Shown: positions 1 through 64,000 of the stretch, piece after piece | How positions within the stretch are numbered: position 1 is the first letter of the stretch | Layout: every line of letters starts with the position of its first letter | Origin: Periconia sp. R9002 | Lineage: Eukaryota > Ascomycota > Dothideomycetes > Pleosporales > Periconiaceae | Length of the DNA: 64,000 nucleotides | Assembly: GCA_023627715.1 (NCBI GenBank) | Contig: JAMAHW010000070.1 | Coordinates: forward strand, 161,335-225,334 | Direction: 5' to 3' | Translations under genes and position numbers: made by a program | Notes under the pieces: generated by a model | What the model was told of the DNA's origin: nothing | The model's database searches: none | What the model saw: the letters and a program-made list of their open reading frames with translations, nothing else

Positions 1-37
1 AGGAAAACAGGAAAAGAAAGAGGAAAAAGGGGTATCA

Positions 38-697
38 TCAAATGGCCTGAACCAGAGGCAAAACAACAACGTCAAACTCCTCGTCGATCTTCTCCTCGTT
101 CTTTCCATCCTTCAACGCGGTGTTGATGTCTTCACCGTACTTGCCGTTGACGAAATCCCATCCGTCGCCCTCAAGCCTGCGCCTGAGCCTCTCTTGGTTG
201 GACCGCACTGCGCGTTCCACGATGGGCGTCCATGCAGCGCTCTTGCTGCACGGCTCTTGCTGAGGTGAAGTAAGCGGCGGTGGGGTTTCTGGCTCCAGCT
301 CCCACTCTTCAAAGTCTGGGAGAATCCATAGATCCGAGTCAGGCGTCGAGACGCTGTTCTGCAGGGCCCCGCCTGCGTTTTTGCGGAAATAAATTGCGTG
401 CGTTTGGTATTCCTTCTGGTTCTGCACTGCAGGAGAGGAGGGCATGTGTAAGCGGCTGCGCCTGGTTGTCGTCGTTTGCGCGACGCAGTACCCGCCACTG
501 GCGAGCGAAGCCGAAGAGCTTTGCACGGGGAAAGGAAACTCGCTCAGGTTCATGATGGCGTTCCCTTTTGTGGCTTCCGGTTTTTGGTTCTGCTTGGATG
601 TGGAGATAGTGAGGGCGCGTGACGGGGTGCTGTATATCTCGGCTAGCATAGCAAGCCGATCCCGCGCGACGCGAATGCTTGCCCGTTCGTCGTCCAT
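38..697 (-). CDS. Unrecognised fungal protein, 219 aa
   Basis: I do not recognise this protein. The chosen start is the ATG at 695-697 (MDDERASIRVARDRL); the frame stays open upstream to about 763 but without a better ATG. The middle is Ser/Thr-rich and probably disordered. The C-terminal half has an acidic stretch (DFEEWELEPE) followed by a Pro-rich run and a charged helix rich in Arg and Glu (VRSNQERLRRRLEGDGW), and the protein ends in an acidic-hydrophobic tail. There is no signal peptide, membrane segment or catalytic motif. It is transcribed away from MIC60 and shares its upstream region, which holds a long hairpin. The composition of the C-terminal half looks coding, but without a family match the model is only moderately certain. 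Confidence 0.6.
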   Translation of the reverse strand: MDDERASIRVARDRLAMLAEIYSTPSRALTISTSKQNQKPEATKGNAIMNLSEFPFPVQSSSASLASGGYCVAQTTTTRRSRLHMPSSPAVQNQKEYQTHAIYFRKNAGGALQNSVSTPDSDLWILPDFEEWELEPETPPPLTSPQQEPCSKSAAWTPIVERAVRSNQERLRRRLEGDGWDFVNGKYGEDINTALKDGKNEEKIDEEFDVVVLPLVQAI

Positions 698-1550
698 AAC
701 GGCCGAGTAGCACAGGCGAGGAAAGGACAGATGTCCTGAGCAAGGGAAGAAAAACAGATTCAAGAGATGCTTTTGGACGTGGTAAGAGACAGGGCAGGAA
801 AGCAGTATGTAAGGAGCCTGGATGTGATGCAGCGTGGGGGGAAGAAGCAGATGATGAGATAACGAGGCGAGAATTTAAAAACACGGAGAGAAAAAGTCGA
901 TCAAGTTGACCCAAAACGGCTGCCTGGAGCGTTCCGTGGGAGTCATGAGATGACGTGGTGGTGGTGAGAGTAACGTGGCAGTGCTACCAACCAACTGTGG
1001 CGGCGTTCCAAAGGGTGGGTGCGTGACGCTGGCGTGCCATCCATCAACGATGAGGAGACATTGATTGGAGACGAAAAAAGACAAAAGACGTAACTAGGTA
1101 AGTAGGTAGTGGAACATGCAGGAAAATGGTTGGAATTGATTCCCTCGGTAGGTATACTGAAGGTTGTTAGACGATGCTATTTCCTTCTAACGCTCTAAAC
1201 CACCTTTCAGACATTGAAACATGGTTCAGGGCGTTAGAAGGAAATAGCTCCGTCTCACAGCCTTCAGCAGCACAGAGGAAATGAGAAGAGAATCAAAGCA
1301 TCGATCGTAAGGAGAGAGAAGAGAAAAAGGAGGGTGGGATGTATGAGGAGATGAGGGGATGTGACGGGAGATGAAGTGGGAAAGTACAGATGAGGTAAGT
1401 GGCCGAGTCGCTAGCGTCACGTGCCCAAGCTACATCCCAGCCGGTCCTCCTCCAGTCCGTCCTGTTTTGAAGCTCTCTCGGATTCTCTCACGACCACTTC
1501 CGCTCCCTCCCCCTCCCTCCCCCATCTCGACCCATTGGAGGTTGCCCACC
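698..1550. promoter_or_regulatory. Divergent promoter region of the 219-aa gene and MIC60
   Basis: This 853-bp spacer lies between two divergent starts. It contains the hairpin at 1169-1255 and, just before the MIC60 ATG, a pyrimidine-rich run at 1497-1530 of the kind often found in fungal leaders. No clear TATA box was seen on either side. Confidence 0.5.
1169..1255. repeat. Long near-perfect inverted repeat (hairpin)
   Basis: The arm at 1176-1209 and the arm at 1215-1248 are reverse complements at 30 of 34 positions, with a 5-base loop (GACAT). The outer 18 bp of each arm (GCTATTTCCTTCTAACGC at 1176-1193, complement at 1231-1248) match perfectly. Pairing continues weakly outwards (AGACG at 1169, CGTCT ending at 1255). 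It could be a foldback or MITE-like insertion, a transcribed small-RNA hairpin, or a cruciform site. No target-site duplication is obvious. Confidence 0.85.
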
Positions 1551-3491
1551 ATGCTGCGCGCCTCAATTCTACGGGCTCGACCAGCACTGCGGCCAATTGC
1601 TCCCCGCGCTGGCCCGCAATGGCGCGTTGCCCACCGCTTCTACGCCGACCAGAAAAACCTGGGAGAGACGACCATCCCCAATCCCGCGCCATCAACAACG
1701 CCATCAAACCCTGAGCCCGCCAACACCATACCTCCCTCCGACGTCCCCAAACCACCTCCCGCTCCCGAGACAACTGCATCGCGTGCCGCTCCCGCTATCC
1801 CTCCTGCCACCACTCCTCCTACCGGTACTGGATCAGCCAGCGTAGCTCCCGATCCAAAGCCTGCCAAACCTACCAAGCCGAAGCGCCGTCTTCGCAAATA
1901 CCTTTTCCGTCTGCTGCTTCTGTCCGTCCTCGGATACGCCGGCGGTGTATACTACTCTCTCGTTTCGGACAACTTCCACGACTTCTTCACCGAGTACGTA
2001 CCCTTTGGCGAGGATGCCGTGGCATACTTTGAGGAGCGCGAGTTTCGAAGACGATTCCCTGGTCGCGCTGGCCAGCCGCGACTTCACCCCCAGATTACAG
2101 GCGAGAACAAGGTCACGATACCCGGGAAAAGCGGCCTCACTTCGCGCGTAGCAGAAGAGGGCTCTGATTTGGCCGTCAAGGGTCCACACGTTAGCGCCGT
2201 CAGCTCCAACGTTCAGTCTGGTCCTGCTACCGAGACGCAAGCACCCAAAGTAGCCTCACAAACTCCGCCTCAAAAGGCCCAGGAGAAAAAGCAGGAACCG
2301 GCCCGCAAAGAGAAGCCTACCGAGTCTGAGACCAAGACTGTCTCCGCTCCCGCCCCAGCTAAGCCCATTGCACCCATCGACCACCTCAATGTTCCCGAAG
2401 CCAGTGAGCCTGTGGTGCAGGATGTCGTGAAGATTGTCAACGACATCATTACTGTCATCAATGCCGACACCTCCCGGGAGACCAAGTACGATTCCGCCCT
2501 AGAAAAGGCCAAATCCGAGCTCTCCAAGGTGGCTTCCGACATCAACTTGCTCAAGGCTACTTTGACAAAGGAAGCCGAGAGCAAGATCCAAGCCGCCCAC
2601 AGCGAGTTTGACTCAGCCGCAAAAGAGCTTGTCCAGCGTCTAGACCACCAGATGCAGGCTCAAGAAACACAATGGAAAGAAGAATTCGAAACGGAGCGCG
2701 AAAAGCTCGCACACTCGTACCGGGAAAAGCTCCGCGCCGAGCTGGAGGCGGCCGACAAGGTGTACCAGCAGAAGCTTAAGAATGAGCTCCTCGAGCAAAG
2801 CATCGCTCTCCAGCGTACTTTTGCCTCCACGGTCCGCGATCAAGTGGAGACGGAACGCGAGGGCCGCCTCGGCAGGCTCAACGAGCTTTCTTCCTCGGTG
2901 CAGGAACTCGAGAAGCTCACTGCCGAATGGAACTCTGTGGTTGATGCCAACCTTAAAACGCAGCACCTCACGGTTGCTGTAGAAGCCGTCCGATCCGCGC
3001 TCGAGAACCAGGTTGTGCCGAAGCCCTTCATCACCGAGCTCGCGGCTCTCAAAGAGATTGCAGCGGATGATGCTGTCGTTAGCGCAGCCATTGCGAGCAT
3101 CAACCCAGCCGCCTACCAGCGTGGTATCCCCAACTCGGCACAGCTGATTGACCGTTTCCGACGTGTATCGCAGGAAGTGAGGAAAGCGGCGCTTCTCCCC
3201 GAAGATGCTGGCGCCGCGTCTCACCTGGCGTCGTTTGCCATGTCCAAGGTTCTGTTCAAGAAGAGCGGTTTGGCGATTGGGCAGGACGTCGAAGCTGTGC
3301 TTGCCCGTACCGAGGCTTTGCTTGAGGAAGGCGACCTGGACGCAGCAGCTCGCGAGATGAACGGGCTGCAGGGATGGGCCAAGGTGTTGAGCAAGGACTG
3401 GTTGAGCGAGTGCAGGCGGGTGTTGGAGGTCAAGCAGGCCTTGGATGTGATTGCGACGGAAGCCAGGCTGCAGAGCTTGCTTGTAGACTAG
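1551..3491 (+). CDS. MIC60: MICOS complex subunit MIC60 (mitofilin)
   Basis: MIC60 is an inner-membrane protein that forms crista junctions and contacts the outer membrane. The model is 646 aa, usual for fungal MIC60. The ATG at 1551 was preferred to the upstream in-frame ATG at 1371 because it begins a typical matrix-targeting sequence (MLRASILRARPALRPIAPR, no acidic residues). A Pro/Thr-rich stretch follows, then a basic flank and one membrane segment at about residues 117-137. A long Ala/Glu/Lys-rich coiled coil fills the middle (about residues 330-450), and the conserved C-terminal mitofilin domain closes the protein (about 480-646, including SHLASFAMSKVLFKKSGL and GDLDAAAREMNGLQGWAKVL). 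The gene appears intronless. It is divergent from the 219-aa gene. Confidence 0.95.
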   Translation: MLRASILRARPALRPIAPRAGPQWRVAHRFYADQKNLGETTIPNPAPSTTPSNPEPANTIPPSDVPKPPPAPETTASRAAPAIPPATTPPTGTGSASVAPDPKPAKPTKPKRRLRKYLFRLLLLSVLGYAGGVYYSLVSDNFHDFFTEYVPFGEDAVAYFEEREFRRRFPGRAGQPRLHPQITGENKVTIPGKSGLTSRVAEEGSDLAVKGPHVSAVSSNVQSGPATETQAPKVASQTPPQKAQEKKQEPARKEKPTESETKTVSAPAPAKPIAPIDHLNVPEASEPVVQDVVKIVNDIITVINADTSRETKYDSALEKAKSELSKVASDINLLKATLTKEAESKIQAAHSEFDSAAKELVQRLDHQMQAQETQWKEEFETEREKLAHSYREKLRAELEAADKVYQQKLKNELLEQSIALQRTFASTVRDQVETEREGRLGRLNELSSSVQELEKLTAEWNSVVDANLKTQHLTVAVEAVRSALENQVVPKPFITELAALKEIAADDAVVSAAIASINPAAYQRGIPNSAQLIDRFRRVSQEVRKAALLPEDAGAASHLASFAMSKVLFKKSGLAIGQDVEAVLARTEALLEEGDLDAAAREMNGLQGWAKVLSKDWLSECRRVLEVKQALDVIATEARLQSLLVD

Positions 3492-4326
3492 ACGAAGGCA
3501 CTGGCATTGTACTATCACGGCTTGGATGGAGATGGATAGATGGGGGGCACCCGTTTTCCCGCCCTTGCTTTTTTTATTTTCTTTTGTGTGAATAAAAACG
3601 AAAGTATTGTAGCTCTATCTGTAGCCCTATATATTATTCATCCCATGTTCCTCGATCCGATTTAGCTCTTGTTACATGATGTCAAGTATCGTTTCCATCG
3701 CATCTCGTGCTCTCCTACTTTCAGATGCTTCTTCCTTTCATTGCCCGCCAAACACATTGAAACTAACACCCCCTCATCCCGACCAAGCAAACCAAGCCCA
3801 CCAAAAGTCCGCTCGCGCCTTGGTTATGTCGTCCAGATCGCGTGCCTGACCCTTGTTTTCCGGTCCGATCGCGTCACGAGGCCCCTTTCCCCCGGATTAT
3901 TCAAGTTTTGTGCCGGATGATCTGACTCAGGGGGGGGCCCATATCATCCCATTTTCTCCTAACGGCCCCCATTAGGTATCCTATAGGCCGACCGGCCCCC
4001 CAATACTCAGCCACACAAACACCATTGGCATCATCACACGGTGCCTCATTTCCGAGGTAAGCGGGCAACTAGAATTAAGGGTGTTGTTAGGTGGAGTAGC
4101 GGTATCTGCTGTTCAATGTTTGCTTGCTTACTGGTAGTTAGCTTAAGTAGACGGTCCTGTCGCTGTTTGTTGTTGTTGCCTGGGGTTTTTCGGTCTTGTA
4201 CTACATCTACTCTCTCGCTTTCTCGCCATCATCGCTTTTATCGAAAAAGTCGAAACTCATTCGCTCACACTCAAAACATTTACACGCACACCCAATTGCC
4301 CAACCACCCAAACGTAAAAAAAAAAA
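3492..4326. other. Intergenic spacer, no gene seen
   Basis: It holds the MIC60 3' region (T-rich, then AATAAAA near 3590) and the leader of the next gene, which ends in a run of ten A directly before the ATG at 4327. Short frames here lack coding character. Confidence 0.5.
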
Positions 4327-5019
4327 ATGCCAGTCCAAGACACAACCTCCGACCCCGACGCCGCCGTCGCGCAGCGAATCCTCCAAGAAACAAACCCTAA
4401 CAACAACCCTAACAACCTCCAAATCTCCCACGACCACGCCCCAACAATGTCCTGGACAACCTACACCCTCCCCCCATCCCACACCCTCACCCACGGCGCA
4501 GGTTTCCTAACCCTAACACCCATCCCGCGTCCAACACCACATTCCTCGCCTGCAGACGACGTCGAAATCGACGTCATCCTCGGAGGAAAAGGAGGGGGAG
4601 AAGACCATGGTCCAAAAATGTCCTGGACGACGTACACGCTTCCTCCATCGCACACTTTCACCCATGGCGCGGGGTTCGTGACACTGACTCCGATTCCGCG
4701 ACCCACCCCTAAGCCAGTTGTAGCAGTATCGCAGCAGCAGGAGGAAGAGGTCGTGGTCGTGCATTTGCATCATCATGTTGTCGAGGATGCGTCGTCGTCG
4801 GCGGCGCATGCGGCTGCTGTGAGGCATGGACATGCGCATAGGGGGTGTGGTGGTGTTGGTGGGATGGGGATGGTGGGGGTTTTGGCGTTGGGGGTGTTGC
4901 TGGTTGTGGGGTTGGTGGTTAGGGGGAGGGGAGGGAGGAGGAGGGGGAGGATTGTGTTGGGGGATGAGGTGGTGGTGGGGGAGGAGAAGGGGGGGAGGGG
5001 GAGGGGGGAGAAGGTTTAG
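4327..5019 (+). CDS. Small membrane protein with twin 31-residue repeats
   Basis: This 230-aa protein matches no family I know. Residues 41-71 and 98-128 are the same peptide, beginning MSWTTYTLPPSHT and ending TLTPIPRPTP, with only two conservative changes (L to F, L to V). Between them is an acidic linker. After the second copy come a Gln/Glu/Val patch, a His-rich stretch, a Gly-rich turn and one hydrophobic segment (about residues 180-199), then a basic Arg/Gly tail. There is no N-terminal signal peptide, so it could be a tail-anchored or single-pass membrane protein. The two DNA copies differ at many third positions, so the peptide is probably under selection. Base use flips from C-rich to very G-rich along the gene, which is odd. 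The ATG follows a run of A. Confidence 0.6.
   Translation: MPVQDTTSDPDAAVAQRILQETNPNNNPNNLQISHDHAPTMSWTTYTLPPSHTLTHGAGFLTLTPIPRPTPHSSPADDVEIDVILGGKGGGEDHGPKMSWTTYTLPPSHTFTHGAGFVTLTPIPRPTPKPVVAVSQQQEEEVVVVHLHHHVVEDASSSAAHAAAVRHGHAHRGCGGVGGMGMVGVLALGVLLVVGLVVRGRGGRRRGRIVLGDEVVVGEEKGGRGRGEKV
4850..5018 (+). repeat. G-run-rich tract with G-quadruplex potential
   Basis: The + strand is almost only G with some T and A here, with many runs of three to five G separated by one to three bases (for example around 4921-4952 and 4976-5011). This covers the membrane segment and basic tail codons of the twin-repeat protein. Confidence 0.7.
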
Positions 5020-5346
5020 ATGGTGGGATGGGATCGGAGAGGATGGTTATTTATTTTGTTCTGCTTTTGAGCGGAAGGAAAAGGAGAATAGGAGCGTTGA
5101 GATCGGTGGGTAAATGGGGTGCAGAGATGATGATAATGCATCCATGCATACCTTGTACATATAATACGTATGTATGTATGTATACATCCTCCACAATATC
5201 AATGATCCCCTTATATTTTTGACGTACATGCAACAAATTCAGGACATTCACGGATTAAACAAAAACACACCGCCACCACTTCCCTCCCTCCCATTTTTCT
5301 CCCCCCATCCCTCCCCTCAACCCCAAAAAACCCTCCCCCTTATCCC
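5020..5346. other. Convergent intergenic spacer
   Basis: Spacer between the convergent twin-repeat gene and the PAN-protein gene. It has a short GTAT microsatellite near 5167-5183 and C-rich low-complexity sequence at 5270-5345. No gene is seen. Confidence 0.5.
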
Positions 5347-6520
5347 TCACCCAACCCTCCTCCCATCAATCAGACTCAACGTCCTTGTAACCGTACTCGT
5401 CACCTGCACAACCCCCGTCGTCGTCACGCTCGCCGTCTTGGTGGTCCCCGCGGGGACAGTGCCCAGGTAGCAGAAGCACGCCGACGAGATTTTCACCGGG
5501 TCGCTGATGCCGAGCGAGATGGTGATGCCGAGTTGGCGTTTGTCCTCCGCGGCGGCCGCCTTGCGGACGGGGAGTTCTTTGGGGCAGGCCACGTCGTAGA
5601 AGGTGTAGGGGGACATGGGGTTCGGGTTGGTGTTGGATGTGCTGTTTTTTCGTATGAGTAACTTAACATTGAAGTAGGCTATGGTTTTGAAAGGGGGTGG
5701 GTTCGGGAGGGATAGGAGTGTAAACAATTTATTTTGAGGACTGTGATTCATTCGTTGTTTCGAATAAGGAGAAGAGGACTTACGCATCGACGTTGAAAAG
5801 CATGCAGTTTGCCTCGCCGTAGCCGAAACTCTTGCATTGCGAGTCGGCTTTGCAAGCCGCGCTGCACGCCGCGAACGTGTTCTTCGTCCCCGAGGAATCA
5901 AAGTAGTACGCTGCCGTGTCCTTGGTGTAGCCGACGAGGCCGCATCCAGCGGTAGGGGAACTACATCAATGTCAGTTGGGCCAGAAAACCAAGCGCTAAA
6001 TACCCATCGTTTTTAGAGAAAGGGATGGATACGTACGGGCTCGGTGAAGGCGATGTGGGCGAAGTTGGGGGTTTGGGCGTCGTCGTTGGCGAAGTCGGTG
6101 GCTTTGGTGTCGTCGTTGGTGTCGTCGTCGGTTTCGGGCTTCCCGTGATGGTGGTATAGATGGTTGTCACGACGGTGCTTGTCGAGCCTTTGCTGATGGT
6201 CGACGTCACCGTCAGGGTCCCGGATACTAGGATGCTGCTGCAGAAGCGGTTGGCTTCGTTGGGGTGTCCGTCGAACGAGTCCAGGCCGCATTTTCCTACT
6301 GTCTCTACGTCAGTCGAGCTCGTTCTGTTTTCTGGTGGGTGTGGATGTATGGCTGAAGGTGAAAAGAGGCCATTGGAATGATTGGAATCTTACAGTCTCC
6401 AGTCTGTGCAGGCTCCGCCGGCTGTGTAGTGGTAGGTCGTCCAGGGCGCTGCCTGGCCTCAATCACACGGGCACTGACGCTTGCGGCAAACGCCACAGCG
6501 AGAAGAAGACTCGATCTCAT
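5347..6520 (-). CDS. Secreted Thr/Pro-rich protein with PAN/apple-like domain
   Basis: The spliced model has exons 6394-6520, 6037-6298, 5784-5960 and 5347-5641. The phases agree and give 286 aa. It begins with a clear signal peptide (MRSSLLLAVAFAASVSA). Next comes a Thr/Ser-rich segment, then a short Pro/Thr repeat (TTTPKPPTSP twice) that is probably O-glycosylated. The third exon encodes a Cys-rich unit with the spacing of a fungal apple/PAN domain (CGLVGYTKDTAAYYF, then C..AC..C..C and NCMLF). The last exon has further Cys residues (ACFCYLG) and a Thr/Val-rich tail ending without an obvious GPI signal. It is probably a wall-associated or secreted carbohydrate- or protein-binding protein. 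An effector role is only a guess. Confidence 0.75.
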
Positions 6521-7515
6521 GATGTTTGAGATTGCTTAGTGACCCTTTCTCTCCACGATCGAGCACGGTAATTGCAAAGCAAGATGTAGCACCCGAAAAG
6601 AGGGAATCGTCTTTTTTTATAACTACCTCGATACGCCACGCACGAGCGGCACCCCAGTGCGGCTACAGAATCTTTCGGGGCAACTGAGGCCAAAAAATTA
6701 TCGAATGCAATATAACAATAGATGAAAAAAAGGCCCTTGCAGTCGCAGCAGCATGCCGGTAGCATTCGCTCTCGAAAGAAACCAGGCTATGCGAGTACCA
6801 GGAAGGACGCGGACCGAATCGCAAAGCCATGTAGCTCCCATTCTCCTTCTCCACAACCTACCTACCTACCTAAATCGCCCTTGTCACTTGCGGAGAAGTC
6901 TTGCTAGTTCATTGCCAAAGCAGCCGTAGCTGGCGTTCTAGCCACGCAGTAGCAGGCCCATTGCGGCGGCAATACGAGGCATCGAGAACAATAACCGCTC
7001 GGGGCCAGCCAAAGACAATCAATGGTTTGCGTACAGCACGAGAATATCCAAATTGATAATAAAGAGCAACACGGTTCGGAAATTCTAGCTAACCCCAGTC
7101 CGGGACCCCCCCGCACAAACCCGCGTGCTCGGCTGATATTAACCTGCAAAAATGCTAAAAATAAAGAAAAATCCATGTTATGTCCCTTGAACTCAGCCCC
7201 TGCCTGCAGACGAAATAGAGCTCGGTGGACCGTTTTTCAGGAAAGAATCGTGCGTAAAAGGAATGTGTAATGAATGGTCTAGAATCGAAAATCATACTGG
7301 CGTGGGTGAAAGGTACGACTCCAATGCTTGTCGAAATGCAGTTCGGCACAGTACCTGTTGATCATAGAGGGGGCTTACGTCTGCATCTATGCGCTTCGTA
7401 TCGGCTATGTGCAGATTGACTTGGCACCTCTTTGCTCACACGTGTGCAACCTCCAGATGATGTGTCGCGGAGCAACGCTGGCAGTTGGAAGATGCAACCT
7501 GGGAGACCGCCACTA
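6521..7515. other. Intergenic spacer with TATA box, no gene seen
   Basis: It carries the minus-strand promoter of the PAN-protein gene, including the TATA-like box at 6615-6621, and a CCTA microsatellite near 6858-6870. The remaining short frames have no coding signature. Confidence 0.5.
6615..6621 (-). promoter_or_regulatory. TATA box of the PAN-protein gene
   Basis: TATAAAA on the minus strand, about 95 bp upstream of the ATG at 6520, a normal distance for a fungal TATA box with a short leader. Confidence 0.5.
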
Positions 7516-8346
7516 CTACTCTTCCCTCCTCACAGTGAAATGAAGCCATCCCATGCCGGGACCAGGGTGTTGTGACGCATGCTCCTGCACGTCGGTGATG
7601 GTAACCTGCACATTGAATGTGACTCCAATCTCTTTCCCTAGATCTGCCCACATGTTCCTAAAGCTCTCGGGACTTTGCTGGAAGATCTTGTTGGTGGGAT
7701 CAAACGCATGTGGTGACTCTCCCGCTTTGACAGCCCCCGCCTGCCGTCCCAGCAGCATTGATCCTTTTTTGGGTGTCAAGAGAGCGGCAACCGCCTTGGA
7801 GGCAGCGTACTGTCTCTCATAATCAAACAGATGAAAAAAGGCCGCCGCGTATATTATGTCAAACGTTCCCTTGAATTCTGAGAGTGCCGAAGCTTCATCA
7901 AAGATATCGGCGGTCAGAAACTTGGCTTTCAGCCGATCCCGGTCCCCAAAAAGCTTGTACCCAAGCTCCAGGAAGTCCTCTTTCAGATCACACCCATAGA
8001 TACTGTCCGATGGAGCGCCGTCCACCACCAGCTTGCGAATCTCTTGACCAAAACAGCATCCCAGATCTAGGAATCGCTGCCCTTGGCCCACACGGTCCAG
8101 GACCTCTCCATAAACATCGGAATTGGACAATCCAAGATCGAGGAAACGGAATTTGCCGATGCATGGGTACGGATAGATGTCCCAGGATTCGTTGCGTACT
8201 TGGACGATGTGATCCACGACTTTGTCGGCCGGGATGTTGCTATATGTCTCGAAGAGATGGCGGGCCGCCGGCGTGAGATATTCATCTGGAGGCTGCTCCA
8301 GGTACCACTTAACGTTTTTGTCGGATATTGCAGCGTTCGAAGACAT
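7516..8346 (-). CDS. SAM-dependent methyltransferase of the meroterpenoid-cluster type
   Basis: This intronless 276-aa enzyme closely resembles the small methyltransferases of fungal meroterpenoid clusters (AusD family). The family marks visible are VKWYLEQPPDEYLTP near the N-terminus, YPYPCIGKFRFLDLGL at residues 58-73, and the SAM-binding motif FLDLGCCFGQEIRKLVVDGA at residues 92-111. The acidic ribose-binding residue follows in YGCDLKEDFLELGY, and DIIYAAAFFHLFDYERQY supplies motif IV. Family members O-methylate carboxyl or hydroxyl groups of natural products. No polyketide synthase, prenyltransferase or cyclase lies nearby in this window, so it is either an orphan or the remains of a cluster. 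The ATG at 8344-8346 gives the family's usual N-terminus and length. Confidence 0.85.
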   Translation of the reverse strand: MSSNAAISDKNVKWYLEQPPDEYLTPAARHLFETYSNIPADKVVDHIVQVRNESWDIYPYPCIGKFRFLDLGLSNSDVYGEVLDRVGQGQRFLDLGCCFGQEIRKLVVDGAPSDSIYGCDLKEDFLELGYKLFGDRDRLKAKFLTADIFDEASALSEFKGTFDIIYAAAFFHLFDYERQYAASKAVAALLTPKKGSMLLGRQAGAVKAGESPHAFDPTNKIFQQSPESFRNMWADLGKEIGVTFNVQVTITDVQEHASQHPGPGMGWLHFTVRREE

Positions 8347-10133
8347 TATGATGGAACGGCGCTGTTAAGTCACCGCAGACAAGTGCGATATTCTGGAAAC
8401 AAATGCGAGTGACATGTCAAGAGACGGATTATAGCTCACTATAAGACTGGACCAATACGGAGGACTATTATGGTTGCCTGCGCCATAGTAGTGGCCTGCT
8501 GCCTGCTCGGTATCGGGTATAGGTAATAGGTCCGCAGCGCTAGCCTTGCTAGAACAACGCGCCAGTCTGATATGTTGGTCGGGAGCCCGAAACACCGAGC
8601 TGTTTGCACATGTTGTTGAGGACGTGTCCTTAGAAACAAGTTGGCGGAACAAGGCGAACTTATGATACCGTAGGTTCTTACCAATAAGAAAAAGGCAACA
8701 GACCAGGCGTAGTAAGCCGATTTGAAGAGGTTAGCGATCTCGGGCAGCTAATCAGAGGAAGCTAGCTCCTCACCATAAGGAGTTAGAACGTGATCCGTGG
8801 TCATATTCTAGGCTTACCCGTTTAGTATTGGAAGTCTAGAATCCGGAGATCAATACCAAACACGCGAGCTCGGGCGTACGAAAAATATAGAAATCGAAGC
8901 GAGTTGCCTATGTAAATGGGAATATGAATGATATCATTGCACAGAAAAACAAGTACTTGCGGTATCGACGCAGCACAAAAACGTGCTCAGACCGATCTGC
9001 ACACAACTCAAGTGCTATCACACCCTCAAACTACTTGATTCATATCGAGCGCTACCATCTCGTACCATTCTATTCACATCAATTACAGCACATTCTCCTC
9101 TGGGGAAGACGTCTCTAGATGATACATTTCGCCTATTTTGCTTACTGTTCAGCTTCATGCACCAGCCTAAGACGTACAAAGCATTGGTTTACCCTTCCTT
9201 ATAAGATAACTTTTAAATTGACTTAACGGATAAGGGACGACTTGGTGGCTTTTCATTGGCCACGCAGTAATTGAACCTGAAAGGCGGGTCAGCCTATTAC
9301 ACGAAGTGCAGTCTAGGAGAACGGGCATCATTATCTTCCGTTAAACAGAATGGTCGAAGGGCGTAAATGGCTGCCAACTGAACAACATTCGGGACGTGAG
9401 CCTACCAGCTTCCAATCAACAGCACCTTCCAACACAGGCGATGGACCGATATTCGAGAGTGAAACGTTGCATAAAACCCCTTTTCTGAGAAGTACCCGAA
9501 CACGATAGTAAGGAATCATGATCATTCTTTATCCCAGTGTCAAACATGTGGTTAACCCCACTAATGGCGGAAGGATGTTTGCGCCCCAGAGATGAAATAA
9601 CAAATTTGGCACTTGCTGCAGATATCAATTGACGTACATCTGTTTCTGAGTGTTGGAGTTGAAGAGAGAATAGGTTCAGATTTACCGCAATAGAATGGAA
9701 GCTAAACAATCCTTGCATATGGCGACTCTACGCTAACATCAAATAACAGAATGATTTACGGATCATCTTGCCCTCTTATCCCAAATTCTGTAAGAGCGGG
9801 TTCTTGGTAAAACACCATACGTCATAGAAAGAGAAGAAGATATAGCTTTGGAGCTTTTTCGGCGCTTTTACCAGTTTACGGTCGCTAAGATCATAAAGAT
9901 GGGTAGCAAAGTGGATGGGAGGATGGGTGCGTTCCATAGTGTTGTGGCTATTGCGAGTTTAATTAGGCCTCCGGGAGGTGTTGTGCTTCTTACGAACGGC
10001 GGAAAGACGAAAGAAGATTGCAACGAGTTGTTCGTAAAGAACAAAAATATACCAGCCTCCACAATGGCAGCTTTTCTTGCAATAAAGGTATGTTTATAAA
10101 TGGAGTGGAGATGTGAGCGATCTTACCCAACAC
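8347..10133. other. 1.8 kb spacer without a supported gene
   Basis: Moderately AT-rich sequence with many stops in all frames. A plus-strand frame at 9848-10099 is open, but its 83-aa product resembles nothing I know. I see no terminal repeats or RNA genes. Confidence 0.4.
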
Positions 10134-11207
10134 TTATTTCAACTCAGTACAATGTCCCCGTATCGCAACCCTCTCCTCTTCCAACAAAGTAATACCAAAC
10201 CATTCCTCGAGAGCCTTTACTCTCTCCGTTTCTGTTTCACACTCCTGTACAACCCGAGTTTTACCACCCAAGTTCTCCTTGATAGTACCATTTATCAGCA
10301 TCCGCTTCCCATAAATCTCTTCCTCGCCATTTTCACCATCTCCCTCCTTCAATCTCCTCAAGAACTTCACAATTATCATGCGATACGTCTGGAATGACTC
10401 GGGGGAGCTCCCGGTATACCAATTCATTACCTCGAAATCATCTTTTCAATTGTATTAGCCAAAAATAGGAGACTGACCTGATTGAGATAGAACTATTAAT
10501 ACATACCGTGAACGAATTCAAGTTCGGGAAATGCGTAGAAGGAGTTCCACGGTTTGTCTTCGCCATTTCGGTACTGATAGAACCACACCTTTGCTTGTTC
10601 GCTCTTAACAGTGGCCTCTGGCATATGGTCGTGCAGGAGCCTGATTTCCTGCGGGCCGAGGTTGGGGATCGCGAATCCGGAGATCATGGGAACCGGCTTT
10701 GTAGCGCCATCACCACCAAAACCGACGTCCGACATATATCTTTCTCCATTGGGAAGTGTGATGATGTTGACAATGTGTCTCCTAGGGAAATGTCAGATTG
10801 CGGGCTCACGAGTTTAAGAATGAGAAGCAGATTTACCAGCCTGTATATGGTCCTTTGGGTACACCATCTTCTCGAAATCGAATTCGTACACCTGCGGTAT
10901 ATGCGTTGAAACCTAAGCCCTTCAGGACGTGGTTGAACAGGATGCTGTTTTCCATGCAATATCCACCCCTATTACGATTCCAATTGATGAATTTGTCGTA
11001 TGCATCCAGCGGCTTGATGGAGATTTTGCGACCCGCAGAGTAGTGGAGTTGGAGGTTTTCGTACGGAAATGTCGAGATGGTATGGACATGCAAGGACGTT
11101 AAGAAGGCTATATCAGGCTTTGGATGGTTTTCCGGATGGTATTTGGCTGGAAGTCCGATTTTTTGAACGAACTTTGATAATTCATCGGGGCTTAAAACAG
11201 ATGCCAT
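10134..11207 (-). CDS. Arylamine N-acetyltransferase (NAT)
   Basis: The spliced model has exons 10837-11207, 10507-10781 and 10134-10441. The phases join cleanly and give 317 aa. NATs transfer the acetyl or malonyl group of a CoA ester to arylamines, hydrazines or plant-derived aminophenols. The catalytic triad is complete: Cys84 in RNRGGYCMEN, His126 in the first codons of exon 2 (WRHIVNI) and Asp142 in SDVGFGGDG. The N-terminal helical bundle (FLTSLHVHTISTFPYENLQLHY), the exon 3 start DDFEVMNWYTGSSPESF and the ending LINGTIKENLGG fit fungal NAT enzymes. In other fungi NATs detoxify host benzoxazolinone products. Whether this one does is unknown. Confidence 0.9.
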
Positions 11208-13442
11208 GATGAAAGTCTGTGTGTGGAGTTTTTGGTTAAGACAAAATTCGTATACACACTTTCTAATTGATAATTGTTCAAGTCTAATAATGAGTCCTCG
11301 TCGAGTGTCAAGATTTTCACGCTTTTCCGTAGGCGCATAAGCATAGGATTAAGAGTACATATCCGCATCTCGTTTGACTCATACAATTTCTTAAACCGGA
11401 CGCTCGCAGGGGTTATGAGGAATGACGCTATCACCAATTCGAACCAATCACGAACAGGTTACGTGCAACAATAAATAAGAGAAAGTGATAGGAATATTTT
11501 TGGCCGGTTGTCTGAATTCAGTAAAGATTACAAACAACTGGGGTAATATATAGGGGTTCCCACTCTTTTGTGGGTTGGTATGTATAAGCCTAGTTCGCGA
11601 TCTTGTAGTTGGTGAAAGTCATGTGATAGAAGAAATATAATTAAATGAATTCGAAAACTCGGGCCTCAACGATGTTGACATGAATTGCCCAATTATTGCG
11701 TCTGAAGGTGATGATGAAGTCTTTTCCAGTATGGGGGCCACTTTCTAGCGTCGATAATTCTAGCTTGAGTTTTGTAGCCTTTACTGACTACATTATCAGA
11801 GTAAGCACGGTTTGACTACTACATCTAAAATGTCAGTCAGCTTGTGTACAACATGCAACATTCAAGTCCCTCGCTGCTGAACCTCAGATGTCTCAGCCTA
11901 AAGTGAGAACGTCAAACTCGTACAAGCGAGCGAGGACAAAGGTCGAATGTTGTGCCAAATCTTCTCACTACCAACGTGAGGATCATTGCAACGGGCTAAT
12001 GTCAAGCCAAATTCCGCTTCCACGACGAATATTTACGGAATACGGGTAACTCGCGAAAATGTTCGCTCGCCTACCTGAAGTTTCAACAGTGTGGAATCAT
12101 GTCCGTTGACCCTCGATCGCAATATTTGGCTTCAGGATTTTTCCGATGATTCAAAAGGCGATCCTCCCACCTGCTGGCGCACTCCAAGGCTCCGATCTTC
12201 GGTCTTCGCTCGATGCTGCATCGAAAATTTGCTCCAAGAATAGTCTTGAAACACAATGGCATTATATAGATGCTGTGTAAGCGCCTTCTCGTATTCTGAG
12301 CACTTGAGTGTTGATACCCCAAGAGTTTGTGAATGAGATTACGCATCAATATGGTACCGTCCCACCGCCTAGAAGATACTGACAGTTCGATTTCCACCAG
12401 CCTCCTTGCAACACGCGAAACACCGTCAACATCTCGTGCTTCGGCCCCACCGCCCGCGCTCCTTTCAGCTACATTGGGCCAAGCCGATCTAAGAACAAGT
12501 TTCCCATTTACAACCGCAGACGACAGAGGGGTGTTACATCGGGACACTGATATCAGGAGATTAGTGTAGTAAATTACAATCGACTAATTGTATAACGCGG
12601 AGGACGTCTAAATCCTGATTTGCATACAAATGCAATCAATCCGACGCAAACACCCCTCTATATTTGTGCTTCGTCAGGATGAGCAAGATTAGCTACGCAC
12701 ACTTTTAATCCAGAAAAACCCTGAAGAGGTCGTAAGAGGATTAAAAAAAATATCACAATTCATTTCCTGTCAGGAAGACCAATTAGATTGTCGATTCAAT
12801 GCTTTTCTTCGTTAATGTAGCTATCATATCAATGATGTATGTACTAGGAGAGGCTGGTTTGGAGGACACGACGTCGAGAGATAGTCTGATTTCTCTTGTA
12901 TTGCAAGTCGTACGACTATATTCTCTTGCTTGAGGTTGTTGAAAGCAATCAATACCCTATCAACTGTCTGCATGTGGTGGCTTATAATCACGTGAAGAAA
13001 TGGAGCTAATGTTGATACGACGGACTCACCGCTCCGTCGCAAAAGCAAGCTAGTAGTCATGTACTACTACATCATCGTAGCAGATGACCAAATCTCAACC
13101 TTTGATAGTTCATGTTCCTTCAGGTCGATTCTTACTTTTGACCTTTCACTCAATATTCTTGTCAGCCATAGTAACAGATGCTCCCTGCAGAAGCCACCGC
13201 AAGTTCTCAAGATCCTAAGTACACGTATTACGCATTAGAACTCAGAGTTCCACTTCATGTAAATCTTCCAAGCATCAAAGACATAAAAGCTGGAAACGGA
13301 GAGGTTCAAGGTGCGGGGGCCCATCCCTAGAGGATCACAAACTAGGCCCAAAGGCGTTAGTCATCAACATCATCCTCCAACTTCTCCACAACTCCACATT
13401 AACCCCAGATCCACTTGATGTCTTATCGAGCCGCCCCTAAAA
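11208..13442. other. 2.2 kb spacer without a supported gene
   Basis: AT-rich to about 12000, then mixed. The opposed frames at 12083-12547 (minus) and 12333-12569 (plus) overlap each other and neither resembles a known family. No repeats or RNA genes were recognised. Confidence 0.4.
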
Positions 13443-14569
13443 ATGGCTTCTACGTCGCCCGAGACCACTACGTCGCCAGCGAGCGCTGGTAACAGCCGAT
13501 CCTCTCTCCCAGAACTTGAAAACCTAGAACGTAAACGCGCCCGGGACAGGAAGAGCCAGAAGGCCATGCGCGAGCGTACCAAATGGAATATCCAAAGCCT
13601 CACCCACCAAGTCGAGCAACTCACTCAGGCACTGTCTATAGAGACTCGCGAGAAAAATGAGCTGTACAACCGCTTTTTGGCTGTTTCCGAAGAGAACGAC
13701 CACCTCAGAGTCCAGAAAGCCGCACTCCAACTACGCCTTCTAGGGAATGGACAGTCACCTCCAGACTCTGCATCTTCATTAACTCCAACGGCTCTCTACG
13801 AAACAATCCCACTCAATACCGCTCCAACCTGCATATCAGACCAAATCCTCCAAACATTCGTCAAGAGTCGGTGGGAAGCCCATGCTATGCAGTCCGCGGG
13901 CAGAATCCCAGCCTATCCAGACGTTCCAGACCTGTCAGCATTACTGGATAACCGGCCCAACAGGGTGGTCGAAGAGACGAGCTCAGTCGTGGGGGATATC
14001 GTGCGAAGTTACAGCGAGATCGACACTTTGCCCAAACAAGTTGCTGTGCACTACATCATGTACTCCCTGATGAAGTGGCAGGTTTTGCGAACCAAGGCGG
14101 CCTATGAGGCTGTACCAGAATGGCTGCGACCGGAGCCTATCCAGTTGAGACAGCCTCACGCGGGTTGGATCGACAGGATACCTTGGCCCAAGATGCGCGT
14201 CTATTTGATCGAACATCCGGAGATCAAGTTTGACGATTTCGTAGCGGCATACTCCTCCTCATTCTATATTGACTGGCAGTACGATCCAAAACACGTCATC
14301 ATCACCACGCATAGAAACGGCACCGACAGAGTGGTCATCAATCCAATATACGAAGAGCATATAAAACAGCTCAAGAGTTGGAGTGTGCAGGGCATATTCC
14401 GCAGGAGGTTCCCTGAGATGGCCGAGATTGTCGATAGCTACGCAAAGTCTGACAAGTGAGTCTGAAGCAAGACCCAGCATGCATGAGTGCACGTACTGAC
14501 CTATGTAGAAGTGTCGGGTCTGTCGAGAACATGCTCAATCCGCTACCCTTGCCCCATTACCCCATTTGA
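13443..14569 (+). CDS. bZIP transcription factor with DUF3425-like C-terminus
   Basis: The model has exons 13443-14455 and 14509-14569 (357 aa). The 53-bp intron has donor GTGAGT, a TACTGAC branch site and acceptor TAG, and the last exon adds about 20 residues ending in HYPI. The N-terminal basic region (ERKRARDRKSQKAMRERTK, about residues 28-46) leads into a leucine-zipper-like heptad helix (about 50-100). The C-terminal half is the fungal DUF3425-type domain (ILQTFVKSRW, YIMYSLMKWQVLRTKAAYEA, PWPKMRVYLIEHPEIKFDDF). The basic region has Asp where most bZIP proteins carry the base-contacting Asn. This domain pairing is common in Pezizomycotina and often lies near metabolite clusters. The targets are unknown. 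Confidence 0.88.
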
Positions 14570-17500
14570 GGGTTCGATGTTTTCCCACGAAGGCCTTCGT
14601 CCCAGAGCAGAGGAATCAAGGATACGGCGCTTCTCATTGCAGAGTTGTCACGATAAATCTTAAGAAGTAAATGATCAAATAACCCGAAGTTTTCGATAAC
14701 AATTCATAGATGGATCAAGGGCTTGCATCCTTGCCTTGATCTTCGGTTCCCCCGAATAAATGAGAATACCCAGCGTACTCAGGTTCTTCCTTTACAGAAG
14801 ATCAAACCATAGTTATCCTCAGTCCTTCTAAAAATGACACGCATCGGTGTCCATATCCGTAAGAAAGAGCGGCAAACAACTTTCACATCGATGTATCAAG
14901 ATTAATATAAAGAGAGGAATTGGGCTTTTCATTCATGCTCAGGAAGCTGAAGTAGGTTGCAATCCTCATGTCCTGAAGCAAAGGACTTTATAATTCTGCT
15001 TTAACAGGGGGCGCGGTGAAGGGTAGAAACTATGGCGAGGACGCAGACATTGCCATTTCGTAGTCTGCAGCGTTGTTTTGAAGAACTGCGTAGAAGGCCA
15101 TTCCAGAGGAAGGCGAATTTTGGATGGGAAGGAAGCAAATCAGTGTTAGATCAACGCTCGCAGCAATTGCGTTTTGATGTGTTCAATTTGTTCTTTCTTT
15201 TCAGCCCCGTAAACACTGAACCACGCCAGTCGACAGACACCTCGAGACATTGCGAGCAGTACGGCAATTTTCGGGAACTCTTCCAAATACCGAAATCCCA
15301 ACTAGTCGGCGAAGTAAAATGGATGATACCCTACAAGAAAATTCGTCGTGATCAAGGGGGTCCAATGGTAGCCATACATATCCGAAGTCAGAAGAACCAT
15401 CCGTTTCAGCTTGGACAACAATCAAATCACCACAATATTGCCAAGAGCTCAAGTACACTATGACCGCATACTTCCTTTCACATGTCCCACTTATTACGTT
15501 CACATTCTCGCTTTTCATCCCCACAAACGAAGAATCGACAAGATTCTTGTTCTACCTTAAAAAAACCATGACATACGACAGCGAGTACGATCCCTTCCAC
15601 GCAACGCCCCAGCCGCATTGGTAATCGGCGATCTCGACCGCGGGCATAGCCTCAATCCAGGTTACACCGAGGACATGCTTCAGGATTGGGAAGAAAAGAA
15701 GATCATACGACTTTCTTCCCGGCGCCACGAGGCGTCTAGCGCGGCAATCTCCATATGTCACAACACGAGCGAGGATCGGTAATCTCCATCGCGAACGCTC
15801 GTTGCCAAGCCTTTTTCCGCGACTCGGTCCGTAGACTGACGTGTAGGTACCCGATTTTGGGACGTTGAGTTAAGCTTTACGGACACACGAACGCTAAAGT
15901 AGGAACGGTGAAGGAGGATGTAGAAAGGGAGGGAGGATATTCGGGCCTTCTTTTCTCAACGCTCAGCGTGGGTTCGTTGGAATGTGTGTGTGTGAATGTA
16001 TGTGCCGGTGGGAGAACGGAGGCGGAAACTGTCAACATGTTAGACCGCATGCATGAGCCGTTGAGGTACCGTGGACCCTCCCGACTAGGCGTTCGATGAC
16101 ATCGTGATATTTTCTTTTTTGCCTTTGGCCCGGTCATGCCGATGATGCCGATGATGATGCTCTTACATACAGCCTCTGAGTCCTTGTAACACCATGCGGG
16201 CACGCGCGTGGGACGGCACTGGCGTATTCTGGTCGCGTGGGGAAAAACGGGATAGTCGTGGTAGTCATTCTCCACACTCCTGACGGGTGCTTTCCATCAG
16301 GGGATTCCTGGTGTCGGAGGTTGGTCTATTTCCGGTCGTTCTTTCTTCCTCCCCAGTTCACGATGGTCATGCAACGGCGCCACTGACTTGACTTGAGTCA
16401 TGGAGCCGACAAATCGGACCCTCGGAGGATCTGATGGTGGTTGGCCTCACAGTAGTCGTTGATGGATTGATCCATGCAATGCATGGTCTCGTTGGATTCC
16501 AGAGTGCGTTTTGAATAACGATGGGTTCAATCCACGAGGGCGGTTGCTCTATTCAGGAGTCAATAATGCTTGTTATCCCAGCCGTTCTTGGCCTATTTAC
16601 CCTCTGCTCCTTCCTGAATGAACATGCCAAGACGACTGGACACCGAGTTCACCCTATGAAAATTTGGCAAGACTGGAGGACCAGGACAACTAATTTTAGA
16701 AAAATAGAGTCTTTCGATCCTCATCCGCGCGTGGTCGAGTCATCCATCTACTGTCAATGTGTAACGAACTTGCAGCCAGTTGAGCAACGAGCCGTAATTG
16801 TCCTCACGCCACCAGCCCATGCGATCTCCAAACTCCAGCGGCGCACCCGCAGGATCGGAAGGGCACCTGTGTAACGTTTGATGAGTAGCCGAACTTGGGG
16901 GCCGGCTGAATTGGGGATGGATCGCCAGTCCATCACATCACCACCATCAACATGCGTCACGAAACGTGATTGCTCCTATACTTTCGCCTCATTGTTTCGT
17001 GTAGAAGTCAATGGATTTAATGCGAACTGGTTGCCGTTGCTGATGCATATACACGTGCTGTATTAGTACTAGACGTGGACGCCACAATGTCGGAGGCCGG
17101 CCAGACTTTTAAAGATCTGTTTCGAGTGAGACACCGACATCGCAAGGTCGGAGTGTACTTAGGAATTCATAGACATCGTATACGGTACTGCCATGCCTTC
17201 GAAGAGGGGAGAAAAGGGATATCATTTGTCTCGAAAGACGGTGTCACAATAGCATACTAAAAAAGAGCATTGCGGAGTATCTATTCCAGCAACTTGGGTT
17301 GCCTCCTCGTAGCTCCTACGGCTGACACATGAACGACGATCCCACGCACGCTCTTTTTGACGTTTTGGTGTAAACACCGTGCGGTGTCACCTAACCTCCC
17401 AGGTCCCCGGGAAACAAGAGGATGCAGATAATCCAAGCAAAATGTCAATTGAACGAGTAGACCGAGATAACAACCACCGATGCAGTCACCACCACCACCA

Positions 17501-18928
17501 CGATAATGTCGTGTCATACACGGATTCCACACCTCCGGATACGACACCGGTAGCTTACGACCGTCTAGATCTCGGAGCCTAGAAAAAAAGTAAAAAATGC
17601 CACGCCAACGAAGCCAGGGTAGAGGGCTCATAGGGGCGGTCCCAGCCGCACCGAAGATTTCCGCACTTGGGTGCCACGATCGGGTTGCCCACCATGTCTC
17701 GTATCGAGTTATCGATTCGAGCATCCAGTGTGATACGGAGGAGCCCAGCAAATCTGTTTGACTGAGGACCCTCCTTCAGCAGCACACGTACGCGTACAGT
17801 GACGATCGCCATGTGCATCATCTTTCTCATGCCGACGCTGCGGCGGCGGCGACGCCATGCATGCCAATTCTACAGTCTGTGTGCAGGCTGGTAACCCAAG
17901 TATGATATGTTTCACGGCATGAGGCAAACCCCAAGGTCAGTAGACATTTGAGATTCGATTCGACTCGAGGTTAGTCTCTCCTGAACTGACTAACCCCTTG
18001 ATGCGTTCCCGCCCATGCATGGCATGATCCCTCTCCCGTGCTGGCCGCTTCCCCGCGTCGAATCAACGCACGCGGCTCGTTGGTGCGGTGAGGATGCGAT
18101 GGCGTTCACGCCGCGGTCTGAGGGAGGCGTGCGTGGGCAAGGGGAGGAGAGCACGCCCCGGCGCATGGGGCACAGTGCGGTATGGTCTAGGCTTTCTTAC
18201 ATAGCTCCGAGATGCGAAAGATGGAAATGTGTGTGTTATGGGGTAATGTATGATGGCATTGTGAGTATTATTGTATCCACTCTTAGAGCGTGAGGTACGT
18301 AATCAAGGGGGAAAGAAAAACAAGAAAGATGAACGGCAATAACAACGAAAGTACTCCAGCGTTTTCCATCATCCTGTGTAAGCAAACAAATAACTCCGAA
18401 TGAGACAACATGTGCTAGTGGGTATACTGCGGTTCAAGTAGGGACCGGCATTGATTACATGTCATCGACCGAACCTCCAATATACAAGGAATATGACCAA
18501 TGTTGCTGAGTATGCGCCCGAGATAGTGCATCTGTCCAATCGTACGCCCTGCTACAGGGAAGATCAAGGTACCCGGCACCGCGGACCATGATATGCACCC
18601 TGCACCTTCGCGTGGCGACGATCTTGCAGGGGCCATCATCAACATACACGCGGACGCGTGTGCAAATCCTCCTTATTGCACCTCTGTGCAATCTTCGCCG
18701 CAAGCTCCCCCGTGGAATATTTTCCGGTAAGGGTGACTATTTTTTTTCTTTTTCGTCCTAGCTTTCGTGGTTTTGTTTCTTTTTCTGTTTGCGTTCGCCC
18801 CACCACCCATATATCGCGGTTATCGATCTATGTTTGACGTACCACTTACATGCATGATACAAGGAAGGTGGTCATACCGGAAAATTGGAGGGCCTCCCAG
18901 TGATGCTGTGATTGCAGATATGTACGGT
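14570..18928. other. 4.4 kb stretch without a supported gene
   Basis: No gene could be supported on either strand. Open frames exist (15032-15463 plus, 15877-16275 minus, 16521-16874 plus, 17281-17751 minus), but none shows a family motif, a signal peptide or a good splice partner. A minus-strand peptide at about 16745-16860 looks protein-like and may be a gene relic. Some stretches are GC-rich (18000-18180), others balanced, and there is no AT-rich RIP signature. Confidence 0.4.
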
Positions 18929-19897
18929 TTAGAGGGTTAGACTTGCGAGCTTGTTCGTGCCGTCCACGACTAATGGATCGATATGGCCGACGACAGTGGA
19001 TTCCACGTCCAAGCGAACATTCAAAGTCTTGCCCATGTGGGTCGTCTTGTTGAGCGCAGTGACCCCGTACTGGGCCTCTGCCTTGGAACTGAACTTTGCC
19101 GTTGCCGACCCCTTAGAATTGCCCCTTGAATCCTTCTGCACCTTGGCCTCGACAGGTCGAAGCCCCACACTGCATATGAGGGCCCATAGGTCGCTATCCC
19201 GGGTTTGGTAGCTGAGACCCTGGATGTAGATCCCTCGAGCCTCGGTGATTGCTGCCCCATGGCTGAGGTTGACAGGGAGGCCTGACGTATTTTGTGAATA
19301 CGTCGGCATCTGTGGGGCCACCTGGTAGGTCTGATATGGGTATGCAGGAGCGGGCGCATAAGTCGGTGCCTGGTAATAACTTCCATGTGTATACGGTGTT
19401 TGTACGGTAGCAGGAGCTTGGTGGACCGTCATGGCACAACGGCCACCAAATGTCTGATTGACGCTGTTGATATCGATGCCCGACCTGCGAGCAGAGTGTC
19501 CTCGATCTCCGACATCAGGGAAATGCAGCATGCAGTTGCATCTTGTCATTTCAAACTGTCCGCCCCGCAAGCTTGTAGAGAAGACATGGACTAAGATGCC
19601 TCTAGATCTTGCAAAGTAGTCTGGAGAGGAGTTAGCTTAATAGTCAGACACGGCATTTCGATGGCAAGACGAACTGTAAACTGCATCGGCATCTTCTCTG
19701 TCTCTGAGCCTACACCATCCTTGCATATCTCCTTTGCGCTGACCTTGGGTTACGTGGGTCCATCCAGGCTGTTCTTTCACGACCTTCCGAATGTGATCTT
19801 TGAACTCCTGCCAGCCCATCAAATATGGGGCGTAGGCTGTTTGTCCAGAGGCGACAAGTAGGTAGTCTCCGTTTTTGGAAGTGGGCGGCGCAGCCAT
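18929..19897 (-). CDS. RNA-binding protein with two RRM-type domains
   Basis: The model has exons 19675-19897 and 18929-19620 (304 aa). The intron uses the unusual donor GTTCGT, has a CTGAC branch site and acceptor CAG. The N-terminal unit (about residues 10-90) looks like a degenerate RRM: GWQEFKDHIRKVV, then GWCRLRDREDADAVYNYF and GILVHVF. A linker rich in Tyr, Pro, Ala and Gln follows. A clearer RRM lies near the C-terminus, with RNP2-like GIYIQGLSY and an RNP1-like segment GNSKGSATAKF, then LNKTTHMGKTLNVRLD. RNP1 lacks some of the usual aromatic residues. The likely role is mRNA binding. The exact family is unknown to me. Confidence 0.75.
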
Positions 19898-20748
19898 GGT
19901 GATGATAATGTGAGTGTGTGTGGTTGAGAACTAGTGGGAACAAAGCAACTAAGTCGCAGAAAGTTTGGTACAAGATTGAAAGATTCAGTTTGAATACCCA
20001 AGTACTGGAGCGATTGTTGGAACAGCTGCCCGCTTTTATAAATGTCTTGCAGGATGACCAGCCCAGTGACGACTTGCATCGTGGTGATAATGGAGCAGGG
20101 ATTAGCGGTCATAAGTAAAACGAAGCGTAGCACAGCGATCCCGGCCCATCAACATGACTAGAACATTCTTGGGGCTGTCCCGTAGAACTGTGATCTTGCT
20201 TAATGTGTCGAGTTCAGGTTGGAAAGTGGCGCCGGCGGTAGTAAGCAAATTCCCATTCGGGTATGGCTCGAGTAAGAAGCAAATCTTGAGAGCATCTCGA
20301 CTGGGCAGCTCTTGGAAACCTATCAACATCTTAAGCCGGCAGCGGGAAAAGCCGTTCGTTGACATTTGCACATACTGCGTTTGAGATAGACTTTGCGTCG
20401 ATGGAGATCTTGTGGCGCCCCTAGCGCAGCCATTTACCGCATATTGTGCACCAAGCCACTGGGAACGTGTTGCGTAGGGGTCTTCCTGATGTTGACACCT
20501 GTTTCAATATACCATATATGGTTGCAAACTGATCCAATGGGATGTGTTGCCGCATAGGATTATACACGATCTCGTATCGGCTAGGGATTACATAGGCTCG
20601 ACCCCTTCCCGCCTACCCTGCCGGAAGTCAGACTCCACATGCCGTTGGCAGTAGTCAACTGATGCCGCCGGCTGCGTCTTCTAGCTCATGTGGTGGCGCC
20701 TGCTCGCCGAGGACGGCATCTTGGGTTGAATTGTTGACGACCAGGCCG
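19898..20748. other. Intergenic spacer, no gene seen
   Basis: It contains the minus-strand promoter of the RRM gene and the 3' side of the LisH-WD40 gene. The short frames at 20102-20384 overlap on both strands and show no family features. Confidence 0.45.
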
Positions 20749-22245
20749 TCATTGAGATGTAGTCCACAAGATGAGTCGCTGGTCAAATCCTCCGGTTACG
20801 AGAACCTCTGATGTGGATTGGGCAGTAGCATCCACATTTCCAGCCCAAAGACAGCGTATTTTAGATCCAGGTTCGTGTGCACTAAGGGTTGCAGTATGCT
20901 TGCCGGTGGTCGCCTCGAACCCTCTGACAACGCCGTCGTCTGAACTCACGTACACACCAGAGCCATCTGGACGCCAGGTTAAACGAGGGGTCGAGTATGC
21001 CGTTTGCGGTGCCATGGTGCTGACATTCACAATGATGCTAGCTTCTTCCCTATCTTGACTCAACAGTTCATTGCGAGCTTGCGAAGCTTGTGTAACAGGG
21101 TGCTCAGTGTTAGGCTCTAGACGTTCTTCTGGTGGAATAAGCAACCGAACAATGAGTAGCTTCATGTGCGGAGTAGAGGACGTGGCTACAGCAACAAGTG
21201 ACGGATCCGTTGGAGACAGCTGAACGTCTGAAGGTGTGAATGCTACCCAGGCATTCGAATGCGGTGCCAAATTTTGCCGCCCCAAGAGACGAAGCTCTGC
21301 TTGATCAGACGAAGATGAAGGCACTGAATAATAATACAAAAAGGTGGAATCCCTTCGGCTCAAAAGCAAGATGGGGTGAGATGTTTCCGGTGAGTTTACA
21401 AAAAGGAGCGTCTCGGGCACGCTCGTCAAATTCAAGGACGCAATGGGGTTCCCGAGGCGGGGGCAAGAAGCATCGTCTGTAGAGAGCCGATAGAGGAATA
21501 CTTTTGAGTCCCATCCCGCGGTGGCAACGATGGTTGACCCTTCCCATGACTGTACTGCCAACTTGACAATATACTTTGTTTGATCTCGCCTCTCATCCAG
21601 GACTTGATCGGTTTCAGGGTTGTAGAGCAAAAGCCTCCCTGACATGGAGCCTGTCAGCAAAAACCTACCTTCCACGACGAGAGCGTCAAGAATAGGCGAG
21701 TCAACAAAGCTAGAGTAGGAGCAGACCAAAGGAAGCGATGGAGCCTCGAGGTCGAAGAGATGCAAGCGGCGATCAGCCGTGGTTGCAGCAAGGTATGCCT
21801 TGGGCTCGGATGCAGAGGCAAGTCGACATTTGAGCAGACTAGTGCTAAGAATATTTGACTTTGCCGGCATCGACTCCATCGTCTTGGCCTCGCTAGGTGC
21901 TGGATGAATCAATCAGTACACTTGTAATCATCATGTACGCGTACACTGGGTTCTACCAGGTATGAGCCATGACCGCTTCTTGTCGTCGATGCCTAATTTC
22001 TCCAAGTTGAGACTGAGATCGAATGTTTTCTTTTCCTGCAGGATCTGGTCTATTGTTATGCCATCTCGGGAAGTACTACCAGCGTCTGGTTCCAGGCCGG
22101 CTTCGAGGATGAAAGTTTTCAACGTCTATGGCAAGGGTGAGTTGTGCACACGGGAGTGATGCGGCCATGACGTAATGAATACCTCTGTATAGCCGCTGGT
22201 TTTGAGATAACGAGCAACGAGTTCTGCAGCAGATGGCAAAGACAT
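20749..22245 (-). CDS. LisH and WD40-repeat protein
   Basis: The model has exons 22183-22245, 21957-22125 and 20749-21899 (460 aa). The first exon encodes a LisH dimerisation motif (LPSAAELVARYLKTSGYTE) that continues in exon 2 (TLKTFILEAGLEPD), followed by a short helix around KTFDLSLNLEKLG. Exon 3 holds WD40-type blades, for example AATTADRRLHLFDLE, LLTGSMSGRLLLYN, VATAGWDSKVFLYRL and, at the end, LVTGGFDQRLILWTT. LisH-WD40 proteins usually act as scaffolds in ubiquitin-ligase, chromatin or dynein-related complexes. Which one applies here cannot be told. The gene is divergent from the SET/MYND gene across about 300 bp. Confidence 0.85.
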
Positions 22246-22545
22246 GGCACACGGAGCAATGAGTGAGTGCTGAGCTGAACAGGATGAAGTTGAAAGGTGT
22301 GGTTGGTGGCCACGTGGAAAGTGAAGCGGAAGGTGTGACAGGGTGGCGTTATCGATAAGGACGTACATAGTATCAATAATCTAGCTAGTGAACTATCAAT
22401 GTCGAAATCGCACCAAGTCAAATTCATACATGGACAAATCGATCCGCCGCGCCACGCCACCCTCGTCAAGAATTTTCCTGCTCTTGATTGCACAACACTG
22501 TACGGGATTGTGTTCCGGAGCACCGCACTGTGCTGACTGACATCA
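22246..22545. promoter_or_regulatory. Compact bidirectional promoter
   Basis: Only 300 bp separate the ATG of the LisH-WD40 gene (minus) from that of the SET/MYND gene (plus), so both promoters must lie here. No TATA box was recognised. Confidence 0.5.
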
Positions 22546-24396
22546 ATGGCCACTCATAACCCCCTAGCCATCCGTACCAAAAATTCCAGTCATCACACAA
22601 GACTAGGCGGGCTTCTCGACCTTCAAAACAAAACACCACATCAGCCATACAGTATAATCCATCGTCTGAATCTGGCGAGGGCCTACCGTGATCTTGGCTA
22701 TTCAGAACTTGCTGCCAGCGATGCCTACAAGGCACTTCTTCTGGTCGATGAAGTGAGCGAAGAAGCAGAGTTTCACGACGAAGCTTTGGAAGCGGCTCTG
22801 GCTGATTTAGAAGCATGCAAAGAGACCACCTGGATACATCATGGTAACTGTAAATGTGATCCTTCTGCACCAGAGGCTGGGAACAGTGATGAGGAAAAAG
22901 CTTATACTTGTGCCACGAGTTGCTGGTTGCGAGCAGCGTATGTTTTCAACCAAACAAATGTGTGATGATGATGATGATGGCTGATCGTTAATCTCCATCA
23001 GCTACAACATATTGATTCCTTGCCTGATAGATTGCGGCTGCTTACGGAGTGCGCATAATTATAACCACCGAGCACGGAAAGCTTTCCCTCAAGTATCTAC
23101 TTTTACTTCATATCAAACGAGCCTCACCGAACGCCTCGAGGAACACTTCAAAAGGGAGGGTGAAACTTTGGAGGGAACCAATGTACAAGATTACCCCGAC
23201 AAAGGCCTCGTGCGCCGAGAGCTTTATCCATGGAATGAGTACGAGCCAGACCGATACGCACCAGACGTACTGGACTATCTCAACGAAGAACTGGCCCAAA
23301 TGGCACCAAAGCTGGAGGTAAAAGTATCTGAACTGCCGCTCTTGACCGAATCATCGTCTTCAAACGGCCAAATACAATATGTAAAACAACTCGGCGTTTT
23401 TGCAAAAGAAGATATTCCACCAGGAGAAGTGATACTCCGTGAAAAATCGCTCTTGACTGCAGTCTCGCGCCTGCACGAGACATACTGCGATGCATGCAGT
23501 GGGAAGCTTCCCCAGCCAGACGACACGCAACACTCTTCCCCAATCCTCTCGTGCGAAGACTGTGAAGAAGTATTCTACTGCTCACAAGAATGCTACGACC
23601 TCGCCCAGTCCAGTTACCATCCCTCCATCTGCGGTATCGATGTCTCCCAAAAGGTTCCCGCGTCCGAAGCCGCAGATGCGCTCTACACGCTGTTGCTTGT
23701 GCGTGCCATGGCGCTCGCAGAGACCCAAGACGTTCATCCGCTCGAGCTCAAGGAGGTGCGATATATTTGGGGTGACTACCACAATGTCAACATCTCAGAG
23801 ACGTGGGAGAAGCAAAAGCCTGATGTATCTGTCGAGGCGTTCGCAGGGTTTCCGAGGACGCTGCCCTTCTCGTTTGAAGCAAATGTGCTGCGACCGCTCC
23901 ATATATTGGAGAAGATGGATGTCAACATCTTTGAGCAGAGTAGCAGGTACGACACATGGGTGTTCAACACGCTGTATGCGAAATTCAGAGGTTAGTGCAA
24001 TCCATACCATGACTCGATTGCTTCAGCAGTCCTCAAGGACAAGCTAATAATATGGGAACAATAGGCACAGCGTCCGCCCGGCAATCCCCTGATCACCGCC
24101 CAGAGCTCGGCGCCGTCCACCCAATGTGGTGTCTTGCAAACCACAGCTGCGACCCCAATGTCTCTTGGGAATGGGCGGGTAGTATGCGGTTCTGGACACG
24201 AGAGTCGCTCGTCGATTTCGCAGGGCGAGATCCCGCGAAGCGCCCTGGTTTGAAGAAGGGCGAAGAAGTGTTTAGCCACTATTGCGATGTTAGTCTGCCG
24301 GTCAAGGAGAGGAGGGAGTGGGCCGTGGGCGCGTTGGGGGGTGTTTGCGTTTGTGAGAGGTGCGTTTGGGAGGCGGCTAGAGGGGAGAGTGCATGA
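22546..24396 (+). CDS. SET/MYND domain protein (SMYD-like methyltransferase)
   Basis: The model has exons 22546-22937, 23002-23990 and 24065-24396 (570 aa). A helical, TPR-like N-terminus (HRLNLARAYRDLGYSELAAS) precedes a split SET domain. The first SET part is LGVFAKEDIPPGEVILREKS. A MYND-type zinc finger is inserted (CDACSGKLP...CEDCEEVFYCSQECYDLA...H...C), with its Cys/His ligands visible. The third exon carries the SET core with WCLANHSCDPNVSWEW (the NHSC.PN signature) and GEEVFSHYCDVSL. A post-SET-like CVCERC motif ends the protein. These enzymes methylate lysine on histones or other proteins. The start was chosen as the first ATG after the shared promoter. Intron 1 contains a short GAT repeat. 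Confidence 0.9.
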
Positions 24397-24768
24397 TTGG
24401 GAAGGCTATTGACGAGAATGGGGTATGTTGGGGCCGGACAGCTATCTTGCCTACCACCTTGGATTCTCATCTTTCGCTGGGAGCTTGCGACATCGCAATT
24501 CGAATTCCATGCCGAATCGCCCACAAATTCCACCACTTCACCCTGACCACACCCACACATACACACACAGACAAGAACTAAGACCCTTTCCATATCCCTC
24601 CATCGCCTACCCTGAACCAACCCCAACCCGATCTCCCACCTCGTATCTCCCCTCCCCCCAAGTAATCCGCCGATCTCCCGTAATTCCATCGCCCCAGGCC
24701 CGAGGAAATAGCAAAGGATTAAAGTTCGAAACGAGATCCGATTTCAGCCCAACTAGATGCACTCACAC

Positions 24769-24793
24769 TTTTTTTTTTTTTTTTTTTTTTTTT
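24769..24793. repeat. Homopolymer of 25 T
   Basis: An uninterrupted run of T, directly followed by GCAG. It looks like a polypyrimidine tract, but no exon follows. Confidence 0.9.
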
Positions 24794-25170
24794 GCAGCCT
24801 GAGCCCGATGTTGATTTCTTTGTGTACATCTGTAGCACGCACATGTGCACACATGCATGCACATACACGAGCAACCTTCAGCAACCTTGGGAAGCAAAGC
24901 AAAGTCAATTCTAAAAAATAAAGTAAAAAATAAAACAAAACAAAAACCACCAAAAACAGCAAAAACAGCAAAACCCCGAAACACAGCGACAAACTTACTA
25001 CTAAGATCCAGCGTGACCCTTTCACCGAATCACGTGCCCCCAGCCGCCCCTTTTACATGTACCTATGTACCTATATATGTACCACCCCTAAAACATTTCC
25101 CAAAACGGCAAGCAACGAGGCCCGTTTGGGCATCTATTTTTCTTTTCTTGCGCAAGCAACAAAAAAACAC

Positions 25171-25192
25171 CACACACACACACACACACACA
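25171..25192. repeat. CA dinucleotide microsatellite
   Basis: Eleven consecutive CA units, preceded by a run of A. Confidence 0.9.
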
Positions 25193-26424
25193 AACGCCAC
25201 GCGAAATCCCGTTCACCGATCGATGTCAGTTGTTGTGCTACCCTACATTGCCTGCCTACCTATCCTACCCCCTGCAACACGAATTACGAATGGCTCATGC
25301 GTTGGCGTTGGTGGTCGGCGGGCTCCTGCATATGTACTAGCATCAATAACCATTTCTTTTTTTCGATTGATAACCAAGCCTTTGTCTTAGCGTGCATACA
25401 TACCATACCATACCTACTTGATTCGGTTGGAAGCACGATCTTACGTGCCTTTGCGTCAACTTCGCCTACCATTTTTTTGGGGTTTGGAGATGTCGTACAT
25501 GACATACATAGATGCCTACAAATAGATGTGAAAGAAATGTATGTGGGGGGGGTTTATTTACATTAGTACATACACACGTGGATAGGTATGCGTGTATACA
25601 TGGATGCAGGCTGCCTAACTACATACACGGTGGGCGGGTGCGTGCGCGAGTGCGTGTATGCGCCGGATTAGAGAGGTTTTGCGGATGGGGATCAATGGGG
25701 TGGATGGTGTGGGTGAATGGAGATTTAGGTGCGAAAAAAAGCAAATATCAGGGTAAGTAGCGGCGGTTTGGGGTGAGGGACGGAAGGGGGCATTCAAACT
25801 AGGAAAGGAAGGAGAGAAGGAGAGAGGCGATGAGTGGATCAGAGGGAGAGCACTATGGTGTATCGATTTGAACGATATCTGTTCTATTCCTGGTGGGAGA
25901 ATAATAGTCAATATGGAGATATGTGTTCCTACCCGAAAGATGTTGGTTTCTGTTTGGCATCAAAACAGAGGTGGCGATGATGTTGCATGAATCAACTATG
26001 TATCAACTGACAACATTGAAGTGTCATTTACAAGTTACCTACCTATTTGTTGGGAAGAGACGGCATAAAATGACACGTTTGCCAAGGTAGAGAGAGGCAT
26101 GTGTGTAAGACATCACTCTTCGAATAGTACACAACATCCCCAAGTGTTCGAGGTTAGCAAGTAACTACTGTCCATTGGAAGTATGGATACACAGGGGCCC
26201 GTAATCACTGTAGAGAGAATATTTCTAGTATCGCTTTTCACATTATCGTCTCCGACGGCGAACTATGTTATATTCATACAGGGCAACAAAAACAGTTGCC
26301 CTTACTCAATTATATACCGCCACTGCCACTCTCTCCGACTTCTCCGTATAGCAAAACTGTATTACGTGCCGCATTTTCGCATTTTCGCTCGCTCGCTAAA
26401 GTCAATGAAGTCATGAAATCTATT

Positions 26425-26477
26425 ACCCGTAAAAATGCCGTTAATCCGTAATCCGTTAAGCCCGTAATTCCGTTAAA
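26425..26477. repeat. Short CCGTAAT/CCGTTAA repeat cluster
   Basis: Six imperfect units beginning CCGT follow one another (CCGTAAAAATG, CCGTTAAT, CCGTAAT, CCGTTAAG, CCGTAATT, CCGTTAAA). Just before them is a second simple repeat, CGCATTTT and CGCT units at about 26370-26397. They lie downstream of the DUF3433 gene. Confidence 0.7.
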
Positions 26478-26657
26478 GAAAACCATAAACTTGGCCCAAT
26501 ATACACCACCCCCTGAATGAATCAGTATGTACGGTAACCGTTGCGCCTTTGCTCGCAAAAAGGGAATTGATAGCATGATCGTCTGTGCTCGCGATCGTAT
26601 AGCTAGTGGACTGCATGACGTCCACGAATCTCTGCCTCATCCTTCGGTAAGCGTATC

Positions 26658-29297
26658 TTATGCTGCCGAACCGGCCCAGCTCTTGCGGTTCTGCTCCTCC
26701 CATATGACCAACTCGCGTCCGCTTCGTCCACCGCCTCGGTGTACCCGATCAATGCCAAGGTGCTCCTGGCCGTCGCGGCCAACATGGATGCCGAATCCGT
26801 ACTTGATCTGGCCCGGGTCCGCAGTCGAGTCATGAGTGTCGCCACTGTGGTGCTTCTTCTCAGTCTGCACTGCACGGAGGTTATCGCGTGAAGGGCGAAC
26901 CAAGGATGTGAGCGATTGCGCCCATGTCCGCTCGAGGTACGCCGAACCCATGAGCCGAGCAACAAGTTCGGGCTTGGTTTTGGGTCGGTTAAATGAGCGG
27001 TCTGTAAGAACTGGGCTTTGATACAGCCAGCTGATGATCTCGGCGAGGCTGTTGCTGGCGTGAGGGAGTGCTGCTCGGTGACGGCTGGGCCACATGGCTG
27101 TCAAACTCAACGCGTACAAGGCCAGGAAGAAGCACAAAGCGTAGTATCCCGAAAGGTCCGCAGCCACGCGAACAAGGTCATCATTGGGGTACCACTGCGA
27201 CCAGAAGCATCCTCCTGCGAGAATCGGGATAGCTGCGGAGCAAAGCGAGACCAAGGACAGAATTGCGTTCTGGTAGTGCTGGTTTTCTAGGGCCGCGAAA
27301 GTGGCGGAGAGTGGAAGGCGGCTTGCATAGTCCACTAATAGCGATGCTTCAGCGGTTGCACCTCCTTTGGACGAGAGTGACATGTATGGACGCAAAGCGC
27401 GGAGGCTGTAATCGAATGTTAAAACGGCGAGGAATAAGAGGTGTCCGATCAATGCGGGCACAAAGCTGTATAGGAAATTGGAAGCAGAGAAACCGCCGGC
27501 ATTCGTTCGCGCAAAGACCTGAGGGAGGAAGCCCAGGCGCACGGCATTATCGAGGAAGCTCACCACGAGGAAGGCAATCAGGAGGAGAAGTGCTGTGATA
27601 ATAAAGATGGCCACAGACGAATTCTTCAGGTACCAGGGAAGATAACGGAGACGAACCGCAGGACTGCGAATGTCCATCCGAATAGAAAAGTCGCTAGGAC
27701 GAGCGCTGTTTTTCTTGGTTCCAGCGGCATCTGGATACGCCCGCTCGGCACTCTTTTCTCTGATCCAGCCATCCTCGACCGAAAATCTACGCGCGGGAGC
27801 GCCTTCCTCACCCAGCCCGTGAAAGATATCCTTGGGCCGTCGTGTGGTAGTCCAGAAGCCAATCCTGCCTGGGCGGCCCTTGAGATATTGCCAGTCTTTC
27901 TTCTGAAATGTCTCCGACCCTGCGAAATCATTGACGACGTTGGATCGTTCTAGAAGCACAATTACGTCGGCCAGTGATCTAGGATCCCATTTAAGACCGC
28001 TCTCGTTGCGTAAGAACAAGAACAGGGCAGACAGAGCAATCACTAGAATAGCGTAAAGAACTATCGTCGTCCAGATAACGCCCTGCACAGCGGTCCATCG
28101 CCACAATCTGTCGCCGGTATTGAAACGCACATTGAAGCATGACGCGAGAAGTGGCACCGTCCAGGAAAACAGCCAGAAAACCAAAAAGCAAAATCCAACC
28201 AAAGGCTGCCCAGCTTTCAAGTATTCCAGCCGCGGGGAGAAAAACTGCATCGGCTGTAGAGGGAGAAAGATGGCTTCCGAGCGTTTGTGGTGTTGGTTGG
28301 AGCCCATTGAGATGAAGGGCACCATTCTTTGCAGTGCCACTTGGATCTGGATGAGCCACAAAAACAGAATGGTTCCCAATAGTGTGGGTAGGTATCTGAA
28401 AACGAAATACCGGTTGTCGCCGAAAGCAACATAATCCCACAACCCACTCCTCTCCCCGGTAGTCGAGAAAACGGCGCAGAAAATAAGGGCGGCAAGCATG
28501 ATGATGCATAAACAGGTGAAGAGGGTGAGCCAAAGGGGCCGCAGAATGGCCGGCAGGAAGTTGAGTTGGGCTTGAGGGGCAGGATGAGCAATAAAGACAT
28601 CGTTCTGCGGTCGTGTTTGTGTAGTTGTGGTGTTGTTATGTACTGGAGCCACTGAGTCATGGCTCAAACCTGGAGTGTGCTGTGAAGGCAGCTTTTGAGG
28701 CTGGAACTGCGATAGCCTTCTCTGTGTCTCCTGCTCCCTCTTCATGTATCCCAAACTCTCGTCAGAAACGATGCGCTCGACGGGGTAGTCTTCTTCATCG
28801 TCATTGTGATGGTAGACTGGTTGCCGGGCTTCGTTTTCTAGAGGATATGAACGACTGCCTCGCACCTCCTCGTCGCGGGTGAGTTGGTCAATGGCGAAGC
28901 GAATGTATGGAGTGGTGTCGTGACCAGGTGTGGTGTTCACCGAGGACGAGTCCATGGCAGCTGCAGCTGTGTCCGGTCTCTCCCTCTCCTCTGCGATGGT
29001 GGACACGGGACGATCGTTGATAGCGTGTTGTCGGGGTACACCGATTCCTCTCAGAGATGCTAAGGGCTGATCCAGTTGCAGCTGCTCATGACTTGCGGCG
29101 GGTGTACGGGTGTGTGAGGGCGGCGTTTTGTAGCGGGGACGGCGTTCTTCGTCGGTGGACGAGGTATTGTCGGAGCCGGAAAGGGAATAGAAGCCTTCGC
29201 TGGCCGTTTGGGACTCAGCCAAACTTTGCTGCGAGTGAGAGAGACGAGGGGTGCTGACGTTAGTATCTTTTAGCTGGTATGGCTCCTCCAGATGCAT
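26658..29297 (-). CDS. Large multipass membrane protein of the DUF3433 family
   Basis: This 879-aa intronless protein starts at the ATG at 29295-29297. The first 240 residues are polar, Ser/Thr/Gln-rich and probably disordered and cytosolic. Two related membrane modules follow. The first (about residues 250-460) has several hydrophobic helices, for example FLPAILRPLWLTLFTCLCII and LVGFCFLVFWLFSWTVPLLA. The second (about 570-800) begins LRYLPWYLKNSSVAIFIITA and includes LIGHLLFLAVLTFDYSLRAL and SRLPLSATFAALENQHYQNA. This duplicated layout is typical of fungal DUF3433 proteins, whose function is unknown. Homologues often carry a misleading automatic name taken from a purine-synthesis enzyme. 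The C-terminal tail is polar and rich in His and Gly. Confidence 0.85.
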   Translation of the reverse strand: MHLEEPYQLKDTNVSTPRLSHSQQSLAESQTASEGFYSLSGSDNTSSTDEERRPRYKTPPSHTRTPAASHEQLQLDQPLASLRGIGVPRQHAINDRPVSTIAEERERPDTAAAAMDSSSVNTTPGHDTTPYIRFAIDQLTRDEEVRGSRSYPLENEARQPVYHHNDDEEDYPVERIVSDESLGYMKREQETQRRLSQFQPQKLPSQHTPGLSHDSVAPVHNNTTTTQTRPQNDVFIAHPAPQAQLNFLPAILRPLWLTLFTCLCIIMLAALIFCAVFSTTGERSGLWDYVAFGDNRYFVFRYLPTLLGTILFLWLIQIQVALQRMVPFISMGSNQHHKRSEAIFLPLQPMQFFSPRLEYLKAGQPLVGFCFLVFWLFSWTVPLLASCFNVRFNTGDRLWRWTAVQGVIWTTIVLYAILVIALSALFLFLRNESGLKWDPRSLADVIVLLERSNVVNDFAGSETFQKKDWQYLKGRPGRIGFWTTTRRPKDIFHGLGEEGAPARRFSVEDGWIREKSAERAYPDAAGTKKNSARPSDFSIRMDIRSPAVRLRYLPWYLKNSSVAIFIITALLLLIAFLVVSFLDNAVRLGFLPQVFARTNAGGFSASNFLYSFVPALIGHLLFLAVLTFDYSLRALRPYMSLSSKGGATAEASLLVDYASRLPLSATFAALENQHYQNAILSLVSLCSAAIPILAGGCFWSQWYPNDDLVRVAADLSGYYALCFFLALYALSLTAMWPSRHRAALPHASNSLAEIISWLYQSPVLTDRSFNRPKTKPELVARLMGSAYLERTWAQSLTSLVRPSRDNLRAVQTEKKHHSGDTHDSTADPGQIKYGFGIHVGRDGQEHLGIDRVHRGGGRSGRELVIWEEQNRKSWAGSAA

Positions 29298-30142
29298 CGC
29301 AGAAGCTAGACGTCGAGTCTGGATGGAGAGGTAACTACTGGTAAGCTAGCAGTAAGTAGAATGCTAGCTAGGTAAATACATGTGATGTGGGCATGGTTAG
29401 GTTATAGTCCAATGTGTGCTGTGACTGTGACTGTGTAAACCGTGGGTGAGGTTGGGGAGGCTGGGGATTTGAGCGGGGAGGTTGGGATGTATCAGAACAT
29501 CAAGGCAATGGCCATTGGTGAGACGGGCACGGTGGTTTCATTGAAGAAGATGAAATTGAGCTAGAAATCTTGTCTGGACTACCTGTTATCCTGGTTTTTT
29601 GCCGCAGTGCATTTTTTCTTGTTGTCAACTTGATGAGTTGTTCGTGATGACATTGATCTGGAAGCTCGGACCACTCCATCACGTGATCTTTCCCCACTCC
29701 CCGCATCAGCCGCACGTGTATCAATGTTAAAAGTGTATCAATTAATTGATTGCTTTATGCATTAGAATCGATGTTGCAAACTCCATTCATTTTCCGCTGA
29801 TTCAATGTTGCCCTTTTGTGTCATGACTTCTTGCGCACCATTGGCCTAATGCGGCAGCCTCATTTAGCTATCAAGTAGATAACAGCACACATCATTGATC
29901 CTGATGCTTACCCTAGTAGTGAAATATGACCATTCAAAGCCGCTCGTGCGAGTTATCCGAATATGCGAGCTATCCCGGCCCTCCCAAGACTCAGATTGAC
30001 TCATAATTATGCTACAAAACCACCAGTATTGAGGTCAATCTCCACCAAAAAAAATTGTATAAATTTCGCCTCGTCCTCGTTTGAACTTCTCCAATCTCAG
30101 CAACATTAAGAGAGGGTACATCAATTAAAAAGAGATAGAATC
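29298..30142. other. Divergent intergenic spacer
   Basis: Promoter region of the DUF3433 gene (minus) and the GNAT gene (plus). The TATA-like box at 30058-30064 serves the plus strand. No gene is seen. Confidence 0.5.
30058..30064 (+). promoter_or_regulatory. TATA box of the GNAT gene
   Basis: TATAAAT about 80 bp upstream of the ATG at 30143. Confidence 0.5.
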
Positions 30143-31021
30143 ATGGCCGAATACAAAGCTGAAACCATCAAAATCCCCGCGGCTGAGAAGTTCGGCTTCC
30201 AAACTATGCCCGTCGACCCCAAAGAACGCCTCCCAGATTCCGAAATCCGCCTCGAACTTTGCGAGGAGAAAGATGCTGCGATCATCGTGCGTATTGATAG
30301 TCTCTTAATCTAACAACACCATACGAATCAACCCGGTTAACCATATATGCAGGCGGAAGGCATGTACACAATCTTCCCCGAAAGCTGGTGGGCGCTCAAG
30401 GAACCACTTTCTATTCGTCCTCCTTCTCTTGAAACCCGCAAAGCCCGCCTAACCAAGCGAATTCTTCCGACATTCAGCGACAAGAACGTTCGCGTTGATT
30501 GGGTCAAGGCCATCCATGTCCCGACCTCGACCGTGATCGGCCTCGCTGGCTGGTTTGCGCCGGGCTGTCCCTTGCACAACCCGTGGCGGCGCAGCGCCGT
30601 CGACTTCTACGGCTGGAAAGATCTCATGGGGTGGAGCGATGAGGAAGTCGAGGAGATGTGGAGTGGGACTGATATCGAGTCGTGGGATGGCGAGATGGCG
30701 GAGAAGGATGAAGATCGGAGGGAATACTTTGATGGTGAAGAGCATTGGTTTCTGGCTCCGCTTTTGACGTGGAAGGAGTGGCAGGGGAAAGGGATCGGGA
30801 GTAAGTTGTTGAATTATGCGATTGAGAAGGCGGATAAGGCAGATCCGGTTGTGCCTTTGTATCTCGAGAGCGCACCGACCGCACGCGCCGTTTATCTGCA
30901 TAGTGGGTTCGTGCCATTAGGCGAGGTTAATATGGCGAGGAGAGGGCCGAGGAAGGTGGATGCTGGTGCGATTGAGGCCGAAGAGAGAAAGAGAAGTAGG
31001 GAGCAGAAAAGCGAAGTGTGA
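30143..31021 (+). CDS. GNAT-family N-acetyltransferase
   Basis: The model has exons 30143-30286 and 30353-31021 (270 aa). The 66-bp intron has donor GTGCGT and acceptor CAG. The first exon gives a typical GNAT start (IRLELCEEKDAAII). The substrate-side part contains WVKAIHVPTSTVIGLAGWFA. The acetyl-CoA binding motif A lies at FLAPLLTWKEWQGKGIGSKL (the Q-x-x-G-x-G/A element is QGKGIG), and the last strand has PLYLESAPTARAVYLHSGF. This is the common fungal subgroup of small-molecule or peptide acetyltransferases of unknown substrate. The C-terminal tail is charged (EAEERKRSREQKSEV). Confidence 0.85.
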
Positions 31022-31512
31022 AGTTGCTGTTCGATCAATGTCAATATATCATCGTATAGCAATAAGATACTCGCGGTATCGAAACTTGGTTATATCATTC
31101 AGTCACATAGTTGAACATTGATGTGAGAGAAAAAACGAGTTTGTAGTAAATACTTTGGTAGTTGTCATGATCGATCTCTGGTTCTCTAGCAAAAACATCG
31201 GTCATCTATTTTTCGATTATTGTCAACTATTATCAACTAGTTGCCAACGTATACTTCACTCTCAAGTGGGATATATGATGAGAAGCCTTTCACGCGTGCC
31301 GACGGCATCCTCGGAACACATCAATTCATGTTATCAATTGAAAGAGCGTTTGTCTTCTCAAATGATTAATCGAAAGCGTTAACGGTATCAACCTGGTAAA
31401 AGATATTTGATCAACACACTTTCAGCAAGACGCGCATCCCAGTGAACACCTTTGGAAAACGAACCGTCGATTCACCCACTTATTTATATTTCATTAGCAT
31501 CCTAAATAATCT
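31022..31512. other. Convergent spacer, no gene seen
   Basis: AT-rich 3' sequence between the GNAT gene and the asparaginase gene. Confidence 0.5.
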
Positions 31513-32821
31513 CTAACTCCCCGGCGTCCATTCCTGTCCAATCGCCTTCCTAAATCCTCCCTCAAACAGCCCAATCGTCTCGTTCATCCCCATGCCACTC
31601 GCAATCGCCAACTGCAACATAATCCTCGCCTGAATGACATGCAAAAACCCACTCTTCGCATAAGTCGGTGTCACGCTCGGTGAACTCGGGCCATGCGGAC
31701 TCCTTGTGCCCACCACAATCTGCAACCCCTTGTCCAGTGCCTCTTTGATCTGCGCGCTCCCGTTTGGAATACCTCCGTTCCCCGTCCCGGCAATGACCAC
31801 GCCGTCGGCGCCGTTCGCGTGCGCGTCGAGCACTAGCTTACCGTCGAACTCGCGAGCCGCATAGAGTATGTCGACTTTGGGGAGTGCAGGGAACGTAGAG
31901 TGGTTTGACACCTGCGCGAGGGAAAACGTGTGCTTTGACAACGGTTGACTGGGACTATTGAAGTAGACGGGCAAACTGTTAATGAAGATGCCCAAATCGC
32001 CGCCTGAGGTGCTCCAAAACGCATCCGGGTTCGTGCTGTGAAGTTTAGTGACCCAGAACGCGGACAAGATCCTCGCGTTGAACGCTACAAGTGCGCCGCG
32101 GTTTTTGGATTCGCTGCTAGCAGCTAGCATCACTGCGTCGAAAAAGTTTGCGTCGCCGTCGAAACTAAGATGCGTCCATGGTCGCATAGACCCGACGCCT
32201 ACGACGGGTTTCCCGCAGTTGATGAGGAGGTCCATGAGGAAGGCGGTCTCCTCGAGGGAGTTGGTGCCGTGGGTGAAGATGGCGCCCTAACAAAACACGC
32301 CATTCAGCTACAGAGCTACATATAACTGAAGCGGAATGAAAGCACACTAACATCAATATCGCTATCGGGTGAACAGAGAGCGTCGTGTGCGAATCGCGTC
32401 ATGTTCATCACGAGGGCGTCGTTGGTGCCGGTCGAGCCATTGTCCTCTGTTGTCCAATTCGACACTGCCAACTGTGTGTGATTGAGCAGGTAGGGATTGC
32501 GTGCAATGATGTCTTCCCCGGTGATGCTTAGTTGCCCGTATTGGGTGTCATCTAAAGCTCCATAGATGGAGCCACCGGAGATGGTACCGCCAGTGAAAAG
32601 GACGCTGACGGGTTAGCTGGCTCAACCTTGTTCATGGTGAGCATGGATGGATGGACTCACAGAATCTTGGGCAGCGTACTATTTCCACCGAGCCACTTTA
32701 GACCAAGTCGCTCACTCGCCGTCGTGACATTCTGGCGTGCTTTATTCCGATGAAGAAGAGCTGGACTTGTAGCTTCGGACACTGCCACCAGAGCTGCAAT
32801 CGCGAAATCGTGGAACCGCAT
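31513..32821 (-). CDS. L-asparaginase, type II, probably secreted
   Basis: The model has exons 32661-32821, 32352-32604 and 31513-32286 (395 aa). It hydrolyses asparagine to aspartate and ammonia. A short hydrophobic N-terminus (MRFHDFAIAALVAV) suggests secretion. The first catalytic Thr is in LFTGGTISGG (Thr61). The second motif reads FTHGTNSLEETAF, so Thr146 is present but the next residue is Asn147, where bacterial and yeast enzymes have the catalytic Asp. The Lys region is represented by SAFWVTKLHSTNPDAFWS, and the C-terminal part (VVIAGTGNGGIPNGSAQIKEA and TYAKSGFLHVIQARIMLQLA) is intact. The Asp to Asn change may lower activity or mark a subfamily. The exon 1 frame starts further upstream, but the ATG at 32821 gives the best N-terminus. 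Confidence 0.88.
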
Positions 32822-33729
32822 TCTATCAACTGCTTTCCGAAAAATAATGAATTCTTCAAAAGATGCCACATATTTGGACCACCTTATCTTTTATACTTGA
32901 TGGGGTCCCCACCCCACTTTACCAATCTACTCCATGAACTCTCGAGTCATATTCGCATCCCATTTCCCCAATGCACTACATCCTCCATGCAGCAGCGTCC
33001 ACGCAAGAAACCCAGCTCTTATCCCCGCTAGCAACCAAGTCCCCGCGTATCCGGAAGGTCGGTAAGCCGGCCAGCGTCTAACGAATCGATGATTGAGCAA
33101 TTGGAACGCAGAAGCAAGGTACACAGCGATATGACGTTTATCGGTCATTCAATGCAGTTAAGCTTTGCAGATGCCAAGTGGTGGGGTTGTAACTTGTCAC
33201 TGGGGCTAGATAGATAAGGTGTGCTATACAGATGCGATAGAGAACAAGGGTGCTGATTTGGCGGTTCCGTAACAGGGATTGATTAGTGTGCTGGAGAGGA
33301 GTTGTCAACTTGTTCTGCTTGTTGGAGATCGAAAAGAAAAGAAGGGGTTGAACTCGCATCGCTTCAAATATGTAGTAGGATCAATAGGAACGTTTGTTCT
33401 GACTTTTGAGATGTAAGAAAGAACGCTAGTTTGAATCCATTTGATGCACTCCATGTCAGTTTAGCGCATCCGGCAACTATCAACAAAGGCATGGTTTTAT
33501 GCATTGTAGAACGCACCGGTGAGTAAACTATACCATTGCTTAGTTGTTGTACAAATAACTACCCGCAGGAACATCAATGTCTATGAGATTCAATAATCCA
33601 TTGATAGAAACACACATATCATAATTGTCCCTACCCAAAAGAATACAATGCCCCGACACCAAAACAACGCCATCAGAGAACCCCAATGACCCACAAACCT
33701 AACACGCCCAAAAATAATTGATAACAACA
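32822..33729. other. Spacer with the asparaginase promoter
   Basis: Contains the minus-strand TATA box at 32889-32895. No gene was supported in the remainder. Confidence 0.5.
32889..32895 (-). promoter_or_regulatory. TATA box of the asparaginase gene
   Basis: TATAAAA on the minus strand, about 70 bp upstream of the ATG at 32821. Confidence 0.5.
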
Positions 33730-34207
33730 TCAATTCCACCCGATAATTCCTTCCGCAACAATCCTATCCCCCTTTCGCGACCCAGCCACAATAGAAATTC
33801 TCCTTCCTATAATTCCCGTCTCGCCCACCCCAAGATCGAGTCTCCGCGTAAGATTGACAACCGAATCCTGGTGAGGGTCGCTGAGGGAAAAGGAAAAAAA
33901 GGGATCGATTGATGAAAATGGCTGCGTGTTTGAGGCTTCGAGATTACCGTCGCGACTGAACCGAGGTTAGCAGGGGTGAGTGATTGGAGAAGTATTCTTA
34001 CTGTATGACGAGGCGATGCGCGTTAGTGGAAAGAGGATTGATTGGGTCTAGGCCGTGGAATTGGATTTGTGTTCCCATGGAGTCGATTGTTGTGGAGTTC
34101 GAAAAGAGAACTCGTATTTCAGTATCTGAGTCTGTTTTTTGGAGAGTGGGTCGGAGTACAGCGATTGATCCTCCTTGGCTGACTCGGGATGAATAGCCGT
34201 TGCACAT
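33730..34207 (-). CDS. Small Cu/Zn-SOD-like protein lacking most metal ligands
   Basis: The model has exons 34002-34207 and 33730-33880 (118 aa), with donor GTAAGA and acceptor CAG; the start is the ATG at 34205-34207. An upstream in-frame ATG at 34381 is possible. The fold resembles Cu/Zn superoxide dismutase: strand GSIAVLRP, then QIQFHGLDPINPLSTNAHRL aligning with the turn before the copper-binding HxH, and an ending GIIGRRISIV...GDRIVAEGIIGW like the SOD ending GRTVVVHA...R.ACGVIG. Of the HxH pair only one His remains (LVIHD, His69). The zinc loop is absent, and the His expected in the GIIGRRISI strand is replaced. It is about 35 residues shorter than a normal SOD. It is therefore probably not an SOD enzyme; binding or scaffold roles are possible. 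It lies about 300 bp downstream of a Mn-SOD gene on the same strand. Confidence 0.6.
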
Positions 34208-34503
34208 GATGGTGTGGAAAAGTGGGTGAGTGATGAAGCGACAGAAGGAAAGTTGAGAGCGGCGAAGGGCGTAACTATAGAGATTGAAGTTTGGAGGAAA
34301 AATGCGGGAACTTTGAATGCAACTTTTAAACTGTGAAAAGAAAATGAAACATTTCGAGGCTGATTTGAGGTATTTGAGCATATTTGAGTGAGTACTAGAA
34401 TGGCGCTTAGCTGGCGGGCCCGTGCACGATTTACGCAGGACAAGAGCAAAACCATTAATGTACTCAGAGATGCATATTCGATAAACTGCGGATCAATATT
34501 GTC

Positions 34504-35434
34504 TTAGATGGAAGCCTTTAGTGCTTTGAAGACATCTGCGCGAGTGCCTACGAAACGCTCCTCGGCTGTCTTCCAGTTGATCACGTTCCAGATATTTTCC
34601 ACATACGCCGCTTTGCCATTCAGATACTAATAGCTAGTCAGTTTCACTTTATCTAAAGATCGTCTTGCGTTGAGTATAGCATAAGAATGGGAAAAGGATA
34701 ACGCTGAAGTAGAGAGGAAACAGTATGGTGGGAATTCACTCTTACCTGTAGATAGTACGCATGCTCCCACATATCGATTCCAATAATAGGTACTTCACCT
34801 TTTCCTACAATTGGATCTTGATCTTTGGTGGTGACAATTGCTAGCCTTCGCTCCTTGCCGGTTTCAACCTTTACAAGCCATCCCCACCCGCTGCCTTGAA
34901 TTCCCAACAAAGCTGCTTTGAATGCCTCGCGGAATGCTGCCTCATCGCCCCATGTCGCCTTGATCTGTGACACAAGCGACGGCGCTGCGGATGACTTGGT
35001 CTCGGCACCGGCAGGCGCGAGGTTTTGCCAGAAAAGGGAGTGGTTGATGTGTCCACCTGCGTTGAATTTGATGGCGGCCTGAAGTGAAACCTGGGTAGGG
35101 ATGTCGGAGGTGCGCACTGCTTCGGCTTGTGTTTTCAAGGCAGCATTGAGGTTGGAAATATATGTTGCGTGGTGCTTAGAATGGTGAAGCTCCATGATCT
35201 GAGCCGATATGTGTGGCTCTAGTGCCTGGGGGGCTGGTTAATACGAGCACGAGGATCATGGAAATGGGAGATGGAATTGGAATGACTAACATTGTAGGAA
35301 TAAGGGAGTGCCGGGAGTTTGTGTACTGGGGCAGACATTGCTTCGTATTGAAAGGGTTGCTGATCGGGTTGGGCTGTTGACAGGATGAAGAGGAGGGGAG
35401 ACAGAGCAATGGAGAGCTTAATCATGTTCCGCAT
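34504..35434 (-). CDS. Mn/Fe-type superoxide dismutase with signal peptide
   Basis: The model has exons 35291-35434, 34746-35225 and 34504-34626 (248 aa). It converts superoxide to hydrogen peroxide and oxygen. The four metal ligands are present: His62 (MELHHSKHH), His110 (GGHINHSLFW), and Asp199 and His203 (GIDMWEHAYYLQY). The GGH.NH.LFW context and the DQDP segment favour manganese. The N-terminus is a hydrophobic signal peptide (MIKLSIALSPLLFILSTA) rather than the Arg-rich mitochondrial presequence usual for fungal Mn-SOD, so an extracellular or wall location is likely. The mature part begins near HKLPALPYSYN, the normal SOD start. It is in tandem with the SOD-like gene and both face the same way. 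Confidence 0.9.
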
Positions 35435-35910
35435 CTTGAATTGGGGGTTTTGAAGTGATAGCCAGCAAGGTGCTCGGTATTTTTTGGAGGCTGGATCGGG
35501 TTAAGAAACTAGCTCAATTTGGCTCGAATGAGTATTTGCCTTTAGAGGTGGTGATTGACGTATCCACTAAAGAGGCAGACGTAAAGCCTTCGCCACTATG
35601 GTAGGTATTTGATGGAAAAAGAGACGGGAAAAGACTACGATCGAAAACACAGCTGTTTTCACAGATATAACAGGTTAGTTGGAATTGGTAGTGGTAACAT
35701 TCAATGTTACATGTATGATGTGTGAAGACACGATCTGCAATATCAATTGTCAGCTACAGAGTACGCTAATCCCAAAGGAATTGTTCCGTCCTTACATTAT
35801 GTAACATGGTTTGGCAAGATCACGTGATATGCAATCCTATCAATGTTTAACGTTCAACAAATTGCAGCAAACCAAGTAACAAATGCCACGTAATTCAGAT
35901 ATGACGTGCC

Positions 35911-36315
35911 TCAGCGAAATGAACGGGAATGCAATATCTCCGCCACCGACTTGTAACCCCCCGACCAACAGTTATCAATGATCGCACCGAAATACAGGCC
36001 GCTAGTTGACGGAAACATTCCCTGCCTAAAGAGATGCTCAACTTGATCGTCTTCGATATCATCGTAAGGTCTTTTTCCGATGCTAATCTCATAGATCAGA
36101 CTCCCCATGGCGAAGATTTCCCAGTCAATTGATATATCAACTGGTTCTGTGGTTGCCATTCTTCAAGTACGGAAATAAAAGGCCGGCGTCTGTGATTTGT
36201 AGGCATGGCAGAATGCCTTTATGCTCGCCAAGACGCATGTATATCTCTTTCTCTTCGATCTAGAAGCTCGACTGATTCTTTCTCCAAATCCCGATACTCT
36301 GCAGTAACTGCATCG
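35911..36315 (-). pseudogene. Protein kinase relic with the catalytic core deleted
   Basis: Three pieces of one kinase-like protein lie in order on the minus strand. The first (about 36240-36315) reads YRDLEKESVELLDRRE. The second is in another frame (about 36150-36245) and reads IYMRLGEHKGILPCLQITDA and then FPYLKNGN, the end of a kinase N-lobe. The third (35911-36159) reads EPVDISIDWEIFAMGSLIYE and continues with YDDIEDDQVEHLFRQGMFPS, the end of the C-lobe. The whole middle, with the HRD and DFG motifs, is missing, and the frame changes at least once. The family is the expanded fungal kinase group often found next to host-interaction genes. The third piece alone could still be transcribed as an 82-aa protein. 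Confidence 0.75.
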
Positions 36316-36878
36316 TCGCATCCGTCAAGATGGAAAGCCAAAGGGGCTTTGAGTACCTAGATGGAAGCTACCGTCTATGTATCTATATACACTGCTAACC
36401 ATGACGGGATTAGCGGCCGAAGTGGGGTAGTTTACCCGCTGTAACGGTTTCGACGAGAACCAGCAATCAATTCGTCAGCTTATGTACCATCCGATAATGA
36501 ATCTGCACAAGAAACTTAGTTATCATGACAAGCTCAAGCAATAGGGATCTTCTCTTGAACATTTGAAGATTTGGAAACGTACTTGTCTCTCCACATCAAT
36601 TCATGTGCGTGTATTTATGTTGCGCTTCCTTCAGGATTGTGCCAGAGAGGGTATAGCAGGCCTGTGCTTTCCAGCCCTAGTCTATTTCGCTTGTTAGACC
36701 AATTATTCACGGTCCCAATGACGCCATATCCAAGCTTCTTCACATCAAAGCCTTTTCTCATCCACCTTCTTGACCGGGACGAACCAACAAAACTCTGACC
36801 GATTATAAGCTTCGCCATGCTTTTCTCTTCTTCAGCCATCCTCTTGGGCCGTTGCTTGCCTCCTACACCAGAAGCATC
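36316..36878. other. Divergent spacer before the permease
   Basis: Holds the permease promoter and upstream sequence of the kinase relic. No gene is seen. Confidence 0.4.
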
Positions 36879-38459
36879 ATGTCCGCTGCACGCGATGCCG
36901 AGAAGGCATACGATGGCTCTCCGCATGCCTTGGAACACACCCACTCCACCTTTGTCAATGAAGATCGCCTCCGCCGCTCCCTTTCCGCCCGACAAGTTCA
37001 GATGATTGCTATCGGCGGGACCATTGGCACAGGTCTTTTTCTCGGCACTGGGAAGGCTTTGGCGACGGGTGGTCCTGCATCTCTCCTCATCTGCTATGCT
37101 ATCGTCGGTGGAATCGTCTTTTTCACCATGCTTGCCCTCGGCGAGATGGCCGCTTTTGTTCCCGTCGCCGGTTCCTTTTGCACCTTTGCCGGCCGCTACG
37201 TTGACGAGTCGCTGGGATTCGCCATGACGTGGAATTACTGGTTTAACGATGTCGTGTCCACCGCCGCTGATCTTGTCGCCCTGCAGCTGCTCGTGCAGTA
37301 TTGGACCGATACGTTTCCGTGGTACGCTTTGGGCATTATCGTTTGGGTGCTAATCGTACTGGCCAACATTATCAACGTCAAAGCCTACGGCGAGCTGGAA
37401 TACTGGCTTTCTCTGCTCAAGGTCGTGACCATCATCATATTCATCATCTTGAGCATCGCTGTTAATGCGGGAGGAAACAGAGGATATGGATACATTGGAG
37501 GGAAGTTCTGGACGGTTGGCGATGCACCCTTTGTCAAGGGAATCGGAGGGTTTGCTTCTGTCTTCGTAACAGCGTCATTTGCCTATGGTGGAACCGAAAG
37601 CATTGCCATCACGGCGGGCGAGACTCGTGACCCTGCCCGCACTCTTCCGCGAGTCGTAAAGAACGTCTTCTGGCGAATCCTGCTCTTCTACATTCTTTCG
37701 GCGCTGTTGATCGGTTTGAACATTCCCTACAACTACCCGGGCCTCAGCACCAAGTCCAGCCGCACGTCGCCCTTCACGATCGCGTTCCAAATGGCAGGTT
37801 CCAAAGCTGCTGGTTCCTTTGTCAATGCCGTCGTGCTTACCAGTGTCATATCCGCCGGAAATCATGCGCTCTACGCCGGCTCCCGCCTCCTTTTCACTCT
37901 CGGAGCCAACGGACATGCGCCCAAAGTTTTCACCAAGCTCACCCGCTACCAGGTTCCTTGGGTGTCTGTCCTAACCACCAGCGTCCTTTCTATTGTCTTC
38001 TTTTCGCTATCTTTTGCGGGTTCAGGAGAGGTCTGGACGTGGCTGCAAAACATAGTGGGAGTTTCGAATCAACTGAGCTGGATCAGCATCGGCATCGCGT
38101 CGCTGCGGTTCAGAGCCGGCCTCAAAGCCCAGGGAAAGGAGCATCTGCTTCCTTTTAAAAACTGGACGTATCCTTATGGACCCATCATCTGCGTGGTTTT
38201 GAACACGTTTATTGTCCTCGTTCAAGGGTGGTCGGCTTTCAGTCCTACGTTCGCTTCCGTGGATTTTGTGAGCTACTATTTGGAGATTCCCATCTTCATT
38301 GTCATGATGATTCTCTGGAAACTGATTAAACGGACCAAGTTCCAGAGAGCGAGTGAAATGGACTTGGAGACGGATGTGTACACGAAGGACCAGATGGAGC
38401 CTGAAGAGAAGGGATGGAAGGCCAAGGGGAAGAAGATCGGCACGTGGTTCTGCTTTTAA
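36879..38459 (+). CDS. Amino-acid permease (YAT/AAP family)
   Basis: This intronless 526-aa transporter has about twelve membrane segments. It carries the amino-acid permease signature near the first helix (AIGGTIGTGLFLGTGKAL), the GEMAAFVPVAGSFCTFAGRY segment after helix 2, and YGGTESIAITAGETRDPART in the conserved cytosolic loop. The N-terminal tail is polar and acidic; the tail ends in WFCF, similar to the aromatic-Cys ends of yeast permeases that are palmitoylated. It probably imports amino acids, perhaps basic ones, across the plasma membrane; specificity cannot be read from the sequence. The ATG at 36879 was chosen because the open frame further upstream lacks an ATG. Confidence 0.93.
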   Translation: MSAARDAEKAYDGSPHALEHTHSTFVNEDRLRRSLSARQVQMIAIGGTIGTGLFLGTGKALATGGPASLLICYAIVGGIVFFTMLALGEMAAFVPVAGSFCTFAGRYVDESLGFAMTWNYWFNDVVSTAADLVALQLLVQYWTDTFPWYALGIIVWVLIVLANIINVKAYGELEYWLSLLKVVTIIIFIILSIAVNAGGNRGYGYIGGKFWTVGDAPFVKGIGGFASVFVTASFAYGGTESIAITAGETRDPARTLPRVVKNVFWRILLFYILSALLIGLNIPYNYPGLSTKSSRTSPFTIAFQMAGSKAAGSFVNAVVLTSVISAGNHALYAGSRLLFTLGANGHAPKVFTKLTRYQVPWVSVLTTSVLSIVFFSLSFAGSGEVWTWLQNIVGVSNQLSWISIGIASLRFRAGLKAQGKEHLLPFKNWTYPYGPIICVVLNTFIVLVQGWSAFSPTFASVDFVSYYLEIPIFIVMMILWKLIKRTKFQRASEMDLETDVYTKDQMEPEEKGWKAKGKKIGTWFCF

Positions 38460-39244
38460 GAGAGCAGAATTTTGATCTTGTCAACATATTTTTCACATGT
38501 AGAATTTCACTGTCTATCTAATCCATCGCAGTCTGCATCATTTCATTAACAGATCTCAAAAATGTATATTTGTTGGCAATACATCTTCCACGAGAGAAAT
38601 TATGTGGATAGACAACTCCACAATCCACATACATAGGCTTGCGGGGGAAACATCTCAGCCACAATGTCAAAGGAAATTGCAAGCGCTCGCCTATCTTGCT
38701 TATGTTTCAGCTTTATAAGATAACTTTTAAACTTACAAATCATTCCTGTAAAATACAAGGTAAGTCATCCCGCTATGCCACAGTATATTCCTCTTTTGCT
38801 AAGGCCATTTTGGACTGTTCTGCGACGGATTGATTTTGTGGTTCTTATTGGTCGAAGACACTGTATACGCATAAAAAACATGCAAGTTTGTATCAAATCA
38901 CAATTAGCCATAGGCTCTTACTCCGCTACGCCGCTACGCCGCTTTGTATTTGTTGCTTAGAACATATGCAACTATAGGTGCCCTAATGGTTTACCCCTCT
39001 GTACGCCTCAGTCATGACGCCAACGACGCCTGTAGCTCGCTTAGTGTGTTGATGATTAGGGCGGACAGTCGGGTCAACTCCCCTCCATAAACCCCGATTA
39101 GGAACTAGATACATAAATTCACTTCAGGCAAAAATGGTCTTTGGAAACCGTATATAAAGACCACGAGAGAACACTTCAAACACCAGAATAAGATCCATTT
39201 CATTCAACGCTCAATACTCCTAATCACTAAAAAGATTGATCACA
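38460..39244. other. Spacer with the NmrA-gene promoter
   Basis: Permease 3' region, a short GCTACGCC repeat near 38925-38941, and the TATA box of the next gene. No gene is seen. Confidence 0.5.
39151..39157 (+). promoter_or_regulatory. TATA box of the NmrA-like gene
   Basis: TATATAAA about 90 bp upstream of the ATG at 39245. Confidence 0.6.
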
Positions 39245-40159
39245 ATGTCCCCTTCCCCCATTCTCGTCTTCGGCGCAGCAGGTTGGATAGGCCGCTACAC
39301 AGCACAGTCGGCCGCCTCCAAGGGCGCAAAAGTTTACCTGGCAATGCGTGACACCAACAAACCCATCCCAGGCCTCTCCTCCGCCACCGAAGAACAAGCC
39401 GGCCTCCAGCGCATCCAATCCGACCTCACCGACCCATCATCCCTAACCTCAGCCGTGCAAACCTCGGGCGCGAAAACCGCCTTCGTCTACGCCATCTCGT
39501 CCAGCTCGGACCGTATGGCAACCGCCTTTTCCACCCTCAAGAGCGCCGGGATTACGTACGTCGTGTTCTTGTCAGCTTACGCCGTGCTTCCCTCAGCCGA
39601 GGAAGCAACGAAGCTCGACATGCTTCCCCGCATGCACGCCGAAATGGAGCTCTCGCTCCGCGCGAGCGGGATCCCGTACGTGGCCATTCGCCCGGCGTAC
39701 TTTGCCTCGAATCTCTTGTTCATGCGCGGGTACAAGGACGGTAAGATCCGCGCGTTCGGCGTCGACGCTATCCACGATTTCATTGCGCCTGAAGATATCG
39801 GCGCTGCGGCTGGGACGTTACTGGCTTCTCCCCCTGCCACGTACGACGATAACGCGGTGTACCTTTGCGGGCCGCAGTTGGTATCGGTCAGGGATGCGGT
39901 TGCGGTCGTGGGGGATGTGCTTGGGAAGGAGATTGTGGTCGAGGAGACTGGCGAGGAAGCGTTTTTGGCGAATGAGGGCAAGTTTATGGGGGGTATGGCC
40001 GAGAGTATGCTTAGGATCACTCGGCTTTGTACGGCGCCAGATGAATTTCACCCAGAGAAGTTTTGGAAAGAGGCGGTGGCGAATTTGAAGAAGTTAGCGG
40101 GGAGGGAGTTAATGAGCTTGAGGGAGTGGGTTGAGGCGCATAAGGAGGAGTTTAATTAG
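39245..40159 (+). CDS. NmrA-like NAD(P)-binding protein
   Basis: This 304-aa intronless protein is an atypical short-chain dehydrogenase of the NmrA/HSCARG group. The Rossmann motif is at the N-terminus (ILVFGAAGWIGRYTAQSAAS), with VYLAMRD after strand 2. The usual SDR YxxxK pair is not evident. A substrate-side segment contains ASGIPYVAIRPAYFASNLLF and DFIAPEDIGAAAGTLL, typical of NmrA-like proteins. Some family members sense the NADP/NADPH ratio or regulate nitrogen metabolism; others are NAD(P)H-dependent reductases. Nothing here decides between them. The start is the ATG at 39245, three codons after the first in-frame start-like codon. Confidence 0.88.
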   Translation: MSPSPILVFGAAGWIGRYTAQSAASKGAKVYLAMRDTNKPIPGLSSATEEQAGLQRIQSDLTDPSSLTSAVQTSGAKTAFVYAISSSSDRMATAFSTLKSAGITYVVFLSAYAVLPSAEEATKLDMLPRMHAEMELSLRASGIPYVAIRPAYFASNLLFMRGYKDGKIRAFGVDAIHDFIAPEDIGAAAGTLLASPPATYDDNAVYLCGPQLVSVRDAVAVVGDVLGKEIVVEETGEEAFLANEGKFMGGMAESMLRITRLCTAPDEFHPEKFWKEAVANLKKLAGRELMSLREWVEAHKEEFN

Positions 40160-41133
40160 CGTGTAGGTGCCATTGTTTCATTCTCAATTTTTGATCTGTG
40201 TAAAACAGTCACTCGTTAAAATGAGGCTGTAGAGTGAGAGAGAAAGAGTGAGATCAATCACATTCTAATATAGCAAGCTCTCTCATAAAACAATGACATC
40301 AATGTTCTCTCAATCAAGCCATCTGTCTTTTTGTACATTACTGTAAGGCTCCCAGAGTGCATAAAGAGTCATTATCACACACTATCTAAGTGTATCCTAT
40401 ATCAGGTACACTTTACCATCAATTCCCATGTGCAATTTCGACAGTCCCCAAGAGTGTTTGTTCGACGAATCACTTGTATTCGATCCCCTTAGATTAATAT
40501 TGAGGATTATCTCCGAGGACTGCCAGTTACTGTCTTGCACTTGATCGCACTCAGCATACTGACTTTGGTTATTAATCATTGCTTTCTTTGAATGTTTCTT
40601 CGCGTGCAATAACCCCACATATTCGACTCCATATATACGGATCTTTGAATCCAATATGGTTTCGGGAAACTCAGGAGAAGATATCGCACAATTGTGCTGC
40701 TGATGTAAAATTGACATTGAACTTAAACAATCTCGTCCCCCGCTCTTACAACCACTATACATGAAACCATGCATATCGCTCCACACCAACAATACCCCTA
40801 GACAGTTTCAATGAACCACAGCGAAAGCCAGTTTGTACGATCCGAAGATGGCGCAGGTGGGAACCACGTGTCCAACGTTCAAGTGTAATCCCTAGGCATC
40901 TCCATCGTATCTGGAACAGAGAGGCTCGCGGTTTTTGTTTACCATCATTCATAATACTTTATAATCAAGTTACATTTGAGAGCTGATACTCTCTGTAGTT
41001 CACGTAGCAATAAGATTCTACAAGAATGCCTCCCTAATGTTTCTCAGATATGCAAAGCGTACCAGGAACAGAAACCCGTATTCATGAGCATGAATTATTG
41101 TCCTCACCCGCTATCCCACATGTCCTATCTGCA
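40160..41133. other. Convergent spacer, no supported gene
   Basis: AT-rich sequence. A minus-strand frame at 40397-40792 stays open for 131 codons but has no recognised family, start context or splice partner. Confidence 0.4.
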
Positions 41134-42666
41134 TTACAAGTCCTTAGCAACCGCCTCCAGTGCCTCCTTGAAGATATCACAGGCCTGGTTCATCTCGTCC
41201 TCACTAATCGTCAGCGGAGGAATGAACCTCAACACGTCAAAGACAGAGGTGCTGAGAAGCAACATATTCCTCTTGACGCACTCGCTCACAATTTTGGGTG
41301 CGATCTGAGGCTGCTGCTTCGCGTTCCACGAAGCCGTGTTTGAGGAGTCGCGCTGAGTTTCGGGGTTGGCAAACTGCACGCCCACCATCAATCCGCTACC
41401 CCGTATGTCCTCGATCAGGTTCCCTGCTTTTGTTCCAGATGATTTTAGCGCCTTGAGGAAGGAGAAGAGCTGCTCTGAACGCGCAGCCACGTTTTCTAGA
41501 ATCTTTTCTTCGCGGAAAACCTCAATGACGGCTTTAGCGGCCGCGCACGACACCGCATTACCCGCATACGTCCCACCCATTGAACCGGGTTTCTGGAGAT
41601 CCATAAGTTCTTTACTGCTCGCTATGCCGCTGAGCGGAAAGCCATTTGCAATTCCTTTCGCGAAGACAAGTATGTCAGGGCGCACCCCAGACTCTTCGAT
41701 GAAAAACATACGTCCCGTGCGGCCCATACCGGATTGAACTTCATCGACGATTAGGAGGATGTTGTTCTCGTCGCAAATCTCTCGGAGGCCGCGTAAATAA
41801 GAAGGCGGAGCAGGTACGTAACCCCCTTCACCTAATACAGGCTCGAGAATTATCGCCGCAGTATCTGACGGGGATGTCTGCTGTTGTAGGGTGAGTTTAA
41901 GTTGAAGCAGAGCGTAATTTACTAGCTCCTCCGTAGGCGTTTCGGGGGTTGCACCACCAATTTGACTGTAATAAGGGAACGCAGTAGCAAACACACCGCC
42001 CATCAAAGGCCCGTGGCCTTCTCCATAGATGGTCTTTGATCGTGTCATGGATGCTGTCGCATTGGTGCGGCCGTGATACGATCCTTGCATGACGATGATA
42101 TTGGGCTTCTTTGTGGCGGCACGTGCTAGTTTGACTGCCGCCTCAACGGCTTCGGCCCCAGAGTTCCAGAGAAAGACAGTATCTAACGAACTGTGAGGAA
42201 GGATGGGAATCAGTTCCTTCAAGAGGGCTATCTGGGCAGAACTAAAACCGATGTTTATTTGGGAATGAGTCATCTTCAAGCATTGCGCTGCGGCGGCCTG
42301 GCTGACCTTGGGATGGCAATGACCTAGATTTGTGACGCCGATTCCAGACGTTAAGTCAAGCAGCTTGATTCCTGGATTGTGGGTACGAGGTTAGTTGCAT
42401 GCGAAAGTGGCGTGCCGAGGATAGGCGAATGTGCACCAGGGATATAACACACCTTTGTCGGTTGTGATGAATGAACCCTTTCCATCCTCAAAAACATGTT
42501 TAGTTAGACGACCAATCCCCCGGGCGATGTGGGCTTCACCAAAGGCAGCCGTGTCAAGGTCGGACGAAACCATTTGTGTCGAGGAGAAGGACCGTGAGCG
42601 TGGATGAGCCTTTGGGGTGGAGCGGAGAACAGTGCGTAAAGCGGAAGATGGGTTTCCTTGCAGCAT
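41134..42666 (-). CDS. Class III aminotransferase, GABA/omega-amino-acid type
   Basis: The model has exons 42453-42666 and 41134-42371 (483 aa). A PLP enzyme that moves amino groups from omega-amino acids such as 4-aminobutyrate. The N-terminus is Arg/Ser-rich (ALRTVLRSTPKAHPRSRSFS), consistent with mitochondrial import. Key motifs are LWNSGAEAVEAAVKLARAAT, MQGSYHGRTNATASMT, LIVDEVQSGMGRTGRMFF and the PLP-lysine segment PDILVFAKGIANGFPLSGIA. The sequence looks more like bacterial-type GABA aminotransferases than like yeast Uga1. Substrate is inferred from the family only. Confidence 0.88.
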
Positions 42667-43543
42667 GGTATTGACTTATATAGTGTGAGTCTTGATGATT
42701 TTGGTGTTTGTAGTGGAGCTTTAGTGTATGAATGTAGGTCACCAGGTGAGTCGTGACTTGAATCGCGCTAGGTAGCCTAACCAATTCACAAGTAGTTAGG
42801 TCATCCATGACCGATACGCAACTACACGCCATTGACGCGTCAGACGCCACGGTGTACGTCATACTTACAAATCTCTTGCTACAGTAAATGTGCGATATCA
42901 ATTGTTTAGGTAACTAGGTAACTATCGTAAACAATTGATCAATGATACCAGAGTGTCAACACGGGTTCAGCTAGCAGTGCCTAGGCTCATTTGACTATTA
43001 AACAGATTAGGATCAGCATCTTCAATATGAGGACAGCCACCCAACCTGTCTGAGTACCGTGAGAAGCGCGCCGAGTATACTAAAAAGCTACCTATACTCT
43101 AACATTATTGTCGGTGATGTATACCTACGGTGAATTGCACATAGCCAACTTTTAACGAGTGAAGACACTTTGTATGCTGATGAGCCGTATCTAATTAGAA
43201 TCACTCATAGTCCAGACTCAATACACACTGTTTTCGCGAGGGCGGATAGAAGGGTAAGAGAAGAGCCCAACTAAAGATAGCATGAGGTTACGTGAGAGAT
43301 CCGCCGTAAATATGCTTGCATCAGTGACAATAGTAAGATGCCAATTGAGTAATAGAGCTCTAAGCTGGAGTATATATAACAAACCTTGCGACCTCGTTGT
43401 TCTTCTCTCCTCCCTCAACCCTACACATCACATATACCCCCGACGTATTTTCCATATACTTTCTACAGCACACCTTGTCCCATATATTTGGTCTCCCCAC
43501 CACAGGTACTTAGGTATTCTATACTTTTTAATCTTTGTTTAGA
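42667..43543. other. Divergent spacer, no gene seen
   Basis: It includes a TATATATAA box at 43370-43378, about 165 bp upstream of the plus-strand gene at 43544, and a pyrimidine-rich leader at 43395-43440. Confidence 0.45.
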
Positions 43544-44670
43544 ATGGCGTACCGTCCCGTCGAAACAGGTCCAGTTCTTCTACCTGGTATGAGGAAAAAT
43601 GACTCGAAACGTTCCAGCACACTTCTAGAGCAACCTGAAGAGAACCGTCGGGTTAAATTCGCTGGCGATACTCGATTTTGGAAGCTATTTACCACTGGTG
43701 AGGTTGAGGGAACGAATGAAGCGGATCTTGATGACAACGCCTATGTGGAGATGATCTGCGCGATTACATATCTCATCCACGAAATCGGCGAAAACACCAT
43801 GCGAGCACTACTGAAGGATCCAGACGACTATGCGGTAATGAAAATAAAGTCGAAGTAAATACTCGCAAAGACGGCCCGTTGGCAAACATCAATACTGACG
43901 GAGCACATCCACTCCCTCGCTCGATTATTCCGCACTGATTACACGAATCAGCGTGTCGATGTTCTTGCCCTGACACCCATCGAGCGTAAAGATCGTATCA
44001 TGGCTATGTGGGACGAACGGGAATGCATCAATATGTACCGCCCATTATGCAAGTATATCGACTTCCCCGCTATTTTTGACACTCCGCCGGAATTCGAAGA
44101 TAAAATCCGCCCACTGCGAGACTACCTCAAGAATGCCTTCTACCTGGCCATAAACGACACCCTCATGATTCGCATACGCAAGACGGAACTAAACATGCGC
44201 AAACAATGGCATGCATCGCAAGAAGTTTTCGGAGAATGGCGATCAATGAGCACTCGACCCGAGATGCCGCCAACACCACGCCTTGAAAACGTACCTGTTG
44301 TCATGAACAGCACGAAGACGATGACTATGACTACGGCGTCACTTTCGAACACAATGCTGATTCCAACGATGAAGCGGCAGATCATGTTGGGGGTGAGGAC
44401 CGTCCCGACGGTTATGATGACGCGGCTAGGAGTCAGATAGCCCAGGATACGCGGCGTACGAATCCAATGGTCAACAAGAAAAAGAAGGTCAAAATTACCG
44501 CAAAGCCCACCGGAGTTGCGAAGAGTAAAAAGAAACAAAAAGTCGGCAAGTTATCAAAATTCGTACCGTCAGAGAGGAAGACGAGGAAAGCAGAGAAGGC
44601 GACGCAAGCAGCCTCGGAGGAAGAATGGAACGGATTTTCGGAGGAGGAGTGGAACGGATTTTCGGATTAG
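43544..44670 (+). pseudogene. Unrecognised lysine-rich protein gene, probably broken
   Basis: Three coding-like segments lie in order. The first starts at ATG 43544 and includes YVEMICAITYLIHEIGENTM, then meets an in-frame TAA at 43856. The second continues in the same frame (TEHIHSLARLFRTDYTNQ, then MWDERECINMYRPLCKY). The third, after about 44290, is in a different frame: an acidic stretch (EDDDYDYGVTFEHNADSNDE), then a Lys-rich nuclear-type tail ending in two copies of EEEWNGFS. The first stop could be removed by an intron (donor GTAATG at about 43836), but the later frame change has no plausible intron, since only about 20 bases could be removed. I do not recognise the family. It may be a recently inactivated gene, or the sequence may hold an error. 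Confidence 0.5.
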
Positions 44671-45470
44671 GTGGAAATGGAAGACCTAGGGAGAGATTCA
44701 ATAGGAATTTCACACAAATTCGTAGAATTGATATCCCAAAAGACTATCAATTGATAGAGCTTGGACCTCCCCCCCCCCCCTTCCCCCTTCACTGTGGAAC
44801 TCCAGGTACAGAGTCGTTTGTTATCGACACACCACGTAGTGTAGCGTATTAACACACTGATATTGTGCTATAATCACCCTAGTTATATTTAACTAACTTT
44901 GTATCCGCGATATAGGACTGCGTTTGTGTAGAGGACAAAAGCACCTAAAAGTGTTTTAGTTAGAACATAGCTCTTAGTATCGAGAAATGCAAGCAAATTG
45001 CCACAGGAGAGCAGCTCAAGCCCGCAAAGGTTCGTGCGTGCTATGGCAGTGTCAAAGTTCAATTCAGCATTAGAGGACACAGCTTGAGATTTGCTACCTT
45101 CATGTCTAAATCATGAAGAAGAACACAACTGCCCGTTCAAGCCAGAAAAGTCACAACGAATCATGTAGGGAATTTTCTGTTTTTTAAGTATCTATATACA
45201 ATCACAGCTGTTCTACAGCTCCCCCTGTCTCAAGCTGTTTTCGCAACTCGTCATGTGATTTTTTTATGGATTTAACCTTGCACGAATTCCGTGCCTTCCT
45301 CAACTACCTCCCCAACCACGTCGTGCCTTCCTCATCGGAATGGCAGCCTAATCCAACTCATCATTACCTCGTAGTTAGCCCAACCACTTGAGATTGCTGC
45401 ATCTTATAAACATACTCTTTTCTTAACACTATATTTTAAATATTTATCCAAGAAACTGACATCACCAATC
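44671..45470. other. AT-rich spacer
   Basis: Contains a run of ten C near 44767-44780. No gene is seen on either strand. Confidence 0.45.
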
Positions 45471-45580
45471 GTACCGGTAGTATAGGGGTTAATACGTCCG
45501 CCTAACCGCAGCGGCCTCGGTTCGTCTGTTCTTCTTTCTCCTGGGCGGAAGACCCGTGGTTCGATTCCGCGGCTGGCACG
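45471..45580 (+). tRNA. Intron-containing tRNA-like gene, anticodon uncertain (AAC?)
   Basis: A tRNA-like D arm (TAGTATAGGGGTTAATAC, GTAT pairing with ATAC), an anticodon stem TCCGC/GCGGA and a T arm (CGTGG TTCGATT CCGCG) are present. The acceptor strands GTACCGG and CTGGCAC pair at six of seven positions, but with one base of offset against the T arm. The anticodon loop is interrupted by an insert of about 35 bases, in the place of tRNA introns. If the loop begins CTAACC the anticodon is AAC (valine), but a C follows it where a purine is usual. A T-run after 45580 (45586-45591) fits a Pol III terminator. It may be a functional odd tRNA or a decaying copy. Confidence 0.5.
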
Positions 45581-46063
45581 ATTTCTTTTTTTGCATTCTG
45601 GTTCATTTCCCGCCCTATACTGGCTAGTAGAGTAGGGTATAATCGTGCCGGAGTGAGCGGCTACAAGAAGCTTTGGGAAAGTCCTTTAGTTGCCAAAGAA
45701 CCCAGCAGGCAAGCTCTTCTAACGTCTCTACCACTGGCGGATCGAAGGGTAAAGCTGTACATGCATGTGTACATTGATATTATCCAACAATGATCTATAG
45801 ATGCGAAGAACCATCTTCGACAGTTCAAATAGGCATGGCAGCGGTGTGAGAAACAACACGGACATGCGCACGATACGGCCGACGGGTAGAAGAGAAGAGA
45901 AACCAAACGCCGCCCAATGCAACCAATGCCTGACCAAGATAACAAGCCACCTAGGGTATATAACGCTGACTAAACGACAAAACCGCGTGGGTATCAAACG
46001 CTGTGTCTATGCTGCAAAATTGTACAAAAACGGTCGTGTCTTCGTCTCGTAAAGTGCAATAAC
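45581..46063. other. Spacer, no gene seen
   Basis: Between the tRNA-like locus and the 3' end of the glycosyltransferase gene on the other strand. Confidence 0.45.
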
Positions 46064-47341
46064 TCATGGGTTGGCGTGGACAAAATGCGCACCCTTGCAT
46101 AGCGGCTGGGTGTTTTTGAATTTTGGTATGCGGTCGACTATCCACCCCGAGCTCCATCGGACGGCATCCTCTGCCCGTTGAGCATGGCCTAGACGCGCAA
46201 CATGGGACAATCGACATGTCTCTGCAGCGTGCTCGTACTGTATGCACTTGGAATCCCTGATGCATACCGCTCGGCACGCCTCTAGGGAATTTGCAGCACG
46301 TATCTTGTCATCTGACATGTTGGTCCAATCGTCGATGCGTTCCTGAAAAAGGGGTTCTACGTAAGAAAAGAGCTCCTGGAAAGTAAGTGGTTTGGAAGGT
46401 TGTTCGCGGGCCGACTCCCATTGGTGGAGATTGGCCGCGTCGCCAAAATGAAGGGTAAGTACAGCTTCGCACCATTGTTCTCCGCCAAAACGCAGAGTGG
46501 AAGGAGTCTCTCCGTTGAACATGGGCCAGTAGCCACGAAGCGGCACACCGCTTTGCTTCAAAACCTTGGCCAAGACTTGGTCGCCGCAGCATTCCTTGGT
46601 CATATCTATGCCGAACAGGTGGGTGCCTGCAGCATGATGGTTCTCGGCGAACATGCGACCGCGTGACATGATCTTGTTCAAGGCGGCGCGGGATATAATG
46701 ATGCCCGAGCTCCCATAGGCGGTGACAGGTTTTTTACGGGGCCGCACGGGAGATCCAAAGTAGTGGGGAACGCTGGGGTCAAAATGGGAGAGGAAGCGAT
46801 GCAGATTGTCCCAGTTGACGTAGGTGTCGAGCTCGAGAAATATGAACCAGTCCTTGTGTGGGTGATGCTTCCACGTGAGTTCCATCATAGGGAGCAGCTT
46901 GTATTTGTCGAGCGGCTCACTTTCGACGGCTGCTTCGGCGCGTTGAATCTGATCGTAGATTTCGAAGTCGCGATTGTGATATTTGTATTCGGGGCGCAGA
47001 TGCTGAAGGGCATCAAAAACCTGGAGGTCGTCGTGTCTTTCGGCGCGATCGGAGAAGAGCAGCATGCGTTCCTTGGTCAGGCAGTGGCCGATGCGGGAGA
47101 GGTAAGCGGGTAGCTCGGTGGCCACTTGGCTGCTTGTCATCTTGAGGACGACGACGACATTGTCGAGGACGCCATCGCTGAAGGGCGAACATTCGCCGCC
47201 GTACGAGACGGGGGTGGTGGACAGTGGGCGGTCGAAGAAAGGTTGGTATCCGCGGCGGCGGCGGAGCAGTTTAGGGGAGAAGAGAAACAAGGCGCACAGC
47301 AAAAGGGCGAGCAGCAGGCGCGGGGGTGTCAATCGCACCAT
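46064..47341 (-). CDS. GT31-like Golgi glycosyltransferase with PAN-like tail
   Basis: This intronless 425-aa protein is a type II membrane protein: a short basic start, one membrane segment (PRLLLALLLCALFLFSP) and a lumenal catalytic domain. The sugar-nucleotide metal site is represented by FIFLELDTYVNWDNL (a D-x-D variant), followed by HYFGSPVRPRKKPVTAYGSS and GIIISRAALNKIM, a layout seen in fungal GT31/Fringe-like proteins. ECCGDQVLAKVLKQSGVPL is the matching downstream motif. The C-terminal Cys-rich part (ACRAVCIRDSKCIQYEHAAE, then C) has PAN/apple-like spacing. It likely adds a hexose to glycoproteins or cell-wall polymers; donor and acceptor are unknown. Confidence 0.88.
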   Translation of the reverse strand: MVRLTPPRLLLALLLCALFLFSPKLLRRRRGYQPFFDRPLSTTPVSYGGECSPFSDGVLDNVVVVLKMTSSQVATELPAYLSRIGHCLTKERMLLFSDRAERHDDLQVFDALQHLRPEYKYHNRDFEIYDQIQRAEAAVESEPLDKYKLLPMMELTWKHHPHKDWFIFLELDTYVNWDNLHRFLSHFDPSVPHYFGSPVRPRKKPVTAYGSSGIIISRAALNKIMSRGRMFAENHHAAGTHLFGIDMTKECCGDQVLAKVLKQSGVPLRGYWPMFNGETPSTLRFGGEQWCEAVLTLHFGDAANLHQWESAREQPSKPLTFQELFSYVEPLFQERIDDWTNMSDDKIRAANSLEACRAVCIRDSKCIQYEHAAETCRLSHVARLGHAQRAEDAVRWSSGWIVDRIPKFKNTQPLCKGAHFVHANP

Positions 47342-47981
47342 CGTGTCGTGTGAATGGACATGCCATCCAGTGGGGATGCGTGGGTATCTTGGGTGTAGGA
47401 AGGGATTGATAGTTACATAGGTAGATGTTTAGTAGTTTGTACAAAGGTACGAACGAGGGCACGGAGGCCCGCTTGGCGGTAATTCATCGAGATGATTACC
47501 TATTCACATCTTTACGTTACCGTACTGCTTTACACACGCGTTTTCAAACCCATCATCGCCACCAGCAAACTCACTCGATCTACCTATCGATTGATGTGTT
47601 TACAACCCTACCGACATAGTTACTTGACGTTACATGGTTACATGGATAGAAGTAACCAAATCCCGGATTGTCTGCCATTGCACAAGAGTCTTTAGATGAG
47701 CTGCAAGATGTGCCTCGGCCAACTAGATCAGTGTATTCAATGTTCTAAATGGCTCTATCAATACATACATACCGTACACCCCGCCACGTTTTCGCACCGC
47801 CTCGCCCGGGCGACCCCCCTGTCAGTGCTCCGATGTCGTCAAAAGTCCGATGTCGTTAAAAGTCCGATGTCGTTAAAAGTCCGATGTCGTTAAAAGTTAT
47901 GATTCAGAAATAATACCTGGAGTCTCTCCACTCCCAGCAATACAAGACAGCAGCAGTCAATTGCTCTCTTGCTGAGCCGTC
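47342..47981. promoter_or_regulatory. Divergent promoter region of GT31-like gene and ILV1
   Basis: About 640 bp between divergent starts. It contains the four 17-bp repeats at 47830-47897, 84 bp before the ILV1 ATG. Confidence 0.55.
47830..47897 (+). repeat. Four tandem 17-bp repeats in the ILV1 promoter
   Basis: Units CCGATGTCGTTAAAAGT start at 47830, 47847, 47864 and 47881. The first has one change (GTCAAAA for GTTAAAA) and the other three are identical. Each unit contains CGATGTCG, an imperfect palindrome that could be a protein site. The array ends 84 bp before the ATG. Confidence 0.95.
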
Positions 47982-49761
47982 ATGGCCATCACTCCCGACT
48001 ATTCACGGCCCATCACCCCGGAAAATAATCCCAATGGCATTTCCAGTCCCCGCACACCCAAAAACACCGGTCTCGCACTCACCGAGTACACGGCCAATCC
48101 CTCTCCTCCAGGCGAGACCAGCTCAAGAGTCAAAGACGTCCCAGATGCTTTCTGCCTGCCCAGCGGATACCCAGACTACATGAAGTTGATATTAACTTCT
48201 AGGGTTTACGAAGTCGTCAAGGAAACTCCACTTACACCTGCCACCAACTTGAGCAACCGTTTAGAATGCAACGTTCTACTCAAACGAGAAGATCTTCAGC
48301 CTGTCTTTAGCTTCAAGTTGCGTGGAGCATACAACAAGATGGCCCACCTGGATAAGAAGGACCGTTGGAAAGGCGTTATTGCCTGCAGTGCTGGTACACT
48401 CACCCTTGTTTCCCATTTTTCACATAGGGAAAGCGTCATCTGATCCATAGTTCGTCACAGGAAACCACGCCCAGGGCGTTGCTTACTCTGCCCGTCACCT
48501 TCGCATTCCAGCAACTATCGTCATGCCCTCAGGCACCCCCGACATCAAACACAAAAATGTGTCAAGGCTGGGTGGCTCAGTCATCTTGCACGGCGCCGAC
48601 TTTGATGCAGCCAAAGCCGAAGCCGCACGCCTCGAGTCTCTCCACGGCCTCATCTCTATCCCTCCTTTTGATGACCCGTATGTGATTGCCGGCCAAGGTA
48701 CCATTGGCATGGAGCTCCTCCGCCAGACAAATCTACAAGATCTCGAGGCTGTCTTTTGCTGCGTAGGTGGTGGAGGACTCATCGCAGGGACGGGCGTTTA
48801 CATCAAGCGCATCGCCCCGCATGTTCGCATCATCGGCGTAGAAGCCTATGGCGCCAACGCCATGGTGGAGTCGCTGAAACTGGGCAAGCGCGTCGTTCTC
48901 AAGGACGTGGCTCTGTTCGCTGATGGTGCTGCCGTCAAGACGGTTGGGGAGGAAACCTTCCGCGTCTGCCAGGAAGTGGTCGATGAAGTGGTTCAAGTGT
49001 CCACAGATGAAACCTGCGCCGCCATCAAGGACATGTTCGAAGACACACGATCTATTGTCGAGCCTGCCGGCGCGCTTGCCCTGGCTGGCCTCAAGAAATG
49101 GGTCCAGCGAAACCCCTCGCCGAACCCCAACCGTGGTCTCGTCGCCGTAGCCAGTGGTGCAAACATGAATTTCGACCGTCTCCGTTTCGTCGCCGAGCGT
49201 GCTGCTCTGGGTGAAAACAAAGAAGCCCTCCTCTCTGTCACCATCCCCGAGAAACCGGGCGCTTTCGCAAAGCTCGTCTCCACCCTCCATCCCATGGGTG
49301 TCACGGAATTTAGCTACCGCTATAGCAGCGCTACGGCCGCCAACATCCTCGTCGGTGTCGAGCTCAAAGCTGCAACGCGCTCAACCGATCTTCCGGACCT
49401 CATCGGCCGCCTCGCTGCGGAAGGTATGACAGCCACTGATCTGTCCGACGATGAGCTCGCCAAGTCCCACATCAGATACCTAGTGGGCGGCCGCAGTGAT
49501 GCTGCGGACGAACATCTCTTCATGTTCGAGTTTCCCGAGCGGGGAGGCGCCCTGTTCAAGTTCCTGCACACGCTGCAGCCGGGCATGAACATTTCTCTGT
49601 TTCACTACAGGAATCACGGGGGTGACGTGGCGAAGATCCTCGCGGGCATTCAATGTCCTGTCTCGGAAGAGCCGCAACTGGCCGAGTTTTTAAGGACGAT
49701 CGGATACCCCTGGAAAGAGGTCACGGGGAGCGAGAGCTTCAAAATGTTTATGCGCAACTAA
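47982..49761 (+). CDS. ILV1: Threonine dehydratase (threonine deaminase), biosynthetic
   Basis: The model has exons 47982-48393 and 48461-49761 (570 aa), as usual for fungal Ilv1. The enzyme converts threonine to 2-oxobutanoate, the first step to isoleucine, in mitochondria. The PLP lysine is in [14 protein letters not shown], and the glycine-rich phosphate loop is in [14 protein letters not shown]. Substrate-binding motifs [18 protein letters not shown] (across the splice) and [14 protein letters not shown] are present. Two ACT-like regulatory repeats follow in the last 190 residues ([20 protein letters not shown] and [14 protein letters not shown]), which in this family bind isoleucine for feedback inhibition. 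Four 17-bp repeats sit in its promoter. Confidence 0.95.
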
Positions 49762-50799
49762 TGCCAATATTTGTCCGCCTTTGTCTTTTTCTTACCTTCT
49801 TCTTTTATACTCTAACCTGGTTACTTGGAGTTGGTATTTCAACGGTCATATCCGAAACAAAAGGAGGGAGGCGTGGTACGCTTTTGTTTTCTTTCGTGTG
49901 GGAAAATCTAGAGATTTATAGAATCTCCTTGTGTTTTTAAGCACTTCCTTGCTTACCTGCTTTATATGAACGAATGAATGAACTTTAATATTCTACATCC
50001 TGATACATCTTAAACCTTGCCTGGAAACATCGACAACCGCACTGCATCACGCAACTCACACGTGATGAGAGGCAAGCATTCATGGTAGAATTTGCGTGTA
50101 AGGTTGCATTCCACATCATTACTGCGCAGCTTGTCCGACATTTCCTGCATATGGATGCATGCTTTGGCATCTCTTGTGAAATGCATTCTCACAAAGCCTC
50201 TCCTTCTCTACCTACACTAGCAGAGACCAAGACCAATCACCCCTGGGCAGAAACGAAATCTCCGCCTGGGTACATCCCAATATACGTAGAGATCTGCATC
50301 ACGAACGAGGTAAGACCGATGAAACTCTTTAAGAAGTAGCAGTATTTTTATTTGGCAGTGAGCCTAAATCCTTTCCGTCTTCTTTTTGCTTTCTACGTAT
50401 AAGTTTCGCGTTATTGTGTTCATTCCGTTCGTTCTTTCGTTCATCCGGTCGTTGTATAGACATAAATACGTATAATATGGTTTGTGTGTGCGTGGGCGTG
50501 CAATGCGCATGCGCGATTAATGCAAAGCGAAGGGGTATAAGGGAATAAGAAATAAAAAAAACGAAGATGACAGCGCTAGAACGCAGCAAACGGAAAGAAA
50601 AAACCACACCATACGAGGCCATGCTCAGTCCTGGTTGAGCCGCATTATGCGTGGAAGGAAAGAGGAAAAATGAAAAGGGGGTATTAAAACGCTTACGAAT
50701 GGCGCTGCCGGAAAGAGGCATCAAGCCCGATCAAGAAAAGGAACCACGATGAGAGGGGAAAGGCTCAGCTCCGACCCTCAAAGGAACACAGCACGAAAA
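49762..50799. other. Convergent spacer, no gene seen
   Basis: 3' regions of ILV1 and the large minus-strand gene. Short frames only. Confidence 0.45.
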
Positions 50800-53700
50800 T
50801 CACACACTTACTGTCCTCCTGACTCCCACTTCGGGCTTTTGGGCATAACCGATCAGGAGCCTGAAGCTGGTCCCCCGCTTCTCGCACTCACTCACGAGTG
50901 CCTCATCCCGCCACATGCTTGTCTCGAGCATGTTGCCTGACGCCGCCGCTCCGGCCTCCCCGGCTTCGGGTAACACTACAGACTCGTAGCAACGGCTATA
51001 CCACCAGCGTCCGACTCGGGCAACCATATCTGCAATGCCGTTCTCCTTGGAATCGTCCGAGGAGGTTTGCATGTCAAGGAGCTCGGAGAAGGAGAGTTCT
51101 GGCTTGGGGGTAGGCGTTGTCTCGGCTTGCTTGGACGATGGAGAATTGTGCAGAGAGTTGGCGGTCCTTCCCTTGCGGGACCTTTGGGGTGATGCGCATG
51201 ATGAATCGTCCGAGCCTGGGAGTTGACCAGCGACGGGAACCCCGACGAAACATCTGTTGCATTCGGTGAAACCTTTGCGACCAAGGAGACCAATGATTTC
51301 ATCGCTTATGTTGCGCAAAGACGTATTCATGTCTGCCACTTGCATTTTGACCTTGAGGCCACGCACGGCGCGGCGAGCCCTATTACCCATATTGACAAGG
51401 TCCAAATCCAATACACTCAGTTCGAGGTGTCCTCCGGGTCGAAGAACACGCTTGCACTCGGACACCACAAAGCGGTGAACTGATGAGGGAAGCGCGGTCG
51501 GGAAGCGTAGCACAACACAGGCGAAGAAACCTTTAGGGAACGGGAATGCCGTCCTCGGGGAAGCGTGGTTGATGTGACGATGATTTGCAAGGGTCGACCA
51601 AGGCTCGGAAGCTGCATTGCTATTGGCTTGAGGCGAAGAAGAAGTCCCGGGGCCCAGATTATAAATGGTAGCTTCGGGATATGTCAAGGCGCAATAATAC
51701 GACCAGTCTTTGCCAAGGCCGTCAATGACAAGCACGCGATCTTGGTTGGGATTCTTGAGCTCGAAATGCGCGGGGCTGAAGAGAACACGACCGAAGCTAA
51801 GCCACTTGCTCGTCATGAGCGCACCGAAGCGCAAATTGGCCATTGAAACTATGCCGTCTCCTTGCGCTTCGGCAAATTCCCTGAGTCTAGTATCTCTATA
51901 CTTGTTGGCAGAAGCGCTCTCGCGGTCCTTGTCGGAAGAGGACGCGAGAGTGGCCTTGGATTGCCGGGCGCTCAATGTCAAGGAGGCTGGAAGGCTGGAA
52001 CGCGCTGAGCTGGTTCGATTTCGTGGAGTTGAACCTGTGGACATACGCGTGGTAGAAGGGAAGCTCAAACGCCCAGTAACAGGGTCAACCACACTAATGG
52101 TTTTGTCTCCACAACCCTGTAGAAATTCGGACAAAGATATCGGTGACGTTGGTGATTGCGCGTGAAGGACAGAGAGCAAACGAGATCGACGAAGATGATA
52201 GGACGGGTGATTAGGGTCCACCTTGATATTGAGTGGCAATGGCTCAAGGGAAGACCTTGTGCGCGGAGACTTTCCCTTCGCGTCCAACTCCGCTGGTGAA
52301 AGCACCTCGTCAATGAGATCATCATACTCATTCCAGACCTCGTCTTCGGATTGAGGCGCCCCAGTGACTGGAATCACAGCAGTGCCTGCGGTTGCTGGAA
52401 AACTCCACGTGCCAGAGCTGCTCGAATAAGATACTTCTGAATCTTTGCGAAGAGGAAATTTGAAGAACTCGTTTTGTCGGGCTGCTTCTTCTGCACTGGG
52501 ACTCAAAGTTGCAATAGCCGAGGCATGCGTTATCGCATCCAATCCCTGAAGCACAGGATAGGATTCGGTGGGGTGAGAAGTTGCAGAGACAGATCCAAAG
52601 CTATCGAAGGATGTTCGAGGTGGTGAAAAGGGACGCGGCTGGTTAACAGCGAACGGCCGAGAGAAAGATTGGGAGGAACGGTGCATACGGTTGCGACTTG
52701 ACACAACTTGCGGGATGCGACCGACTTGAGCTAGACGACTAGGTTTTGGAGGCAGAACCGAAGGCGGTGGTCCTGGAGGAGGAGAATGTGCCTGTGGCGA
52801 AAACAGGGGCAAAGGAGCAGGGGTGGTCTTTGGGGAGATGAGAGACTCTACAGGCGACGAAGGTCTGGATGGGGAAGAGCAGGGAGAAAGATCAGTCACA
52901 GGCGTCAGTTCAGCTGGTACATCCAATTCCGGAATTTGAGAGTTCTGTCTGATGGAGGTGTCGACACTAAGTTTGGACGGCTGCACCTCCACTTCGGGCT
53001 CAGCATGTAAAAAGACCTTTGGAGATGCAGGTCGGGCTGCCACAGAGAATTCCGCAGGAAGGATCGGTTTCGGCGGCAGAAGCATTGACTGTAGTCGTTC
53101 TTTCACCTCTGGGGTACCAACAGGGCTTGAGATTCCCAGCACGCCTGTAGGTGCCGATTCACTCTCCGGAGAGCTGTCATCCTCGATAAGTTGTTCGAGA
53201 TCGTCAAGATTGACACCTGCTTCTGAGGCCAGTACATAATGTGCGACAGAGCGAGAGGCAGGTACGCGTGCGGGGGATACAGTCTCCACAGCGGGCGTCG
53301 CCACACGCGGTGCAGCGTGTGCACGCTGAAAGAAGTTCCATTTCCTGGGCTTGGTAGGCTCCTTTTCCGTCTTCTCTTTCCTAGAATTCTTCAGCCAGTT
53401 GCCTTCTTTGCCCTCGGAAGCATAATCGCCCGCGGACCCGGCCCTACCCTTGCCAAGAGCACTTTCACTTCTTGGAACTCGAGAAGCAGGTGGCGCATCC
53501 ACAGTTTTGGACAGACGTGACGTGCGCTTTGAGGCCAAGGATGGGATGAAGGACCTCTTGGAATCATCATCGCTCTCGGAAGTTCGCCTAAGTCCAAGGC
53601 CTGGCTTTTTAATCGGTGATATGCTGCGAACCGGGTCGGACATTGCGGAAGGCAGCAACGATGGGCGAGCAGTTTCAAGATCCTTTGGCGTAGTCTTCTC

Positions 53701-55485
53701 ATTCTGTGAACTGGATGTGGTCAAGCTCGTAGTGCTTCCCATTGGTTCAGGACTTCTTGTCAAGCTATTACTGCTCCCGTTTCCACGGATGACTCTCGGC
53801 GCCAGTCTATTGAGAAGGAAGTCATCCATTTCGGTGCTTGAGGTACTCGTCACACTACTTTTGCGGGTGGATGGAGTTCGGTCGAGGCTCTCTGATGTTG
53901 TGGCAGCGCTGGCTGAACGACCGATGCTGGCAGTTACACTTCCCATACTTCCACTACGACCTCGTACTGCATATCGGCCGTAACCCTCGTGCCCAGTTCC
54001 AGCAGCGGGTCCTCTACGATGCTTCTTTTCAGGCTTTGTGGCTGATGACTCCGTTTTGGTACGCCTTGTGAAGAAGCCGAATCTCGAAGATTTACTGGGG
54101 CTGGGCGCGGATGAAGGCAGTGTTTGCGACCGCTGTTTCTCTATTTCGGGGGTATTTCCGCGGGTGGGGACTCGAGAGGGTGGCGCAAATCCTGATGCCA
54201 GGCTAGGGTTTGGGGACGGGTTGCGCGACGAAGATTTTGAAGGGATACCGAATTTACCTTTGCCATTGTTCGTCACGCCCGTTACTGATCCCGTGGACGG
54301 GATCTTCCTATGGGACGAGGGAAAACTAGACATGTTACTTTGAATAATGGGAGACGGCCCGCGAAGCCCGGTAATATCCGAAGTGCCTTCCCTGCTCGGC
54401 CTTGAAGGTCTTCTCCCCGCTGTTGAGTCGGTCAGATGTGCAAGCTCAGGAGGTGCCTGTACGCGAGGCTTCTCCCCAATGGTTTCCGACGGACGGCGAG
54501 TGACCACTGGCTTGGCTATCTGGGGTTCCGTTTGTGCCGTGGATGTGGACGTCGATGAAGGAGTCGATTCACGAACCGCTGAAAGACCCTGCTCCTCTGG
54601 TGTGACAAGTCTACCAATAGGTGGTTTACCAGACAGTGGGCTTGCCTGTCTCATGCGAGGCGCAGGTTTGCCTGGGAATGGAACCCCTGGGGAATATGAA
54701 GACATGGAAGTGGGCGTTGAAGAAATACTAAAGAGACTTGGGGATTCAGAATAGCCTGTAGAAGGTGTCGTGGAAGGTGCGTATTGTGGCAATGCAGGGG
54801 CCACTATATCTGTAGGGCCAAGTTCGTAGTTGTATGGGAACTCCGTCTCCACTCGAATGGGAGCCGGAACGCTCGAGGAGGGGGGTATGGTTATCCCCAA
54901 TACAGTTTCCGAAAAAGGATCCTTAAATTCAGCGAATGATTGCTTAAACGGCTGTCTCTCTTCGAGAGGTGTCACGGAGTCTTCCCGTGTGCGCGACCTC
55001 GGGCCAATGCTCGACTGCTTCTTGCGAAGCAGACCCGATCGAGGGCTGTCCGTTGTCGATACAGACGACCCGGAAACCAGGGAGGGGGTAGGTGTAATGA
55101 CGGTTCGAGGTACTTCAAGTTTGGGCAGCCGAGAGGAGGTTGCCTGAGCCGCAGTCTTCTTGGACATGGATGGTCTCGATTGGAATTGGCTCATAGGCAC
55201 TGGCGCAATGGATCCAGCCGTTCTTTCCTGGCGGGACGGCGCTGTGGAGGATGCTTTCACTGCTGTCCCTCGTTGACTTGAAAAGCCCCTACTGTGATAC
55301 ATTTGCTCATCTTTGTTAGGGTTCCTTTTCTGGAGCTTGGAGTGGGTAGACGAGGCTTGGTGAGAATCGGTTATCGTGGGGGTCACGGAGCGTTGCGGTA
55401 ACCGGGTTGCTAATGAGCGATGGGCTTGTGGCGTTTGCTCCTCTCTTCTCGGAGGGTTTAGGCGTGATGACTTGTATGAAGCCAT
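50800..55485 (-). CDS. 1561-aa disordered protein with C-terminal methyltransferase-like domain
   Basis: The chosen start is the ATG at 55483-55485 (MASYKSSRLNPPRREE); the frame opens a little earlier only with a non-ATG codon. Residues 1 to about 1200 are Ser/Pro/Thr/Arg-rich and disordered, with many phosphorylation-like motifs. From about residue 1215 a class I methyltransferase-like fold is suggested by RVLVIDGLGKDWSYYCALTY, TAFPFPKGFFACVVLRFPTA, and the late motif ECKRVLRPGGHLELSVLDLD. The first motif lacks the usual GxGxG, so activity and cofactor use are doubtful. Similar giant proteins in other fungi are annotated only as methyltransferase type 11 domain proteins. A GTAAGT right before the stop could be a splice donor for a further exon. 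Confidence 0.8.
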   Translation of the reverse strand: MASYKSSRLNPPRREEQTPQAHRSLATRLPQRSVTPTITDSHQASSTHSKLQKRNPNKDEQMYHSRGFSSQRGTAVKASSTAPSRQERTAGSIAPVPMSQFQSRPSMSKKTAAQATSSRLPKLEVPRTVITPTPSLVSGSSVSTTDSPRSGLLRKKQSSIGPRSRTREDSVTPLEERQPFKQSFAEFKDPFSETVLGITIPPSSSVPAPIRVETEFPYNYELGPTDIVAPALPQYAPSTTPSTGYSESPSLFSISSTPTSMSSYSPGVPFPGKPAPRMRQASPLSGKPPIGRLVTPEEQGLSAVRESTPSSTSTSTAQTEPQIAKPVVTRRPSETIGEKPRVQAPPELAHLTDSTAGRRPSRPSREGTSDITGLRGPSPIIQSNMSSFPSSHRKIPSTGSVTGVTNNGKGKFGIPSKSSSRNPSPNPSLASGFAPPSRVPTRGNTPEIEKQRSQTLPSSAPSPSKSSRFGFFTRRTKTESSATKPEKKHRRGPAAGTGHEGYGRYAVRGRSGSMGSVTASIGRSASAATTSESLDRTPSTRKSSVTSTSSTEMDDFLLNRLAPRVIRGNGSSNSLTRSPEPMGSTTSLTTSSSQNEKTTPKDLETARPSLLPSAMSDPVRSISPIKKPGLGLRRTSESDDDSKRSFIPSLASKRTSRLSKTVDAPPASRVPRSESALGKGRAGSAGDYASEGKEGNWLKNSRKEKTEKEPTKPRKWNFFQRAHAAPRVATPAVETVSPARVPASRSVAHYVLASEAGVNLDDLEQLIEDDSSPESESAPTGVLGISSPVGTPEVKERLQSMLLPPKPILPAEFSVAARPASPKVFLHAEPEVEVQPSKLSVDTSIRQNSQIPELDVPAELTPVTDLSPCSSPSRPSSPVESLISPKTTPAPLPLFSPQAHSPPPGPPPSVLPPKPSRLAQVGRIPQVVSSRNRMHRSSQSFSRPFAVNQPRPFSPPRTSFDSFGSVSATSHPTESYPVLQGLDAITHASAIATLSPSAEEAARQNEFFKFPLRKDSEVSYSSSSGTWSFPATAGTAVIPVTGAPQSEDEVWNEYDDLIDEVLSPAELDAKGKSPRTRSSLEPLPLNIKVDPNHPSYHLRRSRLLSVLHAQSPTSPISLSEFLQGCGDKTISVVDPVTGRLSFPSTTRMSTGSTPRNRTSSARSSLPASLTLSARQSKATLASSSDKDRESASANKYRDTRLREFAEAQGDGIVSMANLRFGALMTSKWLSFGRVLFSPAHFELKNPNQDRVLVIDGLGKDWSYYCALTYPEATIYNLGPGTSSSPQANSNAASEPWSTLANHRHINHASPRTAFPFPKGFFACVVLRFPTALPSSVHRFVVSECKRVLRPGGHLELSVLDLDLVNMGNRARRAVRGLKVKMQVADMNTSLRNISDEIIGLLGRKGFTECNRCFVGVPVAGQLPGSDDSSCASPQRSRKGRTANSLHNSPSSKQAETTPTPKPELSFSELLDMQTSSDDSKENGIADMVARVGRWWYSRCYESVVLPEAGEAGAAASGNMLETSMWRDEALVSECEKRGTSFRLLIGYAQKPEVGVRRTVSV

Positions 55486-57879
55486 GGTGAGCAAACAGTC
55501 TGTGAAGCCGAAGCAGGCGAATGACGAAAGATGAGGTGCACCTGGCAACTCATGAAGTCATGAGATTATGGGTTATACGGAGACGGTGTGGGTGGAAGCC
55601 GGCTGTGGAAGAAGAAAAGCACGGTAGAGTATGGAGCGAGGGAGAGTACGCAAGTCAGCTCGGAGCAATTACTTTGTGACTGTGGAGCTGCCCCAGGTGG
55701 CAAAATAATGTGGCCGCTGGTGACTGTCCCAGGTACAAGAGACGGCCGTGTCTCCATATAAAACACGCAGCAGGATCAAGTACCGTCTTCAAGTACAGTG
55801 CACAAGCTCGGTGAAGACCGATGCCAACCACTTGAGTTGTTCTGTCTCGCATACGAATGTGGCAAAGCTGGGTGTGGCAGTGCTCCAGCGGCCAGCAGGG
55901 CAGGGGTGGGAGGATAATTAGCCACTTTGGAGAGTTGTGGGCAATACCGCAAGTAGTAGTAAGTTGGGTATCAATATCCTCGCGCCAGTCTGTCCGTTAT
56001 CGATTGTGTTGATGAAAGTGAGGTGGAGGTTGGTGATGGGGAACGGAACGAGGTCTGAGTTAAGTACCAGTATATGGGCAATGGAGGTATAGTGGCCCCG
56101 GGACTGCCATAGCTGGTCAGACTGCATCGTTTGGACGAGAGACGACGAGAGAAGAGTTCAACGAGACGCGAGGGTGCAACCATGCACGCAAAGCCGGCGC
56201 TTGCGCTTGCGGGCCATGGGTCTCGGTACAAAGGCATGGAAAGGTAGTGGTGGGCTGAAATGGACGAGGCGTGCGAGGGATGAGGCACTAGCTGCTCGGC
56301 CTTGACTCGGCCTGCCCAATCAGAGACTTCGGAGCCGCCGAAATAGATGCGCTGTGAGGGTATGTGGCGGTGCTGTGTGTATGTACTGTATGTGGCTGAG
56401 CAAAGAGAGATCAACATCTGATCTCTCTCGCTCTCTCCCTCTTTCTCTCATCAGAACAGAGTCGCAAAACAACAGCATCAACAACAACACTGGACTCACC
56501 GACGCATGGTGATGCTGATCTCTCCAACTGTTGACTGCTGACCCCCTCCCCACTGCGGCGGCAAGCCACCAAACCCTTTGGATGTGATGATGGATGGCTA
56601 GCCGCATGCCCAAAAAATCATGTGACACGGCTTTATCCCAAAGAGTGGCCTGCGTAGGGGCTGCCCACCAATAACAACCCCCAAGTCGCGTTTCGAGCCC
56701 ATCACGTCGCCATGATCCATGCTCATGTCTTTTTCACGAGGCCGCTGCTTGTTGCGACATTTTTGCGTCCGAGTGATGAGCGGAAGCTGGTTGGTGTGCT
56801 TCATGCACACAGGGAGAGGTGCAACGGTTGAGCCATTTATCCAATCGTTAGGCAGTCGAGATATTGCCGGCACTCGCACTTGCATGTCTCTGTTTCGCGC
56901 CGTCAGTTCAGGTGCCCTTAGTACTGTCCCTTTTACAACATCTATCCGACAGGCATGGCCCCCGTACTTCTCACAATAGATGGAAGCGGCTCACGGCTGT
57001 AACGGGGTCCACGGGGAGCGGCGGGACGACTATAGTAGTGCTCCGAACCTCGTACGAATCAGCGTCAGTATATACAGCGAGAGCCGCCTGAAAGGCCATC
57101 CTCGACTCGAGGCCAGGTCTCCAGGAATGATCAATTGCGGGGATCCTGTTCATTCCATGAGAACCCAGGATGGATCGTCCAATGTGCGTGAAGGTCGTGC
57201 ATAATCACGGGAATGTCTCATCGAATTGATCTGTAAATGTTTTGTGGCACGGGGTCCTTTTTCCCACATTCATCATGTCGAACGAAAACGGAGGTTACTA
57301 GAAACGGTAACATGATATCAACAGTGAATCAAAGATGCACGTAATGCATCTAATCTTGTAGGTACTTCTATCGATACCTCCATAAGTACATCAATACCTA
57401 GGTACGTATGTAGATGCATGGTTGAGTCGTGTCCGTCTCACAGTACCATTCCAGACTGGGCACGCAAGTCTTCGCCTGTTGACAAAATAGGAGCGTATAC
57501 AACTATACTTTGCAATCGAAGACTTTTGTTGGGAATAATAGGCAAAACATTGCGCAGGTAGGTACATTTGCGAATGAAGGCAATGCAGAGAGTAATGCTA
57601 GCCTAATACAAAATAGCGCAGTCTTGGCGCGAAAGCGCGACAGTCTATACAAACACCCACCTACCTACTTACGTACCTCGTCCTCAACCGCCTCTCCCAT
57701 CCACCCACCCCCACCTGGTTATCGCGCTGTCGCATTGTTGCCATTGCATCACCACTCTGTCAAGGTCAGCAGCCCTGTGACGCCTCCACTCGGCGCGTTT
57801 ACATTCTCGCCTCTGTCGCGCCTTCTCCAGCCACGCCTCTTTGTCCGCACCCAGGGTCATCTTACGCTCCACGCCCTCC
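55486..57879. other. 2.4 kb divergent spacer, no supported gene
   Basis: Upstream regions of the giant minus-strand gene and of THO1. It includes a CT-rich stretch at about 56418-56450 and a GTACCTA-type repeat near 57358-57410. Open frames are short and unrecognised. Confidence 0.45.
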
Positions 57880-58737
57880 ATGGCCAATTACGATTCGCAA
57901 AAGGTGCCTGACCTCAAGGCGCTGCTCACGGAGCGCGGCCTACCAACCACCGGCAAGAAATCGGACCTGATCGATCGCCTTACTAAAGACGACGAAAACA
58001 AAGCGGAAGCACCTTCCACCGCTCCTGCCAAGATCCACCCCGAAGATGAGATCGATTGGGACGATGAAGAAGAAACAGCTGCTGAACCAGCCAAGGCCAC
58101 AGCGCCTTCGTCTGAGAACAAAGAGACCACGGTTGCTGCTCCAGCCAGCGAACCTGAAGTAGTCGCCAACGCCGGCGGCACCGGCCAACCTCCCAACCCT
58201 CAAGCCGTCCCTAACCAGAAAGCCGACATCGATCCTTCCACCACCGATGATCTTTCCGTGAAGCCACCCACCGAGAAGGTTGAGGTACCTGAGGACGAGT
58301 CTAAGAAGGAAGAACCCGCCGTCGATTTCACCAAGGGAGTAGCAGCTAGTAATTTAGCCGAGGAGATCGAGAAGCGCAGGAAACGTGCCGAGAGATTTGG
58401 ATTGAAAATTGACGAGGATCCTAATGTAAAATTGTTAGAGCGTGCCAAGAAATTCGGAAGCTCGGGGCCACCCAAAGGACTGGATGAAGCTTTACCGGAA
58501 CGCGAACGTCGTAAGCGGGGCCGGGAAGACAACGAGGATGGTGGACGACACAAGCGGCGTGGTGGAGGCCGGTCTGGTGGCCGACCAGGGCGCGGCAATC
58601 AAGATGGAGGAAGACGGTCAGATAACCGAAGGGATACCGGGCGATCCAACAATGGAGCGCCCTCGTGGATGAGTGAAGCCGACCGACAGAGATTATCATC
58701 TCGCAAGGATCGATTCTCCCGTCAAGCCGCCTCTTGA
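57880..58737 (+). CDS. THO1: SAP-domain RNA-binding protein Tho1 (SARNP/CIP29 family)
   Basis: This 285-aa intronless protein couples transcription to mRNA export by binding nascent RNA and DNA. The ATG at 57880 was chosen because it opens the SAP domain (YDSQKVPDLKALLTERGL, then GKKSDLIDRL, residues 4-38). An acidic, Glu/Pro-rich linker follows. The conserved Tho1/MOS11 C-terminal motif is at about residues 156-205 (NLAEEIEKRRKRAERFGLKI and KLLERAKKFG). The tail is RGG-like (GGGRSGGRPGRGNQDGGRR) and RNA-binding. The frame stays open upstream without a better ATG. Confidence 0.92.
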   Translation: MANYDSQKVPDLKALLTERGLPTTGKKSDLIDRLTKDDENKAEAPSTAPAKIHPEDEIDWDDEEETAAEPAKATAPSSENKETTVAAPASEPEVVANAGGTGQPPNPQAVPNQKADIDPSTTDDLSVKPPTEKVEVPEDESKKEEPAVDFTKGVAASNLAEEIEKRRKRAERFGLKIDEDPNVKLLERAKKFGSSGPPKGLDEALPERERRKRGREDNEDGGRHKRRGGGRSGGRPGRGNQDGGRRSDNRRDTGRSNNGAPSWMSEADRQRLSSRKDRFSRQAAS

Positions 58738-59195
58738 GCCTGAACAAGCAGCTACTTCTTTCTTTACTATCGGGAATGTGCAGGCATTGCCCGCTGGCAG
58801 CCGGCGTACATGTACAACATATTTCTTTACCGCTTGGTTGGGATCAGATTGCCACGGGGAGCTTTGGGATATCCTTTCGTATGTGCGCCAAGATATTATA
58901 CAATTGAATCAATGGGCCTTTCTCTTCGATCCTTCCCGTTCATCATTCTTGCTACTCGCGCCTCCATCGACTTCCTCAGAACCCATCGGAATGTTGAATG
59001 ATGACAACATGTCCGTCATGATACTTCAACCCTCGTGCACATGTGCCAGTTCAGTGAGGTCTTACGAGTCGATGTTCTACATGTACCTCTTCGGCCAACT
59101 GATGTCTTCATTTATTCCTTGCAAAACGTTCCGAGTACAAACACACAACATTCATCTCATAAACAGCCCGATAATCTCGTAGAGACATGGTTCGA
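58738..59195. other. Spacer between THO1 and the transporter relic
   Basis: THO1 3' region. A plus-strand frame (58673-59182) overlaps the THO1 end and shows no family motif. Confidence 0.4.
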
Positions 59196-59980
59196 TAAGG
59201 AAAGAGTAGTTGCAACGGGCACCGTGATGAGCGGCATTGTTGTATACGATGTCACTTATGTCCTGATACTGAGTTGTATCATCCCCACTTTGGGCTTTCT
59301 TTGGGCCAGTCAGTTAATGGGATCCATCATCTTCGGGTAAGCACTTCTTTCTTTCCTTGCTCTACTCTCTGGCTCTCCAAGAGGCTGACGCACGGAAAGA
59401 CAGGGAGCTGTCCTACAAGATGGCACTCAAAGACTTGCTCGTGCTTGTGTTTACTGCGCCTCCTTCCTTGACTTCATCGGTTACAACATCCCTTACTTCT
59501 ACATTTCCACATATGCCCGAGAGGCCCTTGGGACAAGCCAGAATCTCGCACTTTACACATTGGTCATGGTAGTAGGAGTGAGTTCTTTTGGCTGAATAGC
59601 CAGCGGGTTCGGCAATGTAGGCTCTCTAGTAGGATGGTGCCTGTGTGCGGCTGTGAGTGTTATTTTGGTGTTCAGTTGGATCAGCATAACAATCATTGAA
59701 CATCGTTTATGTTGAGCGTTTTGTGGGGCATATAATTTCCATGTTCACTCAACCACATCGTCTTGCTAACCGCAATCCTATGCTTTTATCCGCGTCCATT
59801 CTCACTCTCCCAGTTTCCTGCTTTGCTACCTTCTGCCCCGAATTCTTGTGTCTTGGGACACGCATGGGCATGGGCATGGTCCGCGTCCAATCTGGCTACG
59901 TCGAGCAGTCCACCCATTGCTAGTCAACTTCTTCGCACAAGGGATGATGAGCCGGTAGACTTCTTGGGCCTCCGACTATA
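59196..59980 (+). pseudogene. Decayed MFS transporter of the monocarboxylate (MCT) type
   Basis: Pieces of one MFS transporter appear in order but in changing frames. A helix-like segment (IPTLGFLWASQLMGSIIF) is followed by MALKDLLVLVFT. In a second frame comes CASFLDFIGYNIPYFYISTY with AREALGTSQNLALYTLV, the typical start of the MCT C-terminal half, then a stop inside SSFG-IASGFGNVGSL. Later LGTRMGMGM is in one frame and SSPPIASQLL in another. At least three frame changes and an in-frame stop are visible. No N-terminal half was found upstream. The gene is not functional. Confidence 0.75.
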
Positions 59981-60945
59981 GAGTGGCTATTTTTTTACTG
60001 GTCAGCTGTACGTTGGTAGTACTTTGGTTCGTCTTTATGAAGATGGTTTAGGTAATAATCGATAGGCGGGGCGGGCCAACGCATATGCGTCATGTCATGT
60101 TCAGGATTTGCTTCCGGGCGCAAGAAGTTAACTCATACTGGCCATCATCACAATGCATTTGTCACCGATGATAACGTATACATGAAAGCAAAGAAGAAAA
60201 GCTTAGCCGGCGACAGGATTGAGAGGCGTAGGTATGACTATCAAGTGTTAAATAGTGCTGTATGAGTAATTTACGTGCAACTTTCCAGTCAGCGTGCCCG
60301 AGTTCATAGCGGACGGCGATCCAAACAACAAATTGCAAAAGTAAAGGCTAGAAAACTCGAAGAGCGCGATCGAATGCTACTGTGACTTTTAAGAGTAGAT
60401 CGTACGAAGTCAGGAATGCTGGGAGTATTTCTCAATCGCAAATACGATGTAAAGCTCCTATTGTTCTGCCGATTTCGCTTTCATCGCTCCAATCATCCTT
60501 GTCTTTGGATAAGACCTTACAACCTCTACTATTGCGTTATCACGAATTTAGAATTCGGCTTTCTTAGTTGACCGCTGTTAGCATAACCTCGATTACCGTC
60601 GCTCCCCTCTCCTCTTGGGCGGTGAGAAGAAGACATGAACACAACCGCTTTCAGCAATATCGATGAAAGCCTTGATGTGAATCAAGTCTTCCCTAATTGA
60701 ACAGCGAACGAATCGCCTCACTTGCTAAACAGATAACGTCTAAGATTAAAGCTGAGCGGCATTCTAATTCCACTCACCCCTAGAATGGTGTACTAGCTTT
60801 AGCTGCTTAAATGGGCTGTGAAGAAATGGATCTGTTGTTAGAATGGACATCAAGAGAAAGGAATAAATTTAACGAGCGTTCCTGATCATTATCCCTGCGG
60901 ACTGATGATGTCAAAATTACTTTAAAGGGACATGTTGGTTGTTGT
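59981..60945. other. Spacer without a supported gene
   Basis: Between the transporter relic and the 3' end of the rhodopsin-domain gene. No gene is seen. Confidence 0.4.
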
Positions 60946-62419
60946 TCATCTATGGGAAATATCAAATACGTCCCTCGATAAGGTAACGTCTGTAGTCACC
61001 GTTATAGCATGTTCACCGTCTTGCTTTTCCACGCCACTCGTTGTTCCAGTTGAAGTAGGACTAGACGTCCTGGCCAAATTCACCAACTCCAATTCGTCAT
61101 CCATTTTGCCACCTTGAACAGCCGAAGTGCTAATTCCATCATCATTGTAACCAATAGCCTTGCTATTATCGGTCCGCAGGTACCCATCGGTGCTGCGATT
61201 AGTTGAGTTCTTGGCATTTGACCGGAAAATGAGGGATTTGAGGGCCGGAAGCGACACGACGATTACTGCTGTGCACATTTCAGCTGTACACCAAGCATCT
61301 GCAGCCATGTTAGCCTTCGAAGGGTGAGAAATGTTTAAGGAGGGGTAGGTTGTGCTTGAATGAGATACAAGCTTTTCAATAGTTTGCTATGCATGCTGCT
61401 CATCGCTAAGAAATTGTGTTCCATGAGAGGATGATACGCGGTGAAATGAGACGGGATCACGTACTGCCAGAGGCGTCATCGATATTGTAATTCGTCGCAG
61501 CATATGCTATGAAACGGGCAAGGCTGATCACAATCGTGATTAGACCTAGAGAAAAAATGCCGACGAGGCCAATTTTCTGACGCCGACGGAGTTTGAGGCA
61601 GTTAATGATAAAGAATGGGAGGATAAAGACTACCGAATAGCAGCCCGTTAGTTAACATGGCAAAAAAGGATGTGGAGCTTGCATACGTAAGAGATCAGTG
61701 GAGAAGTTCAATGACCAATTAATCGCCAAGGCAGTGAAAGAGTTCCAGGTAGAACCAAGCTGTGTTTCGAGTGTCCTGATAGAAGGTATCAGTTGGTAAG
61801 TTCCTTTTGCTAACATCTGGTTTCGAAACATACCAATTATCGGAGAGAGAAGGCGCGATGAGTGTATCCGTCAAGATACTTGCAATAAAAGCACACGTCA
61901 TAAATGCAGTGCCTATGTACACTGCAATTCGAAGACGCCTGAACCCCCGTGGAATCAACCACCAATAGAAAGTTATGAGGGAAGCCTTGGGAAAATATAG
62001 TCCGACGTCGAAGAAGTAGCAGGATACGAAGACTGTCTGGAAGGAACTCGTCAATAAGTTAACAGTATCTTTATCATTTTTTAAAAGTTGATGATTCGAG
62101 TGCGTCTCGTGGATTGTACCTACTTTTAAGTAATAGACAGAATCAGAAGTCGAATCATCGTTCAAGGGATGGCTCACTTCGATGTGAAGGGCTATTATAG
62201 AGCAAGCCACCCATCCCGAAGTGCAGATCCATCCACCCCATACCATATAATCAGGATAAGTCAGAGCGCGGCGCTCAAGCCGAAGTCGAATCCAGCATCG
62301 TAAAAGAGTGACGATCAGTGCTAGGCCCAGCAGGATTGCTTGGAGAAGCTGCATAGAAGATCAGTAGATTTCGAATAGGACTGCCCTGCCTTACTCACGA
62401 TAGATGATTTGAGGTCCAT
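60946..62419 (-). CDS. Seven-helix membrane protein, fungal rhodopsin-domain family
   Basis: Six exons join with consistent phases: 62399-62419, 62124-62348, 62036-61834, 61775-61687, 61629-61465 and 61298-60946 (351 aa). The short first exon (MDLKSSI) leads into helix 1. Family marks are LTYPDYMVWGGWICTSGW, FFDVGLYFPKASLITFYWW, NSFTALAINWSLNFSTDLL and FILPFFIINCLKLRRRQKIG. The last helix pair contains NAWCTAEMCTAVIVVSLPAL followed by KSLIF, typical of this fungal family. The C-terminal tail is polar and probably cytosolic. Such proteins, related to the PTH11-like group, are often near host-interaction or metabolite genes; ligand and role are unknown. Confidence 0.85.
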
Positions 62420-63540
62420 GGTGGTACCTGCGAAACAACAACCAACGACGGATGCTGTGCTCTCCTTGCCAGATCACGAAAGCCGAATGGCTGGGACGCG
62501 ACACCTTCGCTTTATACCACGACGGTAGGATCATAAGCTGTCTCCACGGAAGCGGGAGTTCTAGAGGCGCCCGAATCTCGATTAGCTAGAATTAGCTCGT
62601 GTTCTATTCCCGAGCCGGTGCCATGATTTATAGAGTTCAACGCCATTGTTAGCGCTAACTAGCTTGCCTCATGGAGATCAATCGAAGATACAACACATCC
62701 GATCGTAGGGTCCTGAGTATAAAGGACAAATTGGAATGCTTTGTCAATTATGTGACTGAATTCAATGCTTGCCTGACGCCAATGTTCCATCACAGGTGCA
62801 GTTGATAGAATTGAGAAGCCACCCTTTGTAGTTGTCAATTTATTGCAAATTATGTGCATGGTTTACATCCCTACCGAGCAGGAAGAAACAGAACCGCGGA
62901 GGAGTGGTAAGGCCCCTGCCCCTGTGTCCTACATAGCGTTCAGATCAATTGATATCATTGATACCGGTATGGTGATTTTCACCCGAAGTAGCCTCGCGTC
63001 GAAGAATTTAGACTGCTGGAGGGCCATTGCACGCCTAACTGCCTTCACAAAAGATTGTTCTGTTAGTTGAGAATGGGGATTTGTGTTTTCTTGCGGGAAA
63101 ATCAAAGCATTTGAAGGCGTTAACTGGTTGCTACAGAATGGTTGGTACCGAGTCAGCGTATAAGCCAAGGCTACGAGGGGCTTGATAGTGGTGGCAGGAG
63201 AAGAAAAATCTCGCACGTAGGCTTAAAAATTCCTTATTTCCATGGGCGAGCTAAAATGATCTTGTGTTCTGTTACACATTAATATAACATTCAAGTTGCT
63301 TTAATACCAAGTGCTCAAGGCTTATTATTAAAGACCACCAGTTATGATTATGACAGTGAGTATTAACTTGTTGCTCGCACCTGTACGAATTGATGTTCTT
63401 AAATTCATGCGTACCTGCAGTATACGGTGTGAAATCGTGGCGTCTTCCTAAGTGCTATGGCTGAGATAGAGAACGCCACTCGCCCTTACTAGAAGCGTAG
63501 CGTGGAAAAAATTGGTTTCCACCACCTATAAGCGTCTATC
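62420..63540. other. Spacer with a possible coding relic
   Basis: On the minus strand, 62929-63216 and 62659-62859 are open in the same frame, with helix-like content in the first (SFVKAVRRAMALQQSKFF). No intron joins them cleanly and I recognise no family. It may be a relic. Nothing else is seen. Confidence 0.3.
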
Positions 63541-64000
63541 CTAAGCTCTACACTAGCTATTAGTAGTTAGTATATATTAAGTTCCTATTAAAGTGTCTTT
63601 TTTTTAAAATTAATTAGTAAAATTAAAGAGGGTAGAAAGTATATACTTTTTTATATTTACCTACTTTTTTTTAAAGTATCTTTTTTTTTATAATTAATTA
63701 GTAAAATTAGTTATAGTATTAATACTAGTTTAAAGTTTTATAGTAATACTTTTAGCTAAAAATATATATATAATAACTATTAAGCTATAGTATAGTCTAT
63801 TACTACCTATTAGTATAATAGGAAGAATTAATTACTTACTAATACTAACTACTACTTATATAATACTAAATAACCTATATACTAAACTATCTTAGTCTAT
63901 CTTACACTAGTCTAGTTAAAAAGAGTAGTTATTTATAGTTATAATAGGTGCTTTCTATACTAATATAAGAGTTAAATTAAAGATAATAAATATAAGTACT
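63541..64000. repeat. AT-rich, CpG-free tract, probably a RIP-degraded repeat
   Basis: Sequence becomes extremely AT-rich at about 63541 and stays so to the window edge. No CG dinucleotide is present, CA and TG are very rare, and TA is abundant, the pattern left by RIP. A 36-bp element at 63590-63625 recurs at 63673-63709 with a few changes (AAAGTGTC or AAAGTATC, a T-run, AATTAATTAGTAAAATTA). No coding frame survives. Confidence 0.75.

Follow-up and report, generated by a model that had tools for sequence, protein, structure and literature searches.

A putative SOD-fold pseudoenzyme family of Pezizomycotina, apparently a new class, and its recurrent linkage to a Mn-SOD gene

Computational analysis of a 64,000-nucleotide stretch of the genome of Periconia sp. 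R9002 (the window) indicated that a small gene adjoining a gene for a manganese superoxide dismutase (Mn-SOD) encodes a protein that is most likely a catalytically dead descendant of Cu/Zn-SOD: family, modelled fold and loss of metal ligands are supported by computation. Computation also supports a conserved face in this SOD-like protein and its linkage to Mn-SOD in several genomes. The protein and its relatives apparently form a new class of SOD-fold pseudoenzyme, in which the known metal-binding features are lost and the pairing surface is kept.

Structure of the gene pair

Both genes are read from the minus strand, in the order Mn-SOD gene (35434-34504), 296 nt, SOD-like gene (34207-33730), which agrees with the distance of about 300 bp downstream of the Mn-SOD gene given in an earlier note on this DNA. 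The features of the pair are:

33730..34207, minus strand: gene of the putative SOD-like pseudoenzyme, 143 aa; two exons, 34207-34002 and 33955-33730 including the stop codon
33881..33955, minus strand: coding stretch RDGNLEASN...FSLS, missing from the 118-aa model of the earlier note; RDGDL and the next segment are present in most relatives
33956..34001, minus strand: intron of the SOD-like gene, 46 nt, GTAAGA...GCTAAC...CAG; falls inside the codon of the conserved His69 (CA/T)
34208..34503, minus strand: intergenic stretch from the Mn-SOD gene to the SOD-like gene, 296 nt
34504..35434, minus strand: second-type Mn-SOD gene, 248 aa; three exons, 35434-35291, 35225-34746 and 34626-34504
35336..35338, minus strand: internal ATG (Met33) of the Mn-SOD gene; start of the cytosolic-type protein (MSAPVHKLPALPY)
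35339..35434, minus strand: residues 1-32 of the Mn-SOD, which form a signal-peptide-like N-terminal extension; MRNMIK / LSIALSPLLFILS / TAQ

Two splice forms of the SOD-like gene were considered. The 118-aa protein described previously results from acceptor 33880 and an intron of 121 nt, and the 143-aa protein from the 46-nt intron (34001-33956). The longer form aligns with the relatives end to end, most of them having RDGDL after the histidine; two database models, P0036 and P0046, are without this motif at that place. The 118-aa form, which uses a wrong splice acceptor, was rejected because the 25 residues that it omits are retained by most relatives. Several unspliced relatives break at the position of the 46-nt intron, ending in VVIQ or WVVIQ; these breaks fall at the codon of the conserved histidine and support the splice site of the 46-nt intron. 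The motifs GIIGRRISIV and GDRIVAEGIIGW, on which the likeness to Cu/Zn-SOD was first recognized, are present in the protein.

A protein database search with the 143-aa query yielded 43 proteins at E up to 1, the best of which covered 100% of the query; the protein of Periconia macrospinosa was 79% identical over the full 143 residues (E 7.9e-67). When the source genome (42.9 Mb) was searched with a relative, the best candidates, which alone were scored, gave matches at the two exons of the SOD-like gene and none elsewhere.

The heptamer TTTGCTC, a yeast-type copper-response word, occurs at 34450 (minus strand) in the intergenic stretch; it is one of 12 occurrences in the whole window and no significance is claimed for it. 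The pair is flanked, according to Pfam, by an asparaginase gene (31513-32235, minus strand) and an amino-acid permease gene (36852-38459, plus strand), with no evident connection to SOD. A short frame at 35911-36159 (minus strand) resembles by eye the end of a protein kinase domain, gave no Pfam match and is perhaps a gene remnant.

Family, predicted fold and metal sites of the SOD-like protein

A profile search returned 197 proteins at E up to 10. Among the best 120 of these 197, considered by name, members of the family were found in Dothideomycetes, Orbiliomycetes and Pezizomycetes, the class being read from the species names and looked up for five of them; no Sordariomycete member was found among the same 120. 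A quick tree was computed for 63 relatives and the window protein, with two long branches flagged. In this tree a single branch set each of the three classes apart (support 78, 99 and 98), the pattern that descent with no transfer from class to class would give. The lengths of 26 relatives, 129-166 aa, leave room for the barrel only, as do the 143 aa of the window protein.

No Pfam model scored above its cut-off for the window protein (both splice forms) or for ten relatives, and PF00080 (Sod_Cu) did not match any of these sequences at E up to 10. No NCBIfam model matched the four relatives analysed, and a sequence search of the PDB found no relative of the SOD-like protein; only weak, chance-like rows were obtained there, as in Pfam and NCBIfam. 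Two family records, P0041 and P0094, bear the UniRef name superoxide dismutase, and a Pyrenophora member, P0025, is labelled as an oxoglutarate iron-dependent oxygenase. A survey of the literature on fungal SODs, metal-lacking SOD-like proteins and pseudo-SODs, with most subscription papers outside its scope, found no description of the family.

Template-free models of the SOD-like protein showed eight strands in a predicted SOD-type Greek-key barrel, the fold on which the earlier note had staked its interpretation. Two second looks at the PDB matches, each with 50 listed rows, contained SOD-type or CCS folds in 50/50 rows, and yeast CCS ranked first in one and third in the other; human CCS was likewise among the fold matches. 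Loop IV of the model is cut back to about 20 residues, and loop VII is short, strands 120-129 and 132-143 being joined by about two residues. In hhalign comparisons the probability for the family was 22.7 with SOD1, 5.4 with SOD1 and CCS together and 2.2 with CCS alone; a comparison with two CCS domains was weak, 1 of 60 shuffles scoring as well.

The protein could instead be a different small beta-barrel, placed near SOD by AlphaFold and Foldseek and not derived from it, which we regard as highly improbable. The lack of a Pfam or NCBIfam family above cut-off and of a sequence relative in the PDB would fit such an origin, as would the structural scores: in Foldseek with the first model every row exceeded E 0.001, the SOD rows having rmsd values of 5.6-6.4, and in the second looks the rmsd was mostly near 3 angstrom. 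Against it stand the uniform composition of both second looks and the agreement of the sequence register. A second copper histidine, found at the SOD1 His120 place in 2 of 121 family proteins (the strand-7 motif being visible in 110 of the 121), also argues for descent from SOD.

The metal sites were compared across 63 aligned relatives. Only one histidine column is conserved, at the place of SOD1 His48 (58/63), the next most frequent reaching 21/63; the single copper-site histidine noticed before in the window protein is thus a feature of the whole family. At the place of SOD1 His46 the residue is Val, Ile or Leu in 59/63, and at that of His120 it is Met, Val, Leu or Ile in 61/63. The zinc loop, reported earlier as missing, was found to be shortened and devoid of zinc ligands, and no conserved histidine occurs in loop IV of the 63 relatives. 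The family has lost the Zn ligands, three of the four Cu ligands and the cysteines of the Cys57-Cys146-type disulfide, which supports the inactivity first judged probable; with these residues missing, SOD activity is very unlikely, and superoxide dismutation by the protein is predicted to be absent.

The positions invariant in the 63 relatives are, in P0001 numbering, M1, C2, G12, G13, L109, G117, G120, R121, G142 and N144. Of these, G120, R121, G142 and N144 fall at the places of Gly114, Arg115, Gly150 and Ala152 of the SOD1 dimer face. Conservation was scored for 14 positions of the SOD1 interface: their mean was 3.79 bits, compared with 2.10 for the 119 others. A value as high was reached in 0 of 20,000 random draws, in 1 of 20,000 draws of strand positions only, and in 0 of 131 circular shifts. 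When the face was defined more coarsely, after PMC13017621 (in excerpt), as strands 1 and 8 plus the early zinc loop, 2 of 131 shifts gave as high a value. Since the interface list was applied after the conserved motifs had been noticed, the conserved face counts as support and not as proof, and its high conservation may in part be that of the barrel core. Within the face, the places of SOD1 Phe50 and Ile151 are occupied mostly by Asp and Trp, which makes docking to SOD1 itself uncertain.

The start of the protein is conserved as strongly, Met1 and Cys2 being identical in 63/63 relatives and Cys2 being the sole invariant cysteine (other cysteine columns reach at most 21/63). Strong conservation at a start that the model places with low confidence (pLDDT below 50 for residues 1-3 and 5-8) suggests a short functional motif. 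This could be due to a role as thiol or oxygen sensor, in which Cys2 would be exposed after removal of the methionine, its oxidation or modification would alter stability or partners, and the barrel would be a mere carrier. The genome encodes an arginyl-transferase domain (ATE_C), as such a sensor might use. A search for a cysteine dioxygenase of the PCO/ADO type found no match in the genome, which speaks against it; the same search was equally silent in control genomes, and absence is thus not implied. On balance we find the sensor rather improbable.

Linkage to the Mn-SOD gene and possible forms of the Mn-SOD

Linkage of the two genes in other fungi was assessed by a proxy, the size of the longest contig listed with each protein match, which was compared between the SOD-like protein and the Mn-SOD. 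Eighteen names were keyed; the Pyrenochaeta entries, DS3sAY3a and strain MPI-SDFR-AT-0127, proved to be two strains and were dropped, leaving 17 species for which the named rows compared included both proteins. The sizes were identical in 14 of the 17 and differed in Paraphaeosphaeria sporulosa, Didymella pomorum and Bipolaris sorokiniana. In an additional pair, the SOD-like protein of Boeremia exigua and an unnamed Mn-SOD share a contig of 28,196 bases. Besides this one, the informative small shared contigs measure 36,240 (Polyplosphaeria), 65,403 (Clohesyomyces), 183,535 (Lojkania) and 218,593 bases (Didymella exigua).

Gene tags and gene models gave further evidence. The pair has consecutive tags in Neocucurbitaria (Nn.00g033620/033630) and in B. 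sorokiniana (GGP41_010162/010163), yet in the latter the longest contigs disagree (90,614 for the Mn-SOD cluster and 2,177,878 for the SOD-like protein). In Curvularia clavata, gene model P0131 fuses the Mn-SOD into the SOD-like protein, with order and strand as in the window. Linkage in relatives, which the earlier note had named as a check of its reading, recurs, to judge from the 14 of 17 species, the tags of two species and the fused model.

The two genes might adjoin each other without any functional link, the pseudo-SOD having a cellular role of its own and small inversions not having parted them from each other; we hold this to be unlikely. It would be consistent with the presence of the Mn-SOD in many Sordariomycetes, the class with no SOD-like match among the 120 considered. 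Dothideomycetes also show mesosynteny, by which the gene content of each chromosome is kept and order and orientation are shuffled (PMC3219968, in excerpt). Equal megabase contigs are weak evidence of linkage, because genes in this class tend to stay on the same chromosome anyway. The same shuffling should, however, randomize order and orientation, whereas the pair occurs on common contigs of 28, 36, 65, 184 and 219 kb, has consecutive tags in two species and keeps identical order and strand in C. clavata and the window.

The neighbouring Mn-SOD matched PF00081 (Sod_Fe_N, E 4.9e-32) and PF02777 (Sod_Fe_C, E 4.4e-34) above the cut-offs and is 84% identical to a protein of Periconia digitata. 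Its N-terminal stretch, described previously as a signal peptide, was found to be a hydrophobic, signal-peptide-like extension such as many relatives have. Among 120 listed relatives, 60 carry an extension of at least 30 residues and 37 do not, the anchor motif not being found in the other 23; the final 12 residues of the extension include a Met in 59 of the 60 extended proteins. Many Pleosporales Mn-SODs have a signal-peptide-like extension followed by an A-S-E-Q-Q-P-F-like junction, and a hydrophobic extension with a Met at the same place also occurs in relatives from Fusarium and Trichoderma. The simplest reading of these sequences, we infer, would be a secreted and a cytosolic form made from two starts, an arrangement that may be widespread, beyond Pleosporales.

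The genome has another Mn-SOD (contig C6), with an N-terminus that looks mitochondrial by eye and 53% identity to the window Mn-SOD over 195 residues. The previous statement that fungal Mn-SOD is normally mitochondrial needs correction: Beauveria, Candida and a number of further fungi have a cytosolic Mn-SOD as well as a mitochondrial one (PMC3261187, in excerpt).

An extracellular partner or sensor of the secreted Mn-SOD, as first proposed for the SOD-like protein, would be in agreement with the close linkage and with the signal-peptide-like extension of the Mn-SOD. It would also suit the antioxidant enzymes, superoxide dismutases included, reported for four Pleosporales secretomes in the excerpt of PMC4951024, the SOD type being left aside. 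A superoxide dismutase of Diplodia was found in the medium and counted as intracellular by the authors (PMC2944164, in excerpt), and the text of another secretome paper contains no SOD words (PMC3517617). Peak 11-residue hydropathy at the N-termini was 0.25-1.85 (median 0.84) for the 63 SOD-like relatives and 1.67-2.65 for 12 Mn-SODs, with slight overlap. Since no signal peptide is evident by hydropathy in the 63 relatives, all starting with Met-Cys, a joint extracellular role is unlikely, and we give this first proposal very little credence.

Proposed role and known SOD-fold systems

Tentatively, and at somewhat less than an even chance, we favor a cytosolic SOD pseudoenzyme that docks through the SOD dimer face and is paired with the Mn-SOD for copper- versus manganese-dependent superoxide removal. 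The SOD-like protein would be a free-standing, probably cytosolic barrel with loops IV and VII cut back, keeping the face by which SOD1 pairs with itself and with CCS domain II. It would most likely work by docking through this face, the partner being SOD1 or CCS, which it might regulate or chaperone, or a second copy of the protein, and the invariant Met-Cys start would act as a short functional tail. The copper-independent Mn-SOD may exist in a secreted and a cytosolic version, and use of its conserved internal Met as a second start would allow it to meet the SOD-like protein in the cytosol. Most plausibly, the pair would serve the choice between copper- and manganese-dependent superoxide removal.

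The Mn-SOD as neighbor points to a connection with the copper-manganese SOD switch; in Candida, low copper leads to repression of SOD1 and induction of SOD3 (PMC5198983, in excerpt). As for docking partner, copper link and co-regulation of the pair, these are proposed parts of the favored reading, as is any role of the SOD-like protein as sensor or partner. A stricter version, in which the protein keeps the docking face alone, with the Met-Cys tail, and the two genes form a module that switches between copper and manganese superoxide removal through docking to SOD1 or CCS, appears doubtful. If docking to SOD1 or CCS is true, the protein would be a dedicated SOD1 regulator outside CCS. The linkage would make the pair a genetic module on which the switch known from Candida could be tested in filamentous fungi.

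For eukaryotes, the excerpt of a 2026 review (PMC13017621) deals with three groups derived from the Cu/Zn-SOD fold, namely CCS, Cu-only SODs and CSRP. The SOD-like family, present in at least three classes of Pezizomycotina, fits none of them. The closest precedent, by analogy, for a copper-free SOD barrel docking to SOD1 is CCS domain II, which has no working copper site, uses the SOD1 dimer face and is intracellular, features that the SOD-like protein may share; unlike that protein, CCS also has an Atx1-like domain I and a C-terminal CxC domain III. In yeast CCS, the likeness of domain II to SOD1 is hard to see from the sequence, and insect CCS is an example of a protein of this kind that can aid folding while transferring no copper (PMC13017621, in excerpt). 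A separate CCS-like gene with VCSCSGKTVWEE, named by reading of its sequence, lies on contig C8.

With SOD1, an ordinary copy of which is encoded on contig C97, the SOD-like protein shares eight predicted strands, the IIGR and GVIG-type motifs at matching places and the dimer-face segments, whereas it lacks three of the four Cu ligands, the Zn ligands, the disulfide cysteines, most of loops IV and VII and a match to PF00080. Engineered human SOD1 without loops IV and VII (PDB 4bd4), man-made and monomeric, was the second Foldseek row, and to judge from the models the family resembles a naturally occurring version of such a loop-stripped apo barrel.

Fungal Cu-only SODs, such as C. albicans SOD5, resemble the SOD-like protein in their short loop VII and lack of a Zn site but keep an intact copper site, which the family does not; they are extracellular (PMC13017621, in excerpt). 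Ancestry from Cu-only SODs found no support, profile comparison giving no special similarity (11 of 60 shuffles scored as well). One Cu-only-type SOD of the genome (L008, contig C48) apparently has two tandem SOD domains and a GPI-like C-terminus.

The cytosolic Mn-SODs BbSod2 of Beauveria and SOD3 of Candida are, like the window Mn-SOD, second Mn-SODs beside a mitochondrial-type one, a comparison by kind and not by orthology; the window protein differs in the extra signal-peptide-like extension upstream of the cytosolic-type start. A further Sod_Fe_C match, on contig C90 (L004), belongs to a frame that is longer and divergent and whose start looks mitochondrial; it may encode a mitoribosomal SOD-like subunit.
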